A stretch of 64,000 bases of DNA. It comes from Marinilabiliaceae bacterium ANBcel2 (GTDB lineage Bacteria > Bacteroidota > Bacteroidia > Bacteroidales > Marinilabiliaceae). Shown in pieces: positions 1 to 64,000 of the stretch (the first letter of the stretch is position 1; every line of letters begins with the position of its first letter). The stretch spans positions 620,001 to 684,000 of the forward strand of contig JARULA010000001.1 of the NCBI GenBank assembly GCA_029688995.1. The letters run 5' to 3'. The position numbers and the translations under genes were made by a program. A model generated the notes under the pieces. The model ran no database searches and was not told where the DNA came from. It saw nothing but the letters and a program-made list of their open reading frames with translations.

Positions 1-100
1 GTGTTTCAAAAGCATCAAAAGTAGAATGAAACTTCTCAAACTTACCTCCTTTTGAAACATGCGGCTTAATTGTATCCAGTAATTTTCTTAATGCCTTCAT
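1..100 (-). CDS. nqrB: Na+-translocating NADH:quinone reductase subunit B (NqrB), N-terminal fragment
   Basis: Only the first 33 codons lie in the window; the gene runs off the left edge. The translation starts MKALRKLLDTIKPHV and continues with the KGGKFEKF stretch, which matches the conserved cytoplasmic N-terminus of NqrB, the membrane subunit that carries a covalent FMN and riboflavin and takes part in Na+ translocation. It follows nqrA on the same strand, the order expected in an nqrABCDEF operon. The gap to nqrA is 171 bp, long for this operon, and no Shine-Dalgarno sequence is visible. Identity rests on a short stretch plus the neighbour, but both agree. Confidence 0.85.
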   Translation of the reverse strand, partial: MKALRKLLDTIKPHVSKGGKFEKFHSTFDAFET

Positions 101-188
101 TTGAAAATAATTTGTTTAAGTAATTGGCCAAATAGAACTTGCACGAGAAACTATTTTAATTTTAAAAATCTTCTTGTGTAAATCGAAG

Positions 189-240
189 ATTAATAAGGGT
201 TACTTTTGTACTCATGCCAGTTTCGTTTGTACTTATTAAT
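189..240. repeat. Inverted repeat in the nqrA-nqrB gap
   Basis: A perfect 9-bp inverted repeat (ATTAATAAG at 189-197, CTTATTAAT at 232-240) flanks a 34-nt loop that holds two further copies of GTAC. It lies between the nqrA stop and the nqrB start. It could be an mRNA stem that stabilises or separates the two messages. There is no clear T-tract to make it a terminator. Confidence 0.35.
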
Positions 241-271
241 TTTTATATTGTTTACAAAACCGATGGGATAT

Positions 272-1621
272 TTACGATAACTCTTTTATCATAAGTTCGA
301 TCCCTCTTCTTAAGATCTTTTGAATTTCAAGCTTTGAGGTACAAACAAACTCGCAAAGGGCAAGATCTTCTTCGGTAACCTCATATATCCCAAGTTGCTC
401 CATTTTATCAATATCCTCAACCAATATCGCCTTTATCAAAAATTCCGGCAAAATATCCATGGGAAGAACCTTATCATACTCTCCCGAAACAACAAGAGCC
501 CTTTCACCTCCATGCATATTGGCATTTAAACGATACTCTTTACCCGGGAAAAGCCAGCTGAAAAAAGTGCGTGAAACACTAAATTTATCGAAGCCCGGTT
601 TAAGCCATCCCATAAACTCATACTCATCTCCTTCAGGAATAACAGTAACCTGAGAGTGATAAAACCCAACAAATCCATCAGACTCAATATGATCACCTGT
701 TAAAACATTCCCACTTATAACACGCAAATTGGTATCACTATTGAGGTTATCCTTTAGCATCTCTGAAACCGAAGCTCCAAGTCGATAACGCAGATAACTT
801 CTCGTTTTAACTTCAGAACCTGTTAAAGCAATTACCCTGCTAAAATCATGTTTACCCTGCGTAAAAAGCGCACCTATAGAGAGTACCTCCTGAGGTTGAA
901 CAACCCAGATAACTTCACCTTTATTGATTGGCATAATATGATGGATTTGAATACCAACATTTCCGGCAGGATGAGGTCCTTTAAATTTATGGGTTTTAAC
1001 ACCTTTAACATTATTGTAGATTTTAGAGGCCGTTTCACTGTTTGTTCCAATATGAATCTCGGGTGATAATTTTTTTAACACCTCAATTCCATCCTTAAAA
1101 GCCTCCTCTTTTCCGGTAAGTAAGAATTCAAGATCGGGAGCTAATGGTGAAGAGTCGAATCCGGAAATAAATATTGCTTTAGGTTTATCTGCCGAATTGG
1201 CAATAACATCATAAGGTCTTTGACGAATATAGGGCCAGGCTCCACTCTCAAGCAGCCGTTCAACGACACTCTCTCTATTAAGTTCCTTAAGATTAACTGA
1301 ACCATAATCGACAAACTCATCCTTACCATCACTCTCAACAATAACCTCCAGAATGCGTCTGCGCTCTCCTCTATTAATGCTTTTTAATGTACCACTAACA
1401 GGAGAAACAAATTTTACATCAGGTTGTTTTTTATCATAAAACAGTACAGTACCGGCTTTCACGGGGGCTCCCTCCTTTAGTACCATTTTAGGTACTACTC
1501 CGTGAAAATCAATAGGCTTCACAGCAAATAACCGCGGCAGTGCAGTTTTTCCAAACACCTTTTCAGCCTTTCCGGCCAGCCGGATGTCAAGCCCTTTTTT
1601 TATTTTTATCACCTCAGACAT
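272..1621 (-). CDS. nqrA: Na+-translocating NADH:quinone reductase subunit A (NqrA)
   Basis: NqrA is the peripheral cytoplasmic subunit of the Na+-NQR respiratory complex and takes part in ubiquinone binding. The start at 1621 gives 449 residues beginning MSEVIKIKKGLDIRLAGKAE, the normal NqrA N-terminus and family length. An upstream in-frame extension exists but looks like untranslated leader. Recognisable blocks are the PKMVLKEGAPVKAGTVLFYDK stretch near residue 50, a biotinyl/lipoyl-like fold segment, and the GxNPGNxGxxI-like region GPHPAGNVGIQIHH. It is followed by nqrB. A TAnnTTTG box lies about 27 bp upstream. It is divergent from the T9SS plug gene. Confidence 0.95.
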   Translation of the reverse strand: MSEVIKIKKGLDIRLAGKAEKVFGKTALPRLFAVKPIDFHGVVPKMVLKEGAPVKAGTVLFYDKKQPDVKFVSPVSGTLKSINRGERRRILEVIVESDGKDEFVDYGSVNLKELNRESVVERLLESGAWPYIRQRPYDVIANSADKPKAIFISGFDSSPLAPDLEFLLTGKEEAFKDGIEVLKKLSPEIHIGTNSETASKIYNNVKGVKTHKFKGPHPAGNVGIQIHHIMPINKGEVIWVVQPQEVLSIGALFTQGKHDFSRVIALTGSEVKTRSYLRYRLGASVSEMLKDNLNSDTNLRVISGNVLTGDHIESDGFVGFYHSQVTVIPEGDEYEFMGWLKPGFDKFSVSRTFFSWLFPGKEYRLNANMHGGERALVVSGEYDKVLPMDILPEFLIKAILVEDIDKMEQLGIYEVTEEDLALCEFVCTSKLEIQKILRRGIELMIKELS

Positions 1622-1647
1622 ACTTGAATTATATTTGAATTTACCGA

Positions 1648-1655
1648 CAAAATTA
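1648..1655 (-). promoter_or_regulatory. Candidate -7 box for nqrA
   Basis: On the minus strand this reads TAATTTTG, an exact match to the Bacteroidota -7 consensus TAnnTTTG, about 27 nt upstream of the nqrA start. No good -33 TTG is seen. A plus-strand TATATTTG at 1630-1637 could serve the divergent T9SS plug gene, so two promoters would nearly overlap. Confidence 0.4.
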
Positions 1656-1790
1656 CATAAAATTCTAACTTTTCCATATATATTGCAGTTGGTAAACCAT
1701 TTCATTATGAGGGCAAACAGCAAACAAAAAAAAAGAAAAAATCTCCTTACCTCGTTCAAACTAATTAATTACAGAAATTTATCTTTAAAA

Positions 1791-3059
1791 ATGAAACTTA
1801 TAACGCTTCTTTTTTTTGCATTTTTTAACTTTTTGAGTCTGAGCACTACTCTGTTATATTCTCAAATAGAAGAGACTATTTCTCCATCAGTAAAAACTGT
1901 TCAGCTACATCCGGCAAATAATATAATGGGATATCCGATTATAAATATCGGAAAAAATCAAACTTTAAATCTCTCTTTTGATGAGCCGGGGTCAATGGTA
2001 AAAAACTACTATTACAGTATAGAACTATACGATAGAGAATGGAATAAATCAGGTTTAATTTATACTGATTATCTTAACGGCAGTCAGGTCAATGAAATTA
2101 GAGACTATAATTATTCATACAACACCTCGTTCGATTATATACATTATAACCTTACAATACCCAACTCACAAATTCAAATCACAAGATCGGGCAATTATGC
2201 TCTAAAAATTTTTGAAGATAATAACAGAGAAAATCCGGTTATAATAAAAAAATTTTATATAAACGAAGAGGCAGTATCGGTAAATGCAGCCATAACAAAT
2301 CCCTCATCGGGAATAGTAAGAGATTCACATCAACAAATCACTTTTGATGTTATGCATCCAACATTTACAATACACGATCCGCTCAATCAGGTAAAAGCAA
2401 CAATAATACAAAACAGGCGAAAAGATAACCGCGTGGAAAATCTAAAGCCCTATTTTGTGCGTGCCGATGAGCTCGATTTTAGATATTCAACTGAAACGCA
2501 GTTTGAAGGCGGAAATGAATTTAGATATGTTGACTTAAGAAGCACCAGATTTTTTTCTGATAAAATTGAGAATATTGAGTTTACAGATCCATTTTACCAT
2601 GTTACACTATTTCCTGAAATACCACGACAAAGTAGATCATACAGATATAAAGAGGATATTAACGGAGGCTACATTATAGATGTGCAGGAGGGTAATACCC
2701 CAGCAACAGAATCGGACTATATGTTTGTCCATTTCACCTTTAAAGCAGAAGAGCCATTTTTAAATAAAAATCTATATATTAATGGTGCTCTCACGAATTG
2801 GAAATTAAATAAAGAGTCAAAAATGGAATATAACAGTGCCAAAGGAGAGTATCAACTATCTCTTTTGCTCAAACAGGGATATTACAACTATCAATACCTG
2901 CTTAAACCAAAAGAGGGGAACAAAGGGAGCCTGCAAAAAACAGAAAACAGTTTTCAGCAGACCGAAAACGACTATTTAATAATAATTTACTATAGAGGCA
3001 GTAATGATATATGTGATAGAATTATAGCAACAAAAAGAATAAACAGCATAAAGAGATAA
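1791..3059 (+). CDS. Type IX secretion system plug protein (DUF5103 family)
   Basis: The product (422 residues from this start) begins with a signal peptide, MKLITLLFFAFF... ending near LLYSQ. It then has the DUF5103/T9SS plug architecture: an N-terminal beta-sandwich with IIxIGKNQTLNLSFDE, the D-REWNKSGLIYTDYLNG block, and a C-terminal AMPK/CBM-like sandwich with LYINGALTNWKLN. In characterised T9SS the Plug protein closes the SprA translocon pore from the periplasmic side; that role is inferred here. Earlier in-frame ATGs (for example at 1707) exist, but the signal peptide favours 1791. It fits the other T9SS genes in the window. It is not adjacent to sprA here. Confidence 0.85.
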   Translation: MKLITLLFFAFFNFLSLSTTLLYSQIEETISPSVKTVQLHPANNIMGYPIINIGKNQTLNLSFDEPGSMVKNYYYSIELYDREWNKSGLIYTDYLNGSQVNEIRDYNYSYNTSFDYIHYNLTIPNSQIQITRSGNYALKIFEDNNRENPVIIKKFYINEEAVSVNAAITNPSSGIVRDSHQQITFDVMHPTFTIHDPLNQVKATIIQNRRKDNRVENLKPYFVRADELDFRYSTETQFEGGNEFRYVDLRSTRFFSDKIENIEFTDPFYHVTLFPEIPRQSRSYRYKEDINGGYIIDVQEGNTPATESDYMFVHFTFKAEEPFLNKNLYINGALTNWKLNKESKMEYNSAKGEYQLSLLLKQGYYNYQYLLKPKEGNKGSLQKTENSFQQTENDYLIIIYYRGSNDICDRIIATKRINSIKR

Positions 3060-3088
3060 AAAAACAAGGAGGAGTAGCATAAAATAGA

Positions 3089-3096
3089 TATTTTTG
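3089..3096 (+). promoter_or_regulatory. Candidate -7 box upstream of the ftsB/divIC-like gene
   Basis: TATTTTTG followed by CAAC matches TAnnTTTG exactly and lies about 60 nt before the ATG at 3158. No convincing TTG is seen at the -33 position. Confidence 0.4.
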
Positions 3097-3157
3097 CAAC
3101 ACGTGCGAAAACAAAAGCCATTAAGTTAAGCAGATGATATAAACAAATTATATTCTA

Positions 3158-3463
3158 ATGCAAAAATCAAAATCAATAAAAGAGTTTATTCCACTGCTAA
3201 AGAATAAATATATTATTACCAGTTTAATATTTATTGTTTGGATGACTTTTTTCGATCAAAACAATATATTAGATCGCATAAGGCTTTCTCAAAGAATTAG
3301 TGATCTTAAAAATCAAAAAGAACATTACGAAAAGGAGATAGAGTTAAACAGCCAAAAAATTCAAGAGCTTGAAGGGAGCAGAGAAAAACTGGAAAAATTT
3401 GCCCGGGAACAGTACCGAATGAAAAAATCTGATGAAGAACTTTTTATAATAATTGAAAAATAG
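3158..3463 (+). CDS. FtsB/DivIC-family septum formation protein
   Basis: A 101-residue bitopic protein: a short basic cytoplasmic segment, one membrane helix (about residues 17-33, YIITSLIFIVWMTFF), then a periplasmic coiled coil (about 38-80, rich in K/E/L heptads with LEGSREKLEKFAREQYRMKK). The FAREQYRMKKSDEELFII ending is the hallmark of FtsB/DivIC proteins, which bind FtsL and FtsQ/DivIB and help activate septal peptidoglycan synthesis. The length is typical. It is followed after 14 nt by a small membrane protein, probably cotranscribed. Family assignment is strong; FtsB and DivIC cannot be told apart here. Confidence 0.85.
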   Translation: MQKSKSIKEFIPLLKNKYIITSLIFIVWMTFFDQNNILDRIRLSQRISDLKNQKEHYEKEIELNSQKIQELEGSREKLEKFAREQYRMKKSDEELFIIIEK

Positions 3464-3477
3464 AACCGCGTCAAAAA

Positions 3478-3798
3478 ATGAGTTCACAAAAAATTGTATC
3501 AACAACCTATCTTGCAGCAATGCTGCTAATATTAACAGGAGTCTTTTTAGCAACCATAGAACACGAATCGGGCAAATATCTATTCAGTATTGGATTAATA
3601 CCCTATACAGCAATAAGGGTTTACCGCTTTATAAGAAGCAGTAGTGATAATAAAAGAAAGAACTTTATTCTTTTAATTAGTAACATTATGCTCATCTTAT
3701 CTGTAGCAGCAATATTTGCAAACAAAAGCTACTGGATGATTTTAATATTAATTGCAGCTGTAATTGATCTAATAATAAGCCTCCGAAAAGATTACTAA
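3478..3798 (+). CDS. Small hypothetical membrane protein
   Basis: A 106-residue protein with four predicted membrane helices (about residues 9-26, 34-50, 62-80 and 84-101) separated by short basic loops (RFIRSSSDNKRK). No family was recognised. It starts 14 nt after the ftsB/divIC-like gene, so the two are probably cotranscribed. Its last 4 nt overlap the convergent glycosyltransferase gene. Topology suggests an inner-membrane protein; a link to cell division is only suggested by position. Confidence 0.7.
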   Translation: MSSQKIVSTTYLAAMLLILTGVFLATIEHESGKYLFSIGLIPYTAIRVYRFIRSSSDNKRKNFILLISNIMLILSVAAIFANKSYWMILILIAAVIDLIISLRKDY

Positions 3799-5090
3799 AA
3801 AAACAACCGGGGATGAAAAACTCCCCCTTTATCTAAACGCCTGTATAAATTAAGCAGCTCTTTTTCATCACCTCCAAAATTGGCCGGCAAAAGATTGTTA
3901 TCAATGAGCAATTTTTTAGAAGAGGAATATAAAGACTCTTTTGAGATAATGGTGTTGTGAACAAAATTGAGATACTTTACAACTTTAAAATAGTTGAACA
4001 ACTCATAAAATCTCTTTTGAAAAACAGATAATGAAGAGCATTGAGTTTTAAGCTCTTTAATATTATTTAATAAGCTATCAAAAAGCAAAAACTCTCTAAT
4101 CAATAGGGGGCTATTCTTACACCAATCAAGAATATACTCACTATCAACATAATAGAGCTCATCCTTAACTGTCAAAAACTCTTTTAACTCAAGAAAAGCA
4201 GAAGGCGAATATGTTAATGATAAATCGACATCCCCACTAAGCGATGAGGAGATAGCTGCACCAGTTCCAAAAATAACTCGGTTAGAGGGACGCGAAGATG
4301 GACGCACAACTACATCATTGATCTCGCCAAAACCACCATAATAGATCAGTTTCTGTAAAAAATAGAAATCCTCTCCGGCCTGTTTACGAGGCATCCCGCC
4401 AATACTAACATAACTTAACGCTGTTAAAGCAATTGCAGAGCCTACCGTGTGATATGCAAAAGGAAACCGAGCAAAACTAAGTGAAGCACGTACATAACGA
4501 AGATGAAGCTCATACTTTAAAGCTGACAGATAAACATCACTATCAAACTGATCACCATCAGTATCATGCTCAAAATAGATTGAAGCACCCCTTACATCAG
4601 TTTCACTAAAACGGGAATATATATTGATAAAGTAATCTCTACTAACTGTTGAGTCAGCATCTAAAGAAACAATAACACCATTGAAATTCCCTAGATAATA
4701 AAACCGGGCAGCAGCACTATCCATACCAATTTTTCTCGCAGTTCCCGGTCCGGCTATTTTTTTTGGCAAATTATAGGCTCGTATTATTGAAACATCAATC
4801 GAGTCGGGTTTTAAAGGTATTATAGACTTTTGAATGTCTGATATGTGCTGCTCCTGCTGTATTACAACCTCCCTATTATCGGTTTCGCAACTATTAAAAA
4901 CAAGAATAATCTCAACTACAAGTTGAGGTAACCGACAATTAAAAAGAGAATTAAGTGTTGCAGATAGGTAGTCTCTTTCAAGATAAACAGGGATAACCAC
5001 AATTAATTGCGGCTCAATACCATCAGAACAGTTCTGCAGGTAGTGAGCCGCATTATGACGCTCAATATATTTTTTAAAAACTTTGCTCAT
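3795..5090 (-). CDS. Family 2 glycosyltransferase (GT-A fold)
   Basis: The 431-residue product has the GT2 opening LIVVIPVYLERDYLSATLNSL near residue 35 and a metal/nucleotide-binding SLDADSTV motif near residue 145, then a GEDFYFLQKL segment typical of the ED-containing acceptor/catalytic loop. No membrane helices are evident, so a cytoplasmic or membrane-associated enzyme that transfers sugar from an NDP-sugar is likely; the acceptor is unknown. The ATG at 5090 was chosen; the in-frame alternative 18 nt upstream is a TTG. It lies 43 nt downstream of the OmpH-like gene on the same strand and may be cotranscribed with it. Its 3' end overlaps a convergent gene by 4 nt. Confidence 0.85.
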   Translation of the reverse strand: MSKVFKKYIERHNAAHYLQNCSDGIEPQLIVVIPVYLERDYLSATLNSLFNCRLPQLVVEIILVFNSCETDNREVVIQQEQHISDIQKSIIPLKPDSIDVSIIRAYNLPKKIAGPGTARKIGMDSAAARFYYLGNFNGVIVSLDADSTVSRDYFINIYSRFSETDVRGASIYFEHDTDGDQFDSDVYLSALKYELHLRYVRASLSFARFPFAYHTVGSAIALTALSYVSIGGMPRKQAGEDFYFLQKLIYYGGFGEINDVVVRPSSRPSNRVIFGTGAAISSSLSGDVDLSLTYSPSAFLELKEFLTVKDELYYVDSEYILDWCKNSPLLIREFLLFDSLLNNIKELKTQCSSLSVFQKRFYELFNYFKVVKYLNFVHNTIISKESLYSSSKKLLIDNNLLPANFGGDEKELLNLYRRLDKGGVFHPRLFF

Positions 5091-5133
5091 CAATGAGATA
5101 ATGGACAAAAAGCCACATCAAAAACACCCTCTA

Positions 5134-5742
5134 TCAATTATTTAAAGAGTCATCATATCTGCGATTTAAACGGGTAACAACTTCAGAGGTAATATCCAGT
5201 TCAGGTTCCCCGTAAAGAACATTATCCCCGTGTGATGTATTGCTCAATACCAATCGATACGCCTTCTCTTTACAATAGATATCCAAAAACTGAGTAATAG
5301 TATCCTTAAGCTCCATATTCATACGCTCCTGCTGCTCCCTAAGTTCATTGGAGAGTCGCATATTAAGATCCTGCAACTCCTGCTCCTGATCTCTCAACCG
5401 CCTCTCTTCATTTTGGGCACGTTCCAGCGATAAAAACGCATCATTTTGAACTTTGCGTTGAAATTCCATCATATCCTGCTGAAAAACCCTGGCTCTCTCA
5501 TTAAAATCAGCAATAGAAGCCTCTTCCTTTCTTATAAGCTCCTCACTCAAGAGTCTGGCATACTCATAATTAATCATTAATGAGTCAATGTTTACATAGA
5601 CAATAGCCTGACCTATAGCTCCCTCTTCAGGAACTTCAAAATCCTCTTGGGAGCTCTTACTTTTATCAACCAAAACAATATAAAACAGTGCTGCTACTGC
5701 AATTATAAGAACAGCATTAATAATTAATGATACATTCTTCAT
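5134..5742 (-). CDS. OmpH/Skp-family periplasmic chaperone-like protein
   Basis: The 202-residue protein has an N-terminal hydrophobic segment (about 5-25) that is a signal anchor or uncleaved signal peptide. A core begins IVYVNIDSLMINYEYARLLSEEL and continues into a long, highly charged coiled coil (about 75-150, rich in E/R/Q). This is the OmpH (Skp) pattern: trimeric periplasmic chaperones that escort outer-membrane proteins past the inner membrane. The short C-terminal region returns to the body domain (YRLVLSNTS). It lies between porP/sprF and a glycosyltransferase gene, all on the minus strand. A TAnnTTTG box just upstream suggests its own promoter. Confidence 0.85.
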   Translation of the reverse strand: MKNVSLIINAVLIIAVAALFYIVLVDKSKSSQEDFEVPEEGAIGQAIVYVNIDSLMINYEYARLLSEELIRKEEASIADFNERARVFQQDMMEFQRKVQNDAFLSLERAQNEERRLRDQEQELQDLNMRLSNELREQQERMNMELKDTITQFLDIYCKEKAYRLVLSNTSHGDNVLYGEPELDITSEVVTRLNRRYDDSLNN

Positions 5743-5782
5743 TTTTATAGCCTTGTTAGTTATTATGCCTTTATTTGTACAA

Positions 5783-5817
5783 CAAATATAACTTTATAAC
5801 AAAGACTATAAAACAAA
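5783..5817 (-). promoter_or_regulatory. Candidate promoter for the OmpH-like gene
   Basis: Minus strand: TATATTTG (5790 to 5783) with a TTTG at 5817-5814. The spacer is 23 bp, at the long end for Bacteroidota. The predicted leader is about 35 nt. Confidence 0.4.
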
Positions 5818-5884
5818 ATCTATTCAATTTTTAAACGAGAGTTAACTTTTTATTACATCAACACAGAAAAACAGACACACAAAG

Positions 5885-6931
5885 CTAAAAAATAGTACGC
5901 CGCCTCTCGGGCCTTCTCTCCCTATCTCCTAATCCATGAGCCGGATGAGTACAGGGAATTGGACCCCTTGGAGGATTTAAAACAGGACCAATATCAAATC
6001 TATAAATTAATGAGATCTCATTACTACCACTTGTATACCCTGCCAGTCCGGATAATGTCAAATCATAACTATAAGCTATATGAAAACTTTCATAATCGAG
6101 CCCCAAGCTAAAAATAAGGGCATCATTATTGGTTAAAGATTCACTGCTTACTCCGGGAATTCCTCTGTACCAAATACCAGCTTCGATCGGACTGGTATTC
6201 CAGTATACACCAACGTCCAACTGCTGAAACCCTGCCTGGTTTCTATAAACAAAAGCCATTGTAGCACTCTGCTCATTAGTGCTTCTGGAGGCTTCCTGAT
6301 AAACCCACTTACCTCCTCCATAAAGCACAGTTTTAACAGGCAGCCGGGTCTCTATATCGGTAAATCCAATATCATTTTTTATAAGATTATCTACGGTAAC
6401 TCCACTCCATAAAAAATCATTATAAACCATAACCGAAGCAGTAGCATCAATATTTCTAAACTGTTCAACAGGGAAATCGGCATTTATCCACGGAAAAATC
6501 TCTCCATCAGGACCAACCTGAGAGAGACGACCGGGATCAATTTTGCGCTCTGCATACTTGAACTGTAATCCGGGACGCACTGTAATATCACGAGTAACAG
6601 CAAGTTCATACGCATAATTAATTCCAATATTTTGAGTTATGAGTTGCCCCCCTCCTTGATCATCACGCATAAAAAGCAACCCAACACCACTGTTGTAACT
6701 GCTTATATATTGATCATAAGAAAGTGCATATGTTCGAAATGATTCAGAAACCCCAGGCCACTGATCTCGATAATTGAGAATTACACGGCCACCAGGTGTA
6801 AAGCCGGCAAACGAAGGACTAAGATAGAGAGGTGATGAATAAACCTGCGAAAATTGAGCATCCTGCGCCCTTACTCTTTCTGCACAACAAAGAGATATAA
6901 TACTCAGCAATATGACAATACCCTTTTTCAA
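5885..6931 (-). CDS. PorP/SprF-family type IX secretion system membrane protein
   Basis: The 348-residue product has a signal peptide (MKKGIVILLSIISLCCA...RAQ) followed by DAQFSQVYSSPLYLSPSFAG, the diagnostic opening of PorP/SprF. The beta-strand-rich remainder ends in SLIYRFDIGPVLNPP, consistent with an outer-membrane beta-barrel. The start codon is TTG; no ATG gives a signal peptide. In Flavobacterium johnsoniae, SprF is needed to secrete SprB and is encoded next to it. Here porP/sprF begins 55 bp downstream of the giant SprB-like gene on the same strand, the same arrangement, so it is probably the dedicated partner of that protein's type B sorting domain. The last ~25 residues are unusually Arg-rich (DRERRPERRRTIF). 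Confidence 0.93.
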   Translation of the reverse strand: MKKGIVILLSIISLCCAERVRAQDAQFSQVYSSPLYLSPSFAGFTPGGRVILNYRDQWPGVSESFRTYALSYDQYISSYNSGVGLLFMRDDQGGGQLITQNIGINYAYELAVTRDITVRPGLQFKYAERKIDPGRLSQVGPDGEIFPWINADFPVEQFRNIDATASVMVYNDFLWSGVTVDNLIKNDIGFTDIETRLPVKTVLYGGGKWVYQEASRSTNEQSATMAFVYRNQAGFQQLDVGVYWNTSPIEAGIWYRGIPGVSSESLTNNDALIFSLGLDYESFHIAYSYDLTLSGLAGYTSGSNEISLIYRFDIGPVLNPPRGPIPCTHPAHGLGDRERRPERRRTIF

Positions 6932-6986
6932 AACTCTACAATTTTTATTTTACAAAACTTCACCATTAAAATAATAATACCTGCCA

Positions 6987-9900
6987 CTATCTAACTAACA
7001 TAACAGTTCCGGTCTTTCTAAATTCCCTACCATTAATATATCTTCCGCTAACCATATAAACATAAACAGCCTGAGGTGCTAAATCTCCTTCATACCTACC
7101 GTCCCAACCATTTTCTATATCATCTGTCTCAAATATTTTTTGACCCCATCTATTAAATATCTCTAACTTAAATTCATCTACATCCTTAAATGCAGGCTTA
7201 AAAACAACCACATATTCTGACGAGGGATCCACTGCCCCTTCGGCTCCACCCGGACGGGGTTTAAATGCATTAGGGAACTTAACAAATCCTTGCGGACGAG
7301 CCTCTATAAGATTCTCTACAACCAAAGTATCGACACACTCCTGCTCACTACTAACGATAAGCTCAATATCATAAATACCCTCATTCTGATATGCATGCTC
7401 GGGATTTCTTTCAACAGAGAAAGAACCATCACCAAAATTCCACTCCCAGCTAACGGCATCTGTTGAAAGATCATAAAATCTCACATTTTCTCCCGGTACA
7501 TATACAACTTCGGGGTTGACTGTAAAATCAGCAACAGGATGGCCATGAACAGTTACAGGTCGGGTATAAACACCATCCCTGCCGTCAGGTCCCGGTGCAA
7601 CCAAACGAACATCATATACTCCGGGCTCTTCAAATGTATGAACCGGATTGCGATCACCAGAGGTATTACCATCTCCAAAGTCCCATAAAAATTGAGAACC
7701 TCCCTCCGAATAGTTAGTAAATGAAACCTCTAACGGGTAACAACCTTCATCTCTATCTGTAATAAATCCAGCATCGGGGACCCTTCGATACTCAATACTA
7801 ACCTGATCGGAAACTACGCAACCATCAACATCTATCTCCCATTGAAATGTATTAATTCCTTCATACAAATTATGCACACGCGTATTAAAAAATCTCTCAT
7901 CCTCAAATTGAGCAGGACTATCCCCTACAATTTTCCAGGTAGCATCAAGATCTCCTGCATTATTAGCATTAAGTAGTGCTTCTGGCTCATACACTATTTG
8001 ATCTTCACCTGCATAAACATCGGTGTGCTTATTAATCACAACAACCTCATCCTCGGTAGAGCACTCTCCATAAGAGACTTTCCAACGGAAAATATTTTCT
8101 CCAAATCCAAGATCACGAACTACAGTATTATATTGGGAGGAGTCTTCAAATCTACCCTTTCCTTTCACAACCTCCCAGCTACCTTCTCCCGACTCAGGAT
8201 CATTAGCATTTAACACTGTATAGGTTTGACATACATCAGTCTGGTCAGAACCGGCAAAAGCCTGATCGGGAACCATATTATAAATGGAAACAACATCGCT
8301 TGTTGAACAGCTTCCTTTTGTAATGGTCCAACGGAAAACATTTTCACCAAATCCTAAATCTGTAACCTCCGTTTTAGGGTCATTTATATCGGCAAATTCA
8401 CCATATCCACTAACCCTCTCCCATCTGGCATCATCATAATAACCAGGCACATTCGCATCTAAAGTATGATAGTTTTTACAATCCTCTATATCCGGACCGG
8501 CATTGGCACGGGTTGGGGTGTTATTAATTAATTCAATATCGGCCGACTTGCTGCATCTACCCTCACTAACTGTCCAACGCAGTATATTGCGCCCATGATC
8601 AAGTGATGATATAGTAGCGCGTGGATTTTCAGTATCATCAAAATTACCTCCCCCTTCAATTATACTCCATGAACCGGTTCCATAATCAGGAGTGGCAGCT
8701 TTAAGAGAGAACTGCGATTCACAAACCTCCTCATAATCGGCACCGGCATAAGCATCAGAGGGTTCATCATTGCGAATAATAACTTCATCCTCAAGAGAGC
8801 ACATACCATCATCACTGGTAGTACGCCACACAAATATATTTTCTCCCTTTTCGAGATTTCTAACCTGGGTTTTGGCAACATCTGCCCCATCAACAAACTC
8901 AGCCGATCCGGAGCTAATCTCCCATTGTCCCGAACCGATTTCAGGCTCACTGGCATCAAGGGTTATCTCGTCACTACATACCTGATCATTGTTTCCAGCA
9001 TACGCACTACTCGGCAAATTATTAATAACAACAATATCATCATGTGTTGTACAGCCATCATGCGTTATTGTCCACCGTAACCTGTTGGTTCCTCGCCTTA
9101 AGTTAGTAACTGTTGTACCGGGATCAGAGCTATTAACAAAGTTAGCACTGCCCTCTCCCCCGGGAACCGACCATGAACCGCGGCCCGGACCAGGATTATT
9201 GGCTTCAAGTTCAGCTTCATTATCACAAACAACCCATTCATCACCACCAGCATTAGCTTCTATTGTGCTATACCTAATCTCTACATCATCATAAGCCACA
9301 CAATTCTCAGTTTCTATAGTCCACCTGAAAATATTACTACCAAACCTAAGATTATCAACTCTTGCAGCAGGATCATTTTCAGGAGAGTCGGGATAGATAT
9401 TTGAAGAGAAATCTCCACCACCGTTTCTGATAGTCCAACTTCCCTGACCAAACTCTGGAACATTTCCTTCAAGCACGATATAATCATCACATCTGTTACG
9501 ATTAGATCCGGCATCGGGAGTATCAGGACTATCATTTATAATAGTAACAGTTGCAACAGAAGTGCATTCACCATGATTAATTGTCCATGTTAAAATATTC
9601 TCACCCCTGTCAAGATTGGTTACTGTTGTATAAGGGTCGTTAGGATCCTCAAATTGAGCTGATCCTGAACCTCCTACTACACCCCACGTACCTTCACCTG
9701 GAAGCGGATTATTAGCTTCCAGTTCATATGTATCACTACAAATCAAATCATCCTCTCCGGCATAAGCGTCAATCATATCATAGTAGATAATAACCTCATC
9801 TACCGATAAACATCCATCATTATCAACAGTCCATCTAAAATGGTTAGGACCTCTTGTCAAGCCGGTTACAAAAGTATTAGGATCGGTTATATCCTCAATC

Positions 9901-12900
9901 TCTCCGGCATTAATCCTCTCCCATGACCCCTCTCCCAGTTCGGGGATAGTGGCATTTAAATAGACCTCATCGGTACAAACTCTACGTTCACGTCCCGCAT
10001 ACGCTTCTGATGGCTCATTATTTACAATGGTAATAACATCCTGTGAACTACAGTAATCGGTAGATATTTCATAAATAAGCTCATTGCGTCCGGGAGCAAG
10101 ATCATAAACGCGATTACCTTCAAATCGGGCATTACCAACAGAACCTATTCTCCATGATGCCTCACCATAGGTAGGAACATTAGGTTGAAGACGAAATTCA
10201 TCGGTACATATCTCAACATCTTCACCCGCAATAGCCTCGGTAGGCGTACCATTTATAATTGTAACTGTATCTGAGGTTAAACAACCCTCTTTTGTAATAG
10301 TGTATATATACCTATTCTCACCATATGCCATATTTTCAACGCGCGTATTAGGATCTGACGAATCAACAAACTCTCCCCCACCAGAATAGAGCGACCATTC
10401 ACCTGTACCAAGATTGTGCCCCGGAATATTACCTTCAAGATCGAACCAGGTTTCACAAACAGCATCATCATATCCTGCACGGGCCTGATCAGGTTGATTA
10501 TTTGTAATAACAACCTCATCGCTACTTGAAGTATTAGCCGAATGAATTGTCCAGCGAAGAATGTTTTCATCAGGACCAAGATTGCGAGCCCAGGTACGGG
10601 GATCGTGCGGATCGTCAAAAGTTGCAGACCCCTGAACAACGGTCCATTCACCCAACGCAACATCAGGATCATTACCATTAAGCCTTACAAAATTTTCACA
10701 AACACTCTCATCGGCTCCGGCATTAGCAGCAATAACTTCACCATTAGTAATAACAACTGTTTCGGTTACAGAACAGTCCCCATTTGTTACTATCCACCTA
10801 AAGGTATTCTCTCCCCTTCTAATATTCTCAACTGCTGTACGAGGATCTGATGGATCAACAATATCGGCTCCCCCGGAAATCAACATCCACTCACCTTCAC
10901 CCTGATAAAGAGGAAGAGCCTGCATATTTGTAACTTGTGAAGCAATATTTTGATTTGGACCCGCATCTACGGGAACTATATCGTTGCCCGAAATTGAAGC
11001 AGGCATATCATTAGTAACATAAACTATATCAGATGACTCGCAACCGTCATAATTGATAGTCCAGACAAAACCATTAAGACCATAATCCACTCCTCCTACA
11101 GTCAACTCCGAATTACCTTCAGAACCAGAAGGGATAGTAGCCCCTCCCTCACCCTGAAGCACTCTCCACTCACCTTCCATTCCCTCAGGAACTTCACTGC
11201 CATTTAAAGTAACAGTGCGCGAGCAACTAACAAAGTCATCACCGGCATCCACCTCAACATGCCGGTTATTTACAACTAAATCAGCCTTCGAAGTACATGC
11301 ACCATTGGTAATGGTCCACCTTAAAATATTTTCACCATGACCCAATCGATCAACAAAAGTTTCAGGATTATCACGTTCGGCAAATCTGGCACTACCCGAA
11401 ACAACACTCCATCTACCTGACCCAACATCAGGTGTATTAGCTGATAACTCAGTTTCAAAAGAGCAGAGATCAAGATCAGATCCTACCGATGCAGTGGACG
11501 GAGTGTCATTTGTGATGGTAACCTGATCACTGGTGGTACACCCATACTTAGTAACACTCCACTCAAAAATATTATCTCCTCTATCTAACTCAGTAACAAG
11601 AGTGTTTGGATCACCTCCATCAACGAAAGATCCTCCTCCATCAATTAAAGACCAATAACCGGTAGTTGAACCATCCAGGGCTGAACCTTCAAGGGTTACA
11701 AAATTATCACAAACAACATCATCCCTGCCGGCATCTACTTCTACTATATTGTTTCGTACAACAACCTCACTATAACTAGAGCAGCCACCCTTAGAGATAG
11801 TCCACCTAAAAATATTTTCACCTCTGCTTATATCGGTAATATCAATCTCAGCATCATCCCTGTCTGATATATTTCCATACCCTTTAACTATACTCCATCT
11901 GCCGCTTCCTTCCTCTGGAACATTGGCTCTCAACGTTATTTCATCGCTGCAAAGATCTACTAAAGCCGGACCTTCAATAGTAGCTTCATCAACCTGATTA
12001 TTAACAACCTCAACCTCAGCATAACTATCACATCCATTTTGGGTGATAGTCCATCTCAACCGATTTAATCCGGGATATAAATCATGAACATCAGTCTCTG
12101 CTGTGGTGGCCGATTCAAATGAAACAGCAGAAGACTCAGGATAAACTGCACTCCACTCCCCTGTCACATTATCAAAATCAGGCAGTGATGTTCCCGTAAC
12201 AACTACCGAACCGTCACATACAACATCACTCTCGACAGAAGCATTAACAGGTAATGTGTTATTACGTATTACAACCTCATCAAAATCGACACAGCCGTTA
12301 TCAGTAGTAACTTTCCATTGAAAATGAACATCACCTCTACTTAAATTAGATACAACAGATGATGGATCTTCGTTATCCTCAATAATAGCTGATCCAAATC
12401 CGGGTATAACACTCCATTCACCACTCCAGGATGATTCATGATGATCTGTTCGTGCATTTAAAACAGCATCAGTTTCACATACATTTTGATTCAACCCTGC
12501 ATCGGCTATCGGATTAGGATGTATAGTAACTTCTATTTCAGCACTCTCAATAGACTCTCCACACTCATTATAAGGAGTTACTTTAATTATACCGGAATAT
12601 TGGTCAAGTTGTGGATCAATATCTACTAAAATATAATTACCTCCATTTCCATCAACAGTAAACCCATTAGGTAGTTCCCAATTGTAACCAGAAGCATCGG
12701 GCAGAGGATCAATATAATATGGAACTCTTGTTGAACCTGCGCAAAGATCTGTCTCTCCAACTATTTCACCTATATCCTGAGGGAGCTTATCAACATTTAT
12801 ATAGATTCTTCTAACTGGTCCGGCACCACAACCATTAGTACCATAAACCGAAATATATCCCGACTCTGCCTCTTCTGAAAACTCAACGGTAATATTACGG

Positions 12901-15900
12901 GTACCATTACCCTGTACAACCTCTGCCCCAAAAGGAACTTCCCATATATAACCGGTAGCATAATTTATCTCATCTACATAATATTCAACTTGCGATGTTT
13001 GACATGCTCTCTCTTCTCCATAAATCTCTGAAGGGTAAACCGGCAGTTGATTAACTAAAACTTTAACTTCCGATCCCTGAACAACCCCATCACAATTAAT
13101 CTCTCCGGCATTGCTGTCAACGATAGATGTTATACGATAAGTTGTAGTTATAGATGGAGAGACAACAAATTCAAAATAGTCCTCATCCTGCGTTAACATA
13201 TCCTCACTAACAGTGCGACTCTTCTCTTCAACAACCTCATTACCGTTAATATCAACAACCTCCTCATAGTAGATTCTCCACGGAGCTCCATCTAAAGAAG
13301 AAAAATGGAATCTTAAATGGGTCTCATCACCTCTGCAAATAACAGGATCGCTATCTCCTCCGGTAAGTTCAACAGTAGTTAAAGGCTCAACAATAATCTC
13401 GGCACTTCCCGACACTGTACCTCTGCAGTAAGAGTCACTCACTTCAACCAGCTCATAACTGGTTGACTCCTCGGGAGAGACCTCCAAAATATATGGTGAA
13501 GAGGTGATATCAGTTATTGTATACTCATTGGTACCATCACTATATATTATAGTCCATGGTCCATTTCCAGTTAAATCAAAACCAATATTACGGCTATCAC
13601 CATAGCACATTCGACCATCTCCATAAACAGATGCAGTAGGTAACGGATTCATAATTACGGTAGCCTCCCCTGTGCCATATCCCTTTAAACAGTCACTATC
13701 TGCAGCCCTAACCTCTGCAACACTATATTTAGTAATACTATTTACAGGATAATCCTGAGGCTCAAAGAAGTAGCTGGAATTATCAACTCTGTAACTGTTA
13801 CCATCATTTAAAGTTACATCTAAATGTGTTGACTCATCATCAGGATCAATAGTCCATCCCCTTACAGAAATATTTAAAAGTGGTTTTTCACCTTCACAAA
13901 CATATTGATCATCTGGTTGAACAGTTATATTAACCTCAGCCTCGGGCTGATTTATAACAACCTCTTTTTCAATAAAACAGTCATTGTATATATTATAAGT
14001 TCCATCTCCGTATCCCTCTTCAAAAGAGTTGTTATCACCTTTAACTCTCTTAACATTACTATCATCAATAAGACGAACAATATAGCTTCCTGCCGGCAAA
14101 TTATCAAAAGTAAAATCTTCGTTGGGTGAAATATGCTCATAAGAACCGGTTTGTGCAGGACCACCCAATAAAGCAATATAATACTCCTTATTATCTACAG
14201 GAACACCTCCGCCAGCTGAAAGAGTTATAGATCCGGTTAAACTTTCGTAGCAATCAACATCCACTCTGTCGGTTATTGCTAAATTTAATTTATCAGGTTG
14301 CAAAATAGTTACATCATCTCTTACTTCAGATCCATTTGCATCAACTGCAACTACCTCATAATCACCCGCATTTAATTCAGAAACAGTTAAACGGTTAGAG
14401 TTTATAACTTCCTCTACAACCTCTGTTCCCTTATATAATGTCAAAGAAGTGTACGGCAAAGTTCCTCCACTAACTGTAACATCAATTTTACCATTACTAC
14501 TATTACGACATGCACCGGCATTTAACTTTTCAATAAACATTGAAAGCTCTTCACCAGGCTGATCAACAATAATATTTTCAATGGCAGTGAAACATCCGTT
14601 GCCATCAAAGACTTCCACTCTATATAAACCTGCCGGAAGATCAGATGCAACAGTAGAATTACTCTGCTCTTCTAACAAATCATAATCATCCAGATCATTA
14701 TCAAAAACAGACCATTCAATTTGATAAGAGCCCGAACCACCTGACACTACTATGGAAATAGAGCCACTACTTTCACCGGTTACTGCAACATGCTCCACAT
14801 CATAACTTTCTATCAACAGCTCCTCATCAGGCTCAGGAACATTATAAGGGCCAAAATTGTACTGACAACTATTCCCATCTGTAATTACCAGATAATAATC
14901 GCCAGCTACCAACCCATCAATGTTTTGAGCATCAGGGCTCATTAAATTAGCCGGTCCTGTCCAGTTGAATGAGTATGGCTCTGTTCCACCTTCAATATCA
15001 ATTCCGATAGAGCCGGTGGCTTCTCCACGACAGAGAACCTCTTCAATATTTACATCGGTAACAACCACACCATCATCTGGCTGATTAACAGTAAAGGAAC
15101 GAGTTACTGAACATGAAGAGAGTTCATCATCGGTAATTGTAACGGTATAACTACCTGCAACCAAATTATCAACACTCTTATCTGATGAGGTAAAACCATC
15201 AGGTCCGTTCCAACTATAGATATAATTACCGCTTCCACCTGCAACGGTCAAAGAAATTGCGCCGTTATGGCCGCCAAAACATCTCACATCTGTAATAGAC
15301 TTGTCAACCTCTATTTTATGGATAGGCTCAAGTTCAATCTCCAGTTCATAAGAACATCCGGGATCCCCTTTGGAGTTACTGTCAGTAAGAGTAACGGTAT
15401 AAACACCCGGTGATAGCCCACTCTGATTTCTTGAGTCTGTAATTAACCCGGATCCATCATCACTACTCCACTCATAGGAGTATGGAGCAACACCATTAAC
15501 GGGAGTTAATTCAATTGCACCATCATTACTTCCCTCACAAAGAGGATGAGAAGCTACATACTCAACCTCAAGAGGCTTAACTAAAGATACCGATCTTTCA
15601 ACATAACAGTTGCGGGTTGTTCCAACATCAATCATAGTAACTGTATATTCACCACCCGGTAAATCGGTACGTATATCATCTCCGGAAACCTCACCCGCTC
15701 CGGGACCATCCCAGTTAAACTTATAATCTCCGGTTCCACCTCCTGCGTTTAAAATCTCAATACTATTTTCCCCATCACAGTTTGTATCATTAATCTCAAG
15801 CTCAAAGGTGAGCTCTTCGGGCTCATCAATAACAAAAGTCTCTTCATTTATACAACCTCTCTCATCTGCTACCCTAACATTATAAGAGCCCCCTGTTAAT

Positions 15901-18900
15901 TTACTTTGATCACCTACTCCCTGTTGAATTCCCGAACCATTAGTCGTAGTCCAGTGATAGTCATACAACCCTGACCCTCCGTTAACATCTAATTCTATAG
16001 AGCCATTATTATCTCCATAGCACTCAATATTTGAGGTAACACCAGAAATAATCAAAGGTGCAGGCTCCCTAACTTCAACCTCATACTCTACACTATAAAA
16101 TTGATCACTATCTTCACAATATTGATTATTGTCAGTAATAACAACTTCATAAATACCTGCTTCAACATTGGTTATATCACGTGTTGAAGCATTAAAACCA
16201 TTATCGCCAATCCAATCATAACTGTATGAACCACTCCCACCTGTAATCTCTAAAACAACTCTTCCGCCATTACCTCCTGCACATGTAACATCAGTAACAG
16301 AAACATCTACATTAATATCACCATAAACAGAAATATTTTCTCTTACCGAACAGCCATTATCATCAATTATTTGAACACCATACTCACCCGACCGCGAAAT
16401 ATTATCAATAGTAAGTTGATCATCTGAAATATCAAACTCTCCTGCTCCACTCCAGTTAAAAGTATAAGGTTCTACTCCTCCCGACAATCCGCTAAGTTGA
16501 ACACTCCTATTGTATTGATCATCACATTCAAGATGTGACTCAAAGTAAAACTCAATTCTATCAGGCTCATTAACAGTAAATGTTTTAGCTGCACTACATC
16601 CATCCTCATCAATCACCTCAAGAGAATAGGTGCCGGGTGATAACCCACTAATACGATCTTCACCTGCCTCAGTTGAACCATTCCAATAATACTCTACATT
16701 AGAAAGTGCATTTTCAACCTCATTTATAATAATTGAACCATTATCCTCACCATAACAGGTTATGTCATTTACAGTACCATTTATAATTAATCTCCTACTC
16801 TCATTAAGAATATATGAATACTCATTTGTGCATCCTCGCTCAACATCCTCAAGAAGTAAGGTGTAAACTCCTGAACGCAATCCAGAAATGTCACGTGTTG
16901 ATGCGCTATATCCGGGATCTCCTTCACGACTCCAACTGTAACTGTAATTACCACTTCCTCCGGTTATCTGCAAATTGATAGAACCATCATTGGAGCCAGG
17001 ACAAACAGGATGAAGTATAGTTTCTGAAACATCTATATTTTCAAGCTCAAATTGATACTCAAAAAGACATTTTGTTGAACTTGTTGAATTAAGATCGGTT
17101 ACCTTCAAGTTATAAAGCCCCTCGGGTAAGCCATCAATATAAACCTCTCTCTCCCCGGGATTAACCGAGGGGTCAAATGGTGAAACAGTATAGCCATACT
17201 CGGTACCACTCTCATGCAGCAAAGAGACTCTATAGTGATAAAAATCTTCAACAGCTCTTCCTCCCAAAATATTAAAACTCAACTGACCTAAATCACCCTC
17301 TTCACACCCAATGGAGTGAGTAATATCTGAAACAACCATCTCCCCTGGTTCTGTAACAGTAACTGTATGAGTTATAATACAGTCGTTATAATCCTGTAAT
17401 TCAAAAGTATAATCTCCTGCAGTTAAATCTGATATTCGAAGAGAGCTCCCGTTCCAGGAGTTTACACCTCCTGTAGAGCTCCAAACAATATTATAAGGAG
17501 TAGTTCCTCCATTTGCCGTAATAACAATTTCACCGCTGTTATCACCATAACATGTAGAGATATTATATACTTCAGTATTAATAGATAGTTGATTTGGTTC
17601 ACCAATTACAATATCACCTGATGTTATCTCGCACAGAGTGTTATGCTCACTAGCAGTTACTCTATATACTCCTGCTTCAATATTATTAATAGTATGCTGA
17701 TCTTCTTCGGTAATTACATTCCACTCTTCATTTTCACTATCATACTCTTCCCACTCATAATAAAATATTGTTCCTTCGGGACGACCTTCAACATTAACGG
17801 TAATGTAACCATTATCCCCTCCATTACAGGAGACATGCCGCTTCTCTGAAACCAAAATATCAAGCTCCTCAGGTTCATTGAGCGTAATAGAAGATCGATA
17901 GATACAGCCATTATTATCTGTCACTTTAACATTATAACTGCCTGAATTGGATAGATTTTCAAGTGTAACAATATTATCTTCACCCAGAAGTCCCTCACGT
18001 GAAAATTGAGGACCACTCCATATAACTTCGTATTGATTAATCTCTGACTGGTCACGATCGGTATAACTGCGCAGTTGAATCACTCCATCACCTGCACCAT
18101 AACATGAGATATGATCATCAACGACCAGATCAACTTCAAAAGATAGTGGCTCATCAATTGTAATAACATGCTCTACTTCATGACCGGCAGCATCACTTAC
18201 TAAAACGGTATAGGTTCCTGATATTAAAGAAGCAATTTCAAAATTGGAATCGCTAACAGTCTCACTACCGTTTACAACATCTCCGGTTGAAAGATTGCCT
18301 TCCCAGTCAATTGTGTAGGGCGGACCGTCACTGCGGGCTATCGAAACAGTTATTCGTCCGTCATCTCCTCCATAACAGCTAACATCATCATATCCAAAAT
18401 CTACAGCTAACTCACCGGGTTCAGTAATTGTTACCGCAAAATCATCTACACAATTCTCGCCCGAAGACTCAATATGCACTATATACTCACCCGATATTAA
18501 CCCTTCATACAATAGAGAGTGTTCTGTTGTGGTGATACTCTCTGAAGGATTATCAGGATCGGGATAAGTTAATGTTACGTTATAAGGAGCATTTTGTCCT
18601 GAAATATTATTAACAGAGATAACTCCATCCGAGGAGTCATGCAAAGAGAGGTGAGTAACATCAATATCTACTGTAAGTTCATCGGGCTGAGAAACCGCGA
18701 ACTCCTGCTCTGTAACACAGCCATTCGCATCTTTAACCTCAATTTTATACTCACCAAACTGCAACTCTTCAAAAAGATAATTACCATTACTGTTGTCTAT
18801 TACACCATCATAATAAACCCATGCTGAATTACTATTTTCCCTAAATAGCAAAAAATCGGCACCTTCAGAAGAGGCACCTCCTGCAACAAAAATATGAGCT

Positions 18901-21900
18901 GATCCATTAAAAGATCCCCGACAATCAACATCAATTATCTCTATATCGGTTATCTCAAAAACCTCAGGCTCTTCTATTAAAACATCAAACAGATCTAACT
19001 TATAACAGCCTGTGTCTGACTCACGCACGGATACTAAATAACTCCCCGCTGACAATCCGTCAAACCTTCTGCTACCTTGCCATGTTAAACCACCATCTAT
19101 ACTATATTCATAATCACGACCATCTGAGGGCAAAACTCTAAAGTGTCCATCACTGCCACCATTACAACTTACATTACTGGTAAATTCTTCTTGCTCTTCG
19201 GCACTAAAATCTTCAGGTGATAGAAGCTCTATCTCATCACTTAAAACAGCACAGCCATTAATATCAACAGCTTTCACTCTATATCTTCCCGATGACAGAT
19301 TATCTATAACTGAACCGGTAGCCAAGGATTCCCACTCTCCAGAAGTGTTATCAAAAGTTGACCAACGATACTCATAATCACCCTCACCACCAACGGCAAC
19401 AGCTGATACTATACCATCCGATTCTCCATAACATGAAGCATCTTTATCGACAGAGGCAGTAACATCTAAACTAAAGTCATTTGCTACACTATAAATGTAA
19501 TCTAATTCACAACCTTCAACTACATCTGTAACGGTAACACTGTATTCTCCTGCCGAGAGCTCGCTAACATCACGACTATCAGCCGAAAAACCATCTACAC
19601 CATCCCAATCAAATTCATACTCTCCGGAACCACCATATACAGTTAAAGAGATTGAGCCATCATCAACGCCCGAACAGGTAGCATGCATCACAGCAGCCTC
19701 TACTGTTAACGGAACTAACTCAAAGTCAAATTCAGGAGTACATAAAGCAGGATCACTTGAATTTTGATCCTCAATAGTAATATTATAATGACCGCGAGGC
19801 AGATTTTCTATTAAAACATCAATACTCTCTTGTGTAGAACTGTAAGAGTAAAACTGCGAATAGGTTTGATTATTTGTAGTATTTACAACACGTATAATAT
19901 AATTATAATTATCATCGCTATCTAACAATCCTCCCTCTACACTCATACTTATACGACCCGACAATGGATCGCACCCCATTGCATACTCAAAATCACTAAC
20001 TAAAATCTCCCCGGGCTGCGAAATATAAAGATCTTCTATTGATGAGCTGCAACCATTAGCATCAGTAACAGTAAAGGTGTAATACCCTTCGGTTAAATTA
20101 TCAGCAACAGCCAATCCCCCTCCACTCCAATCAAAACTAACTGTACCATAATCTACCTGATAAGGGGGAACACCTCCTGTTATATCTAAACGCACCTCAC
20201 CATTATCACCACCAAAACATGTTGTCACATTACGCTTGCTATCAATGGTAAGCTCAAGCTCAGAAGGCTCTTCAATATAGATGGGAGCAGAGAGAACTAT
20301 ACAACCTGCACCAACCTCCTGGGCTATTACTCGATAGATGCCACTTGAAAGATCATTAAGCTCACGACTATTTTCACTGCCTGAATAGGATTGCCAATCA
20401 GCATCACTATTCACACTACCTCCTTCAACCAGTTTTTCCCACTCATATTCAAACAAAGTGCCACCTGGACGACCGGTTACAGAAATTAAAATTTCTCCAT
20501 TACTATCTCCATAGCAGGAGATATCACTTCTGTTAATAACATCCACACCCAATTCAAGAGGTTGGTCAATTACAAACTCTTGTGACTGAGTACATCCCTT
20601 CTCATCTTCAACATAAATTTCATACTCACCAACGACCAAGCTATTTATAGTAACACTCTCTCCGGGAGAAATCTCACCATTAAATCCTGGCCCTCCATTT
20701 AAAGGCACAATATTATAACTGTAATAATGAGTTCCATTATCATCAAAAGGCACTCCTCCCGAAGCAGAAAAGGATACTACTCCATTGGATTCACCATAAC
20801 AGGTAACATCACCCTCTTTAGTAAAATTCAATTCAACACCATCGGGAGTGATTAACTCTATGGTTTCAGTAACCACCGGATTATCAGACGCATCAGCTAT
20901 TTGAGCAATGTATGTACCCGCAGGCAATCCTTCATAATAAGCATACCCTTCACCTGAACCGGTTTTGGCAACTTCAACACCTCCTCTGTAGAGAACTATG
21001 GAGTAAGCAGGAACACCACCTAAAGCAGAGAGAGAAATTCTACCATTCTCCTCTCCGTAACAAGGACCGGGATGAGTGATATCTATGTTCAAGCCTAAAG
21101 GTTGACCGGGCTCATTAACCACGATATTATTATAGGCATGAGAACAACCATTAAGATCAATAACCTCTACTGAATAGTTACCGGCTTCTAAACCAACCTG
21201 CTGAAAAACTCCGGAAGTAAGTTCATCGGAAATATCATCACCGTTAAGATTCTCACCTTCCCAAATTATTTCACTATAAGATCCTTCATCGGTAACTCCG
21301 CCAGTAACAGAAATAGAAATTGAACCATCACTGCCTCCGGGAGTTGAAACATGATTAATAGTCTCAACATCAATAACAATTTGTGAATCGGGCTGATCTA
21401 TTTCAAATTCAATCTCATCACTACAACCATTATCATCAAAGCCCCTGACAAGATATGACCCGGCGTTTAGATTGTCAAAGAGGTGAGATTGGAGATCGGT
21501 ATAGTGTGCAGAAGATTTCCATACCCAGTCACTATTTTCAAATTGATAGAGTCGATAAATAACCCCATTATCAGATGCTCCACCACCGCCTGTAACCGAA
21601 ATTGCTCCATCTTCGCCCTGATAGCAGGTAACATGTGACTCCACACTACCTGATAAAACAAAATCGGAGTCAGGTTCAATAACCTCAATCTCTATAGAGG
21701 AGCTACATCCATTTATATCTTCAACCAAAACCTCATACACCCCGGCACTTAAATCTTCATAACTATATTGTGGAGTTCCATTGTCATACCAATTGTCGCC
21801 ATCATCAACAGAAAATCTATAATCACCTGACCCACCCGATGCACGAATGGTAAAAGAGCCATCACCGGCTCCCCTGCAACTAACCGGATTCTCCTCTACC

Positions 21901-24900
21901 AACCCAACAGATAGTTCAGAAGAGGGCTGTTCCAAAATAATATTGGAGTATTGATAGCTACATCCATTTTCATCAAAAACAGTTACACTATATGTACCTG
22001 CCGGTAAGTTTTCAAACAGAGGGGAACTTTGAGCATCTCGCGAAACCTCTCCACTTAACTGGTAAACATAATTACCAACTCCTCCTGAGGCTGAAACAGA
22101 AAGCGACCCATCATTGCCCAAATAACACAAAGGATTGCTCTTATCATAACTATCTATGGTTAAAAGAGATGGCTCATTTATTACGATTTCAATAGAAGAG
22201 GATTCACAACTACTATAATCAGCATCTCTTACCTTTACCAAATAAGTACCTGCGGTAAGACTCTGATATAAAGGACTATCATTCCATGCTCCATTATTTA
22301 CAGAAAATTGATAATTTCCGGAACCTCCTGTTGCTGTAACTTCAAAAGCACCATCATCACCATTATGGCAAGTAACATCTATATGCTCACTAACTCTTTC
22401 ACTAATAGTTAACTCCTGAGGTTGAGTAATAATAACAGCTGAGCTAAGTTCATAAATACATCTGGGGTAATTTCTATCTCTAACATAAACAGGGTAAGTA
22501 CCTGCTGATAGATTTTGGAAAGTACGCTCACTGCCACCTTCAACATCAGGATTACGCCAATTATTTTGATCGATAGAAAATTGATACTCAGCATCTGCAG
22601 CTCCTCCTGATGCAACAACAACAAACTCCCCCGTAGTTGAACCATAGCATTCAACGTTAATTCTTTCAGACTCTACCTCAGTAAGATATATAGCAGGAAC
22701 CATATCAACCTCTATAACCTCACTCACCTCACACCCATTTGCATCGGTCACAGTAACAGTATAATCACCTGCAGGAACATTCACTATTGCCAATCCGTTA
22801 TTTGCGGTAAAAGCAACCTCATCTCCGTTACTATCATGCCAAACAATATCATAATCGGGAGTTCCGCCATTTATGTCAAAAATTTGGGCACCACCTTCAC
22901 AGTCATCTCCAATAGTACAATCACCACATGCAGCCGGAGATGATGAAAAGTTAAATGAGATTTCTGCAGCAGGTTGAGTTACTTCGACACCACGAGTTGA
23001 AGCTATAGTACAACCAATATTATCAACAACATCAACCTCATACTCGCCGGCCGATAAATTTGCAAACCTGCCGGAGTTATTACTGTTAAGTAGATCTCCG
23101 TTACTATTATAGAGATAATAACTATACGGTGCTGACCCACCTGAAGCTGAAACCTCAACTTCTCCATTATTGTCGCCATAACATGATACTGGTATAACAC
23201 TCTCAAAATCAAGCGACACCTCATTAATAACAATATCAACCTCACCATCCATTAGTTGCATACAGTCAGTTGATATATTGCGAGCCATAACACTATAAGC
23301 TCCCTCTGCTGTTTGATTACCAAAGCTGATCTCACCACCTGATCCCTCCTCAGTTACAGAAACTGGTAAAGGATTACCATTTAAATAAAGCTCATACTCA
23401 ACACCTGTCTGTGAATTCGATAATAGCACTTCAACTCCCTCTTCTCCACTACAGTAGTAACCACCACCCTCAACACTATAGAGAGAGGGAGTTGACAAAA
23501 CCTCAATACTTTTTACTCTCTCAGAGGTACAACCATTAATATTCTCATATCTATAGGTGATTGTATATTCGCCAGCACTCATAACTGAAACATCCAAACG
23601 GGCTGTTCCATCATTATAATTTGTAAGAGCATCCGATGAAGAAGATATTGAGTAGGAACCTTCGGGTACGCCACTTCCATCGGAAAAAGTTGCGGTAAAC
23701 AGTACCTCGCCAATATTACGACAATAGGAGTAGTCATCTCCCGAAATGTTATCGTCAAAATTGACATATCTTACCGGATCAACAACAACTTCTTTTTCAA
23801 TAACATTAGAGCAGCCATTAGAGGGATGAACATACTCAAACTCAAACCGGTAAGTGCCCGGACCAACATATTGGGGGTCAAAATAGATGTCTGAAGTTGC
23901 ACCATCTAAAACTTCTATCTCATCAAAATAGTCGGGATCACCATTGCTGTCATAAACAAAAAGTGGAGAACGGCCTGAGGCACCAAATTGTGTAACTCTA
24001 AAAATAAAGTCCCCACTATTATCCTCTACATTTAATTCAATTCTATCGGGAGAATCAAATTCACAATAATTATCATTAACAATAACCTCTATATCAGGCA
24101 GATCAAGCACGGTGACAGTAAGTTGTGCTATTGCGTTACAATTACCCGAGGATACTTCACGATAGATAATATGGTCACCAACACCGGCTATGTACGGACT
24201 AAAACGATTACCGGAAATGTAAGCTGAAGAACCGGGAATATCTCCGTAGTATGTGCCGAACGGACTAGCATCGGGGGCAGGTTCTAAAACAACCTCACCT
24301 GAATTTAAGCAAAATTGAGTTATTCCCGACTCGGTAACAAAAGAGGCATCAAACTCCTCTTCAATAACAAACTCCTCATCTAAAATATTAGTACAACCCG
24401 CATCATCTTCAAACTCATAACGTACAATATAGTTCCCGGCATCCAGTAGTGAAGGATTAATCTCTAGTCTGTTATCCGAATCTGTTCCTATTTTACTGTT
24501 TATTAAAGATAAATCCCCATTTTCATCAACATAATAAACAGATAGAAGTCCCTCATCAGGATCTCCAATCTCAGGTGTACCATACCACTCAATAACAGCA
24601 TCATCCCAACAGTAAACATAATCAAGCGGATCTCCTTCAATTGAAAGGGTCACTCCTATTTGTATCTCATGCTCAACCTCACCAAGACAACCGGTCTCCT
24701 CATCAATATAAGTGTATATTATTGTATGCAGACCGTTACCAGCCTCCTCGGGATCAAAAATTGCAACTCCATCATCATAAAAAGATAAACCCTCTGATCC
24801 TGAAAAAGAGCCAGCCTCTATTGCATCACCACTATCAATAAAATATCCTTCCAGTAAAATATCACCCTCATCATAACAGATTAAAAGCTCCTCGCCCTCT

Positions 24901-27900
24901 TCAAAATCTTCCCAATCATCATCACCACTCTCATCGTAACGCCATCTAAAGTTTATATTATCATTTAAATCGTCATGAAAAGTAATGTCATGTTCGGCAC
25001 TATTAATACAGCCGGTATTCAAACTGGTATAGGTATATATAAATGTATATGTTCCCTCTCCATGATCTACAGCCTCTTCAACATCAATTGTTGAAGTATG
25101 GTCACCATTATCAATATACCATGAGGGGTTATCTGTCATACCTCTTATACGCCAACTATTATCCCCGGTTCGAGGACGCCCTTCTATGGTAACTTCACCT
25201 GCATCAGCACAATAATCATCTAAAGCTCCTGTAATATAAACATCCGGTAAAGAGTTAACCACTACCTCTCCATCCATTAAAGTTTCACATCCTCCATCAT
25301 TTGCAAGTACAGTGTATGTTCCTACAAGATACTCGGCACTAAAAGTTATAGAAGAGCCATCACCACCAATTGTTGTTCCGTAAGGATTACTGTCACGCAG
25401 TAACATATATTGAACATCAGTCTCGGTATCCTCTACAGTTATTGAAACATTATCATCTCCTTCACAAGCATCATCACCGATTACACTAAAAGATTGAGGT
25501 TGTTTACTAATAACAACTTCACTATCAATCTCATATTCACAACCACTATTGTCAGCAGTAATATAATAGGTTCCGGGCTCCGACTGGGTAAAAGTTATTT
25601 CACCACCGGTGCCGGTAGTTATGCCAACTCGCTCTCCATCCATATGATTACGATAAAGACGATAAACAATTTCTTCCTGAGAACCGGATAAACGAATGGT
25701 ATGACTAACGCCTCCACAATATGGTGCATCACCATCTATCGATAGCTCAAAATCAAGATCAGGAATTTCAAAAATTTCTATCTCGCCAATCTCAACAGAA
25801 CAGCCTGAAGAGGCATGCGAGGCAATCAGATAATAGATACCGCCCTCACTTACAGGCACATTAAACGTTAAACTCTCGCCACTCCCTGTTACAGTCTCAA
25901 CAACATCATCCGATGGATCATAAAGTGTGTACTCAACATCACTCCCTTCAGAATCCTCCAACTCTACTATAAGCTCATCTCCTTCACACCCTTCGGTTTC
26001 AATTATGGTCTGACTTTGAGGGGTTTGATTTATAATAAAGAGATCTGTAAACTCAATAAAACAGTCCCCTCTTGAAGCTATAACAGAGTACTCCCCTGCA
26101 GTTGTAACTCCGGTAAACTCACCACTTTTACGAGGCTCTCGCACCTGTTCACCATCACGATAAAGGGCATATAAAACTCCATCTTCGGGATTTCCAACCT
26201 CTACCAGATGTGAACTACCTGAACAAAATGTCCCGGTAACAAAAACATCCCTTTCTGCAGGTGGTTGAGCAACAAGAACCTCACCGAGCATGGGAATAAC
26301 ACATTCACCCCTGCGAGCCTCTATTGTATAAGAAGCCTCTTCAGCATCAGTTACATTAAAAATCAACTCACCCCCTGTACCTGAAAGTTGACTCTGGTCA
26401 TCTCCATCTTTTAACAAAAAGTATTCAACATCATCTTCGCTTTCTTCAAGCACTATTTCAATATTATCCCCAACACAACCTTCACCTTCAAACAGAAACT
26501 CTTCGGGATATTGAAACACCTCAAACTCAAATGGTAAAGGCAACATCTCGGGCTCAATATCACAAGAAACAGTCCCTCCACTGGCTTCAACAGAGATAAT
26601 TTCCAACTCTACACTCTCTTCATACTCTCCAGAAATAGTAACTCTATCTAAAGCAGCTCCCTGATCATCACCTACTATTGTATAAGAGAAGTTATCTGTT
26701 CCATCACTAATAACAACTTCCCACTCTATATTTGCCTCACCATAAACAGCAATATCAATCTCAGCATTGGCAGGAGCACACACTCCATTATTTACAAGTG
26801 TTGCATCAACATCAGGGGTAATAAGCCGGGTCACATCAGATATACCATAACAGAGATAATTATCAGTCTCATAAACAGTAAATGTGTACCCACCAGCATC
26901 TTCTGCAGTAAAAGATTGATCACCACCTAAGTAATCACCTCTTTCAACAACACTATTGTAATAACTCCATAAGTAAGATACCTCCTTTTGATCATCCTCT
27001 ACCATAAGAGGATAATTCCCATAACTACCTGTTAATTGAATTTCATCATCACATAAAACAACTACTCCCAACGGCTCTAATGTAACATTAGAAATTTGAT
27101 AATCACCTACATAAACAGTCTCATATCCCGACCATTGATTTGAATTATTTGGCAAAGTTTGATCCGTATGAGCAACAACAGTATAGGTGCCATAATCCTC
27201 AACATGATAAGTCTCTCCGTCTCCAACCTCCTCTTCATCCTCATCAATCCATGTATAATAATAGTTAGTATTATCAAAAGGGCGGACATAAAGAGTGAAG
27301 TCGGGGGCATCATCACTACATACCGACTCTCCACCTTCAACACGCAGTTGCAGATCCCCTACACTTATCTCAATTGTGTTGGTTATTGTTATACAACCAT
27401 TATTATCAGTAGCAACTGAATAGAGTTGATAAACCTCATCATCGTCTATATTTATAGAGTAAGAGTTGCTGGTATGACTATCAACTTGAAGATTACCATT
27501 TGGCATCTCCCTTTTATAAAAAAGATATGCAGCGGCATCATCTGGAGAGACGGTAAAAGAGTAGCTATCTGGCTCAGTTAATAGAACATCTGAAGTATTA
27601 CTATCTTCATTTAACAACTCAAAAAAGGTTCCGCCAGAGGTTCCTGTTAAATTAAAAGTATAAATGTTGTTGGCATTTCTTCTGTAAACCACACTATATG
27701 TTTCACCCTCTTCAATGCCATAAAAATAGGCATCTCCAGCTCTATCCGATATTGAAAGTCCGTCCAAATCAATCCAGTTACCACCTCCCTGGTGACCTGG
27801 AGGTATATTAATATCATCATCATTGAACAAATCACTCACAAAAATAACATCACCACACACATCAACATCATATTGACCATATGTATTAACTCCGGAGAAA

Positions 27901-27956
27901 CCGAAAAGGAGAAAAAATGTGATTATAATGCCGCGAATAGTAAAACTCCAAACCAT
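6987..27956 (-). CDS. Giant SprB-like secreted repeat protein (6,989 aa) with T9SS type B sorting domain
   Basis: A single uninterrupted frame of 20,970 bp. Approximate order by residue: signal peptide 1-28 (ends VNTYGQ); about 16 Cys-led Ig/PKD-like modules to ~1575; about 35 SprB-type repeats (~89 aa each, pattern V-C-G--G-I---SGG---Y---W then L-AG-Y-V-V-D--GC) from ~1575 to ~4690; Ig-like linker modules to ~5145; 19 modules of ~82 aa (A-AG-D--VC----L-A--P--G-G-W ... L--G-N-FRWTI) to ~6720; two PKD domains with WDFGDGN and WNFGDGS; and a CHU_C/type B C-terminal domain (EIFNRWGQKIFE, NGWDGRYEG) to the end. The protein is strongly acidic. SprB in Flavobacterium is the moving surface adhesin of gliding; similar proteins also act in attachment. 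PorP/sprF lies directly downstream. Gliding is not proven; adhesion or polysaccharide binding is equally possible. Confidence 0.95.
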   Translation of the reverse strand: MVWSFTIRGIIITFFLLFGFSGVNTYGQYDVDVCGDVIFVSDLFNDDDINIPPGHQGGGNWIDLDGLSISDRAGDAYFYGIEEGETYSVVYRRNANNIYTFNLTGTSGGTFFELLNEDSNTSDVLLTEPDSYSFTVSPDDAAAYLFYKREMPNGNLQVDSHTSNSYSINIDDDEVYQLYSVATDNNGCITITNTIEISVGDLQLRVEGGESVCSDDAPDFTLYVRPFDNTNYYYTWIDEDEEEVGDGETYHVEDYGTYTVVAHTDQTLPNNSNQWSGYETVYVGDYQISNVTLEPLGVVVLCDDEIQLTGSYGNYPLMVEDDQKEVSYLWSYYNSVVERGDYLGGDQSFTAEDAGGYTFTVYETDNYLCYGISDVTRLITPDVDATLVNNGVCAPANAEIDIAVYGEANIEWEVVISDGTDNFSYTIVGDDQGAALDRVTISGEYEESVELEIISVEASGGTVSCDIEPEMLPLPFEFEVFQYPEEFLFEGEGCVGDNIEIVLEESEDDVEYFLLKDGDDQSQLSGTGGELIFNVTDAEEASYTIEARRGECVIPMLGEVLVAQPPAERDVFVTGTFCSGSSHLVEVGNPEDGVLYALYRDGEQVREPRKSGEFTGVTTAGEYSVIASRGDCFIEFTDLFIINQTPQSQTIIETEGCEGDELIVELEDSEGSDVEYTLYDPSDDVVETVTGSGESLTFNVPVSEGGIYYLIASHASSGCSVEIGEIEIFEIPDLDFELSIDGDAPYCGGVSHTIRLSGSQEEIVYRLYRNHMDGERVGITTGTGGEITFTQSEPGTYYITADNSGCEYEIDSEVVISKQPQSFSVIGDDACEGDDNVSITVEDTETDVQYMLLRDSNPYGTTIGGDGSSITFSAEYLVGTYTVLANDGGCETLMDGEVVVNSLPDVYITGALDDYCADAGEVTIEGRPRTGDNSWRIRGMTDNPSWYIDNGDHTSTIDVEEAVDHGEGTYTFIYTYTSLNTGCINSAEHDITFHDDLNDNINFRWRYDESGDDDWEDFEEGEELLICYDEGDILLEGYFIDSGDAIEAGSFSGSEGLSFYDDGVAIFDPEEAGNGLHTIIYTYIDEETGCLGEVEHEIQIGVTLSIEGDPLDYVYCWDDAVIEWYGTPEIGDPDEGLLSVYYVDENGDLSLINSKIGTDSDNRLEINPSLLDAGNYIVRYEFEDDAGCTNILDEEFVIEEEFDASFVTESGITQFCLNSGEVVLEPAPDASPFGTYYGDIPGSSAYISGNRFSPYIAGVGDHIIYREVSSGNCNAIAQLTVTVLDLPDIEVIVNDNYCEFDSPDRIELNVEDNSGDFIFRVTQFGASGRSPLFVYDSNGDPDYFDEIEVLDGATSDIYFDPQYVGPGTYRFEFEYVHPSNGCSNVIEKEVVVDPVRYVNFDDNISGDDYSYCRNIGEVLFTATFSDGSGVPEGSYSISSSSDALTNYNDGTARLDVSVMSAGEYTITYRYENINGCTSERVKSIEVLSTPSLYSVEGGGYYCSGEEGVEVLLSNSQTGVEYELYLNGNPLPVSVTEEGSGGEISFGNQTAEGAYSVMARNISTDCMQLMDGEVDIVINEVSLDFESVIPVSCYGDNNGEVEVSASGGSAPYSYYLYNSNGDLLNSNNSGRFANLSAGEYEVDVVDNIGCTIASTRGVEVTQPAAEISFNFSSSPAACGDCTIGDDCEGGAQIFDINGGTPDYDIVWHDSNGDEVAFTANNGLAIVNVPAGDYTVTVTDANGCEVSEVIEVDMVPAIYLTEVESERINVECYGSTTGEFVVVASGGAADAEYQFSIDQNNWRNPDVEGGSERTFQNLSAGTYPVYVRDRNYPRCIYELSSAVIITQPQELTISERVSEHIDVTCHNGDDGAFEVTATGGSGNYQFSVNNGAWNDSPLYQSLTAGTYLVKVRDADYSSCESSSIEIVINEPSLLTIDSYDKSNPLCYLGNDGSLSVSASGGVGNYVYQLSGEVSRDAQSSPLFENLPAGTYSVTVFDENGCSYQYSNIILEQPSSELSVGLVEENPVSCRGAGDGSFTIRASGGSGDYRFSVDDGDNWYDNGTPQYSYEDLSAGVYEVLVEDINGCSSSIEIEVIEPDSDFVLSGSVESHVTCYQGEDGAISVTGGGGASDNGVIYRLYQFENSDWVWKSSAHYTDLQSHLFDNLNAGSYLVRGFDDNGCSDEIEFEIDQPDSQIVIDVETINHVSTPGGSDGSISISVTGGVTDEGSYSEIIWEGENLNGDDISDELTSGVFQQVGLEAGNYSVEVIDLNGCSHAYNNIVVNEPGQPLGLNIDITHPGPCYGEENGRISLSALGGVPAYSIVLYRGGVEVAKTGSGEGYAYYEGLPAGTYIAQIADASDNPVVTETIELITPDGVELNFTKEGDVTCYGESNGVVSFSASGGVPFDDNGTHYYSYNIVPLNGGPGFNGEISPGESVTINSLVVGEYEIYVEDEKGCTQSQEFVIDQPLELGVDVINRSDISCYGDSNGEILISVTGRPGGTLFEYEWEKLVEGGSVNSDADWQSYSGSENSRELNDLSSGIYRVIAQEVGAGCIVLSAPIYIEEPSELELTIDSKRNVTTCFGGDNGEVRLDITGGVPPYQVDYGTVSFDWSGGGLAVADNLTEGYYTFTVTDANGCSSSIEDLYISQPGEILVSDFEYAMGCDPLSGRISMSVEGGLLDSDDNYNYIIRVVNTTNNQTYSQFYSYSSTQESIDVLIENLPRGHYNITIEDQNSSDPALCTPEFDFELVPLTVEAAVMHATCSGVDDGSISLTVYGGSGEYEFDWDGVDGFSADSRDVSELSAGEYSVTVTDVVEGCELDYIYSVANDFSLDVTASVDKDASCYGESDGIVSAVAVGGEGDYEYRWSTFDNTSGEWESLATGSVIDNLSSGRYRVKAVDINGCAVLSDEIELLSPEDFSAEEQEEFTSNVSCNGGSDGHFRVLPSDGRDYEYSIDGGLTWQGSRRFDGLSAGSYLVSVRESDTGCYKLDLFDVLIEEPEVFEITDIEIIDVDCRGSFNGSAHIFVAGGASSEGADFLLFRENSNSAWVYYDGVIDNSNGNYLFEELQFGEYKIEVKDANGCVTEQEFAVSQPDELTVDIDVTHLSLHDSSDGVISVNNISGQNAPYNVTLTYPDPDNPSESITTTEHSLLYEGLISGEYIVHIESSGENCVDDFAVTITEPGELAVDFGYDDVSCYGGDDGRITVSIARSDGPPYTIDWEGNLSTGDVVNGSETVSDSNFEIASLISGTYTVLVSDAAGHEVEHVITIDEPLSFEVDLVVDDHISCYGAGDGVIQLRSYTDRDQSEINQYEVIWSGPQFSREGLLGEDNIVTLENLSNSGSYNVKVTDNNGCIYRSSITLNEPEELDILVSEKRHVSCNGGDNGYITVNVEGRPEGTIFYYEWEEYDSENEEWNVITEEDQHTINNIEAGVYRVTASEHNTLCEITSGDIVIGEPNQLSINTEVYNISTCYGDNSGEIVITANGGTTPYNIVWSSTGGVNSWNGSSLRISDLTAGDYTFELQDYNDCIITHTVTVTEPGEMVVSDITHSIGCEEGDLGQLSFNILGGRAVEDFYHYRVSLLHESGTEYGYTVSPFDPSVNPGEREVYIDGLPEGLYNLKVTDLNSTSSTKCLFEYQFELENIDVSETILHPVCPGSNDGSINLQITGGSGNYSYSWSREGDPGYSASTRDISGLRSGVYTLLLEDVERGCTNEYSYILNESRRLIINGTVNDITCYGEDNGSIIINEVENALSNVEYYWNGSTEAGEDRISGLSPGTYSLEVIDEDGCSAAKTFTVNEPDRIEFYFESHLECDDQYNRSVQLSGLSGGVEPYTFNWSGAGEFDISDDQLTIDNISRSGEYGVQIIDDNGCSVRENISVYGDINVDVSVTDVTCAGGNGGRVVLEITGGSGSYSYDWIGDNGFNASTRDITNVEAGIYEVVITDNNQYCEDSDQFYSVEYEVEVREPAPLIISGVTSNIECYGDNNGSIELDVNGGSGLYDYHWTTTNGSGIQQGVGDQSKLTGGSYNVRVADERGCINEETFVIDEPEELTFELEINDTNCDGENSIEILNAGGGTGDYKFNWDGPGAGEVSGDDIRTDLPGGEYTVTMIDVGTTRNCYVERSVSLVKPLEVEYVASHPLCEGSNDGAIELTPVNGVAPYSYEWSSDDGSGLITDSRNQSGLSPGVYTVTLTDSNSKGDPGCSYELEIELEPIHKIEVDKSITDVRCFGGHNGAISLTVAGGSGNYIYSWNGPDGFTSSDKSVDNLVAGSYTVTITDDELSSCSVTRSFTVNQPDDGVVVTDVNIEEVLCRGEATGSIGIDIEGGTEPYSFNWTGPANLMSPDAQNIDGLVAGDYYLVITDGNSCQYNFGPYNVPEPDEELLIESYDVEHVAVTGESSGSISIVVSGGSGSYQIEWSVFDNDLDDYDLLEEQSNSTVASDLPAGLYRVEVFDGNGCFTAIENIIVDQPGEELSMFIEKLNAGACRNSSNGKIDVTVSGGTLPYTSLTLYKGTEVVEEVINSNRLTVSELNAGDYEVVAVDANGSEVRDDVTILQPDKLNLAITDRVDVDCYESLTGSITLSAGGGVPVDNKEYYIALLGGPAQTGSYEHISPNEDFTFDNLPAGSYIVRLIDDSNVKRVKGDNNSFEEGYGDGTYNIYNDCFIEKEVVINQPEAEVNITVQPDDQYVCEGEKPLLNISVRGWTIDPDDESTHLDVTLNDGNSYRVDNSSYFFEPQDYPVNSITKYSVAEVRAADSDCLKGYGTGEATVIMNPLPTASVYGDGRMCYGDSRNIGFDLTGNGPWTIIYSDGTNEYTITDITSSPYILEVSPEESTSYELVEVSDSYCRGTVSGSAEIIVEPLTTVELTGGDSDPVICRGDETHLRFHFSSLDGAPWRIYYEEVVDINGNEVVEEKSRTVSEDMLTQDEDYFEFVVSPSITTTYRITSIVDSNAGEINCDGVVQGSEVKVLVNQLPVYPSEIYGEERACQTSQVEYYVDEINYATGYIWEVPFGAEVVQGNGTRNITVEFSEEAESGYISVYGTNGCGAGPVRRIYINVDKLPQDIGEIVGETDLCAGSTRVPYYIDPLPDASGYNWELPNGFTVDGNGGNYILVDIDPQLDQYSGIIKVTPYNECGESIESAEIEVTIHPNPIADAGLNQNVCETDAVLNARTDHHESSWSGEWSVIPGFGSAIIEDNEDPSSVVSNLSRGDVHFQWKVTTDNGCVDFDEVVIRNNTLPVNASVESDVVCDGSVVVTGTSLPDFDNVTGEWSAVYPESSAVSFESATTAETDVHDLYPGLNRLRWTITQNGCDSYAEVEVVNNQVDEATIEGPALVDLCSDEITLRANVPEEGSGRWSIVKGYGNISDRDDAEIDITDISRGENIFRWTISKGGCSSYSEVVVRNNIVEVDAGRDDVVCDNFVTLEGSALDGSTTGYWSLIDGGGSFVDGGDPNTLVTELDRGDNIFEWSVTKYGCTTSDQVTITNDTPSTASVGSDLDLCSFETELSANTPDVGSGRWSVVSGSARFAERDNPETFVDRLGHGENILRWTITNGACTSKADLVVNNRHVEVDAGDDFVSCSRTVTLNGSEVPEGMEGEWRVLQGEGGATIPSGSEGNSELTVGGVDYGLNGFVWTINYDGCESSDIVYVTNDMPASISGNDIVPVDAGPNQNIASQVTNMQALPLYQGEGEWMLISGGADIVDPSDPRTAVENIRRGENTFRWIVTNGDCSVTETVVITNGEVIAANAGADESVCENFVRLNGNDPDVALGEWTVVQGSATFDDPHDPRTWARNLGPDENILRWTIHSANTSSSDEVVITNNQPDQARAGYDDAVCETWFDLEGNIPGHNLGTGEWSLYSGGGEFVDSSDPNTRVENMAYGENRYIYTITKEGCLTSDTVTIINGTPTEAIAGEDVEICTDEFRLQPNVPTYGEASWRIGSVGNARFEGNRVYDLAPGRNELIYEISTDYCSSQDVITIVNNEPSEAYAGRERRVCTDEVYLNATIPELGEGSWERINAGEIEDITDPNTFVTGLTRGPNHFRWTVDNDGCLSVDEVIIYYDMIDAYAGEDDLICSDTYELEANNPLPGEGTWGVVGGSGSAQFEDPNDPYTTVTNLDRGENILTWTINHGECTSVATVTIINDSPDTPDAGSNRNRCDDYIVLEGNVPEFGQGSWTIRNGGGDFSSNIYPDSPENDPAARVDNLRFGSNIFRWTIETENCVAYDDVEIRYSTIEANAGGDEWVVCDNEAELEANNPGPGRGSWSVPGGEGSANFVNSSDPGTTVTNLRRGTNRLRWTITHDGCTTHDDIVVINNLPSSAYAGNNDQVCSDEITLDASEPEIGSGQWEISSGSAEFVDGADVAKTQVRNLEKGENIFVWRTTSDDGMCSLEDEVIIRNDEPSDAYAGADYEEVCESQFSLKAATPDYGTGSWSIIEGGGNFDDTENPRATISSLDHGRNILRWTVSEGRCSKSADIELINNTPTRANAGPDIEDCKNYHTLDANVPGYYDDARWERVSGYGEFADINDPKTEVTDLGFGENVFRWTITKGSCSTSDVVSIYNMVPDQAFAGSDQTDVCQTYTVLNANDPESGEGSWEVVKGKGRFEDSSQYNTVVRDLGFGENIFRWKVSYGECSTEDEVVVINKHTDVYAGEDQIVYEPEALLNANNAGDLDATWKIVGDSPAQFEDERFFNTRVHNLYEGINTFQWEIDVDGCVVSDQVSIEYRRVPDAGFITDRDEGCYPLEVSFTNYSEGGSQFLWDFGDGNTSGDRNPVHTFEEPGVYDVRLVAPGPDGRDGVYTRPVTVHGHPVADFTVNPEVVYVPGENVRFYDLSTDAVSWEWNFGDGSFSVERNPEHAYQNEGIYDIELIVSSEQECVDTLVVENLIEARPQGFVKFPNAFKPRPGGAEGAVDPSSEYVVVFKPAFKDVDEFKLEIFNRWGQKIFETDDIENGWDGRYEGDLAPQAVYVYMVSGRYINGREFRKTGTVMLVR

Positions 27957-28287
27957 AAAGTCTATTTATATAAAAAAGAGTAAACTCAACCAATATGTAA
28001 AATAGTGTAAAAAAGATCAAATATCAACTTAATACAACTATTTTATAGATACGCAAAAATACCAAAAAAAGTTAGCCCCACGATACTTAAAGGTGATTAA
28101 CAAATTGATCCTTCTTTCAAAAATTATGGATATCAGTGAGTATCACTCACAAACAAAAAAAGGTTGTTGGTCAAACTTAACTTTTTTTAACTAAAAAAAC
28201 GTAACCCTGGTAACTTTGCTTAATTGACAATATTTTAACTAAATTCGACAGTAGAATCACCAACAACAAAATATAAAGCATTTTACT
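27957..28287. promoter_or_regulatory. Divergent control region between the giant gene and gdhA
   Basis: This 331-bp gap has no credible gene. It holds a minus-strand -7 box for the giant gene (TATTTTTG, 28061 to 28054), giving a leader of about 90 nt. A plus-strand -7 box for gdhA (TAACTTTG, 28211-28218) gives a leader of about 65 nt. A perfect dyad (GTGAGT-ATC-ACTCAC, 28136-28150) lies between them, where a regulator could affect both genes. Neither -7 box has a clear TTG at -33. Confidence 0.4.
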
Positions 28288-29610
28288 ATGAAAAAATTTC
28301 TTGATAAGATAAAAGAGAAAAACAAAGAGGAAGATGAATTTATACAAGCAGTAGAAGAGGTTGTAGAAAATGTATGGGATTATTATCTCGAAAACCCGAT
28401 TTACCAAAAACACAATATTTTAGAAGCAATCATTGAGCCCGAAAGAGTAATAATATTTAGAGTTCCCTGGGTTGATGATCAGGGCAAGATGCATATAAAT
28501 CGTGGCTACAGAGTTGAATACAACTCAGCTATCGGTCCGTACAAAGGTGGAATACGCTTCCATGCAAGCGTTAAATTGAGCAATCTCAAGTTTTTAGGGT
28601 TTGAACAGACTTTCAAAAACAGTTTAACCTCGCTACCAATGGGGGGAGCAAAAGGAGGCGCCGATTTTAGTCCGAGAGGCAAATCGGATAATGAAATAAT
28701 GAGGTTTTGCCACTCTTTTATGCAGGAGCTTTACAGGCATCTGGGAGAAAATACTGATATTCCGGCAGGGGATATAGGTGTTGGTGCAAGAGAGATTGGA
28801 TATCTGTTTGGAATGTACAAAAAACTCAAAAATGATTTTACCGGAGTATTTACCGGTAAGGCAAGAGAGTATGGAGGAAGCCAAATACGTCCCGAAGCAA
28901 CAGGTTATGGAGCAATTTACTTTATAAATGAGATTTTAGCACGCAAAGGACAAGCTATAAAAGGAAAAAAAATAGCAATCTCGGGCTTTGGAAATGTTGC
29001 ATGGGGAGCAGCCAAAAAAGCAAATCATCTGGGGGCTAAAGTAATTACCTTATCGGGACCCGATGGCTATATATATGATAAAGAGGGAGTGAGCGGAGAA
29101 AAGATAGATTATATGTTAACGCTACGCAATACAAATTTAGATATAGTTGAACCATACGCAAAACAATTTAATTTGCCCTTTTTTAAAGGGGAAAAGCCGT
29201 GGAAAGAAAAGTGCGATATTGCACTGCCATCAGCTATACAAAATGAGCTAAACAGAGAAGATGCCGAATGTTTAATTAAAAACGGATGTTCTATAATAGC
29301 GGAGGCTTCAAATATGGGTTGCACGGCCGAAGCGGCAAAAATTGCTGCAAAAGAAATTATCTTTGCACCGGGTAAAGCAGTTAATGCAGGGGGAGTAGCG
29401 GTGAGCGGACTAGAAATGTCGCAAAATAGTATGAGAATAGATTGGACCCGCAATGAGATAGAGGAAAAACTAAAAACAATAATGAAAAACATTCACAATA
29501 GTTGTGTTAAATTTGGAACCGATCTAAATGGAAATACAGATTATGTAAAGGGAGCTAACATTGCAGGATTTGTTAAAGTTGCAGAGGCAATGATAGCACA
29601 AAAAGAGTAA
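28288..29610 (+). CDS. gdhA: Glutamate dehydrogenase (hexameric GdhA type)
   Basis: The 440-residue enzyme catalyses reversible reductive amination of 2-oxoglutarate with ammonia. The class I hexameric pattern is clear: GYRVEYNSAIGPYKGGIRFH near residue 75, the catalytic-lysine block LPMGGAKGGADF near residue 115, DIPAGDIGVGAREIGYLFG near residue 155, and the Rossmann segment AISGFGNVAWGAA near residue 230. Length matches bacterial NADP-type enzymes (~445 aa), but coenzyme preference cannot be fixed by eye. It lies 4 nt upstream of tatD, so the two are cotranscribed. A TAnnTTTG box is at 28211. It would assimilate ammonium or degrade glutamate, depending on conditions. Confidence 0.96.
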   Translation: MKKFLDKIKEKNKEEDEFIQAVEEVVENVWDYYLENPIYQKHNILEAIIEPERVIIFRVPWVDDQGKMHINRGYRVEYNSAIGPYKGGIRFHASVKLSNLKFLGFEQTFKNSLTSLPMGGAKGGADFSPRGKSDNEIMRFCHSFMQELYRHLGENTDIPAGDIGVGAREIGYLFGMYKKLKNDFTGVFTGKAREYGGSQIRPEATGYGAIYFINEILARKGQAIKGKKIAISGFGNVAWGAAKKANHLGAKVITLSGPDGYIYDKEGVSGEKIDYMLTLRNTNLDIVEPYAKQFNLPFFKGEKPWKEKCDIALPSAIQNELNREDAECLIKNGCSIIAEASNMGCTAEAAKIAAKEIIFAPGKAVNAGGVAVSGLEMSQNSMRIDWTRNEIEEKLKTIMKNIHNSCVKFGTDLNGNTDYVKGANIAGFVKVAEAMIAQKE

Positions 29611-29614
29611 TACA

Positions 29615-30379
29615 ATGATTGACACACATTCACACATCTATTCAAAAGCATTTAACAGCGATCGAGAAGAGATGATTAAAAGGGCTGTTTCACAAGGTGT
29701 AAATTCTGTTTTAATGCCAAATATCGATTCAACATCGATAGATGCAATGCTAAGGTGCGAAGAAAGAGCACCAAAGCTATGTAAAGCAATGATGGGCCTG
29801 CATCCAACATCTGTTAAAAAAGATTTTAAAGAGGAGCTGAAAATTATTGAAAAGTGGGTAAACAGAAGAGAGTTTATAGCAATAGGCGAAACAGGATTAG
29901 ACCTCTATCACGACACCACTTTTATAAACGAACAGAAAGAAGCTCTTAAAATTCAGTTAAAATGGGCAGTAGAGCTTGATATTCCAATAGTTCTACATGT
30001 ACGAGATGCATTTAACGAAGTTTTCGATCTGTTAAGCAGCTGCTATGACAGCAGATTAAAAGGGGTGTTTCACAGTTTTTCTGGTAACATTGAAGATGCA
30101 AAAAAAGCATTATCACTAGAAGGATTCTATCTTGGAATTAACGGCACGGTCACTTATAAAAACTCAAATTTACCAAACATTTTAAAAGAGACAGGATATA
30201 AAAAATTAATGTTTGAAACAGACGCCCCTTATCTATCACCGGTTCCTAAAAGAGGGAAACGTAATGAACCCTCTTATATTAACTATACAGTAACAAAAGC
30301 AGCAGAAATATTTAATGTTAAAATAGAGGAGTTAACAGAGGTAACAGATAGAAATGCGAAAGAACTTTTTAATTTATAA
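29615..30379 (+). CDS. TatD-family metal-dependent hydrolase (putative DNase)
   Basis: The 254-residue TIM-barrel protein has the metal ligands of the TatD family in order: MIDTHSHIY (HxH) at the start, IGETGLDLY (Glu) near residue 93, LHVRDA (His) near residue 128, FHSFSG (His) near residue 152, and FETDAPYLSP (Asp) near residue 203. TatD enzymes are cytoplasmic 3'-5' exonucleases or DNases linked to DNA repair, and some act on other substrates. It starts 4 nt after gdhA and is translationally close-coupled, a common arrangement with unrelated housekeeping genes. The standard length supports an intact gene. Confidence 0.93.
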   Translation: MIDTHSHIYSKAFNSDREEMIKRAVSQGVNSVLMPNIDSTSIDAMLRCEERAPKLCKAMMGLHPTSVKKDFKEELKIIEKWVNRREFIAIGETGLDLYHDTTFINEQKEALKIQLKWAVELDIPIVLHVRDAFNEVFDLLSSCYDSRLKGVFHSFSGNIEDAKKALSLEGFYLGINGTVTYKNSNLPNILKETGYKKLMFETDAPYLSPVPKRGKRNEPSYINYTVTKAAEIFNVKIEELTEVTDRNAKELFNL

Positions 30380-30426
30380 AACAAAACTCAAAAATAGTTA
30401 AATCGGCAAATTTAACTTCTCTAAAA

Positions 30427-30454
30427 TTGTATTTGAACTTTTTTTTGTATTTTG
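30427..30454 (+). promoter_or_regulatory. Candidate promoter for the exbB-exbD cluster
   Basis: TTG at 30427-30429 and TATTTTG at 30448-30454 are separated by 18 bp. The -7 box is one base short of TAnnTTTG. It would give a leader of about 160 nt containing a nested hairpin. Confidence 0.35.
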
Positions 30455-30468
30455 CGAACTATAATGAG

Positions 30469-30542
30469 AGGATAGTAACAGGAAAAATGAAAATTATTTT
30501 ATTTGGTTTTCATTATCTATAAATTTAATTTTGTTCTATCCT
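30469..30542 (+). promoter_or_regulatory. Nested inverted repeats and 11-codon ORF in the exbB leader
   Basis: Outer arms AGGATAG (30469-30475) and CTATCCT (30536-30542) are perfectly complementary. Inside them, AATGAAAA (30486-30493) pairs with TTTTCATT (30507-30514). The inner hairpin covers an ATG (30487) opening an 11-codon frame MKIILFGFHYL that ends at 30522, preceded by CAGGAAAA. This could be a leader-peptide or structure-based control element; function is unknown. Confidence 0.3.
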
Positions 30543-30621
30543 ATTAATAAAAAAATCAATATTTTAATTTTCACATTTTGAGTATTAACAAACCAATACA
30601 AATTCAAATTAAGAACACATT

Positions 30622-31464
30622 ATGAAAAAGCTATTTGCGTTTTTGGCAGTAATCGGGATGCTTAATATTTCAGGAGCATCAGCTATTTTTGCCCAGGAGG
30701 AGGAAGCAGCGGCGACCGAAACAGCACAAGTTGAACAGGCAACAGAAGATGCTGCCACCACAGAGTTTGTGGACGAAGCAGCCCCAGCCGGTGCAGCTGA
30801 AGACTTAGACGCTGCAGAAATAGAAGACAGAGGTCTACACAAAGAGGTTAAAGCAAAATTTATTGAAGGTGGTGCAATGTTTATGAGTTTCGTACTACTT
30901 GCACTAATTTTTGGTCTGGCCATTTGTATAGAAAGAATTATCTACCTGAACCTTGCTTCTACAAACACCAAAAAACTTCTTAAAGAGGTTGAAGAAGCTC
31001 TTGAAGAAGGAGGAATTGAAGCAGCAAAAGAGGTTTGCCGTAATACACGCGGACCTGTTGCATCTATTTTCTATCAGGGATTAGACCGATTTGACGAAGG
31101 AATGGATGTTGTTGAAAAATCAGTAATCTCATACGGATCTGTTCAAATGGGACTACTGGAAAAAGGTCTTACCTGGATATCACTATTTATAGCAATTGCT
31201 CCTATGCTTGGTTTCATGGGTACAGTAATTGGTATGATTGAAGCATTCGACAATATTCAGGCAATGGGTGACATTTCAGCAACTGCAGTAGCAGGAGGTA
31301 TTAAAGTTGCTCTTATTACAACAGTATCAGGTCTTATTGTAGCAATTATCCTTCAGATTTTCTACAATTACATCGTATCTAAAATCGACGGCATAGTAAA
31401 CACTATGGAAGATGCATCAATTTCATTACTTGATATTCTAGTAAAGTATAACGCTAAAAAATAG
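30622..31464 (+). CDS. exbB: MotA/TolQ/ExbB-family proton channel protein
   Basis: The 280-residue protein has a signal peptide (ending SAIFAQ), then an unusual Ala/Glu-rich low-complexity segment (about 25-70), and the three-helix ExbB core. Helix 1 is at about 88-108 with the CIERIIYL basic motif. Helices 2 and 3 are in the conserved block LFIAIAPMLGFMGTVIGMI...ATAVAGGIKVALITTVSGLIVAI (about 190-250). ExbB forms the pentameric stator that uses the proton gradient to energise TonB at the inner membrane. It heads a cluster with a small membrane protein and two ExbD genes. The N-terminal extension with signal peptide is common in Bacteroidota ExbB. Confidence 0.92.
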   Translation: MKKLFAFLAVIGMLNISGASAIFAQEEEAAATETAQVEQATEDAATTEFVDEAAPAGAAEDLDAAEIEDRGLHKEVKAKFIEGGAMFMSFVLLALIFGLAICIERIIYLNLASTNTKKLLKEVEEALEEGGIEAAKEVCRNTRGPVASIFYQGLDRFDEGMDVVEKSVISYGSVQMGLLEKGLTWISLFIAIAPMLGFMGTVIGMIEAFDNIQAMGDISATAVAGGIKVALITTVSGLIVAIILQIFYNYIVSKIDGIVNTMEDASISLLDILVKYNAKK

Positions 31465-31473
31465 AGAACAGTT

Positions 31474-31920
31474 ATGACCAAATTAGCAAAAATATTAAAC
31501 ATTGTGTTATTTGCCCTTCTGGCAGTAACCATTGTTTTAGCAGGTCTGTTCTATTTCGGTGGCGAAATTGAAGATGCTGCATATACAACACCTGTATATA
31601 CCGATAGTATTCTAAATTGGGGTATAATTTTGGTTATATCAGCTGCAGCTATCTCAATTATTGCTGAGATTATTTACCTTGTTTTGCATCCAAAAAATGC
31701 AATAAGATCATTAATTTCAATATTAGTGCTTGCTGCACTGGTAATTATCGGATATAGCCTTGGAGATGCAACACCATTAACTCTTCCGGGGTATGACGGA
31801 CCAGACAATGTGCCATCAATGCTATTGCTGGCAGATACATTTCTGTACACGATCTATTTCCTGTTTGCATTAGTTCTTGGAGCAATTGCATACACTGAAA
31901 TATCCAGACAGTTCAGATAA
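31474..31920 (+). CDS. Hypothetical four-helix membrane protein in the exb cluster
   Basis: A 148-residue protein with four predicted membrane helices (about 8-28, 46-70, 77-96 and 118-140) and a short extracytoplasmic loop rich in Pro, Asp and Gly (LTLPGYDGPDNVP) before the last helix. No named domain was recognised. It lies 9 nt after exbB and 46 nt before the first exbD, so it is almost certainly cotranscribed. Proteins of this kind between exbB and exbD are seen in Bacteroidota, but their role in the energising complex is unknown to me. Confidence 0.75.
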   Translation: MTKLAKILNIVLFALLAVTIVLAGLFYFGGEIEDAAYTTPVYTDSILNWGIILVISAAAISIIAEIIYLVLHPKNAIRSLISILVLAALVIIGYSLGDATPLTLPGYDGPDNVPSMLLLADTFLYTIYFLFALVLGAIAYTEISRQFR

Positions 31921-31966
31921 TAGAAAAACGGACTATTTGTCCTATACTAAAAAATAATAGTTTTCT

Positions 31967-32548
31967 ATGGCTAAAAGAGAAACACCGGAAGTAAATGCGG
32001 GCTCAATGGCAGATATCGCCTTTTTGCTGCTGATATTCTTCCTTATGACTACCACCATGGATACTGATTTGGGACTTGCGAGGATGCTTCCTCCGCCGGT
32101 TCCCGAAGATGAAGAGCCACCTCCGCCAATACGTGAAAGAAACGTTTTTGAGGTGCTTATCAATGCAAATAATCAGTTACTTGTGGAAAGAGAGCCAATG
32201 CCTCTAAGTCAATTGAAAGATGCGGCAAAGGAGTTTATAGAAAATCCGCATAATCTGGATAATCTCCCTGTCAGAGAAGAGATAGAGGTTCCAATTATTG
32301 GAGTAATAGAGACTACACCCAATGCGGTAATATCACTCCAAAATGATAGAGGAACACAATATCAGATGTATCTGGCAGTGCAAAATGAGTTATCGGCAGC
32401 CTATAATGAGTTGCGTAACGAGTTGGCTCAACGAGAGTTTAATATGGATTATGCTGACCTCGACACTGAACGGCAAAGAGCGATTAGAGAGGTTTTCCCG
32501 CAAAAAATATCAGAAGCTGAACCACGTAATGTAGGAGGAGGAAGATAA
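31967..32548 (+). CDS. exbD: ExbD/TolR-family biopolymer transport protein (first copy)
   Basis: The 193-residue protein has one N-terminal membrane helix with the essential proton-carrying Asp in MADIAFLLLIFFLMTT (Asp16). A proline-rich linker (MLPPPVPEDEEPPPPIRER, about 40-58) leads into an enlarged periplasmic domain. ExbD sits inside the ExbB pentamer and couples the proton flow to TonB. This copy is longer than the usual ~140 residues because of an insert around residues 80-130. Its TAA stop overlaps the ATG of the second exbD by one base. Confidence 0.9.
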   Translation: MAKRETPEVNAGSMADIAFLLLIFFLMTTTMDTDLGLARMLPPPVPEDEEPPPPIRERNVFEVLINANNQLLVEREPMPLSQLKDAAKEFIENPHNLDNLPVREEIEVPIIGVIETTPNAVISLQNDRGTQYQMYLAVQNELSAAYNELRNELAQREFNMDYADLDTERQRAIREVFPQKISEAEPRNVGGGR

Positions 32549-33030
32549 TGGCAAAATTTAAAAAGAAAAAAGGAGGAGGCGGTCAGCGAATAAACACCGC
32601 ATCTCTACCCGATATTGTATTTATGCTGTTGTTTTTCTTTATGGTAAGTACAACCATGAAGGAAGTTGAACTGATGGTGCAAACAACTCTTCCAGAAGCG
32701 ACAGAGTTAACTGCACTGGAGAAAAAATCTCTTGTAACCTACATTTATGTTGGGGTACCAATGAGACAATATCAGTCAACTCACGGAACCGAACCAAGGG
32801 TACAGCTTAATGATCAGTTTGCATCTGTTGATGATATACAGAGTTATATTATTCAAGAGCGCGAATCGATGAGAGAGAGTGAGAGACCACTTATGACAGT
32901 TTCAATTAAAGCAGATTACGACTGTGAAATGGGAATTATAACTGATATTAAACAAGCATTGAGAAGATCTCAGGCATTAAGAATCAGTTATTCATCAAGA
33001 CAAGCTGAAGATCTTACCTACAATTATTAA
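32548..33030 (+). CDS. exbD: ExbD/TolR-family biopolymer transport protein (second copy)
   Basis: The 160-residue protein starts with a basic, Gly-rich segment (KFKKKKGGGG), then the membrane helix LPDIVFMLLFFFMVSTT with the conserved proton-binding Asp22, and a periplasmic domain. It overlaps the previous exbD by one base (TAATG) and has a strong Shine-Dalgarno run GGAGGAGG, unusual in this genome, suggesting that coupled, high translation is needed. Two exbD paralogues behind one exbB are typical of Bacteroidota; they probably form a mixed stator. A hairpin terminator follows at 33059-33092. Confidence 0.9.
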   Translation: MAKFKKKKGGGGQRINTASLPDIVFMLLFFFMVSTTMKEVELMVQTTLPEATELTALEKKSLVTYIYVGVPMRQYQSTHGTEPRVQLNDQFASVDDIQSYIIQERESMRESERPLMTVSIKADYDCEMGIITDIKQALRRSQALRISYSSRQAEDLTYNY

Positions 33031-33058
33031 AATTAACAGGTATTCTTAAAATATTTAA

Positions 33059-33092
33059 GGTCGTCTCTTTTATATAGAGACGGCCTTTTTTT
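33059..33092 (+). terminator. Rho-independent terminator of the exb cluster
   Basis: A 10-bp stem (GGTCGTCTCT at 33059-33068 with AGAGACGGCC at 33076-33085, one G-U pair) has a 7-nt loop and is followed by seven T's. Strong and correctly placed 28 nt after the second exbD. Confidence 0.85.
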
Positions 33093-33134
33093 ATAAATTT
33101 ACCATAAAAGAAGAGACCGATAGAATATTATACT

Positions 33135-36110
33135 ATGAGAAACCTCGACCAGATTCATGAAAATCTCAAAAACAGTTTTGAAGATACCGCTTTTGATCAG
33201 TTAATGCAGCAACGCATACATAAGGTTTTGCTTATATGCAGTTCATACGACGCTTTTATGCTGGAAGAGGACGGACGAATAGATGAGCAGATATTTAATG
33301 AATATGTATCTCTTAATCTTAGACATCCTCCACAATTTATTCATGTAGCATCAGCCGAAGAGGCTTTTAATGTGCTTAAAACAACGAAAATAGATTTAGT
33401 AATAACCATGCTCAGTGTTGGGGGAATGGATCCTTTCTCCTTCTCAAAGCTGGTTAAAAAAGAGTATATAGATATCCCTATTGTTGTTTTAACTCCCTTC
33501 TCAAGAGAGGTTTCTCTAAAATTAAAAAACGAAGATACAAGCGCTATAGATTATGTGTTTTGCTGGCTGGGAAACACCGACCTGTTGCTGGCAATTATAA
33601 AACTGATAGAGGATACAATGAATGCTCCCAACGACGTTTTAGAAGTTGGGGTGCAATCAATTTTGCTTGTTGAGGATAGTGTAAGGTTCTACTCAAGCTA
33701 TCTGCCACTCATCTATAAAATAGTTTTTAAACAGTCACGCAAATTTATGACTGAAGGGCTTAATGAACATCAAAGAATGATGCGCATGCGAGGACGCCCT
33801 AAAATACTTCTTGCAAGAAATTATGAAGAGGCATCAAAGCTTTACAGCAAATATAAAAACAGCCTGTTAGGAATTATCTCTGATGTAGCTTTTGATCATA
33901 AAGGAGTAAAGGATAATAAAGCCGGAATTTCTCTGGCAAGAAAAGTTAAAAGAGATAATAAATATATGCCTTTTCTTTTACAATCATCCGATGAAAAAAT
34001 AAGAGATGTTGCAAAAGAGATTAAAGTAGGATTTATTCATAAAAACTCAAAACTTCTTTTAAGAGAGTTAAAAGACTTTTTAAATAACTACCTGGCATTT
34101 GGTGATTTTGTATTTATACATCCCGATACGGGAAAAGAGATTACAAGAGCTAGTGATTTACAAGAATTTCAAAAAAAGCTGTTAAATATACCCGAAAAAA
34201 CTCTTGAGTACCATTTTAAAAGAAATCATGTTTCAAAATGGTTAACAGCAAGAGCGCTATTCTCAATTGCTGCGGTAGTTAAAGAGCTAAAACTTGATAA
34301 AGAGTCTAAAACAGAAGAGATAAAACAAGAACTTTATAAAATAATATCTGAATTTAGAATGTATAAAGGAAGGGGTATTATTGCCTCTTTCGACAACCAT
34401 CGCTATGATGATTATGTAACTTTTTCCAGAATAGGAGAAGGGTCCCTGGGAGGGAAGGCACGTGGATTAGCATTTTTAAGTACCATAATAAAAAACCATT
34501 CTGTATTTAAAAACTTTGAAAATGTACTAATATCAATTCCGCGCACGATAGTTTTAGGAGTAGATCTCTTTGAAGAGTTTATGGAGAATAATAATCTTTA
34601 TCCTACAGGACTATCAGATATGCCCGACAGCAGTATATTGGAAAAATTTGTAAAAGCAAAACTTCCCTATAGAGTAGAAAAACATTTAATAAAGCTGGCC
34701 AAAGTATTACAAAAACCTGTGGCAATAAGATCTTCGAGCATGCTCGAAGACAGCCATCATCAGCCATTTGCAGGGATATATTCTACATATATGATTCCCA
34801 ATAGCAGTAACTATAAAAAAATGGCAAAACAACTTGGCGATGCAATAAAGTGTGTTTATGCATCTGTTTACTTTAAGTCAAGTAAAGCATATATGACAAG
34901 TACCCTAAATCTTATAGATGAAGAGAGAATGGGTATTATTATTCAGGAGATAGTAGGGCAGGCTCATGAAAACAGGTTTTATCCAACCTTTTCAGGTGTA
35001 GCCCGGTCGGTCAACTTCTATCCTATTCCCCCCGAAAAAGCAGATGAAGGTATAGTGAATGTGGCTCTCGGTTTGGGAAAATATATTGTTGAGGGTGGAA
35101 CATCTCTACGCTTTTCACCAAAGTATCCTAAAAAAATAATACAACTTTCATCACCAGAAATGATTATGAGAGAGACTCAAAAAAACTTTTTTGCACTTGA
35201 TCTTAATTCCTCAAACTTTTTACCTTCAACCGATGACGGAGTTAACATCCTCAATCTCGACCTTAGAGTGGGTCTAAAAGATGGATCGCTAAAATGGACA
35301 GGCTCTGTTTTTGATATGCAAAATCAATCGATCAGAGATGGCACTATGGCAGAAGGAATACCTCTGGTAACCTTTGCTAACATCCTAAAATATGATGCAT
35401 TCCCTCTTGCAAAGATTATGAGAGAGGTATTAGAGATAGGTCAAAAAGAGATGAATCAGCCGGTAGAAATAGAGTTTGCCGTAGATTTACAAACACCACC
35501 CGGTAAGCCTGCAATGTTTTACCTTTTACAAATAAGACCTGTAGTTGACAGCTCTAAATCATCAGGGATTTCTGTAGAGATTGAAAACAGAGATGATGCT
35601 CTTTTATACAGTGAATCTGCATTAGGTAATGGGTCAATAGATGATATTAAAGATATAGTTTATGTTAAAACAGAAAACTATAAGCCGGCAAACAATCCAG
35701 CCATTGCAACAGAAATTGAAGAGATAAACGATAAGCTCCAAAATGAGAATCGCTCATACTTGCTTGCAGGACCAGGGCGATGGGGCTCTCAAGATCCCTG
35801 GCTGGGAATTCCTGTAAAATGGGGACAAATTTGTGGAGCAAGAGCAATTGTTGAAACAGCTTTAGAGAATTACCAGGTAGAACCAAGTCAGGGAACCCAC
35901 TTTTTTCAAAACCTCACATCATTAAGGGTTGCATATCTTTATATAAATAATAGAGCTAACAACGAAAGAATTGATACCCAATGGCTAAATAGTCATGAGG
36001 CAGTTTACGAAACTGAATTTTTAAGACATGTAAGGTTCAAAAAACCTTTTTGCTTAAATATAGATGGGCGCGAAGGAAAAGCTGTAATGTTTTACCCCAA
36101 TAAAAAGTGA
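33135..36110 (+). CDS. PEP-synthase-like ATP-grasp protein with N-terminal receiver-like domains
   Basis: The 991-residue protein opens with two CheY-like segments (about 28-160, with DLVITMLSVGGMDPF; and about 175-340, with SILLVEDSVRFYSSY and IISDVAFDH). It continues with the pyruvate-phosphate-dikinase N-terminal ATP-grasp domain (about 430-800: GEGSLGGKARGLAFL, KPVAIRSSSMLEDSHHQPFAGIY, IIIQEIVG, LQIRPV). The phospho-His swivelling domain and the PEP/pyruvate TIM barrel of true PEP synthase are absent. Instead a ~120-residue tail carries LLAGPGRWGSQDPWLGIPVKW. It cannot by itself run the PpsA reaction; a signalling or kinase role is possible but unproven. Similar proteins occur across Bacteroidales. 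It follows the exb terminator, so it has its own promoter. Confidence 0.8.
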   Translation: MRNLDQIHENLKNSFEDTAFDQLMQQRIHKVLLICSSYDAFMLEEDGRIDEQIFNEYVSLNLRHPPQFIHVASAEEAFNVLKTTKIDLVITMLSVGGMDPFSFSKLVKKEYIDIPIVVLTPFSREVSLKLKNEDTSAIDYVFCWLGNTDLLLAIIKLIEDTMNAPNDVLEVGVQSILLVEDSVRFYSSYLPLIYKIVFKQSRKFMTEGLNEHQRMMRMRGRPKILLARNYEEASKLYSKYKNSLLGIISDVAFDHKGVKDNKAGISLARKVKRDNKYMPFLLQSSDEKIRDVAKEIKVGFIHKNSKLLLRELKDFLNNYLAFGDFVFIHPDTGKEITRASDLQEFQKKLLNIPEKTLEYHFKRNHVSKWLTARALFSIAAVVKELKLDKESKTEEIKQELYKIISEFRMYKGRGIIASFDNHRYDDYVTFSRIGEGSLGGKARGLAFLSTIIKNHSVFKNFENVLISIPRTIVLGVDLFEEFMENNNLYPTGLSDMPDSSILEKFVKAKLPYRVEKHLIKLAKVLQKPVAIRSSSMLEDSHHQPFAGIYSTYMIPNSSNYKKMAKQLGDAIKCVYASVYFKSSKAYMTSTLNLIDEERMGIIIQEIVGQAHENRFYPTFSGVARSVNFYPIPPEKADEGIVNVALGLGKYIVEGGTSLRFSPKYPKKIIQLSSPEMIMRETQKNFFALDLNSSNFLPSTDDGVNILNLDLRVGLKDGSLKWTGSVFDMQNQSIRDGTMAEGIPLVTFANILKYDAFPLAKIMREVLEIGQKEMNQPVEIEFAVDLQTPPGKPAMFYLLQIRPVVDSSKSSGISVEIENRDDALLYSESALGNGSIDDIKDIVYVKTENYKPANNPAIATEIEEINDKLQNENRSYLLAGPGRWGSQDPWLGIPVKWGQICGARAIVETALENYQVEPSQGTHFFQNLTSLRVAYLYINNRANNERIDTQWLNSHEAVYETEFLRHVRFKKPFCLNIDGREGKAVMFYPNKK

Positions 36111-36136
36111 AAATGATAACTTAAAACTTCCGGTTA

Positions 36137-38479
36137 ATGATTGCGAACATCACAAAAATATCGCAACTGCTTCTTATTTTATCTCTTTTTTTTGGAGCAA
36201 ATTCATTAAAAGCAACAGGAAAACAGGCTCTAAAAGGAACGGTTTATGATGCAGAGAACCTCGAAACCTTACCGGGAGCTTCGATCTATATATCAACCAT
36301 AAATAAGGGAAAGATAGCAGATAAAAAGGGAGAGTTTTCTATAGAACTAAATATAGGAAAATATGATATTGCAATCAGCTTTTTAGGATATAAAACTTAC
36401 TATGCAACTATAGAGATAGATAAAAAGCATAAAAAAGAGTTTTTTCTACTCCCCAAAATTGCGGAGATCCCAGGAATAACAATAGAGAGCCGAAGTTATG
36501 AAGAGCTCCAGAGAGAACCTGTCACGGGAATTCAAGAACTGAGTTCTACACAGTTAGATCAAATGCCAACACTACTTGGTGAATCAGACCCTATGAAAAG
36601 TATTCAGATGCTTCCGGGAATATCTACAAGTAGTGAAGGAACAACGGGTTTCTCGGTACGTGGAGGAAATCCCGATCAAAATCTTATCCTTTTTGATAAC
36701 ACTACTATATATGATGCAGGACATCTCCTGGGCTTTTTCTCGGTTTTTAACACCGATATTATAGATAAAGTAGAAATTTACAAAGGTGATATCCCGGGTT
36801 CTAAAGGCGGACGACTTGCATCAATAGTAGAAGTTAATAGCAGGGATGGCAATATGAATGAGGTAAAAGGTACAGCGGGTGTCGGACTAATATCAAGCAA
36901 ACTATCTCTTGATGGTCCGGTTATAAAAGATAAACTCTCATTTTTAGTGAGCGCACGACGCTCATATCTCGATCTATACCTTCCAATGGCCAATGATGAA
37001 ACTCTTCATGACAACACTCTTAATTTTTATGATCTCAACATAAAATTAAGCTATATTGCTTCAAAAAGAGATAGAATTTCTGCTGGATTATATAAAGGGA
37101 GAGATAACTTTGCAAACAATTTTACTGCTGTTGATTTTGGGAACAGACTTATTTATGGGGAGTGGCAAAGATTTTTTAATGATTTCACCTACTCAAAAGC
37201 AACTCTCTCATCAAGTAAATATGACTACTATATAGATTCAAAAGATTTAGGGTTTAGTTCTCTTAACTGGAGTTCTCAAATTAATGATATAACCTTTAAA
37301 TATGATATCACTTTTAACACGCAAAATAGCGGTATAATAAATGGAGGCCTAAACTCAACACTCAGAACTATAAAACCCGGAATAATAAATGCAAATAGTG
37401 AAACCGGCTCTTACAACGAAAACAGAATTCCAAAATCAACAACGGCAGAGCATTCAATATTTGCCGACCACACCATAGCTCTTTCCAACAAATTTACCTT
37501 AAGATATGGAGTGAGATACTCTCTATTCCAAAATATAGGCAATGCCACAATATTTATGTTCGATGATCAATTTAATATCACCGATACAATCGATTATGAT
37601 GGAAATAAAATATATAACACATATCATGCTCCCGAACCAAGAGCAGGCTTTTCATGGATGATTACTCCCAACATTACATTAAAAGGAAGCTATACAAGAA
37701 CAAAGCAGTATATACATTTGGCTAGCAATTCTGTATCATCAACACCTTTGGATGTTTGGTTCTCATCTTCCCCGGCTATTAAACCGCAAAAAGGAACGGC
37801 ACTCTCTAAAGGTCTTTTTTATAAAAGCAGTAATAAAAAATGGAATCACTCACTAGAGATCTTTTACCGAAATACCGATAATGCAATAGATTTTAAAGAT
37901 CATCCCAACCTGATTTTTAACAAAGCAATAGAGGGTGAAGTACGACAGGGAAAAGCAAAAGCTAAGGGGGTAGAGCTAATGTCATCTTATGAAGGTGAAA
38001 GAGTTAATGGCTGGATTGCTTACACACTATCAAAATCGACAAGAAAAAACCAATGGATAAACGACGGTTTGCCATACCCTTCTCCGTTCGACAGAAGACA
38101 TAACCTATCACTAATATTAAATTACAACTTCTCAAATAGAGTAACTGCCTCATCAAGTTTCGTATACTACACAGGCACCCCAACAACATGGCCCGTTGGA
38201 CGTTACCGATTTCAAGATCATATTATACCCTACTACTCAGATCGTAATGCTGAGAGGATGCCGGATTATCACCGACTTGACCTCTCTTTATCGATAAAAC
38301 AGAGAGAGAGAAGTTTTGGAAAAGGAGAGTGGTCATTTTCAATATATAATCTTTACGGCAGAAAAAATCCCTGGATGATAAACTTTCAAAAAGCTGAAAA
38401 TAAAAATATGATAACCGAAGCAGAGATGACCTATCTATTTTCAGTTGTCCCATCAATCAGTTACACTTTTAGGTTTTAA
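36137..38479 (+). CDS. TonB-dependent outer-membrane receptor with carboxypeptidase-like N-domain
   Basis: The 780-residue protein has a signal peptide (about 1-27), a carboxypeptidase-regulatory-like beta domain (about 32-115, LKGTVYDAENLETLPGASIYI), a plug domain (about 135-245, with GESDPMKSIQMLPGI and GFSVRGGNPDQNLILFDNTTIYDAGHLLGFFSVF) and a beta-barrel that ends in an aromatic residue (YTFRF). It imports a substrate energised by TonB-ExbBD. It is shorter than SusC proteins and is followed 2 nt later by a DUF4249 lipoprotein rather than a SusD, so the substrate is unlikely to be a typical Sus glycan. It begins 26 nt after the PEP-synthase-like gene. Confidence 0.92.
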   Translation: MIANITKISQLLLILSLFFGANSLKATGKQALKGTVYDAENLETLPGASIYISTINKGKIADKKGEFSIELNIGKYDIAISFLGYKTYYATIEIDKKHKKEFFLLPKIAEIPGITIESRSYEELQREPVTGIQELSSTQLDQMPTLLGESDPMKSIQMLPGISTSSEGTTGFSVRGGNPDQNLILFDNTTIYDAGHLLGFFSVFNTDIIDKVEIYKGDIPGSKGGRLASIVEVNSRDGNMNEVKGTAGVGLISSKLSLDGPVIKDKLSFLVSARRSYLDLYLPMANDETLHDNTLNFYDLNIKLSYIASKRDRISAGLYKGRDNFANNFTAVDFGNRLIYGEWQRFFNDFTYSKATLSSSKYDYYIDSKDLGFSSLNWSSQINDITFKYDITFNTQNSGIINGGLNSTLRTIKPGIINANSETGSYNENRIPKSTTAEHSIFADHTIALSNKFTLRYGVRYSLFQNIGNATIFMFDDQFNITDTIDYDGNKIYNTYHAPEPRAGFSWMITPNITLKGSYTRTKQYIHLASNSVSSTPLDVWFSSSPAIKPQKGTALSKGLFYKSSNKKWNHSLEIFYRNTDNAIDFKDHPNLIFNKAIEGEVRQGKAKAKGVELMSSYEGERVNGWIAYTLSKSTRKNQWINDGLPYPSPFDRRHNLSLILNYNFSNRVTASSSFVYYTGTPTTWPVGRYRFQDHIIPYYSDRNAERMPDYHRLDLSLSIKQRERSFGKGEWSFSIYNLYGRKNPWMINFQKAENKNMITEAEMTYLFSVVPSISYTFRF

Positions 38480-38481
38480 AA

Positions 38482-39333
38482 ATGAGAAGAGTAAAACATT
38501 ATATATTATACCTGTTTAAGATCTTAATCATGCTTGAATTAAGCGGATGCACAAAAACCATTACACCCGAACTTGATACCTCCCCCGAAAAACTTGTGGT
38601 AGAATCACTCTTATCAAATATAGATGAAATGCAAACGGTACGCTTAACAAAAACAGCACCATATCTCTCTCAAAAAAATGATGAGCCGGTAACCAATGCA
38701 AAAGTAGAGATAAGTTCAATAAACAAAACATATCGTCTAAAAGAAGCTACTAAACTACCCGGACTTTACTATATTGAGACAGAACAATTTAAACCAATAG
38801 CAGGTACTGAATACAAATTAAAAATTGAGTTGGATAAAGCTATAGGAGGGGATAGTACGAAAAACTACAGTTCAAAAACTAAAATGCCGCCCCCTGTAAA
38901 AATAGATTCAATAAAACTGACAAGATTAGATACGCATTGGTACATTTCAGCCTCCTTTAAAGACAGAGGTAATGGCACAAACCACTATCTATTTGATATG
39001 GTTAAAATTGATGAAAACAACAGATACAGAACTGCTGATTTAAAAATTATAGATAACCGTCTCTTTAGAGGTGAGTATGTTGAAGATATGATTATATATA
39101 CTATAGATAAAACTGAATCGACAAAAATAGAGAGCGGCGATATAATTGAACTAAGCATGAGTTCAATAAACTCAGAGATGTACAACTTTATAGAAGGTGT
39201 AAATCGTGAAACATCACAAATACCATCCCATTTTGCCGGTCCGCCTGCAAACATTAAAGGAAATATTAGTAATAATGCTTTAGGTATATTCAGTGCCGAA
39301 AACAGAGATACTACTTCACTGGTGGTTCAATAA
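38482..39333 (+). CDS. DUF4249-family outer-membrane lipoprotein
   Basis: The 283-residue protein has a lipoprotein signal peptide with lipobox LSGC (Cys near residue 23) and the DUF4249 pattern: KLVVESLLSNIDEMQTVRLTKTAPY, then NAKVEISS and GLYYIETEQFKPIAGTEYKL, all beta-rich. DUF4249 lipoproteins are encoded next to TonB-dependent receptors throughout Bacteroidota and are thought to be surface partners of the receptor, in the way SusD partners SusC. It starts 2 nt after the receptor stop, so the two form one unit. Substrate unknown. Its 3' end is 10 nt from the convergent folE. Confidence 0.85.
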   Translation: MRRVKHYILYLFKILIMLELSGCTKTITPELDTSPEKLVVESLLSNIDEMQTVRLTKTAPYLSQKNDEPVTNAKVEISSINKTYRLKEATKLPGLYYIETEQFKPIAGTEYKLKIELDKAIGGDSTKNYSSKTKMPPPVKIDSIKLTRLDTHWYISASFKDRGNGTNHYLFDMVKIDENNRYRTADLKIIDNRLFRGEYVEDMIIYTIDKTESTKIESGDIIELSMSSINSEMYNFIEGVNRETSQIPSHFAGPPANIKGNISNNALGIFSAENRDTTSLVVQ

Positions 39334-39343
39334 ATTAATAAAA

Positions 39344-39970
39344 TCAATGCAATCCGGAACTTATCAAATTAATAAACTCCTCTCTTGTAGCACTATTATT
39401 TAAAAAAGCTCCTGTAAAATCAGAAGTTGTGGTTACCGAATGCTGTTTTTGAACACCACGCATTTGCATACACATATGTTGCGCCTCAATAACTACAGCA
39501 ACTCCAAGAGGATTTAAATTATTTTGTAAACACTCCTTAATTTGAGTAGTCATTCTCTCCTGTACCTGTAACCTGCGTGCAAAAGCTTCAACAATTCTGG
39601 CAATTTTACTTAACCCTGTTATATAATTTCGAGGAATATATGCTACATGTGCCTTACCAAAAAAAGGTAACATATGATGTTCACACAAAGAGTAAACCTC
39701 TATATCTTTTACCAAAACCATTTGGCGATAATCCTCCCTGAACATAGCAGACCGAATAATATCATCGGTATTCATATCATAGCCCTGAGTTAAAAACTGC
39801 ATCGATTTTGCAACTCTTAAAGGGGTTTGTAGCAAACCCTCCCGCTCAACATTTTCGCCCAATAAAGAGAGAGACTTTTTATATAATTCGGCTAACTCCT
39901 TAGTGGTTTTATCATCATATAAATCTGTTCTGGAATAGCCGCCACTATCACCATTTAATGAAAACTCCAT
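39344..39970 (-). CDS. folE: GTP cyclohydrolase I (FolE)
   Basis: The 208-residue enzyme converts GTP to 7,8-dihydroneopterin triphosphate, the first step to folate (and to some queuosine precursors). The zinc and catalytic motifs are complete: [25 protein letters not shown] (about residues 90-115, Cys and His ligands), [20 protein letters not shown], and CMQMRGVQK with the second Cys ligand near residue 165. Length fits the type IA family. A TAATTTTG box lies about 23-30 nt upstream. It is convergent with the DUF4249 gene. Confidence 0.96.
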
Positions 39971-39992
39971 AACTCTTACATTTTAAACAGTG

Positions 39993-40000
39993 CAAAATTA
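39993..40000 (-). promoter_or_regulatory. Candidate -7 box for folE
   Basis: Minus strand TAATTTTG, an exact TAnnTTTG match 23-30 nt before the folE ATG; the predicted leader is about 18 nt. No clear -33 element. Confidence 0.4.
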
Positions 40001-40077
40001 TGCATTATATCAAAAAGATGTGCCTCTTTTTTAAATAAAAAAAGCAGGAACTAAAATATTGCTCCCGCCATAGATTT

Positions 40078-40107
40078 AAAAAGGTGTGTTAAAGTGAATT
40101 CAACACC
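40078..40107 (-). terminator. Probable terminator of the sod-nitroreductase unit
   Basis: Just after the nitroreductase stop, the minus strand reads GGTGTT, an 11-nt loop, then AACACACC and five T's. The stem has one or two bulged bases, so the call is moderate. Confidence 0.4.
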
Positions 40108-40108
40108 C

Positions 40109-40684
40109 CTATTTATTATATATAATTTCACTTAAAGGGCGTTTTGGAACATGATGCACCTCTTTTTCATCCCTATAATATTTTATTTCCCCGTCGTTTG
40201 CCTCTTCAAGAATCACATTCTCCTTTGGTTTTCCCAAAGCAACAACCTGAATAATCTTCAAATAGTTGGGAATATCCAAAGCTCTCTGTAGTTTTAATCT
40301 TTCAACTGATCCTATAATACAACCACCATAACCCTTCTCTGTTGCCCCCAGCAGAATTGATTGTGCTGCAATACCCTCATCGCAAAAATAGTTGTCAGAT
40401 ATACGGGAATCATTCATCATTATAAGATAAGCGGATGGTCTTTCTCCCTCCGAAGGCCCATCCCAGTCACGTAAATAACCGGCCCATGCTAAAAAGGGAA
40501 AAATCAACCTGTTAGTTTCCTTACTATTAGAGATAAAGTACTTAAGAGTTTGAGCATTACGTGCTGAGGGAGAAAGCCTTGCCAAATCAATTAACTCCTC
40601 AAGGATATCCCGTGAAATCTGCTCTTCCTGATAAAACCTTCGATAGCTTCTGTTCTTCTTAATTAACTCTTTTAAATTGCTCAT
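40109..40684 (-). CDS. Nitroreductase-family FMN-dependent oxidoreductase
   Basis: The 191-residue protein shows the nitroreductase fold signatures: the N-terminal FMN phosphate-binding RSYRRFYQEEQISRDILEELIDLARLSPSARNAQTLKYF (RRF and SPSARNAQ motifs), DEGIAAQSILLGATEKGYGGCIIG near residue 120, and IPNYLKIIQVVALGKPKE near residue 150. Such enzymes reduce nitro groups, quinones or flavins with NAD(P)H; the physiological substrate is not evident. It starts 31 nt after the Fe-type superoxide dismutase on the same strand, so the pair may form a small oxidative-stress unit. Size matches the short nitroreductase subfamily. Confidence 0.88.
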   Translation of the reverse strand: MSNLKELIKKNRSYRRFYQEEQISRDILEELIDLARLSPSARNAQTLKYFISNSKETNRLIFPFLAWAGYLRDWDGPSEGERPSAYLIMMNDSRISDNYFCDEGIAAQSILLGATEKGYGGCIIGSVERLKLQRALDIPNYLKIIQVVALGKPKENVILEEANDGEIKYYRDEKEVHHVPKRPLSEIIYNK

Positions 40685-40715
40685 ACAAAATATATTAACC
40701 TGATTAATACAATGA

Positions 40716-41291
40716 TTAGAGTCTTGACTCTACAACATCCCAATTAATAAGTTTCCAAAAACCATCAATATAATCGGGACGACGATTTTGATAATCAAGG
40801 TAGTAGGCATGCTCCCATACATCTATGGTAAGTAATGGTTTATGGCCATTTCGCAAAGGATTATCAGCATTGCTCGCCTTAAGAACCTCTAAAGAACCGT
40901 CATCTTTTTGAACAAGCCAGACCCAACCGCTACCAAACAGAGTTGTGGCAGCTTTGGTAAAAATCTCCTGAAACTTTTCAAAGGTTCCAAAATTATCCTC
41001 GATTAATTGAGCAATCTTTCCCTTTGGCTTACCTCCACCATTAGGAGAAAGTGAAGAGAAGTAAAATGTGTGGTTCCAAACCTGAGCTCCATTATTAAAT
41101 ATTCCATTATGACCCTTTTTTACAATTGTATCAAGATCACACTTTTCAAAATCACTCCCGGGTAATAGATCATTCAACTTATTTATATAAGTCTGATGAT
41201 GCTTACCATAATGATACTCTATGGTTTTTTTTGAAATGTAAGGTTCAAGAGCATCAGCTGCATAAGGTAGTTGAGGCAATTCAAATTTCAT
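40716..41291 (-). CDS. sodB: Superoxide dismutase, predicted Fe type
   Basis: The 191-residue cytoplasmic enzyme dismutates superoxide. Metal ligands are in place: HYGKHHQTY (His), NHTFYF (His), and [19 protein letters not shown] (Asp and His). The outer-sphere Gln that tunes the metal lies in the N-terminal helix pair (NNGAQVWNH), and Ala occupies the equivalent C-terminal site (SNADNPL). That is the FeSOD arrangement. It lies next to a second SOD that shows the opposite, Mn-type arrangement. It has a good TTTG-18 bp-TAAATTTG promoter and is followed by nitroreductase. Confidence 0.92.
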   Translation of the reverse strand: MKFELPQLPYAADALEPYISKKTIEYHYGKHHQTYINKLNDLLPGSDFEKCDLDTIVKKGHNGIFNNGAQVWNHTFYFSSLSPNGGGKPKGKIAQLIEDNFGTFEKFQEIFTKAATTLFGSGWVWLVQKDDGSLEVLKASNADNPLRNGHKPLLTIDVWEHAYYLDYQNRRPDYIDGFWKLINWDVVESRL

Positions 41292-41353
41292 GTTAAATAG
41301 ATTTTACTGTTCAACAATTATTATAAAAAAATAGAATTCAGTTGCAAGTAAAA

Positions 41354-41383
41354 CAAATTTAAACATTTTTTCGAGAAAACAAA
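41354..41383 (-). promoter_or_regulatory. Promoter of the Fe-type SOD gene
   Basis: Minus strand TTTG (41383-41380), an 18-bp spacer, then TAAATTTG (41361-41354): a full Bacteroidota-type promoter with a leader of about 60 nt. It sits directly after the terminator of the upstream Mn-type SOD gene, so the two SOD genes are controlled separately. Confidence 0.55.
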
Positions 41384-41412
41384 GAAAGCCCCGTAAAACT
41401 TAGTACGGGGCT
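41380..41412 (-). terminator. Rho-independent terminator of the Mn-type SOD gene
   Basis: Perfect 9-bp stem: AGCCCCGTA (41387-41395) pairs with TACGGGGCT (41404-41412) across an 8-nt loop. On the minus strand it is followed by TTTCTTTG. It lies about 50 nt after the gene stop. Confidence 0.8.
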
Positions 41413-41460
41413 CAAAACCAAAAATAATTACAAACTCAAATCATTACTCTTGAAACACTA

Positions 41461-42063
41461 CTACCCTCTTTTAAAATTATCCTCAACTTTTGTCCAGTTA
41501 ACAACATTCCAAAAAGCATCAATATATTCGGGGCGTCTGTTTTGGTATTTCAGGTAGTAAGCATGCTCCCAAACATCAAGTGCAAGCAGAGGCACTCCCG
41601 TCACAACACTAATATCCATAATAGGATTATCCTGATTTGGAGTAGAAGTTACCGTAAGAGAGCCGTCTGACTGTTTTATCAGCCATGCCCATCCCGAGCC
41701 AAATCTGGTAGTGGCAGCATTGGCAAACTCCACTTTAAAAGCATCAAATGAACCAAAAGCAGTCTCAATAGCTTTTAAAAATTCACCTGAAGGCATGCCT
41801 TTCGAAGGTCCTAATATCTCCCAAAAGAAATTGTGGTTATAAAAACCCCCACCATTATTTCTAATAGCAATGCTTTTATTAGAGACATCTTTAAGAAGAT
41901 CCTCAATAGATTTTCCCTCATCTGCGGTTCCTTTAACGGCACCGTTTAATTTATCAGTATAAGTTGAATGATGTTTTGTGTGATGAATTTCCATTGTTTG
42001 TGCATCAATATATGGTTCAAGGGCATCATACTTATAATTTAATTCAGGTAGTTGAAAAGCCAT
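41461..42063 (-). CDS. sodA: Superoxide dismutase, predicted Mn type
   Basis: A second 200-residue SOD just upstream of the Fe-type gene. Ligands: [10 protein letters not shown] (His), NHNFFWEIL (His), [19 protein letters not shown] (Asp, His). Here the N-terminal outer-sphere position is Gly (NNGGGFYNH) and Gln appears on the C-terminal side (TPNQDNPIM), the arrangement typical of MnSOD. It also has the NxD-type insert region longer than the other copy ([15 protein letters not shown]). The two proteins share architecture but differ clearly in sequence, so they are not a recent duplication. It has its own terminator. Metal use is predicted from motif only; cambialistic behaviour is possible. 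Confidence 0.9.
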
Positions 42064-42183
42064 AATATCTCATTTTTTAAGTTCAACATATCATTTGTCA
42101 CATTCAAAATAGAAGGTAAAATTTAAACCTGCTTATTAAGAATGGCTCTATATAAGAAACAACTTTAAGAGAAAATGGTTCAT

Positions 42184-43950
42184 CTATTCTTGTCTATTTT
42201 TTAACGAGCTAACTAAACCGGCATATTTTCCATCATACGAGATTAACTCGCTATGAGATCCTCGCTCAATAATCTCTCCATTTTCAAGAACAATGATAAG
42301 GTCAGACCTCTTTATTGTGCTTAACCTGTGAGCAACGGCAATAACGGTACGAGAAGATAAGATGTTCTCTATTGCTTTTTGAATATAATTTTCGGTAACA
42401 GAGTCAACTGAACTTGTTGCTTCATCCAAAATTATCAATTCACGATTATCGCAAATAGCTCTGGCAAAGGATATAAGTTGAGCCTGTCCGCGTGAGAGAT
42501 TATCACCATTATCTTGCACTTTATAGCTATACCCTCCAGGTAGCTCTTTAATAAATCTATCGGCATAAACAAACCGCGCAGCATCTTCAATATCTTGCTC
42601 ACTAATATTTTCCCTACCCAATCCGATATTAAAAGCAACCGACTCATTAAACATAAAAATATCCTGTTGCATTAAGGCACCAAGGGAACGTACATGATTA
42701 ATAGGAATATGAGAAAGTTCAACTCCATTGATGGTTATAGACCCCCTATAACCAGAATAGGCACAGGTTAAAAGACGTAAAATTGTAGATTTACCTGATC
42801 CTGTAGAACCAACAAGCGCAATGCGATCGCCTCGCTTCATAGTAAAGGAGATATTCTTTAATACATCCTCTCCCTTATTGTAGGCAAACGAAACATTTTT
42901 AAACTCAATCTCTTTAATATCATCTATCGTCGCAGTAGATCTATATTCTCTTCTCTTCTCATCATCCTCGATCTTCTCTTCAAAAAGTGAGCTGATATGT
43001 TCTAAAGCAGACATAGCTCGTTGAATAGTCGATATTTGCTGAGCAAACTGACGTACAGGAATAAAAAGACGACTAAGTGTGATAACAAATACAATAAGAA
43101 CTCCGATGGAGTAATCGTACTCCCAAATTTGGACAGCACCATACCATAAAATCAATGCTGTAGCAACAGATGTTATACCCTCTACAACAGAATAGAGCGC
43201 TGCATCATAAACATTAGACCGGTTTTGAGCATTAGAGTACTCTCTGTTAAGAGTATCATACTTATTCCATGCTTCCCTATCAGCACCATAAAGCCGTATG
43301 GTTTTAACCCCGTTTAAAGACTCCTGCAAATAAGCGGCAGATTTGGCCAGGCTGGTACGGGATTGATTAAAGGCAGCTCTGATTTTTTTACGCAAAAACT
43401 TTATAACAATTACTATAAATGGTACTACAAGTAATAAAACCAATGTAAGACGCCAGTTTAAATAGAAGAGGTAAGAGACTAATGCTGCTGTCTTAAACGA
43501 ATCTGCCAACAAACCAAGTATCCCTGCAGCAAAAGATTCAGCAATAGCCTCCATATCGCTGGTTAATCTCGAAAGAGTAACTCCTATCGGATTTTTATCG
43601 AAATAGCGCATAGGAAATCTCAACGACTTACCAAATAACTCTTTTCGCATATCAACTATTGCCAATCCACCAGCCTTTGAGAAAGAGTAACTGTAAATAC
43701 CATCAAAGAGAAAATTAACCACCAAAACAGCAGCAAGCATAAAAGAGTATAGTTTTAACCCTGTAACATCTCCGGGAATTATAAAGTCATCAATAATACG
43801 CTCCACAAGCCACAAAAAGAGAATCCCTGCAAAAGTTGTAACAGGAATTGAGCAGAAACTAATAATAACCCATTTTTTATATGGAAAAAAATAGCGACTA
43901 AACCTCTTTAACAGTTGAAGATCTTTTGATTTTATAACTCTCTTTATCAT
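42184..43950 (-). CDS. ABC exporter half-transporter with consensus catalytic site residues
   Basis: The 588-residue protein fuses a six-helix type IV (ABCB-like) membrane domain (about 1-320) with an ATPase domain: Walker A GSTGSGKST near 381, signature LSRGQ near 484 (not the consensus LSGGQ), Walker B LIILDEATSSVD near 503 with catalytic Glu, and H-loop AHRLST near 537. It begins 10 nt after a sister gene, with which it would form a heterodimer. The ATG at 43950 avoids an overlap with that gene; an upstream start at 43992 would overlap by 32 nt. The pair follows glutamate-cysteine ligase, so a thiol or thiol-conjugate substrate is possible, as for CydDC, but multidrug export (BmrCD-like) is equally compatible. 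Confidence 0.85.
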   Translation of the reverse strand: MIKRVIKSKDLQLLKRFSRYFFPYKKWVIISFCSIPVTTFAGILFLWLVERIIDDFIIPGDVTGLKLYSFMLAAVLVVNFLFDGIYSYSFSKAGGLAIVDMRKELFGKSLRFPMRYFDKNPIGVTLSRLTSDMEAIAESFAAGILGLLADSFKTAALVSYLFYLNWRLTLVLLLVVPFIVIVIKFLRKKIRAAFNQSRTSLAKSAAYLQESLNGVKTIRLYGADREAWNKYDTLNREYSNAQNRSNVYDAALYSVVEGITSVATALILWYGAVQIWEYDYSIGVLIVFVITLSRLFIPVRQFAQQISTIQRAMSALEHISSLFEEKIEDDEKRREYRSTATIDDIKEIEFKNVSFAYNKGEDVLKNISFTMKRGDRIALVGSTGSGKSTILRLLTCAYSGYRGSITINGVELSHIPINHVRSLGALMQQDIFMFNESVAFNIGLGRENISEQDIEDAARFVYADRFIKELPGGYSYKVQDNGDNLSRGQAQLISFARAICDNRELIILDEATSSVDSVTENYIQKAIENILSSRTVIAVAHRLSTIKRSDLIIVLENGEIIERGSHSELISYDGKYAGLVSSLKNRQE

Positions 43951-43960
43951 CTCTTCTTTT

Positions 43961-45703
43961 TTATGACTCCTCCTGAATATTAAGTGTATCACGATAAAAT
44001 CCGGCTCTCCTCTTTAATTGATCATGAGTGCCCTCATCAACCTTACGACCATTATCCAAAACAATAATCCGGTCGGTTCTCTCAAGAACACTTATACGTG
44101 TACTAACAAAAATCATACTTTTGACATTGCTCGTACTAAAGAGCTGCTCAATTATAAATCTTTCAGTATCAGTGTCTACAGCAGAGAAAACATCATCAAG
44201 AATCAAAAGGTCGCACTCACTGTAAAGGGCTCTGGCCAGACTGATTCTCTGTTTTTGACCTCCCGATAACATTATCCCTTTCTCTCCCACCATGGTTTTC
44301 TCTGTTTTAGGGAATTTCTCTATCTCGTGTGATAAAGCACTTTGATAAAGCACATTCTTAAATTTTGAACTATCAAAACTATCATTAGAACCAAAATAGA
44401 TATTATTCTCAATTGTATCTGAAAAGAGAAAAACATCCTGAGTAACTGTTCTTACCGAAGCAGCAATATCTTTAATCCTAACTGAATCAGAATCGACATC
44501 TCCAAAAAAAACCTTTCCTTTACCGGCCCTTAAGTACCCATTTATACAATTTATCAAAGTAGTTTTTCCACTACCGAGTGGTCCGGTTATACCAATAATT
44601 TCTCCCGGTTTTATATCAAAGCTTATATCAGAGATGACAGGCAGCTCCCCTTGCTGATAACTGTAACTCAAATTGTTTATCTTAATTCCATTATCAAACA
44701 GCTCCTTTTTCTGGGAGTATAAAAGCGATTTACGACCATCATCAGCACCTTTGCGATTCATTATTGTTTGCAAACTGCCCACTCCTACAAACCCTTGCTG
44801 CATAACTGTTAAAACCCAGCCAAGCCCCATAACAGGATGGGCAAGAAGAGCAGCATATGCAATATATTCGGTAAGCTGACCTATAGAAAAAGTCCCATTT
44901 ATAACAAACATACCTCCGGCAAAAAGAATAACAACCTTTAAAATTTGCTCAATACTGGCTAAAAGTGGTATAATAAAAGATCTAATCCAGGCAATATTAA
45001 GAGTATAACCAAATAACGCGACATTATCTTTATGAACACGTCTCTCGGCATCACTATAGATGTTATAACTTTTTATTACAGAAGCTCCCGACAAAAAAGA
45101 GACAACTTTTCCTGATAAGGATTGTAACGCTGCCATTCTATTACGGGTATTTTTAACCATAATTACCATTCCTACCCTTACTATAACAAAAATAATTATA
45201 AGAGGAATCACACTGTATAGTGTAAGCTCGGGAGACATTTTCCACATTTTATATGGAGTAACCGACAATGATAAAATAATATTGCCGGTTTGTAACAGTC
45301 CAAAACCCGTTATCATTCTAACTCCGTTAATGTCATTATTGAGTCGTGAGATAACCGATCCGGTAGTATTACGATCAAAATAGTCTTTACCAAACGAGGT
45401 GAGTTTTGTAAACATTTCACCTTTAAGCTGCCTCTCTATAAGTCGGCCCGGAATAAAAAAGAGAATACGAGAGAGTGTTCGCACAAAAATTAATGCAACA
45501 GCCAGCAGAAGTATTGCAATAATATAGCTTAAAAACTGATCCTGTGAAGCTTCCCGACCATAAGCAATAAGATCCACACTCTTTTGAATATATCCCGGTA
45601 TTGTTACTGATGCCCAAATCGTTAACCCCAAAAAAATTAATCCGCCTGCATACCACCATCTGAATTGAGATGTATAGTGCAATAAAAATTTAATTTTAGA
45701 CAT
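43961..45703 (-). CDS. ABC exporter half-transporter with degenerate catalytic site
   Basis: The 580-residue partner has the same layout: membrane domain about 1-310, Walker A GPLGSGKTT near 374, canonical signature LSGGQKQR near 478, but Walker B reads LLILDDVFSAVD (Asp in place of catalytic Glu) and the switch His of the H-loop is replaced (VSTRIS). With the partner's LSRGQ signature this gives one consensus and one degenerate ATP site, the pattern of asymmetric exporters such as TM287/288 and BmrCD. It begins 44 nt after the gshA-like gene and is probably cotranscribed with it. Confidence 0.87.
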   Translation of the reverse strand: MSKIKFLLHYTSQFRWWYAGGLIFLGLTIWASVTIPGYIQKSVDLIAYGREASQDQFLSYIIAILLLAVALIFVRTLSRILFFIPGRLIERQLKGEMFTKLTSFGKDYFDRNTTGSVISRLNNDINGVRMITGFGLLQTGNIILSLSVTPYKMWKMSPELTLYSVIPLIIIFVIVRVGMVIMVKNTRNRMAALQSLSGKVVSFLSGASVIKSYNIYSDAERRVHKDNVALFGYTLNIAWIRSFIIPLLASIEQILKVVILFAGGMFVINGTFSIGQLTEYIAYAALLAHPVMGLGWVLTVMQQGFVGVGSLQTIMNRKGADDGRKSLLYSQKKELFDNGIKINNLSYSYQQGELPVISDISFDIKPGEIIGITGPLGSGKTTLINCINGYLRAGKGKVFFGDVDSDSVRIKDIAASVRTVTQDVFLFSDTIENNIYFGSNDSFDSSKFKNVLYQSALSHEIEKFPKTEKTMVGEKGIMLSGGQKQRISLARALYSECDLLILDDVFSAVDTDTERFIIEQLFSTSNVKSMIFVSTRISVLERTDRIIVLDNGRKVDEGTHDQLKRRAGFYRDTLNIQEES

Positions 45704-45747
45704 GCCTAAGTAAAACTTCGCATTTAAAAATATAAAGTTGTTTTAGT

Positions 45748-47115
45748 TTATGGTCGCTCTAAAGGGTGATAATATGGCCACTCTTTAACCATCTTCTTAA
45801 GATCACCCTGCCACTTGTTATAATATTCATCCAGATGCCTCTCGGCCGGAGTAATACCACTATTTAAAACTTGAAAAAGCGGATCAAGATAGCAGCTCTC
45901 ATTTTCAATTCCTAAAATTTTAGATCGCTTAGCCAGCCCCTCAAAAGAAAGATTTAACAGGTCTGTGGCCACCTCTTTAACAAAATAACTATTTGCCCGC
46001 GCAGAAAGGCCATCTTTTGCAACCAACTCACGTACAGTAGAGATGTCATCAACACTCCACTGCATTGCCATATCATAAGCTCTGTTTAAGATTTCCTCAT
46101 TGTATAAAATACCAACCCATAAGGCTGATAAAGAGGCTATATTTATAGCACAGCCGGCATCAGCTCCCCTTATCTCAATAAACTTTTTTAATCTTATATC
46201 GGGAAATACTGTAGAGAGATGAATCTCCCAATCGGTCATATCTGCACGCCAGGGTAGCTCTCCATCTATAAATTGACGAAAAGATTTATTATTTGCCGGT
46301 AAAAACTGATTATCTCGATAGACAAAATAGAGTGGAATATCAAGCAGGTAATCACACCACTTCTCAAATCCAAAATCATCATCAAAAATAAAGGAAAGAA
46401 ACCCACATCGTTCGGAATCGGTATCATCCCATACACGCGATCGATAACTTAAATATCCATTGGGTTTACCTTCAACAAAAGGAGAGTTGGCAAACAGGGC
46501 TGTAACAACTGGCTGAAAAGCCTGAGCAACACGCATCTTTTTTATCATATCCTCTTGATCTAAATAATCAAGATTAACCTGTATAGAAGCTGTTCTGCTC
46601 ATCATGTCCAGTCCAAGAGAGCCTTGTTTGGGCATTCTTTGTCGCATATATTGATAACGCTTTTTTGGCATCCAGTCAATATCCTCTCTGCGACTTAATG
46701 GGTCAAACCCCATACACAAACTAACAGCATTAAAATTACTGCATATTGTTCGCAACTCATCAAAATGTTTTAATGTCTCTGCCCATGTTTGATGAACATT
46801 TTTAAAATTTCTCCCCGACAACTCAAATTGCCCGCCCGGTTCAAGGGTAATTGAAGCTCCATTTTTTGTTAAGGCTATAAGATTGTTATTTTCAGTTACA
46901 GCACTCCAGCCCTGCTCTTTCATAAAAGATAAAATGCTCTTTATACCATTACTACCTTCATAAGTTAACCGGGTAAGTTTCTCTTTATCAAACAAAAACT
47001 TTTCATGCTCAGTACCTATCCCCCAATTATCTGCCGGCTTACTCCCCGATGCAAAATAGTTTATCAGTTGCTCTTTACTCTCAATAGGCTCGTTCAATAT
47101 ATCTAAAACATCCAT
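45748..47115 (-). CDS. gshA: Glutamate-cysteine ligase, plant/alphaproteobacterial (GCS2) type
   Basis: The 455-residue enzyme joins glutamate and cysteine to gamma-glutamylcysteine. The plant-type GCL pattern is clear: WGIGTEHEKFLFD near residue 30, ITLEPGGQFELSG near 90, MGFDPLSRREDIDWMPKKRYQYMRQRMPKQG near 135, MMSRTASIQVNLDY near 170, NSPFVEGKPNGYLSYRSRVW near 210, and KFIEIRGADAG near 315. This family is distinct from E. coli GshA. It begins 21 nt after an ATP-grasp gene resembling the C-terminal half of GshF and is followed by an ABC exporter pair, so a complete thiol operon is likely. An EgtA-like role (ergothioneine) is less likely, since no other egt genes are present. Confidence 0.9.
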   Translation of the reverse strand: MDVLDILNEPIESKEQLINYFASGSKPADNWGIGTEHEKFLFDKEKLTRLTYEGSNGIKSILSFMKEQGWSAVTENNNLIALTKNGASITLEPGGQFELSGRNFKNVHQTWAETLKHFDELRTICSNFNAVSLCMGFDPLSRREDIDWMPKKRYQYMRQRMPKQGSLGLDMMSRTASIQVNLDYLDQEDMIKKMRVAQAFQPVVTALFANSPFVEGKPNGYLSYRSRVWDDTDSERCGFLSFIFDDDFGFEKWCDYLLDIPLYFVYRDNQFLPANNKSFRQFIDGELPWRADMTDWEIHLSTVFPDIRLKKFIEIRGADAGCAINIASLSALWVGILYNEEILNRAYDMAMQWSVDDISTVRELVAKDGLSARANSYFVKEVATDLLNLSFEGLAKRSKILGIENESCYLDPLFQVLNSGITPAERHLDEYYNKWQGDLKKMVKEWPYYHPLERP

Positions 47116-47136
47116 TCAATAATAATTTAAACCTTA

Positions 47137-48144
47137 TCACACCTTTTTTGAAGAAAGTATAGTATCAAGAACATATTTACCAATATTACGGTTTTTTCCA
47201 AAATAAGGATAGTTATGCATTGATAACATTGCAGGTGCGTTTAACTCTATAACTATATAATTATCGTCACATGGAATACTCTTTTCATCCTTAATAATAA
47301 TATCAACTCCGGCAATTCGCAATCCTGCACTTTTCGCGGCTCTTACAGCAACATCACAATAAAATGAGTTAATATCATCGGTAACATCAACACTGTCACC
47401 ACCTGTACTCAAATTAGAGTTTTTGCGTAAATAAAGAGTCTCTCCTTTATAAGGAACCGACAAAGGAGTATAACCCTGTTGGGCTAAATGTCTTTTAACC
47501 TCATCATCAATAACTATTTTCAACAGGGGGTGGCGATAATCTGCACCTCTGCCTCTATTTTTTATATCAACAAGTTGCTCAACTGTTTTTATACCATCAC
47601 CACACACATTTGCCGGCAAACGATATGCAACAGCTCTTACTTTAGAATCAATAACCATAAATCGGTACTCTCTTCCTTCACAATATTGCTCAACAATAAC
47701 CCCTTTCGAAAAGTTTAATGCATAATCAACAGCCTTTATCAGATCGCTCTCCTCTCCTATGTCGGTCTGTACACCAATACCATGATCTGTATCTAACGGT
47801 TTTACAACAACCGGATACTCTATGCCGTTAATCTGTTTTTTTAAATAACCCCGTTTTAACAAAACTCCTTTAGCACAACTTATTCCCTCTCTTTTTAAAA
47901 ACAGCTTGGTCATCCATTTGTCATCCGATATCTTATACGAAATCAAACTGTTGGCATCAGACACTGTTCCTTCATGAATAACAAACTCTCTACCTTTATA
48001 TTTTACCGAAATAAGATTGTTATCAGCATCAATAATTTCTAGAGGCAAATTTCGCTTTAATATCTCAGCAATTATTATCTGAGTTGTAGCTTCAAAATTT
48101 TCATAACCCTTTAAAGGAGTAAAGTGATAATTTGATTCAATCAT
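47137..48144 (-). CDS. ATP-grasp ligase resembling the glutathione-synthetase half of GshF
   Basis: The 335-residue protein has an ATP-grasp fold: KWMTKLFLKREGISCAKGVLL near residue 75, IEYPVVVKPLDTDHGIGVQT near 110 (ATP-binding Lys and Gly loop), VIVEQYCEGREYRFMVIDSKV near 150, TGGDSVDVTDDI near 255 and IIELNAPAMLSMHNYPYFG near 305 with the metal-binding E-x-N. This order and the GDSVDVTDDI motif match the C-terminal domain of bifunctional GshF and of cyanophycin synthetases, not E. coli GshB. Next to gshA, the likely job is adding glycine (or another amino acid) to gamma-glutamylcysteine. A TAACTTTG box lies at 48149-48156, so close to the ATG that the mRNA could be nearly leaderless. Confidence 0.8.
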   Translation of the reverse strand: MIESNYHFTPLKGYENFEATTQIIIAEILKRNLPLEIIDADNNLISVKYKGREFVIHEGTVSDANSLISYKISDDKWMTKLFLKREGISCAKGVLLKRGYLKKQINGIEYPVVVKPLDTDHGIGVQTDIGEESDLIKAVDYALNFSKGVIVEQYCEGREYRFMVIDSKVRAVAYRLPANVCGDGIKTVEQLVDIKNRGRGADYRHPLLKIVIDDEVKRHLAQQGYTPLSVPYKGETLYLRKNSNLSTGGDSVDVTDDINSFYCDVAVRAAKSAGLRIAGVDIIIKDEKSIPCDDNYIVIELNAPAMLSMHNYPYFGKNRNIGKYVLDTILSSKKV

Positions 48145-48184
48145 AGTGCAAAGTTAACAAGATTATTCGCTTTAAATAGAAAAC

Positions 48185-48216
48185 AAAAAAAACCGGATCT
48201 TGTTAAAAAGACCCGG
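48185..48216 (-). terminator. Rho-independent terminator of the hsp20 gene
   Basis: Minus strand: CCGGGTCTT (48216-48208) pairs with AAGATCCGG (48201-48193) with one mismatch, then eight or more T's. It separates hsp20 from the thiol operon. Confidence 0.75.
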
Positions 48217-48256
48217 CAAATATTTTTTTTGTGACTCCTATGGAGTCAAATTCTCA

Positions 48257-48697
48257 TTATTTTATATCAATCATTTTGGGAGGTTTAGGTTTAACCTCTT
48301 CACGTTTTTTAAGAGTAATATTCAATATCCCATCCTTATATCGGGCATCAATTTTAGACTCATCCACCTCATTACGTGGAATGGCAAAAGATCTGCGAAA
48401 ACCTGAGTAGCAGAACTCTCTGCGGGTAAAACCTTCATCTTTCTCCTCTTTATTCTCCTCCTTTTCACAACTTATGGTTAATACATTGTTATTAACCTCT
48501 ACCTTAAAATCATTTTTATTCAATCCAGGAGCTGCTACTTCAATAAAGTACTCATCATCGTTCTCACGAACATTTACCGACGGCATTGTAGTTTTGCCTG
48601 CAACAGAAGGAGTATTAAAAATATCACCTCCAAAAAAGTCATCAAAAATATTAGCAATGTCAGGCATTTGGTTGTTAAATCTTCTTACGAGTGTCAT
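48257..48697 (-). CDS. Hsp20/alpha-crystallin-family small heat-shock protein
   Basis: The 146-residue protein has the alpha-crystallin domain (about residues 40-135): PSVNVRENDDEYFIEVAAPGLNKNDFKVEVNNNVLTIS and the ending ARYKDGILNITLKKREE with the A-x-x-x-GIL motif. The N-terminal arm (FNNQMPDIANIFDDFFGGD) is the oligomerisation segment. It is an ATP-independent holdase that binds unfolding proteins. A strong Shine-Dalgarno sequence (AAGGAGGG) lies 8 nt before the ATG, uncommon in this genome. A TATATTTG box about 140 nt upstream is the best promoter candidate, and a strong terminator follows. Confidence 0.93.
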   Translation of the reverse strand: MTLVRRFNNQMPDIANIFDDFFGGDIFNTPSVAGKTTMPSVNVRENDDEYFIEVAAPGLNKNDFKVEVNNNVLTISCEKEENKEEKDEGFTRREFCYSGFRRSFAIPRNEVDESKIDARYKDGILNITLKKREEVKPKPPKMIDIK

Positions 48698-48837
48698 AGT
48701 TAAACCCTCCTTAATTTTTTAGTTCAACATAAATTTAATCACTTTCGCTTAAGATATCACAAACCCTATACCAGACTGCCTTTCAGGACATTATGGCACA
48801 AAAAAGCATTACGACTGTCACTGTGGCTCAAGCATTG

Positions 48838-48845
48838 CAAATATA
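48838..48845 (-). promoter_or_regulatory. Candidate -7 box for hsp20
   Basis: Minus strand TATATTTG followed by CAA, an exact consensus match; it would give a leader of about 135 nt. No clear -33 TTG. Confidence 0.35.
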
Positions 48846-48891
48846 ATGACAAATTGTCGCTCATAAAATTGTTAGCTCTATAACTAACAAT

Positions 48892-48928
48892 AAAAAAACT
48901 GCCTTAATTATAAAAATCAAGACAGTTT
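48892..48928 (-). terminator. Rho-independent terminator of the cold-shock-domain gene
   Basis: Minus strand: AAACTGTCTT (48928-48919) pairs with AAGGCAGTTT (48905-48896) with one G-U pair across a 13-nt loop, followed by a run of T's. Located 35 nt after the gene stop. Confidence 0.7.
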
Positions 48929-48962
48929 AAAATTGTTATAGCTAAAAAATATATAATGAATA

Positions 48963-49409
48963 TCAAGTAAGCTTTACTTTCACAGCATTTATACCTTTCA
49001 ATCCCATTTCAGTTTCAAAAGTTACCTTACTCCCTTTTTCAATATCATCAAGCAACCCGTTAACATGCACAAAGACACTCTCCTGTGTCTCGCTATCCTT
49101 AATAAAGCCGTACCCTTTAGCATCATTAAAAAATGTGACCACTCCCTTTCTAACAGGATCATACTCAACCTCCTCCTGTTTAGATACACTCACCTCAATA
49201 TCCTCAGCATTAACTTCAGTTTTTCGATCGGGATCGGGTGGTGTTGAAGTAATTTTGCCATTCTCATCTACGTAGGCTATCATATCATCCAAGCTCTTCT
49301 TTTCAGATTTAGACCTGCGCACTTCCTTTTTATGCTCTTTATCCTGCTTCTTTTTCCTTTTCTTTTTTTCCAGCTCTTTCTTATTAAAACTGATTTGTGA
49401 TTTTGCCAT
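48963..49409 (-). CDS. Cold-shock-domain protein with basic N-terminal extension
   Basis: The 148-residue protein joins a very Lys-rich N-terminal tail (about residues 1-40, KKELEKKKRKKKQDKEHKKE) and an acidic linker to a C-terminal cold-shock domain (about 86-148): GVVTFFNDAKGYGFIKD with RNP1 (KGYGFI) and SVFVHVNGL with RNP2. Cold-shock domains bind single-stranded RNA or DNA and melt RNA structure. Plain CspA proteins are ~66-70 residues, so the tail roughly doubles the size; tailed forms are common in Bacteroidota. It is followed by a terminator and preceded by a well-formed promoter within the gap after aroA. Confidence 0.9.
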   Translation of the reverse strand: MAKSQISFNKKELEKKKRKKKQDKEHKKEVRRSKSEKKSLDDMIAYVDENGKITSTPPDPDRKTEVNAEDIEVSVSKQEEVEYDPVRKGVVTFFNDAKGYGFIKDSETQESVFVHVNGLLDDIEKGSKVTFETEMGLKGINAVKVKLT

Positions 49410-49442
49410 ATAGGTTTATAACTATTTAAAATTAATCGGGCT

Positions 49443-49472
49443 CAAAGATAAGATAAATGTTCCAACTAACAA
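49443..49472 (-). promoter_or_regulatory. Promoter of the cold-shock-domain gene
   Basis: Minus strand TTG (49472-49470), a 19-bp spacer, then TATCTTTG (49450-49443): a full consensus match with a leader of about 30 nt, in the short gap after aroA. Confidence 0.5.
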
Positions 49473-49476
49473 TTAT

Positions 49477-50712
49477 TTATTTTATGGTATCAATTGTAAA
49501 TCCGATTTTTAACAGATCATCCCAATATTGTCTATATGACTTATTAACAACAGAAGGATCTTCTAATTTAAGTTTTTTTGTAATTAAAGAAGCCATGCCA
49601 AAAGACATTGCCATACGATGATCTTTATAGGTTGAAACAGTAATATCCTCTATTGGTTCACACCTCTCACCCTCCCAATAAAGATTGTCAACACCATTGC
49701 TTTTTACAATAAAACCAAATTTTTGAAGCTCAGTAATAAGAGCCTCAATTCTATTAGTCTCCTTAATTGTTAAAGTGTGTAACCCCTTAAAATTAAAAGG
49801 AATGCCCAAAAAAGCAGCAGTTACCGCAACAGTCTGTGCAAGATCGGGCTCATTTATAAAATTATAACTAAATTTTTTTACCCTGTTACCACTATTCACA
49901 ATTTTAAGTCCTCTTTTAGAAAATTCTGTAGTAACACCAAAAGAGTTATAAATCTCTCTCACCACACTATCTCCCTGCCAACTATGCCTTTTAAGTCCTT
50001 TTAACACCACAGAATCACCGGGAGTTGCAAAACTTACAGCCTGATACCAGTATGAAGCTGCGCTCCAGTCCCCCTCAACCTTACTGCTCACAGGTATATA
50101 CCCTCCTGCGGGAACAAAAATAGATCCCCCTTTCCAGCTACATTTTATACCAAACTGCTCCATAAGTTTAAGTGTTAAATCAATATAAGGACGAGAAGTT
50201 ATCTCTCCCTTTAGATGAAGAGTAAGGCCATCTTCCATATAGGGTGCTATCATTAAAAGAGCTGAAATGTACTGACTGCTTACATCGCCTTTCATTTCAA
50301 TCTCTCCTCCTTTTAAAGCACTTCCAAATATTTTTAAAGGAGGATAACCCTCTTTTTCAACATACTCAATTTTTGCACCCAAACTATTTAATGCATCAAT
50401 GAGCACATTTACAGGCCTCTGTTTCATCCTTTCACTCCCGGTAATATACCATTCACCAACTATTTTTGAAAGGTATGCCGTCAAAAATCGCATAGTAGTA
50501 CCGCCTGCACCAACATCAAAACTATTACTGTTTGAAGTTAACACATCAATTAAAGCTTTGGTATCATCACTATCCGAAAGATTCTTTACCGGATAGGGAC
50601 TATAACTTAAAGCATTTAAAATTAAGAGCCTGTTACTAATACTTTTAGAAGATGGCAGGTCTATCTCAGCAAATTTAAATCTATCGGGTGCTTGTATCTC
50701 AAATTTATCCAT
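49477..50712 (-). CDS. aroA: 3-phosphoshikimate 1-carboxyvinyltransferase (EPSP synthase)
   Basis: The 411-residue enzyme transfers enolpyruvyl from PEP to shikimate-3-phosphate, step six of chorismate synthesis. Visible motifs: LPSSKSISNRLLILNAL near residue 20 (substrate Lys and Ser), FDVGAGGTTMRFLTAYL near 80, GDVSSQYISALLM near 145, FINEPDLAQTVAVTAAFLG near 285, and DHRMAMSFGMAS near 370. It is slightly shorter than E. coli AroA (427). The ATG at 50712 was chosen because it sits immediately after the aroB stop; an upstream start at 50742 would overlap aroB. It is cotranscribed with aroB. Confidence 0.95.
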   Translation of the reverse strand: MDKFEIQAPDRFKFAEIDLPSSKSISNRLLILNALSYSPYPVKNLSDSDDTKALIDVLTSNSNSFDVGAGGTTMRFLTAYLSKIVGEWYITGSERMKQRPVNVLIDALNSLGAKIEYVEKEGYPPLKIFGSALKGGEIEMKGDVSSQYISALLMIAPYMEDGLTLHLKGEITSRPYIDLTLKLMEQFGIKCSWKGGSIFVPAGGYIPVSSKVEGDWSAASYWYQAVSFATPGDSVVLKGLKRHSWQGDSVVREIYNSFGVTTEFSKRGLKIVNSGNRVKKFSYNFINEPDLAQTVAVTAAFLGIPFNFKGLHTLTIKETNRIEALITELQKFGFIVKSNGVDNLYWEGERCEPIEDITVSTYKDHRMAMSFGMASLITKKLKLEDPSVVNKSYRQYWDDLLKIGFTIDTIK

Positions 50713-50713
50713 C

Positions 50714-51787
50714 TTAAACACTATTTTTTTGATATAAATCAAGAGCCTCTACAATCTCTTCACGGCTACAATTAACATCTGTAACAATTTTGCCCGGCAA
50801 TTTGAGAAGAGTGAAATTAATCCTGCCAGAACGATTTTTTTTATCATGAAGTACTGCTTCATATATATATTCATAATCTATAGAGTTTAACTTATAAACT
50901 CCATATATCCGTTTTATCTCTTTAGTAAGCTCTTCGGCCATCTTAAGAGGATAGCCAAGCTTTAAATGAGCTAAAAAGAGCTCCACAGCCATTCCGTAAG
51001 CAACTGCGTACCCATGCAACACAGGCTCCCCTTTTTTAAGAGAAAGACTTTCAAAAGCATGACCTACTGTATGCCCCAAATTTAGAGCTTTTCTAATACC
51101 CTGCTCCCTTGGATCGGCAGTTACATAGTAATCTTTTATTTTTACCGACTCGCCAACAAGAGAAGAGAGCTGCTTTAAACAAGGATTGAAGATATCAAAA
51201 GAGAGAGTTTTTTCAACCATCTCTTCACCTTTAAGAAGAGCATGCTTAATCATTTCGGCATATCCCGAACAGAGATTATCACTGTCAAGTGTCTTTAAAA
51301 AAGAGGTGTCAATTAAAACCGCTTTTGCCTGCTGAAAAGTGCCTATCTCATTTTTATATCCGGCAAAATTTATCCCTGTTTTACCTCCTACCGAAGCATC
51401 AACCTGTGCCAACAAAGTGGTGGGAATATTAACAAAGGATACTCCTCTTTTAAAAGTAGCTGCAGCAAATCCCCCCAAATCACAAAGCATTCCTCCTCCT
51501 AAATTAATAACCAAAGAGTGTCGTGAGGCTCCTTTATCCACAAACTGCTGCCACACCTTTTGAACTGTCTCAATACTTTTGGCTCCATCTCCGTCATCTA
51601 TAACAATTAATCTCTGCTCACTAACTCCCTCTATCTTCTCTATGGCACCAAAACAGTATCTGCAACTGTTTTTATCGGTTAAAACAAATATTTTCTCATC
51701 ACGGTAAGGTTCACAAAATGAAGAGAGGTCAGCCACTATATCTGTAACTGTATAAACAGTTGTCTCGTTTGTATTTAATGATATCAT
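50714..51787 (-). CDS. aroB: 3-dehydroquinate synthase
   Basis: The 357-residue enzyme cyclises DAHP to 3-dehydroquinate with NAD+ and a divalent metal, step two of the shikimate pathway. Motifs: VINLGGGMLCDLGGFAAATFKRGVSFVNIPTTLLAQVDASVGGKTGINF (about residues 92-140), GYAEMIKHALLKG with the metal Glu near 180, and KALNLGHTVGHAFE with the metal His near 240. It heads an aroB-aroA unit; the aroA ATG is one base past its stop. A TAATTTTG box lies 17-24 nt upstream of the ATG. Confidence 0.95.
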   Translation of the reverse strand: MISLNTNETTVYTVTDIVADLSSFCEPYRDEKIFVLTDKNSCRYCFGAIEKIEGVSEQRLIVIDDGDGAKSIETVQKVWQQFVDKGASRHSLVINLGGGMLCDLGGFAAATFKRGVSFVNIPTTLLAQVDASVGGKTGINFAGYKNEIGTFQQAKAVLIDTSFLKTLDSDNLCSGYAEMIKHALLKGEEMVEKTLSFDIFNPCLKQLSSLVGESVKIKDYYVTADPREQGIRKALNLGHTVGHAFESLSLKKGEPVLHGYAVAYGMAVELFLAHLKLGYPLKMAEELTKEIKRIYGVYKLNSIDYEYIYEAVLHDKKNRSGRINFTLLKLPGKIVTDVNCSREEIVEALDLYQKNSV

Positions 51788-51803
51788 AGCACTATTTTAA
51801 AAA

Positions 51804-51811
51804 CAAAATTA
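51804..51811 (-). promoter_or_regulatory. Candidate -7 box for aroB-aroA
   Basis: Minus strand TAATTTTG, exact TAnnTTTG match; the predicted leader is only 10-12 nt. No matching -33 TTG at normal spacing. Confidence 0.35.
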
Positions 51812-51976
51812 ACTCTTTTAAAGCAATAATTGCGCTTGCTAATTAAGAGATATTTTCGTTTTTTTGAACAAAACTAAAAATATATCTTAGATGTAAGATG
51901 AAATAAGCCATGAGAATCGCCAACTTAACGAAGTAAAAATGCCAAACGCATAAAAATCGAAGATCAAGTAACAAGA

Positions 51977-52217
51977 AACTATCAAGGCGAGTTCCATGTG
52001 GTAAATTAAAAACAAATTATATACACATGAAACGAGCCATATAAGAACTCCTAAACAAAAAGGAGAATAACTATCAAAGCGAGTTCCATGTGGTAAATTA
52101 AAAACAAATTATATATACACATGAAACGAGCCATATAAGAACTCCTAAACAAAAAGGAGAATAACTATCAAAGCGAGTTCCATGTGGTAAATTAAAAACA
52201 AATTATATACACATGAA
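51977..52217 (+). repeat. Tandem 92/94-bp repeat (two full copies plus one partial) ending at a start codon
   Basis: Copies start at 51977 (92 bp), 52069 (94 bp) and 52163 (partial, to about 52217). Full copies differ by a TA insertion and about one substitution. Each contains CATGTG...CACATG arms around an A/T-rich loop, an ATG (52027, 52121, 52213), and, in full copies, a CTCCT/AGGAG mini-hairpin. In copies one and two the ATG opens a five-codon frame MKRAI (52027-52044 and 52121-52138). In copy three the same ATG is the start of the following membrane protein. So the 5' region of that gene appears to have been duplicated. Confidence 0.9.
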
Positions 52218-52680
52218 TAATAAAGTATCTGCAAGTAAAAAAATAAGGACATTTGCAATAGCATGGTTATCATCTTTAGCTCTGTTTGTTATCTCATTAA
52301 TTGTAAATCTTGATATTCAATCAATAACCTACTATATGCTGGCGCTACTAATTATTTTTATTGCCGTAGCTTTTGCAAAAGGGGGATTTTACTATATAGA
52401 AACAGAAAGTAACAAAGAGTCATTCAAAATTAAACATTTCAACCTTTTCCCTTTAACACGACAATATAGTGCCATAGAGATAAGATGGAGCAGATTTTAC
52501 AACTATGAAGTTGTAACAAAATATAGGGGGAAAGCCCATTTTTTAATACTTTATGAGCAGACAGGGCGCGGACTGGCAAAATATCCGGCCATAGGATTAA
52601 CAGCTCTAAATAAGAGTGAATTAATGAGTTTAACTGAAATGCTTGAAAAGAGAACAAAAAGTAAACAGCACAAAAAGTAA
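52213..52680 (+). CDS. Hypothetical two-helix membrane protein preceded by tandem repeats
   Basis: The 155-residue protein has a short basic N-terminus (MNNKVSASKKIR), two predicted membrane helices (about residues 12-30 and 37-55) and a C-terminal cytoplasmic domain of about 95 residues with alternating hydrophobic strands (FYYIETESNKESFKIKHF, RGKAHFLILYEQ). The domain shape recalls bacterial PH-like domains of small membrane proteins, but I see no diagnostic motif. The start codon lies in the third copy of a 92/94-bp tandem repeat. dprA follows 79 bp later. Function unknown. Confidence 0.75.
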   Translation: MNNKVSASKKIRTFAIAWLSSLALFVISLIVNLDIQSITYYMLALLIIFIAVAFAKGGFYYIETESNKESFKIKHFNLFPLTRQYSAIEIRWSRFYNYEVVTKYRGKAHFLILYEQTGRGLAKYPAIGLTALNKSELMSLTEMLEKRTKSKQHKK

Positions 52681-52759
52681 AACAGATCCCAATTAAAACC
52701 TTTAATCAATTTCATATTTTAGTTTTAAACCCAAACCTTAACCTTTAAACTTAACATCC

Positions 52760-53878
52760 TTGAACCCAAATTTAAAATACCGCATTGCCTTTAGCCGTAT
52801 TACAGCGAACAATCCCCGTATAGCAAAAATACTGTTTGAAAGATCTCCCAACCTAAAAGAGTTCTTTAACAAAGAGATAAACTTTTCAACAATTCCGGGG
52901 CTAACCGAAAGGGGAATTAAAAGATTAAAAAAGATCAACTATGAAAAATTTTTAGCTCTGGCAGAAAAAGAGATTGAATTTATTAAAGCACACAACATCT
53001 CTCCTCTCTTTATAACAGATAAAGAGTATCCTCACAGATTGTCAATGTGCGAAGATGCTCCTCTTTTACTCTATCTTTTAGGAAAAAACAGATTAAATAG
53101 TACTAAAATTATAAGTATTGTAGGAACCAGAAAACCTACCACATCAGGAAGAGATTTTTGCGAAAAATTAGTTGCGGAGATAGCTAAACGGCATAAAGAT
53201 GCAGTAGTGGTAAGCGGATTGGCATATGGGGTGGATATAGGAGCACACAGAGCTGCTATTAAAAACGGTGTTGCAACCTACGGTATAATGGCTCACGGAT
53301 TAGATCGAATATACCCGTCAGCTCACACAAACACAGCCAAAGAGATGCTGGGTATGGGCGGATTGTTAACTGAATTTATGAGTGGAACCAACTCTGATAA
53401 ACAAAATTTTGTCAAAAGAAACAGGATTATAGCAGGGTTAGCTGATGTGACAATTGTAGTGGAGTCGGCAGAAAAAGGGGGAGCCCTTATAACTGCAGGA
53501 ATAGCTCAAAGCTATAACAGAGATGTTATGGCCATGCCGGGCAGAGTAAATGACAAATATTCCAGAGGTTGTAACCACCTTATAAAATCAAATATAGCAG
53601 CAATGATTGAGTCGGTCGAAGATATAGAGTATATAACAGGATGGGAACCCGACGATTGTCAAAAAGAGCATCAAAGATCTCTCTTTGATACTTTTGAGTC
53701 GAAAGAGGAGGAGCTGATTTCTACTCTTCTCAAAAAGAGTGAAGATCGAGAAATGAATATCAATACTATTGCGCGAAGTTGCAATATGCCTGTTAATAAG
53801 GTGTCGGCAACACTCTTAAATATGGAGCTTAAAGGAGCTGTAAAAGCAGGCACAGGAGGTTTTTTTCGTCTGCTTTAA
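52760..53878 (+). CDS. dprA: DNA-processing protein DprA (Smf)
   Basis: The 372-residue protein is the RecA loader that protects incoming single-stranded DNA in natural transformation. A SAM/HhH-like N-terminal region (about 35-65, TIPGLTERGIKRLKKINYEKF) precedes the Rossmann-like DprA core: ISPLFITDKEYPHRL near 78, IISIVGTRKPTTSGRDFC near 118, VVSGLAYGVDIGAHRAAI near 147, GLLTEFMSG, NFVKRNRIIAGLADVTIVVESAEKGGALITAGIA near 215, and GCNHLIKSNIAAMI. A C-terminal winged-helix domain (about 310-372) completes it. The start codon is TTG; no suitable ATG precedes the conserved core. It is convergent with the FAD/Fe-S gene, 5 nt apart. Confidence 0.95.
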   Translation: MNPNLKYRIAFSRITANNPRIAKILFERSPNLKEFFNKEINFSTIPGLTERGIKRLKKINYEKFLALAEKEIEFIKAHNISPLFITDKEYPHRLSMCEDAPLLLYLLGKNRLNSTKIISIVGTRKPTTSGRDFCEKLVAEIAKRHKDAVVVSGLAYGVDIGAHRAAIKNGVATYGIMAHGLDRIYPSAHTNTAKEMLGMGGLLTEFMSGTNSDKQNFVKRNRIIAGLADVTIVVESAEKGGALITAGIAQSYNRDVMAMPGRVNDKYSRGCNHLIKSNIAAMIESVEDIEYITGWEPDDCQKEHQRSLFDTFESKEEELISTLLKKSEDREMNINTIARSCNMPVNKVSATLLNMELKGAVKAGTGGFFRLL

Positions 53879-53883
53879 CTACA

Positions 53884-56829
53884 CTAAATCAAAGCATCAA
53901 AAAGCAGTTCGGCAGGATGAAGAGCCTTAACTCCTGTGCCGTCTGCAATTTGATGGCGGCATGAATGACCCGTTGCTACCATAACATTACCTTCACGTAT
54001 AGATCTTATCTTTGGGAAAAGATCATTTTCGCCAATCTGCATTGAAAGATTATAATTACGAGCTTTATATCCAAACCCACCACCCATTCCGCAACATCCT
54101 GCCTTTATCTCAACAGCCCTGTAGTTTTCAGGAAAAGAGAGTAGTTTTGTAACTATTGAACTATCACACAATGATTTTTGATGACAGTGAATATGAAGAT
54201 AAATCTCTTTAGCTTCACGAGTAAAAGACTCTTTTTTTATTTGCCCCAACTCTATCTCCCTGTATAAAAACTCCTCAATTGTATAGGTGGCCGAAGCTAC
54301 ATTTAAAGCACTGCTATATAACTCTCTCTTAACAAGATCGGGATACTCATCTCTCAAGGTTAAAACAGCTGCAGGCTCACAACCTACCAAAGAGACACCC
54401 TCTCCTACCAAATCAGCTAAACGTTCAACATTCCTGCTTGCTATTAGCGCAGCTTTACTTAAAAAACCGGAAGTTATAAGAGCCCTTCCACTATCTCTAA
54501 CCGGCGCCAAAGCAACCTCATAACCAAGCTTTTGCAACAATAACACCGATTTTATCCCAATGTGACTATCATAGTAGTTAATAAACTCATCACCAAAAAA
54601 GAGTACCTTCCCCAAAAAGCCATTTTGCCTATTAAAACATTTCACCCTGTTGGTTTTAAACCATTTATCAAAATTAATTCTACTATATAATGGAAGAGTA
54701 CGAGAAGAAGAGACTCCAGCAAATTGCTGCAGTAATAGCTTAAACCACCCCTTTTCTAAAAAGTAGTTTCCCACTCTCCCACTACGCGAAAAAAGAGAGT
54801 TAACCTTAGTAGTATTTGCCATCAATCTGGTTTCAAAAGAGGGAGCCTTTTTTGAATAAAAATAGTGCATAAACTCAGATTTAAGTCTGGCCATATCAAC
54901 ACCCGATGGACACTCCCGCCGACATGCCTTACAACTTAAACAGAGATCCAGAACCTCAACAACCTCATCCATTGAAAGCCTGGAATAATCATCCCCTCCT
55001 TCAAAAAAAGCTCTTAGCACATTAGCCCTGCCTCTCACCGAATCCCGTTCATCTCTAGTGCCACTGTAACTTGGACACATAACCAGTCCATCCTTTACAT
55101 CCCTTACACAATCACCTGATCCACTACAACGGTTAACTGCCCCTGCAAAAGAGAGTTCTTTAGACCAGTTAAACCTGGTGCCATCAATAAGATTTTGATG
55201 ACTCTTTAATTTATATCTAAACTCTTTATCCATAGGAGATGCATCAACAACTTTCCCCGGATTAAAAAGGGAGTATGGATCAAAAGCCTCTTTTACCCTT
55301 TTCATTAGCTGATAACATAAATCTCCAACAACAATAGGTAAAAACTCCCCTCTTAGTCGTCCATCTCCATGTTCTCCACTCAACGATCCGCTATACCCTT
55401 TCACAATTTTTGCAGCAGACTCCCCAATTTTTCGAAACAACACTATCTCTTCACTGCAAGTTAAATCTATAACCGGACGAATATGAAGCTCCCCTACACC
55501 GGCATGAGCATGATAAACACACCTTTTTCCATAACCTTTTAACATCTCATCAATATCCCTTATATAATCAGGCAAATCTTCAACTCTTACAGCACTATCC
55601 TCTATAAGAGATACCGGTCGGGCATCCCCCCTCATATTTGACAATACCCCCAATCCGGCTCTTCTCAACTCCCATACTCTGTTAATATCATTACCTGCAA
55701 CCACAGGGAAAAAGTAACCCAAACCAACACTTTTTAATTTTTCAATAATAAGAGCAATCTCACTATCTACACAATCAAAACTACCACCCGATTTTTGCAC
55801 AATAAGCAGTGCAGCAGGATCTCCCTCAATAAAAAAACGATTTTCTCTCTGTAAAGGATTTTTTTGTGCAAGAGTTAGAATAGAGCGATCCATTAACTCC
55901 ACACTGTCGGGATCAAAATTTTTAACTACTATAGAATTAGCCTCTAAAGCTTCATTTAATGAGTTAAAATGGATTACTAACAGTTTATTCTCAAAAGCAG
56001 GTAGAGGTAGAAGAGATAGTTTAACCGAAGTGATAAAAAGAAGGGTGCCCTCTGATCCGGCAATAATTTTGGATAAATTAAATAAGTCCCCATCTTTTAA
56101 AAAAGGAGATGTCTCTATTAACTGATCTAAAGCATACCCACTATTACGCCTTGAAATATCCATATGGGGAAACTCTTTTTTAATCTCCTCTCTAATCTCA
56201 CTATTGCAATATAGCTCCTTAATTAATCTGTATATCTCACCTTCCTGACCACTTTTACGACATTTTTTATCAAACTCCCACTTTTGTAAAGGCTTAATTA
56301 AAATCTCCTCTCCATTAGCAAGAAAAGCCTCTATCTCTATCACATAATCACGTGTTGTACCATATCGTAAAGAGCGTAATCCCGCAGAATTATTTGCAAC
56401 CATCCCGCCAATAGTACAGCGGTTAGAGGTACTTGTTTCGGGCGCAAAAAAGAGATTGTAATAAGAGAGTTCACTATTAAGTTTATCCAAAACTATACCC
56501 GGCTCAACTCTAACCCATCTCTCTTCACTGTTTATCTCCAAAAGAGCATCCATATATCTGGAGAGATCAACAACAATACCTTTGCCTATAGCCTGACCGG
56601 CTAAAGAGGTACCCGCCCCTCTTGGAGTAATAGAGAGGTTAAAATTTAAAGCAAACTCTATAATGTGCCTGACATCAGTTTTGTCGCGGGGATAAGCAAC
56701 AGCCAGAGGCACCTCTTTATAGACAGATGCATCTGTTGAGTAAAGAGAACGTGTTATTAAATCTACCTTAACATCTCCTTTTAAAAGTTCATTAAGATCG
56801 TTAAAAGGTATTTTACTCTCATCATCCAT
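53884..56829 (-). CDS. FAD-linked oxidase / Fe-S oxidoreductase (YdiJ/Dld-like)
   Basis: The 981-residue fusion has an FAD-binding type 4 domain (about 35-215, PRGAGTSLAGQAIGKGIVVDLSRYM and NNSAGLRSLRYGTTRDYV), an FAD-oxidase C-terminal domain (about 230-530, GSEGTLLFITSVKL, HAHAGVGELHIRPV, GEHGDGRLRGEFLP, FNPGKV), a ferredoxin-like region with CSGSGDC near 567 and CLSCKACRRECP near 628, and a C-terminal CCG region (HCHQKSLC, GCCGMGGGFG near 911). This is the layout of E. coli YdiJ, a D-2-hydroxyacid dehydrogenase; D-lactate or D-2-hydroxyglutarate is the likely substrate, not proven. The ATG at 56829 follows the T9SS cargo stop by 10 nt; an in-frame upstream start would overlap that gene. 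Confidence 0.88.
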   Translation of the reverse strand: MDDESKIPFNDLNELLKGDVKVDLITRSLYSTDASVYKEVPLAVAYPRDKTDVRHIIEFALNFNLSITPRGAGTSLAGQAIGKGIVVDLSRYMDALLEINSEERWVRVEPGIVLDKLNSELSYYNLFFAPETSTSNRCTIGGMVANNSAGLRSLRYGTTRDYVIEIEAFLANGEEILIKPLQKWEFDKKCRKSGQEGEIYRLIKELYCNSEIREEIKKEFPHMDISRRNSGYALDQLIETSPFLKDGDLFNLSKIIAGSEGTLLFITSVKLSLLPLPAFENKLLVIHFNSLNEALEANSIVVKNFDPDSVELMDRSILTLAQKNPLQRENRFFIEGDPAALLIVQKSGGSFDCVDSEIALIIEKLKSVGLGYFFPVVAGNDINRVWELRRAGLGVLSNMRGDARPVSLIEDSAVRVEDLPDYIRDIDEMLKGYGKRCVYHAHAGVGELHIRPVIDLTCSEEIVLFRKIGESAAKIVKGYSGSLSGEHGDGRLRGEFLPIVVGDLCYQLMKRVKEAFDPYSLFNPGKVVDASPMDKEFRYKLKSHQNLIDGTRFNWSKELSFAGAVNRCSGSGDCVRDVKDGLVMCPSYSGTRDERDSVRGRANVLRAFFEGGDDYSRLSMDEVVEVLDLCLSCKACRRECPSGVDMARLKSEFMHYFYSKKAPSFETRLMANTTKVNSLFSRSGRVGNYFLEKGWFKLLLQQFAGVSSSRTLPLYSRINFDKWFKTNRVKCFNRQNGFLGKVLFFGDEFINYYDSHIGIKSVLLLQKLGYEVALAPVRDSGRALITSGFLSKAALIASRNVERLADLVGEGVSLVGCEPAAVLTLRDEYPDLVKRELYSSALNVASATYTIEEFLYREIELGQIKKESFTREAKEIYLHIHCHQKSLCDSSIVTKLLSFPENYRAVEIKAGCCGMGGGFGYKARNYNLSMQIGENDLFPKIRSIREGNVMVATGHSCRHQIADGTGVKALHPAELLFDALI

Positions 56830-56839
56830 TAAATTTGAT

Positions 56840-58837
56840 CTATTGCACAATAAATTTAGAGGTTTTGACAGTTTGACCGTACTCGCCTGCAATTTTTATA
56901 ATATATAGTCCCGGATTAAAATCTGAGAGATCAACCTGAATATTATAATTCTCAAAAAGTGATGAAAAAACCATATTGCCCGTCAAACTATAAATTGTAA
57001 CCTCCCGGGCCAAACCGGAAGTGTGAACATTCAAATAATCAGTTGCCGGATTGGGAAATATAGAGATCTTGCCTCTGTCATAACTATTTTCAATATTAAC
57101 AGGATCTTCCCAACCGGGAATAGGATCTCCCGATAACATAATATTATCAAACCGATTATTTCCACTAATACCGGTATTATTATCACCTGTAAAGAGTATT
57201 CGCATCATCAACTCCTCGCAATTATTAACAGCATCTATATGCGAAAGATCAAAAGAGAATATTGTATATGAAGTAGAAAGATTAGTAATCTCTTCAATCA
57301 TCTCCCAGTTAGCTCCACCATCAACAGAGTAGTAAACCGTTTGCTGATCGGGCCCGTTATTTGAGCGGTGAACAACGTATGAGAAGTTAAGGCTCTCATA
57401 TCCTGCAGAAGAGGCATCAATCAAAAGCTCCCTGTCAAATGAAGGATTACGAACCCGTAAAGCATACCCCTTTTCAGCCCGATCATACAGATTTATTTTG
57501 GAACCTGGATCATACCTGTCCATATACCCTTCACCCGAACCTCTATATCTTATCTCTGCATCACGTATTGAAGAGTGGTCCGACTCTATCATTGAAATTT
57601 CATCCTCATCACTCAAATCATTAAAGTGCCAGTAATGAAACACCTCTTCTCCTTTATCAACTTTAAATAGCGCTTTAGCATATAATAGTTCTCCGGTCAT
57701 CTCTAAATTATAGTTGGCAGAGTTGGATAAAATATAACCCTCTTCATCTACCCAGCTATCAAAAAGAAATCCATCACCGGCTTCAGCTACAAGAGTAACA
57801 TCATCATATAACAAATAATCATCGCCCCCCAATACTGTGCCGGCACCGGGCCAGCCATTTTCAACCTCAAAAGTATAACCGGGAAGCAGCACATCAAACA
57901 TATCACTCTCTACGGATAAATATCCATCAGCATCAGCTCCCAGCACAACAGTAGTTTCACTTTCATTATACTTTAAATTATCAAAAAGCAGGTAGCTTCT
58001 GCCGGCCTCTGCTACAGCAGTTATATCCCCATCCAGATCACCTGCTCCATCTACAACCCGCAGAGTTACCTCTGTATCATTATCAACTGCAGCACTATTA
58101 CCCTCTTCATCCAAAAAATAGAGTACAACAGAAAAAGGATAACCCAAATAAATATCATTACCACCGTGAACCTTCCCAAACGATAACTCAGAAGGTGTTC
58201 CCTCACTAACGGGCATACCCGAAACCTGAAAATCTCTAACTCGCCAGTTACCTCCAGGACGATAAGCATCACCTCCATCATCTGCATCTCTGGCTCTATG
58301 ATACGCCACATTAGAGCCAAAATCTATATCGGGTTCACCCGGATTAAAAGCTACAGGAGAATATATTGAAACAACTCTTATCCCAAAATCGGGATTGTCA
58401 TGAACCTCTTCATTATCTGAAAAATCAAGAGTTACAAAATGGAAAATATCTCTGGGATTTAATCCCCCCATGTTGTCTCCATACTCTTCCCAAGTATCCC
58501 CTCCATCGGTGGTATATTCAAAAAGAGCCCATCTGCTGGCAGTTCCTGAAGCACGCTGTTCAAAAGTTATTGTTATATCCTCAAAGCCCAAAGTGCTAAA
58601 CATAAACTCTACCCCGGCTGTTCCCGAAAGCTCTCCCTGTTTGGGGAAATTATAAAACCTCCATCCAGACTCTGAATCTACAGAGTGTTCTGTAGTTCCA
58701 CCCGTTAAAGATGCAGAACCAATTCCAAACGAAGGATCTGTTGTCCCATCAAAATCCCACTTAACAATAGTGCTTTTTTGACCTGTTAACGACATAGAGA
58801 ACAGAAACACTAAAAGCATTGTATAGAGTTGTCTCAT
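56840..58837 (-). CDS. Secreted beta-rich protein with T9SS type A sorting domain
   Basis: The 665-residue protein has a signal peptide (MRQLYTMLLVFLFSMSLTGQ), an N-terminal region with repeated sandwich-like segments (about 25-210, IVKWDFDGTTDPSFG, ITITFEQRASGTASRWALFEYTTDGGDTWEEYG), an Ig-like middle with GNSAAVDNDTEVTLRVVDGAGDLDGD, and a second sandwich (about 415-585). The end (about 592-665) is a type A C-terminal domain: KISIFPNPATDYLNV, REVTIYSLTGNMVFS, VDLSDFNPGLYIIKI, and a short basic-hydrophobic tail. It would be exported by T9SS and anchored or released. No catalytic motif is recognised. It sits between a lipoprotein (31 nt upstream) and the FAD/Fe-S gene. Confidence 0.88.
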   Translation of the reverse strand: MRQLYTMLLVFLFSMSLTGQKSTIVKWDFDGTTDPSFGIGSASLTGGTTEHSVDSESGWRFYNFPKQGELSGTAGVEFMFSTLGFEDITITFEQRASGTASRWALFEYTTDGGDTWEEYGDNMGGLNPRDIFHFVTLDFSDNEEVHDNPDFGIRVVSIYSPVAFNPGEPDIDFGSNVAYHRARDADDGGDAYRPGGNWRVRDFQVSGMPVSEGTPSELSFGKVHGGNDIYLGYPFSVVLYFLDEEGNSAAVDNDTEVTLRVVDGAGDLDGDITAVAEAGRSYLLFDNLKYNESETTVVLGADADGYLSVESDMFDVLLPGYTFEVENGWPGAGTVLGGDDYLLYDDVTLVAEAGDGFLFDSWVDEEGYILSNSANYNLEMTGELLYAKALFKVDKGEEVFHYWHFNDLSDEDEISMIESDHSSIRDAEIRYRGSGEGYMDRYDPGSKINLYDRAEKGYALRVRNPSFDRELLIDASSAGYESLNFSYVVHRSNNGPDQQTVYYSVDGGANWEMIEEITNLSTSYTIFSFDLSHIDAVNNCEELMMRILFTGDNNTGISGNNRFDNIMLSGDPIPGWEDPVNIENSYDRGKISIFPNPATDYLNVHTSGLAREVTIYSLTGNMVFSSLFENYNIQVDLSDFNPGLYIIKIAGEYGQTVKTSKFIVQ

Positions 58838-58868
58838 AATTGAACCACTTTAAATTAAAATTTAAACA

Positions 58869-59762
58869 CTAAGGTAGCTTAACTTTAAAGATATATGCAA
58901 ATCCATCATCATCTTCTTCACTTGTTATATATAAAGTTTTACTATCGTAAAATGCAATTCCTTCACTCTGCCCGATATCATTAGTAAACACATACTGCTT
59001 TATATCACCTTCAAAAAAACGCCCTTTTGGATAATTGGTAAAAGAGAGTATGCCTGAGCGGGTTAAAAGTACCATCTCACCGGTTTTAAAATTTATATCA
59101 GCTCCGGTCACCCTCATATGTCGCTCATTTTCATCTATAAATAACGAATCAATTGGCGCAAGAGTATATTCTGAAGGTTTATCAGGAACAGCATACATTT
59201 TTGTATAACCTGTTAAAGGTTCGCTACGATCTTTTGTAAAAAGGTATAATGAGTCGTTACTCCATACAACCCCTTCAACACAAAAATTACGTCTCTCTTT
59301 TAAGGGAGGAAACTCTTTTTGATCTTCATAAGAGATATTTATAACCAGTGCTGTAATCTCATCCCCCTCAACAGTGTCAGGATCAGGAATACGATAAATA
59401 GCAAGATCCCTGCGATCGTTATCATTATTACCGGTATCGCATATGTAGATATTCCCGTCACGATCGGCAGCAAGATCTTCCCAATCAATATTTCTAACAT
59501 TTGAGACAATTAAAGTTCTTAAGAGATTTCCATTCGAGTCAATTTGAAACAGCTCATTACTGTTACCTGAATCATTATGTGTCCATATATTACCCGATTG
59601 AGTAACAATTAAACCTGAACTTTCGGGAATTACCGAAGGCAACTCACCTTTGGTTACTGGTATAATGGATTCTACAGGATACCCGGCCGGACTCTTAATA
59701 CTGTTATCACAACCAAACATAAGGGGAGGTAGTGTAAGAAGAAAAAGGAAGAGTAGCTTCAT
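58869..59762 (-). CDS. Beta-propeller-like lipoprotein (SdiA-regulated-like)
   Basis: The 297-residue protein has a lipoprotein signal peptide with lipobox MFGC (Cys near residue 18). The rest alternates blade-like stretches: ESSGLIVTQSGNIWTHNDSGNSNELFQID, WEDLAADRDGNIYICDTGNNDNDRRDLAIYRI, VEGVVWSNDSLYLFTKDRS, and GQSEGIAFYDSKTLYITSEEDDDGFAYIF. These resemble SdiA-regulated/NHL-type propellers, often described as esterase-like or sugar-binding. Predicted lipid anchoring is in the cell envelope. It heads a probable three-gene unit with the T9SS cargo and FAD/Fe-S genes. No catalytic residues can be assigned. Confidence 0.8.
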   Translation of the reverse strand: MKLLFLFLLTLPPLMFGCDNSIKSPAGYPVESIIPVTKGELPSVIPESSGLIVTQSGNIWTHNDSGNSNELFQIDSNGNLLRTLIVSNVRNIDWEDLAADRDGNIYICDTGNNDNDRRDLAIYRIPDPDTVEGDEITALVINISYEDQKEFPPLKERRNFCVEGVVWSNDSLYLFTKDRSEPLTGYTKMYAVPDKPSEYTLAPIDSLFIDENERHMRVTGADINFKTGEMVLLTRSGILSFTNYPKGRFFEGDIKQYVFTNDIGQSEGIAFYDSKTLYITSEEDDDGFAYIFKVKLP

Positions 59763-60394
59763 AACAGTAATGGTTATTGGGTGACCCCGACGGGATCATA
59801 TCATCATGCTATAATTCGCAGTAAATCAACTGATTAAAAACAAGGTTTTTTGTTTGTTCACCGCTTTGTTCTCATTCATTTTGATGTGAAATGTGCGGTT
59901 CTGAACTTCGTTAAGCTTACTACAAATCTATTGATTTTGTTGCTGATATCCAATAAGTTTTAATGCATTTTGATGCGTTTTATTGCATTTGCATTTTGCT
60001 TTTCTGAATGTTTCTTGTTCAAAATGTGTTATTTCTTATCAAACTTTATTAGAATGGTGTTTTTTGGTAAGGACTGATGTTGATATCTTTACTTTTCTCC
60101 TTCAATAGTGATGAAAAAATGAATGATTTGACATGAAATCGAGGGTATTGTGGTATTTCGTTTTAGTTATTAAAAACGCGTTCATATCAGATTGAATCAA
60201 AGTGTATCATATTTAACTAAATATGATGCTTGCAGGAGGGAGAAATAAATGCGGAGTGCATGATTTTAATTGATTATGATATGATATTGCGGGTTTTATG
60301 CTATTTGAATTGTGCTTATTAAAACTTTTCTATATCAAACTATACTATATTATGGCTTTTTATACATTTCGAAAGTGGCTTAAGGCGTTATAAA
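59763..60394. other. 632-bp region without a credible gene beside the IS element
   Basis: Stops occur often in all frames. Notable features: a perfect 9-bp hairpin with 4-nt loop (ATCATATTT at 60206-60214, AAATATGAT at 60219-60227) followed closely by a purine-rich AGGAGGGAGAAA run and an ATG that opens only four codons; and a stretch near 59960-60005 with several TGCATTT/TGCGTTT repeats. It looks like decayed or regulatory DNA. Nothing supports a product. Confidence 0.4.
60206..60227. repeat. Perfect hairpin in the gene-free region
   Basis: ATCATATTT-AACT-AAATATGAT, 9-bp arms and a 4-nt loop. No T-tract follows on either strand, so it is not a standard terminator. Could be a protein-binding palindrome. 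Confidence 0.4.
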
Positions 60395-60544
60395 TTAATC
60401 CCTAATATATTCTTTTACCTCATCGGGGGTGAAACCGGCAAATTCGGCGAACTCATTTATGGTTATGAACTGATGAGGTTGTTTGCCAAGTTTCTTGCGA
60501 ATGGTGTAGACTTCCCCTTTATTGGACAACTGCAAAATAGACAT
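60395..60544 (-). pseudogene. Hybrid ORF: C-terminal remnant of a host gene fused to the IS end
   Basis: A 49-codon frame starts inside the right end of the IS3 element and leaves it at 60505. About 36 residues (IRKKLGKQPHQFITINEFAEFAGFTPDEVKEYIRD) lie in host DNA. That part is helix-rich with a helix-turn-helix flavour (INEFAEFAGFTPDEV) and ends at a natural stop. I read it as the 3' remnant of a gene cut by the IS, reopened by an in-frame ATG in the element. No matching 5' half was convincingly found beyond 61831: the same frame continues there for only about 20 codons before a stop. The original gene is not identified. Confidence 0.4.
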
Positions 60545-60596
60545 TTTTTTCTTTAACCATATTTCTAAATACTTTTTCAGTGAGCTAAGTGATCCT

Positions 60597-60639
60597 GTCA
60601 AGGGCGGCTGAGGCACGAAGCCGTTTATATACCCTTGAC
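60597..60639. repeat. Double inverted repeat after IS orfB
   Basis: GTCAAGGG (60597-60604) pairs with CCCTTGAC (60632-60639); inside, CGGCT (60605-60609) pairs with AGCCG (60619-60623). The right arm overlaps the last codons of orfB. It may block read-through or transposase translation; function unknown. Confidence 0.5.
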
Positions 60640-61498
60640 TGGTTCACGCAGCGAACTTTCTTTGCTGTTTAAAATATGGTGGAGCTCATTCTCTTTCATA
60701 TATTCTAAGGGACTTTTCCCATTTAGTGACTTGTGTGGATGGTATTCATTGTAATCATCTATCCATTCCGCTGCTAGCTGACGAACTTGGTTTAGGTTAT
60801 TAAACAGGTATGCATCAAGTATATCCTCTCTAAAAAACCGGTTAAATCTTTCAATGTATGCGTTTTGAGTAGGTTTTCCTGGTTGTATATGTTTTATCCT
60901 GATTTTGTTTTCTTCTGCCCATTGTAGAAGGGCATTCGAGATGAACTCGGGACCATTGTCAACACGTATTTCCATTGGTTTTCCGCGCCAGAAGATGACC
61001 TCCTCTAATGTTTGTATTACCCGTTAAGCTGGCAATGAAAAATCGGGTTCGATGGCCAAGGCTTCTCTGTTATAATCATCCATAATGTTTAAGACACGAA
61101 AACGGCGACCATAAATCAGGCTATCACTCATGAAGTCCATCGACCAGGTATGATTGATTCCTGTTGGCTGTTGTAGCCATTCTTTAGTACGAGCCGGAAG
61201 CCTTCGTTTTCGCTTCCTGCGTAGGTTCAATTGCATCATGCGATAGACTCTCAACACCCGCTTGCGGTTCCACTTGAGGCCTTCGTTTCGGATTCGTCCA
61301 TAATATTCATCAAAGCCGCGTGTTGGTAATTTTTCGGCCATTTTATTTAACTTTTAACAACCTCACTGTCATCTCGTTTGCTTTCGTAGTACCACATGGA
61401 ACGGTGCAATCCTGTTAATCGACACGCCCTGCCGATGCTGATGGAATATGAGGACACCAAGTATTCTGCTCGTTCTTTTTTCTCGCAGGGCTTTAGAG
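60625..61498 (-). pseudogene. IS3-family transposase orfB (DDE), frameshifted and interrupted by a stop
   Basis: Read in the -1 frame from the orfA slippery site, the product starts ALKPCEKKERAEYLVSSYSI and has the IS3 helix-turn-helix region, then the DDE integrase core: [12 protein letters not shown] (first Asp), VDNGPEFISNALLQWAEENKIRIKHIQPG (second Asp) and NAYIERFNRFFREDIL (Glu). Two lesions break it. One A is missing from an A-run at 61352-61355 (minus strand), which shifts the frame before [21 protein letters not shown] at 61024-61026 sits between SLPA and RVIQTLEEVIFWRGKP, in the same frame. The catalytic residues themselves are intact, so decay looks recent. Confidence 0.85.
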
Positions 61499-61759
61499 CT
61501 TTTTTCCGAGGAGGTCCTTTAACATTAAATTATCTAAGCTCTGATCTGCATACATTTGCTTTAGTTTGCGATTCTCTGCTTCAAGTTCCTTTAGTCGCTT
61601 TAAATGAGGAACTTCCATGCCAGAATATTTCTTACGCCAATTATACAACGTTGCCTTCGAAATGCCATGGTTCCGACATACGCTTTGAGCATCTATGCCA
61701 CTTTCATACTCTTTGATGATCTTAATGATCTGACTCTCGGTAAATCTTGTCTTTTTCAT
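61493..61759 (-). CDS. IS3-family transposase OrfA (helix-turn-helix and leucine zipper)
   Basis: An intact 88-residue protein. The HTH_Tnp_1 domain reads MKKTRFTESQIIKIIKEYESGIDAQSVCRNHGISKATLYNWRKKYSGMEV (about 1-50), followed by a coiled coil (HLKRLKELEAENRKLKQMYADQSLDNLMLKDLL, about 52-86). OrfA binds the IS ends and, fused to OrfB by -1 frameshifting, makes the transposase. The slippery AAAAAAG lies at 61499-61505 (minus strand), just before the stop. Because orfB is broken, OrfA alone may act only as a repressor. Start at 61759 is a standard ATG about 70 bp inside the left inverted repeat. Confidence 0.9.
   Translation of the reverse strand: MKKTRFTESQIIKIIKEYESGIDAQSVCRNHGISKATLYNWRKKYSGMEVPHLKRLKELEAENRKLKQMYADQSLDNLMLKDLLGKKL
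61499..61505 (-). promoter_or_regulatory. Programmed -1 frameshift site of the IS3 element
   Basis: Minus strand AAAAAAG, the A-AAA-AAG slippery heptamer of IS3-family elements, five bases before the orfA stop codon. Shifting back one base joins orfA to the orfB frame. Confidence 0.7.
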
Positions 61760-62000
61760 GATGATCTTTTGACTGCTTAAAATTAATAAATTGTCTAATT
61801 TTAAGCTGCCCTATTTTTGGGGAAGGCTACAGTGGGAAAACAAAATATATAAGCCGCAACTATCAATTGAACAGCTGGTTGCACTGATTTGGTACTTCAT
61901 ATAGGTTTTATGCTAAAAATAGTTGTTATTGTGCAATCTGGCTAATTAACTTGCAATTTCTTCCACTATAATGGTAGTAGAATCACTTATTTTATTGCAC

Positions 62001-62327
62001 TTAAATATTTAAGTTCTTCTCAAATTTATAATATATCTTACTTGCATGCTGTATAGCCAAAGACATTTCGTTTGAGATAGGTGAATATCTTATTAAACCA
62101 ATACAAAAAGGCAAGAGTTTAAGAAACCAGATGACTGTTCCCAATATGCACATTATTATCATTAAGACAATACGTATTGTACCTTTGGCACTTTTATCAT
62201 CAACACCGGGTAAAAATTGCAATGCTTTAGCTCCAATCAACAGCCATAGGGTGTTTGATATGATAACATATGCCACAATAATTAAAAAACCGCCACCAAT
62301 ATAAGTTATTAACCAATCAGGAATCAT
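62001..62327 (-). CDS. Hypothetical membrane protein (last gene of the AAA/TerB cluster)
   Basis: The 108-residue protein has three hydrophobic segments (about 6-34, a second at about 48-64 and a third at about 65-80: IRIVLMIIMCILGTVIWFLKLLPFCIGLI) and an amphipathic C-terminal tail (SLAIQHASKIYYKFEKNL). No family recognised. It starts 2 nt after the upstream gene, so translation is coupled. It shares strand and spacing with the TerB-like and AAA+ genes, which suggests one operon. It is the gene nearest to the IS element. Confidence 0.7.
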   Translation of the reverse strand: MIPDWLITYIGGGFLIIVAYVIISNTLWLLIGAKALQFLPGVDDKSAKGTIRIVLMIIMCILGTVIWFLKLLPFCIGLIRYSPISNEMSLAIQHASKIYYKFEKNLNI

Positions 62328-62329
62328 AC

Positions 62330-62770
62330 TTATACTTTACGTTTATTTGCAATTTCAGACAGCATAAAATCTCTTGCTTCTCCTTCTGAGATTTCCTGAA
62401 TCAAACGTTGGGCATCATCAAACTGCCTTTGATTCATTTTATAAACGGCAATTTCAATATATAACTCTTCAGAAGCCATTTGGTCATATTTAGCAGGGTT
62501 ATTTTTTACGCGTGCAATTATTTCTGTAGGCATAAGATTTTTAAGATTATCCCCCATTTCAAGCTGTTTGGAGTCGCTAACGTTTGCCTTGGCCTTTTCC
62601 CATTGTTCATTCATCCACTGAACACCACGAGCAGTTTTCTCCATTACTTTTTTACTTTCATCCTGAAATTTCACAGCATCACTACCTGTTACTTTGGATG
62701 CAGCTGATTTTACTGAATAAATAATGCCGCTAATAATCATAACTATAACAACAAGTATTAATCTTCCCAT
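62330..62770 (-). CDS. Hypothetical single-helix envelope protein
   Basis: The 146-residue protein has an N-terminal membrane segment (about 4-20, LILVVIVMIISGIIYSV) followed by a charged, helix-rich domain (about 25-146: KKVMEKTARGVQWMNEQWEKAKANV; EIIARVKNNPAKYDQMASEELYIEIAVYKMNQRQFDDAQRLIQEISEG). The last part has a TPR-like or helical-hairpin feel (AVYKMNQRQFDDAQRLI). No named family seen. It is spaced 25 nt from the TerB-like gene and 2 nt from the next, so it sits inside an operon. It is probably a membrane-tethered cytoplasmic or periplasmic helical protein. Confidence 0.7.
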   Translation of the reverse strand: MGRLILVVIVMIISGIIYSVKSAASKVTGSDAVKFQDESKKVMEKTARGVQWMNEQWEKAKANVSDSKQLEMGDNLKNLMPTEIIARVKNNPAKYDQMASEELYIEIAVYKMNQRQFDDAQRLIQEISEGEARDFMLSEIANKRKV

Positions 62771-62795
62771 TACAAAATAATTTAAACTGTTTATG

Positions 62796-63296
62796 TTACT
62801 TTTTAAAATCTATAAAATTAAACTCCGGTAAAGTTTGTTCTTCAAAATATGTATGCTTTAATATCTCAAGATAATCCTTACGAATAACATCCTGTTCAAG
62901 ATATTCTTCGATATCAGGGATTGCATCCAGGATTCTTTTATTAGAAATTTTTAATTTTGAACGAATTATCTTAAAAAAACGAATTTCACTATATTCAATT
63001 ACATCATCTGCTCTTATTGTTCTGACTGCCGTTTTTAATAGTTGAAGTTCTTCTTCCTGAGACAAATTTGATTCTTTGAGCTGGCCAAAATAGTTTTTTA
63101 AGAATTTTTTTCCATCATTATTAATCTGTTGAATAAGATTATTAACTGACTCTTCAATATTTTCAATCTTAAAAAGGTTTTCTTCATTTTCCAAAGCTAC
63201 TATTAACTCAACTTCTCTGTTGTCTATATGTCCGTCACATGCCATGCATGAAAAAGCAGTTAAAAGGAGTAATTCAGAATATTTATCTTCATTCAT
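62796..63296 (-). CDS. TerB-like (tellurite resistance/DjlA-N) domain protein
   Basis: The 166-residue protein is all-helical. The N-terminal block LLLLTAFSCMACDGHIDNREVELIVALENEENLF (about 9-42) has the A-x-DG-ID--E arrangement of the TerB/DjlA-N fold. A second, related block at about 80-105 (LLKTAVRTIRADDVIEYSEIRFFKIIRSKL) repeats the pattern, an internal duplication common in TerB proteins. These domains bind metals or act as adapters in stress and phage-defence-like systems. It lies 115 nt after the AAA+ ATPase gene and 25 nt before a membrane protein gene. Tellurite function is not implied; no other ter genes are seen. Confidence 0.65.
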   Translation of the reverse strand: MNEDKYSELLLLTAFSCMACDGHIDNREVELIVALENEENLFKIENIEESVNNLIQQINNDGKKFLKNYFGQLKESNLSQEEELQLLKTAVRTIRADDVIEYSEIRFFKIIRSKLKISNKRILDAIPDIEEYLEQDVIRKDYLEILKHTYFEEQTLPEFNFIDFKK

Positions 63297-63411
63297 GAGA
63301 TTTTCATTAAGTAAACATTGTAACTATGCATATAATAATAATAATTGATTTAAAAGCTTATCATGATACCACTAAAATAAGGAGTTAAGCTTATAACCTC
63401 GATTGAGTTAT

Positions 63412-64000
63412 TCACTCATTCTTTTCATCGGATTGTCGAAATCCGATTGGTCTGTTTTTATTAACTGAATGAGCTTTACTTTCAAATCGTTGCCGCATTA
63501 ATTCATATTTCTTTATTACGTCAATTCCAACAGTTGGTTTACAGGTGACAATTGTACTTAATAATATTGTTTCTGAAATTAAACATTTTTCTTTTAAAGC
63601 AATACGAGCTGCTTGGTTGACTAATTGCTTAATATCCACAGAAACGTAATTATTTGTTTTTTTTGAAAGCAAAGCAAAGTTAATATTATCATCCACCGGT
63701 CGGTTTTTCAGAAACAATTTGAACATTTCTTTCCTGGCCAAAAAATCAGGTGGAGGTACATAAAACATCTTATCAATTCTACCAGCCCTTAATACGGCTG
63801 CATCAATCAATTCTGGTTGATTTGTTGAGGCAATAACGAAAACATTATCTTTCCCACAATTATTTAATTGGGCTAAAAATTCATTAACTTCTCCCATTTG
63901 ATGATTTGAGGTATTACTATCCCTACTTGGTACAAGTGCATCAAATTCATCAAAATTTAAGATTGTAGGTGCTTCTTTACGAGCTTCATCAAATAAGTTT
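63412..64000 (-). CDS. AAA+ ATPase, C-terminal part (5' end beyond the window)
   Basis: The visible ~195 residues start within the AAA+ core. Walker B reads TILNFDEFDALVPSRDS (a polar Asn in the hydrophobic run, unusual for this motif), sensor 1 VFVIASTNQPELIDAAVL, arginine-finger block LRAGRIDKMFYVPPPD, and the helical lid DNINFALLSKKTNNYVSVDIKQLVNQAARIAL. This is the classic CDC48/FtsH/proteasome-type clade (SRH present). After the lid there is a ~70-residue tail rich in K/R/Q; no zinc-protease domain follows, so it is not FtsH. Walker A lies outside the window. It precedes a TerB-like gene by 115 nt on the same strand. Confidence 0.85.
   Translation of the reverse strand, partial: NLFDEARKEAPTILNFDEFDALVPSRDSNTSNHQMGEVNEFLAQLNNCGKDNVFVIASTNQPELIDAAVLRAGRIDKMFYVPPPDFLARKEMFKLFLKNRPVDDNINFALLSKKTNNYVSVDIKQLVNQAARIALKEKCLISETILLSTIVTCKPTVGIDVIKKYELMRQRFESKAHSVNKNRPIGFRQSDEKNE

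Follow-up and report, generated by a model that had tools for sequence, protein, structure and literature searches.

Four genes in a Marinilabiliaceae genome look like a single operon and, as judged from sequence, are best explained as a dedicated cassette for the synthesis and export of a gamma-Glu-Cys-X thiol, a reading that we favor with modest confidence. They encode a stand-alone ATP-grasp ligase, a plant-type glutamate-cysteine ligase (GCL), and both halves of an asymmetric ABC exporter, and they are inherited as a set within a single group of bacteria from marine and sediment habitats.

Organization of the Operon

The window (the whole 64,000-nt stretch analyzed, from Marinilabiliaceae bacterium ANBcel2) contains all four ORFs between positions 42184 and 48144, all on the minus strand (Table 1). 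The gaps between them (21 nt for ligase-GshA, 44 nt for GshA-ABC1, and 10 nt for ABC1-ABC2) agree with the layout of a preliminary description, which had reported four genes on one strand separated by 10-44 nt. The shortest gap was obtained by taking the ATG at 43950 as the ABC2 start; the ORF program favors a GTG at 43992, which overlaps ABC1. The hairpin between the gene set and the Hsp20-like gene is likely the 5′ border of the operon, and seven terminator-like sites were found in the region versus 4.0 (SD 1.9) in shuffled sequences. Just ahead of the first ATG, TAACTTTG fits the Bacteroidota -7 box and is thus a candidate promoter element. A sigma-70 scan returned 27 sites versus 23.7 expected, and an Rfam scan of positions 39000-50000 gave no matches. 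Downstream of the operon, a gene that reads as an Fe/Mn-SOD lies 120 nt away in the window, and a homologue was found approximately 0.9 kb downstream on the opposite strand at two other loci (L048 and L085).

Table 1. Features of the operon and its 5′ flank (window positions).
Feature	Position	Strand	Remarks
Stand-alone ATP-grasp ligase (P0001), 335 aa	47137..48144	-	Proposed role: ligation of a third residue onto gamma-Glu-Cys
Plant-type glutamate-cysteine ligase GshA (P0002; GCS2 family), 455 aa	45748..47115	-	TIGR01436 and PDB matches
ABC exporter half-transporter 1 (ABC1, P0003), 580 aa	43961..45703	-	ATP site degenerate
ABC exporter half-transporter 2 (ABC2, P0004), 588 aa from ATG 43950	42184..43950	-	Canonical ATP-site residues
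TAACTTTG, candidate Bacteroidota -7 promoter box	48149..48156	-	4 nt before first ATG; found by reading the sequence
Terminator-like hairpin, 3′ of the upstream Hsp20-like gene	48192..48217	-	10-bp stem with 5 G-C pairs, followed by a T-run

A Plant-Type GshA in Bacteroidota

The assignment of P0002 as a plant-type GshA, made in the preliminary description, holds: it scores 515.9 bits against the TIGR01436 cut-off of 463.15, and its closest solved structures are chloroplast-type GCLs (PDB 6gmo, E = 3.2e-121; 2gwc, E = 3.9e-121). The best plasmid-borne relative, from Paroceanicella, is 44.3% identical over 96% of the query. Compared with three alphaproteobacterial copies, P0002-type proteins differ consistently only at positions 49, 57, 90, 198, and 224. 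P0002 thus belongs with the plant and alphaproteobacterial enzymes by score but differs from them in its host, which is a member of Bacteroidota; in a sample of 394 other Bacteroidota genomes no plant-type GshA was found at E ≤ 1e-40.

A Separate Ligase Clade Next to GshF

The top family match of P0001 is GshF, over its C-terminal half, at 289.6 bits; this is below the NF002688 cut-off of 425, which is set for the full GshF fusion. Cyanophycin synthetase (CphA) follows closely with 278 bits (cut-off 850). Pfam assigned P0001 to ATP-grasp families only, without a Mur-ligase domain, and GSH-S_ATP (PF02955) was absent among its matches at E ≤ 0.001, which rules out GshB. The AlphaFold model has a mean pLDDT of 83.5, and the best PDB match is the GshF structure 3ln6 (E = 3.6e-30). 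A separate ligase resembling the C-terminal half of GshF rather than GshB, as originally described, is therefore what was found.

In a tree of 12 stand-alone, 7 GshF, 9 CphA, and 3 NAGGN synthetase rows, from which the long GshF row L124 and the very long L131 were left out, P0001-type proteins form their own clade, sister to the ATP-grasp half of GshF (support 99/96). The GshF rows are monophyletic without this clade both here (7 rows, 100/100) and in another tree (8 rows, 100/99), for which the 31 CphA rows of the residue alignment were reduced to 16 and the cut row L090 was omitted. Sisterhood can be read from these two trees because they include NAGGN synthetase, although long branches join at that point, for which the program issues a warning; a further tree holds three groups only and so cannot address it. 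Joint clades of P0001 with CphA (p-AU 0.0127) and with NAGGN synthetase (p-AU 0.0129) were rejected, and the monophyly of GshF rules out P0001 as a broken-off GshF half. The split origin of GshF function considered in the preliminary description was accordingly not borne out: phylogeny with GshF, CphA, and NAGGN synthetase placed the clade beside GshF and not inside it, and the GCL with which it is paired is of the plant type.

Active-site residues were compared across 39 stand-alone, 8 GshF, and 31 CphA rows, and the pocket was interpreted with the residue roles given for CphA in excerpts of PMC9427784. Positions matching K220, K261, R309, R323, N394, D431, and E450 of TeCphA1 are kept in all 39 stand-alone rows. 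These rows also share a P-loop His, His121, in 39/39 cases, as in CphA, where GshF has Phe or Tyr (8/8). At the position of CphA Arg458 (Arg in 31/31 CphA rows) they have Ser308 without exception, versus His or Tyr in 8/8 GshF rows, and at a CphA contact to the donor side chain they have Trp (38/39), versus Leu in GshF (8/8) and Asp/Glu215 in CphA; the exception is the ligase of the window itself, which has Lys71 at this site. The omega loop carries the motif NSNxSTGGDS, as is typical of GshF. The clade therefore has an active-site signature distinct from those of GshF and CphA. Since it differs from that of GshF, glycine as the acceptor is an assumption only; excerpts of a GshF engineering study (PMC12840475) give no glycine-site residues. 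The R458 position varies within GshF itself (His, Tyr, Met), and the GshF of PDB 3ln7 shares Met with the stand-alone ligases at the G456 position. Single pocket residues do not settle the substrate. The earlier suggestion of a different gamma-glutamyl thiol was strengthened by the unusual pocket, short of proof.

Among known systems, GshF/GshAB (3ln6, 3ln7) offers the nearest ATP-grasp clade, the nearest solved fold, and the same NSNxSTGGDS loop. However, GCL and ATP-grasp are fused in GshF whereas here they are separate genes with a plant-type GshA, and P0001 differs at the P-loop (His for Phe/Tyr), at Ser308 (for His/Tyr/Met), and in scoring below the family cut-off. The G domain of CphA1 shares the fold, P-loop His, and catalytic residues of P0001, which is unlike it in being a stand-alone protein of 335 aa with Ser for Arg458 and Trp for Asp/Glu215, and in the rejection of a joint clade. 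In Methanobacterium, stand-alone GshF-C-like proteins lie beside a GshA related to the N-terminal half of GshF, according to excerpts of PMC7278568. By that description the pairs are alike in having an unfused GshF-type ATP-grasp enzyme adjoining GshA, but the archaeal GshA is GshF-N-like and the excerpts mention no ABC exporter (PMC7278568).

The ABC Exporter Pair

ABC1 has the Walker B sequence LLILDD, no H-loop His, and an intact LSGGQ signature, whereas ABC2 has the canonical Walker B Glu and H-loop His and a signature altered to LSRGQ. The split is constant: Asp replaces the Walker B Glu and Asn, Thr, or Ser replaces the H-loop His in 34/34 ABC1 rows, and both canonical residues are present in 34/34 ABC2 rows. 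This bears out the asymmetric exporter of the preliminary description and points to a conserved heterodimer with one degenerate and one canonical ATP site. Among the PDB matches listed for ABC1/ABC2 are 5mkk/6raf, TM_0288, and YheI/YheH chains, which we take to include the heterodimeric exporters TmrAB and BmrCD. ABC1/ABC2 resembles TmrAB, TM287-288, and BmrCD in combining a degenerate with a canonical ATP site and differs from them in being encoded with thiol ligases. Since the ABC family is promiscuous, the exporter substrate cannot be read from sequence.

A parallel with CydDC had also been drawn, but it is weak. Both are heterodimeric ABC exporters, and CydDC reportedly exports GSH and cysteine (PMC4785604). 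However, P0003 and P0004 fall below the cut-offs for CydD (TIGR02857; 188.3 and 250.2 versus 435 bits) and CydC (TIGR02868; 160.7 and 210.3 versus 329.05 bits), which rules out the pair as CydDC. That role of CydDC is also disputed: in excerpts of PMC10374445, neither GSH nor Cys stimulates CydDC, which is described as a heme transporter.

Distribution and Co-Inheritance

Among 61 genomes of the order, 14 encode the two ligases as neighbors and 13 of these carry ABC1 (E ≤ 1e-60), while the other 47 have neither ligase nor ABC1 at that threshold; these are raw counts that ignore kinship and score the exporter through ABC1. A scan of genome contigs gave 37 loci, nearly all from Marinilabiliales; carriers include Sunxiuqinia and Marinilabilia, the latter with the cultured M. 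salmonicolor. The gene order is untruncated in 30 of them while the flanking genes vary, so the grouping is far beyond chance. Across the four proteins, pairwise distances show correlations of 0.82-0.94, with 0/999 permutations as high, for which shared ancestry alone suffices. In Balneicella (G051) the ligase pair is present and the ABC genes are absent, and thus the ligases can be of use even where this exporter is missing.

Thiol-Related Genes Elsewhere

The window's genome gave no match for BshC, GGT, glutaredoxin, or GST_N_3, and no GshB domain over the cut-off. Nor was a glutathione reductase recognized: the best of three reductase-like matches, when checked against both types, is a dihydrolipoyl dehydrogenase. 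Across the order, BshC was found in 0/61 genomes, and type-1 glutathione reductase over the cut-off (0/61) and GST_N_3 (3/61) are absent or rare regardless of the operon. The reductase count rests on TIGR01421, which covers one glutathione reductase type, since it exceeds its cut-off in only 1/14 control genomes. A glutaredoxin-like match over the cut-off occurs in 7/14 operon genomes versus 10/47 others, and GGT in 6/14 versus 12/47. PF02955, a potential sign of GshB, exceeds its cut-off in 3/14 operon genomes (G002, G022, and G032); the G002 protein is RimK (379.4 versus 331 bits) and that of G022 reads by eye as RimK-like with an extra N-terminal part. The lack of thiol-using genes in the window's genome fits an exported product, although several are rare in all relatives and absent consumers do not distinguish operon genomes from others. 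Thioredoxin-like or other enzymes could use the thiol inside the cell.

Proposed Function and Alternatives

From the enzyme families and their conserved residues we infer that GshA would couple Glu and Cys, after which the stand-alone ligase would activate the Cys carboxylate with ATP as an acyl phosphate and add a third amino acid. The default would be glycine, giving glutathione; other acceptors are possible because the pocket is unlike that of GshF. The heterodimeric exporter would then expel the thiol from the cytoplasm, either as such or after oxidation or conjugation. Product export, as first suggested, is plausible because the ligase pair and the asymmetric exporter are conserved as one unit.

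Ordinary glutathione might instead serve in the cytoplasm, with the ABC pair detoxifying S-conjugates or metal-thiolate complexes in the manner of MRP or Atm1. ABCC2 and ABCC4, which are linked to glutathione conjugates, are among the PDB matches listed for ABC1, but ABCB multidrug exporters outscore them there. The SOD-like gene near the operon in the window, L048, and L085 and the glutaredoxin-like matches in half of the operon genomes also suit such a pump, whereas the window's own genome is without GST_N_3, glutaredoxin, and glutathione reductase; on balance this reading is rather unlikely. A similarly low probability is given to a pair making a non-glutathione peptide, such as a gamma-Glu-Cys-X in which X is other than glycine, or a short oligomer of gamma-Glu-Cys serving in metal binding or signaling. 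Ser308, the Trp, and the CphA-type P-loop His set the stand-alone ligases apart from GshF, yet GshF is their nearest clade (99/96), the omega loop is GshF-like, the Met at the G456 site recurs in 3ln7, and the residue corresponding to R458 is not constant among GshF proteins. Chance proximity of a general multidrug exporter to thiol genes would suit the family-level likeness of ABC1/ABC2 to multidrug exporters and the Balneicella genome, which does without them. It appears highly improbable, as ABC1 is found in 13/14 operon genomes versus 0/47 others and the order is kept in 30/37 loci while the flanks change.

The synthesis-and-export cassette is thus preferred. Its boldest form posits a secreted and previously undescribed gamma-Glu-Cys-X thiol, where X is not glycine and a third kind of ligase in the GshF/CphA family acts together with its own ABC exporter, in bacteria without a bacillithiol ligase in the genomes sampled; it is a tentative proposal that we consider unlikely, if slightly less so than the first two alternatives.

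Significance

Low-molecular-weight thiols set the cellular redox state. Bacillithiol is known from members of the Bacteroidetes, and the gshA-gshB listing of a genome survey from 2018 is limited to Cyanobacteria, Proteobacteria, eukaryotes, and a single actinobacterium (both from excerpts of PMC6282198). Among the literature matches listed, judged by titles and abstract openings, no published description of the operon was found, and the words glutathione, thiol, and cysteine are absent from PMC6307301, which names Marinilabilia 37 times. Against this background, an order with BshC in 0/61 sampled genomes has 14 genomes with an unfused ligase pair, 13 of them with an exporter subunit. The ligase is a test case for acceptor change in ATP-grasp ligases, and with the operon one can address, in a clean genetic setting, the question of what reason a bacterium might have to export its own thiol.

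Gene Organization and Conservation

The preliminary description had reported four genes on one strand at 42184-48144, and these were found as minus-strand ORFs encoding a stand-alone ATP-grasp ligase, plant-type GshA, and the predicted half-transporters ABC1 and ABC2, with gaps of 21, 44, and 10 nt in operon order. The 10-nt gap follows from the ATG taken as the ABC2 start; the GTG at 43992 chosen by the ORF caller overlaps ABC1. Given the hairpin upstream (terminator-like sites numbered 7 in the searched region vs 4.0, sd 1.9, in shuffles) and TAACTTTG, which ends 4 nt before the first ATG, the set resembles a single transcription unit. A scan of 39000-50000 against Rfam gave no match.

Features of the gene set and its upstream region
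Feature	Position	Strand	Basis and remarks
ATP-grasp ligase	47137-48144	minus	ORF, first gene of set
GshA	45748-47115	minus	ORF, second gene
ABC1	43961-45703	minus	ORF, third gene
ABC2	42184-43950	minus	ORF, fourth gene, start taken at ATG 43950
Terminator-like hairpin	48217-48192		Hairpin search; between upstream Hsp20-like gene and first operon gene

All four genes were found in the same order and untruncated in 30 of 37 loci, a count that includes L060 and L084, where some frames are split. Six loci cut by contig ends (L064, L072, L075, L083, L090, and L091) agree as far as they can be read, and the Balneicella locus L086 carries both ligases and lacks the two exporter genes. GshA and ABC1 are each in two frames in L060 (8028-11186; Draconibacterium orientale, complete genome), as are ABC2 in L084 (11357-13152) and GshA in L091 (194-1595); either sequencing error or decay would account for these. 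Flanking genes vary between lineages. Directly downstream of the operon in the window are two tandem minus-strand genes (40716-41291 and 41461-42063), which are putative Fe/Mn superoxide dismutases. The window's neighbors recur only as a homologue of the second of these, which in L048 and L085 lies on the opposite strand, ~0.9 kb downstream of the set.

Pairwise distances of the four proteins across the 30 loci and the window were correlated at 0.82-0.94, a level reached in 0 of 999 permutations for each of the six protein pairs; vertical descent alone would suffice for this. Trees and distances placed the copies from Saccharicrinis and from one relative (G002) among those of Prolixibacteraceae, and the set was absent from two genomes of the same genus as G002 (G021 and G031). 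Therefore, transfer of the whole operon as a unit is suggested.

Distribution Across Genomes

The window's genome and 60 relatives were surveyed. The stand-alone ligase (at least 56% identity) was found in 14 of these 61 genomes, and an adjoining plant-type GshA (E <1e-130) in exactly the same 14. ABC1 (E<=1e-60) was detected in 13 of these operon genomes and in 0 of the 47 others; the exception, G051, has a contig matching Balneicella. ABC2 was in place in the fetched stretches of 12 of the 13 relatives, the same ones that carry ABC1. Three other genomes (G011, G035, and G047) have GshF in place of the operon, as called from the tree, the length of the frame, and the position of the domain at the C-terminus; the G047 frame is cut by a contig end. 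The GshF-length genes of G011 (locus L018) and G035 (L016) are in members of the window's own family. GshF and the operon occurred together in 0 of 61 genomes.

In a phylum-wide sample of 395 genomes that included the window's, plant-type GshA (E<=1e-40) was found only in the window's genome. Matches to the ATP-grasp protein in this sample (E<=1e-20, window's own excluded) lie in open frames of 380-1031 aa, all at least 457 aa except one: G200:C19:18778-19440 (380 aa, E 1.1e-23) is the sole frame short enough for a stand-alone relative. The 37 loci were confirmed among 51 stretches matched by two peptide patterns of the stand-alone clade in genome_contigs, a scan which more distant forms could escape; several belong to the same genomes as the surveyed relatives. 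Named carriers are Marinilabiliaceae (Marinilabilia, Anaerophaga, Thermophagus, Alkalitalea, Natronoflexus, Geofilum, and Saccharicrinis) and Prolixibacteraceae (Sunxiuqinia, Draconibacterium, Mangrovibacterium, Mariniphaga, and Tangfeifania), which NCBI assigns to Marinilabiliales, together with Balneicella of the Balneicellaceae, assigned there to Bacteroidales. The remaining loci are from Bacteroidales or members of the named families.

Identity and Origin of the Ligases

Assignment of GshA to the plant type was borne out by its score (515.9 bits vs the family cut-off of 463.15) and by matches to the chloroplast-type GCL structures 6gmo and 2gwc at ~1e-121. The ATP-grasp protein matched the C-terminal half of GshF (289.6 bits) and CphA (278 bits), both below cut-offs that were set for longer proteins. 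Its Pfam domains above gathering scores are RimK, Dala_Dala_lig_C, ATP-grasp_6, and ATP-grasp_3; no GshB domain was found in this search, in agreement with the original view that it is not GshB. The best of five AlphaFold models, built from 24 sequences, has a mean pLDDT of 83.5 and pTM of 0.84 (other four, pLDDT 61-73), and its top structural match is GshF 3ln6 (E 3.6e-30, TM 0.79 by query length), with CphA1 among the next.

Two trees (66 and 31 rows) were built from stand-alone ligases and the domains of GshF, CphA, and NAGGN synthetase. The stand-alone ligases form a single clade (support 98/99 and 100/99, respectively), GshF a separate one (100/99 and 100/100), and both trees group these two clades to the exclusion of CphA and NAGGN synthetase (99/94 and 99/96). 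Constraining the stand-alone clade with CphA or NAGGN synthetase was rejected (p-AU 0.0127 and 0.0129). Sisterhood with GshF is to be taken as likely rather than certain, because long branches lead to the stand-alone and GshF clades (1.3-1.8 changes per column in both trees; 2.1-4.5 to NAGGN synthetase) and the program issued a long-branch attraction warning. The suggested origin by splitting of GshF was not recovered: the stand-alone clade lies outside a monophyletic GshF, and the tree shows an unfused sister. A large "hypothetical" protein of Agrobacterium tumefaciens pAt (L131 2-3532), whose gene adjoins an alpha/beta hydrolase gene, ends in an ATP-grasp domain of the same superfamily on a very long branch.

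Active-Site Residues

Residue roles described for TeCphA1 in part of PMC9427784 were transferred by alignment and counted in 39 stand-alone, 8 GshF, 31 CphA, and 3 NAGGN rows. K220, K261, R309, R323, N394, D431, and E450 are identical in 81/81 rows. The P-loop H267 is His in all stand-alone and CphA rows, Phe/Tyr in all GshF, and Gln in all NAGGN. E215, a donor side-chain contact in CphA, is Trp in 38/39 stand-alone rows, Leu in 8/8 GshF, and Asp/Glu in 31/31 CphA; the sole exception is the window's ligase (Lys71). At R458, the acceptor alpha-carboxylate contact, all stand-alone rows have Ser (GshF, His/Tyr; CphA, Arg; NAGGN, Ala), and at G456 all have Met (GshF, Ala/Ser; CphA and NAGGN, Gly). 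The reaction machinery is thus intact, and the residues predicted to contact donor and acceptor match neither of the known types, which leaves glycine as acceptor an assumption. Too much weight should not be given to the R458/G456 signature, since GshF itself varies there: PDB chains and the same part of PMC9427784 give Met or Tyr at R458, and GshF 3ln7 has Met at G456. Moreover, the model is least reliable in the loop holding both positions (residues 306-313, pLDDT <50).

The Predicted ABC Exporter

The asymmetry proposed for the ABC pair held in all 34 rows (the window and 33 others). In ABC1, the Walker B Glu is replaced by Asp and the H-loop His by Asn (32 rows), Thr, or Ser (one row each); ABC2 keeps both residues. 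The signature motif is LSGGQ in ABC1 (34/34) and LS[KRQ]GQ or ISKGQ in ABC2. PDB matches were ABCB exporters and the bacterial heterodimers 5mkk/6raf, TM_0288, and YheI/YheH, with ABCC exporters lower. The pair differs from CydDC, as neither the CydD nor the CydC cut-off was reached; the GSH-exporter role of CydDC is itself disputed (PMC10374445; PMC4785604 takes the opposite position).

Thiol Context and Proposed Product Export

The window's genome assembly (98.13% complete, 35 contigs) contains neither GGT (18/61 genomes: 6/14 operon, 12/47 others) nor glutaredoxin over cut-off (17/61: 7/14 operon, 10/47 others). The glutaredoxin match of G017 (L161 335-913) is a 192-aa protein with a C-terminal YruB-type domain and an extra N-terminal part, and frames with a match are mostly of similar size in other relatives, whether these carry the operon or lack it. 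A GshB domain over cut-off was found in 10/61 genomes, among them 3/14 operon genomes and not the window's; one of these three was scanned and found to be RimK. BshC (0/61; control positive in 3/14), GST_N_3, the only GST family covered (3/61, 0 operon genomes), and glutathione reductase type 1 over cut-off (0/61) are missing or scarce throughout the 61 genomes, and their absence therefore does not set operon carriers apart. The best reductase-like match in the window's genome is a dihydrolipoyl dehydrogenase (558.9 vs 408.8 bits), below both reductase cut-offs. With predicted ligases for a GSH-like thiol, a dedicated adjacent pump, and none of the usual users found, the simplest reading is that the organism would export this thiol. 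A caveat is that half of the other operon carriers possess a glutaredoxin-like protein.

GshF is the nearest characterized enzyme to the stand-alone ligase. An unfused ligase of this kind has precedent, since stand-alone GshF-C-like proteins adjoin a GshF-N-like GshA in Methanobacterium (PMC7278568, in part). No description of an unfused ligase paired with plant-type GshA and an exporter appeared in titles and abstract openings of the matches listed, and a 2018 survey that used gsh sequences of E. coli and Synechocystis as queries lists no gshA-gshB in Bacteroidetes (PMC6282198). The four-gene set is real, conserved, and coherent, and would represent glutathione-type synthesis in which a plant-type GshA is combined with an unfused, likely GshF-sister ligase and a predicted dedicated exporter.
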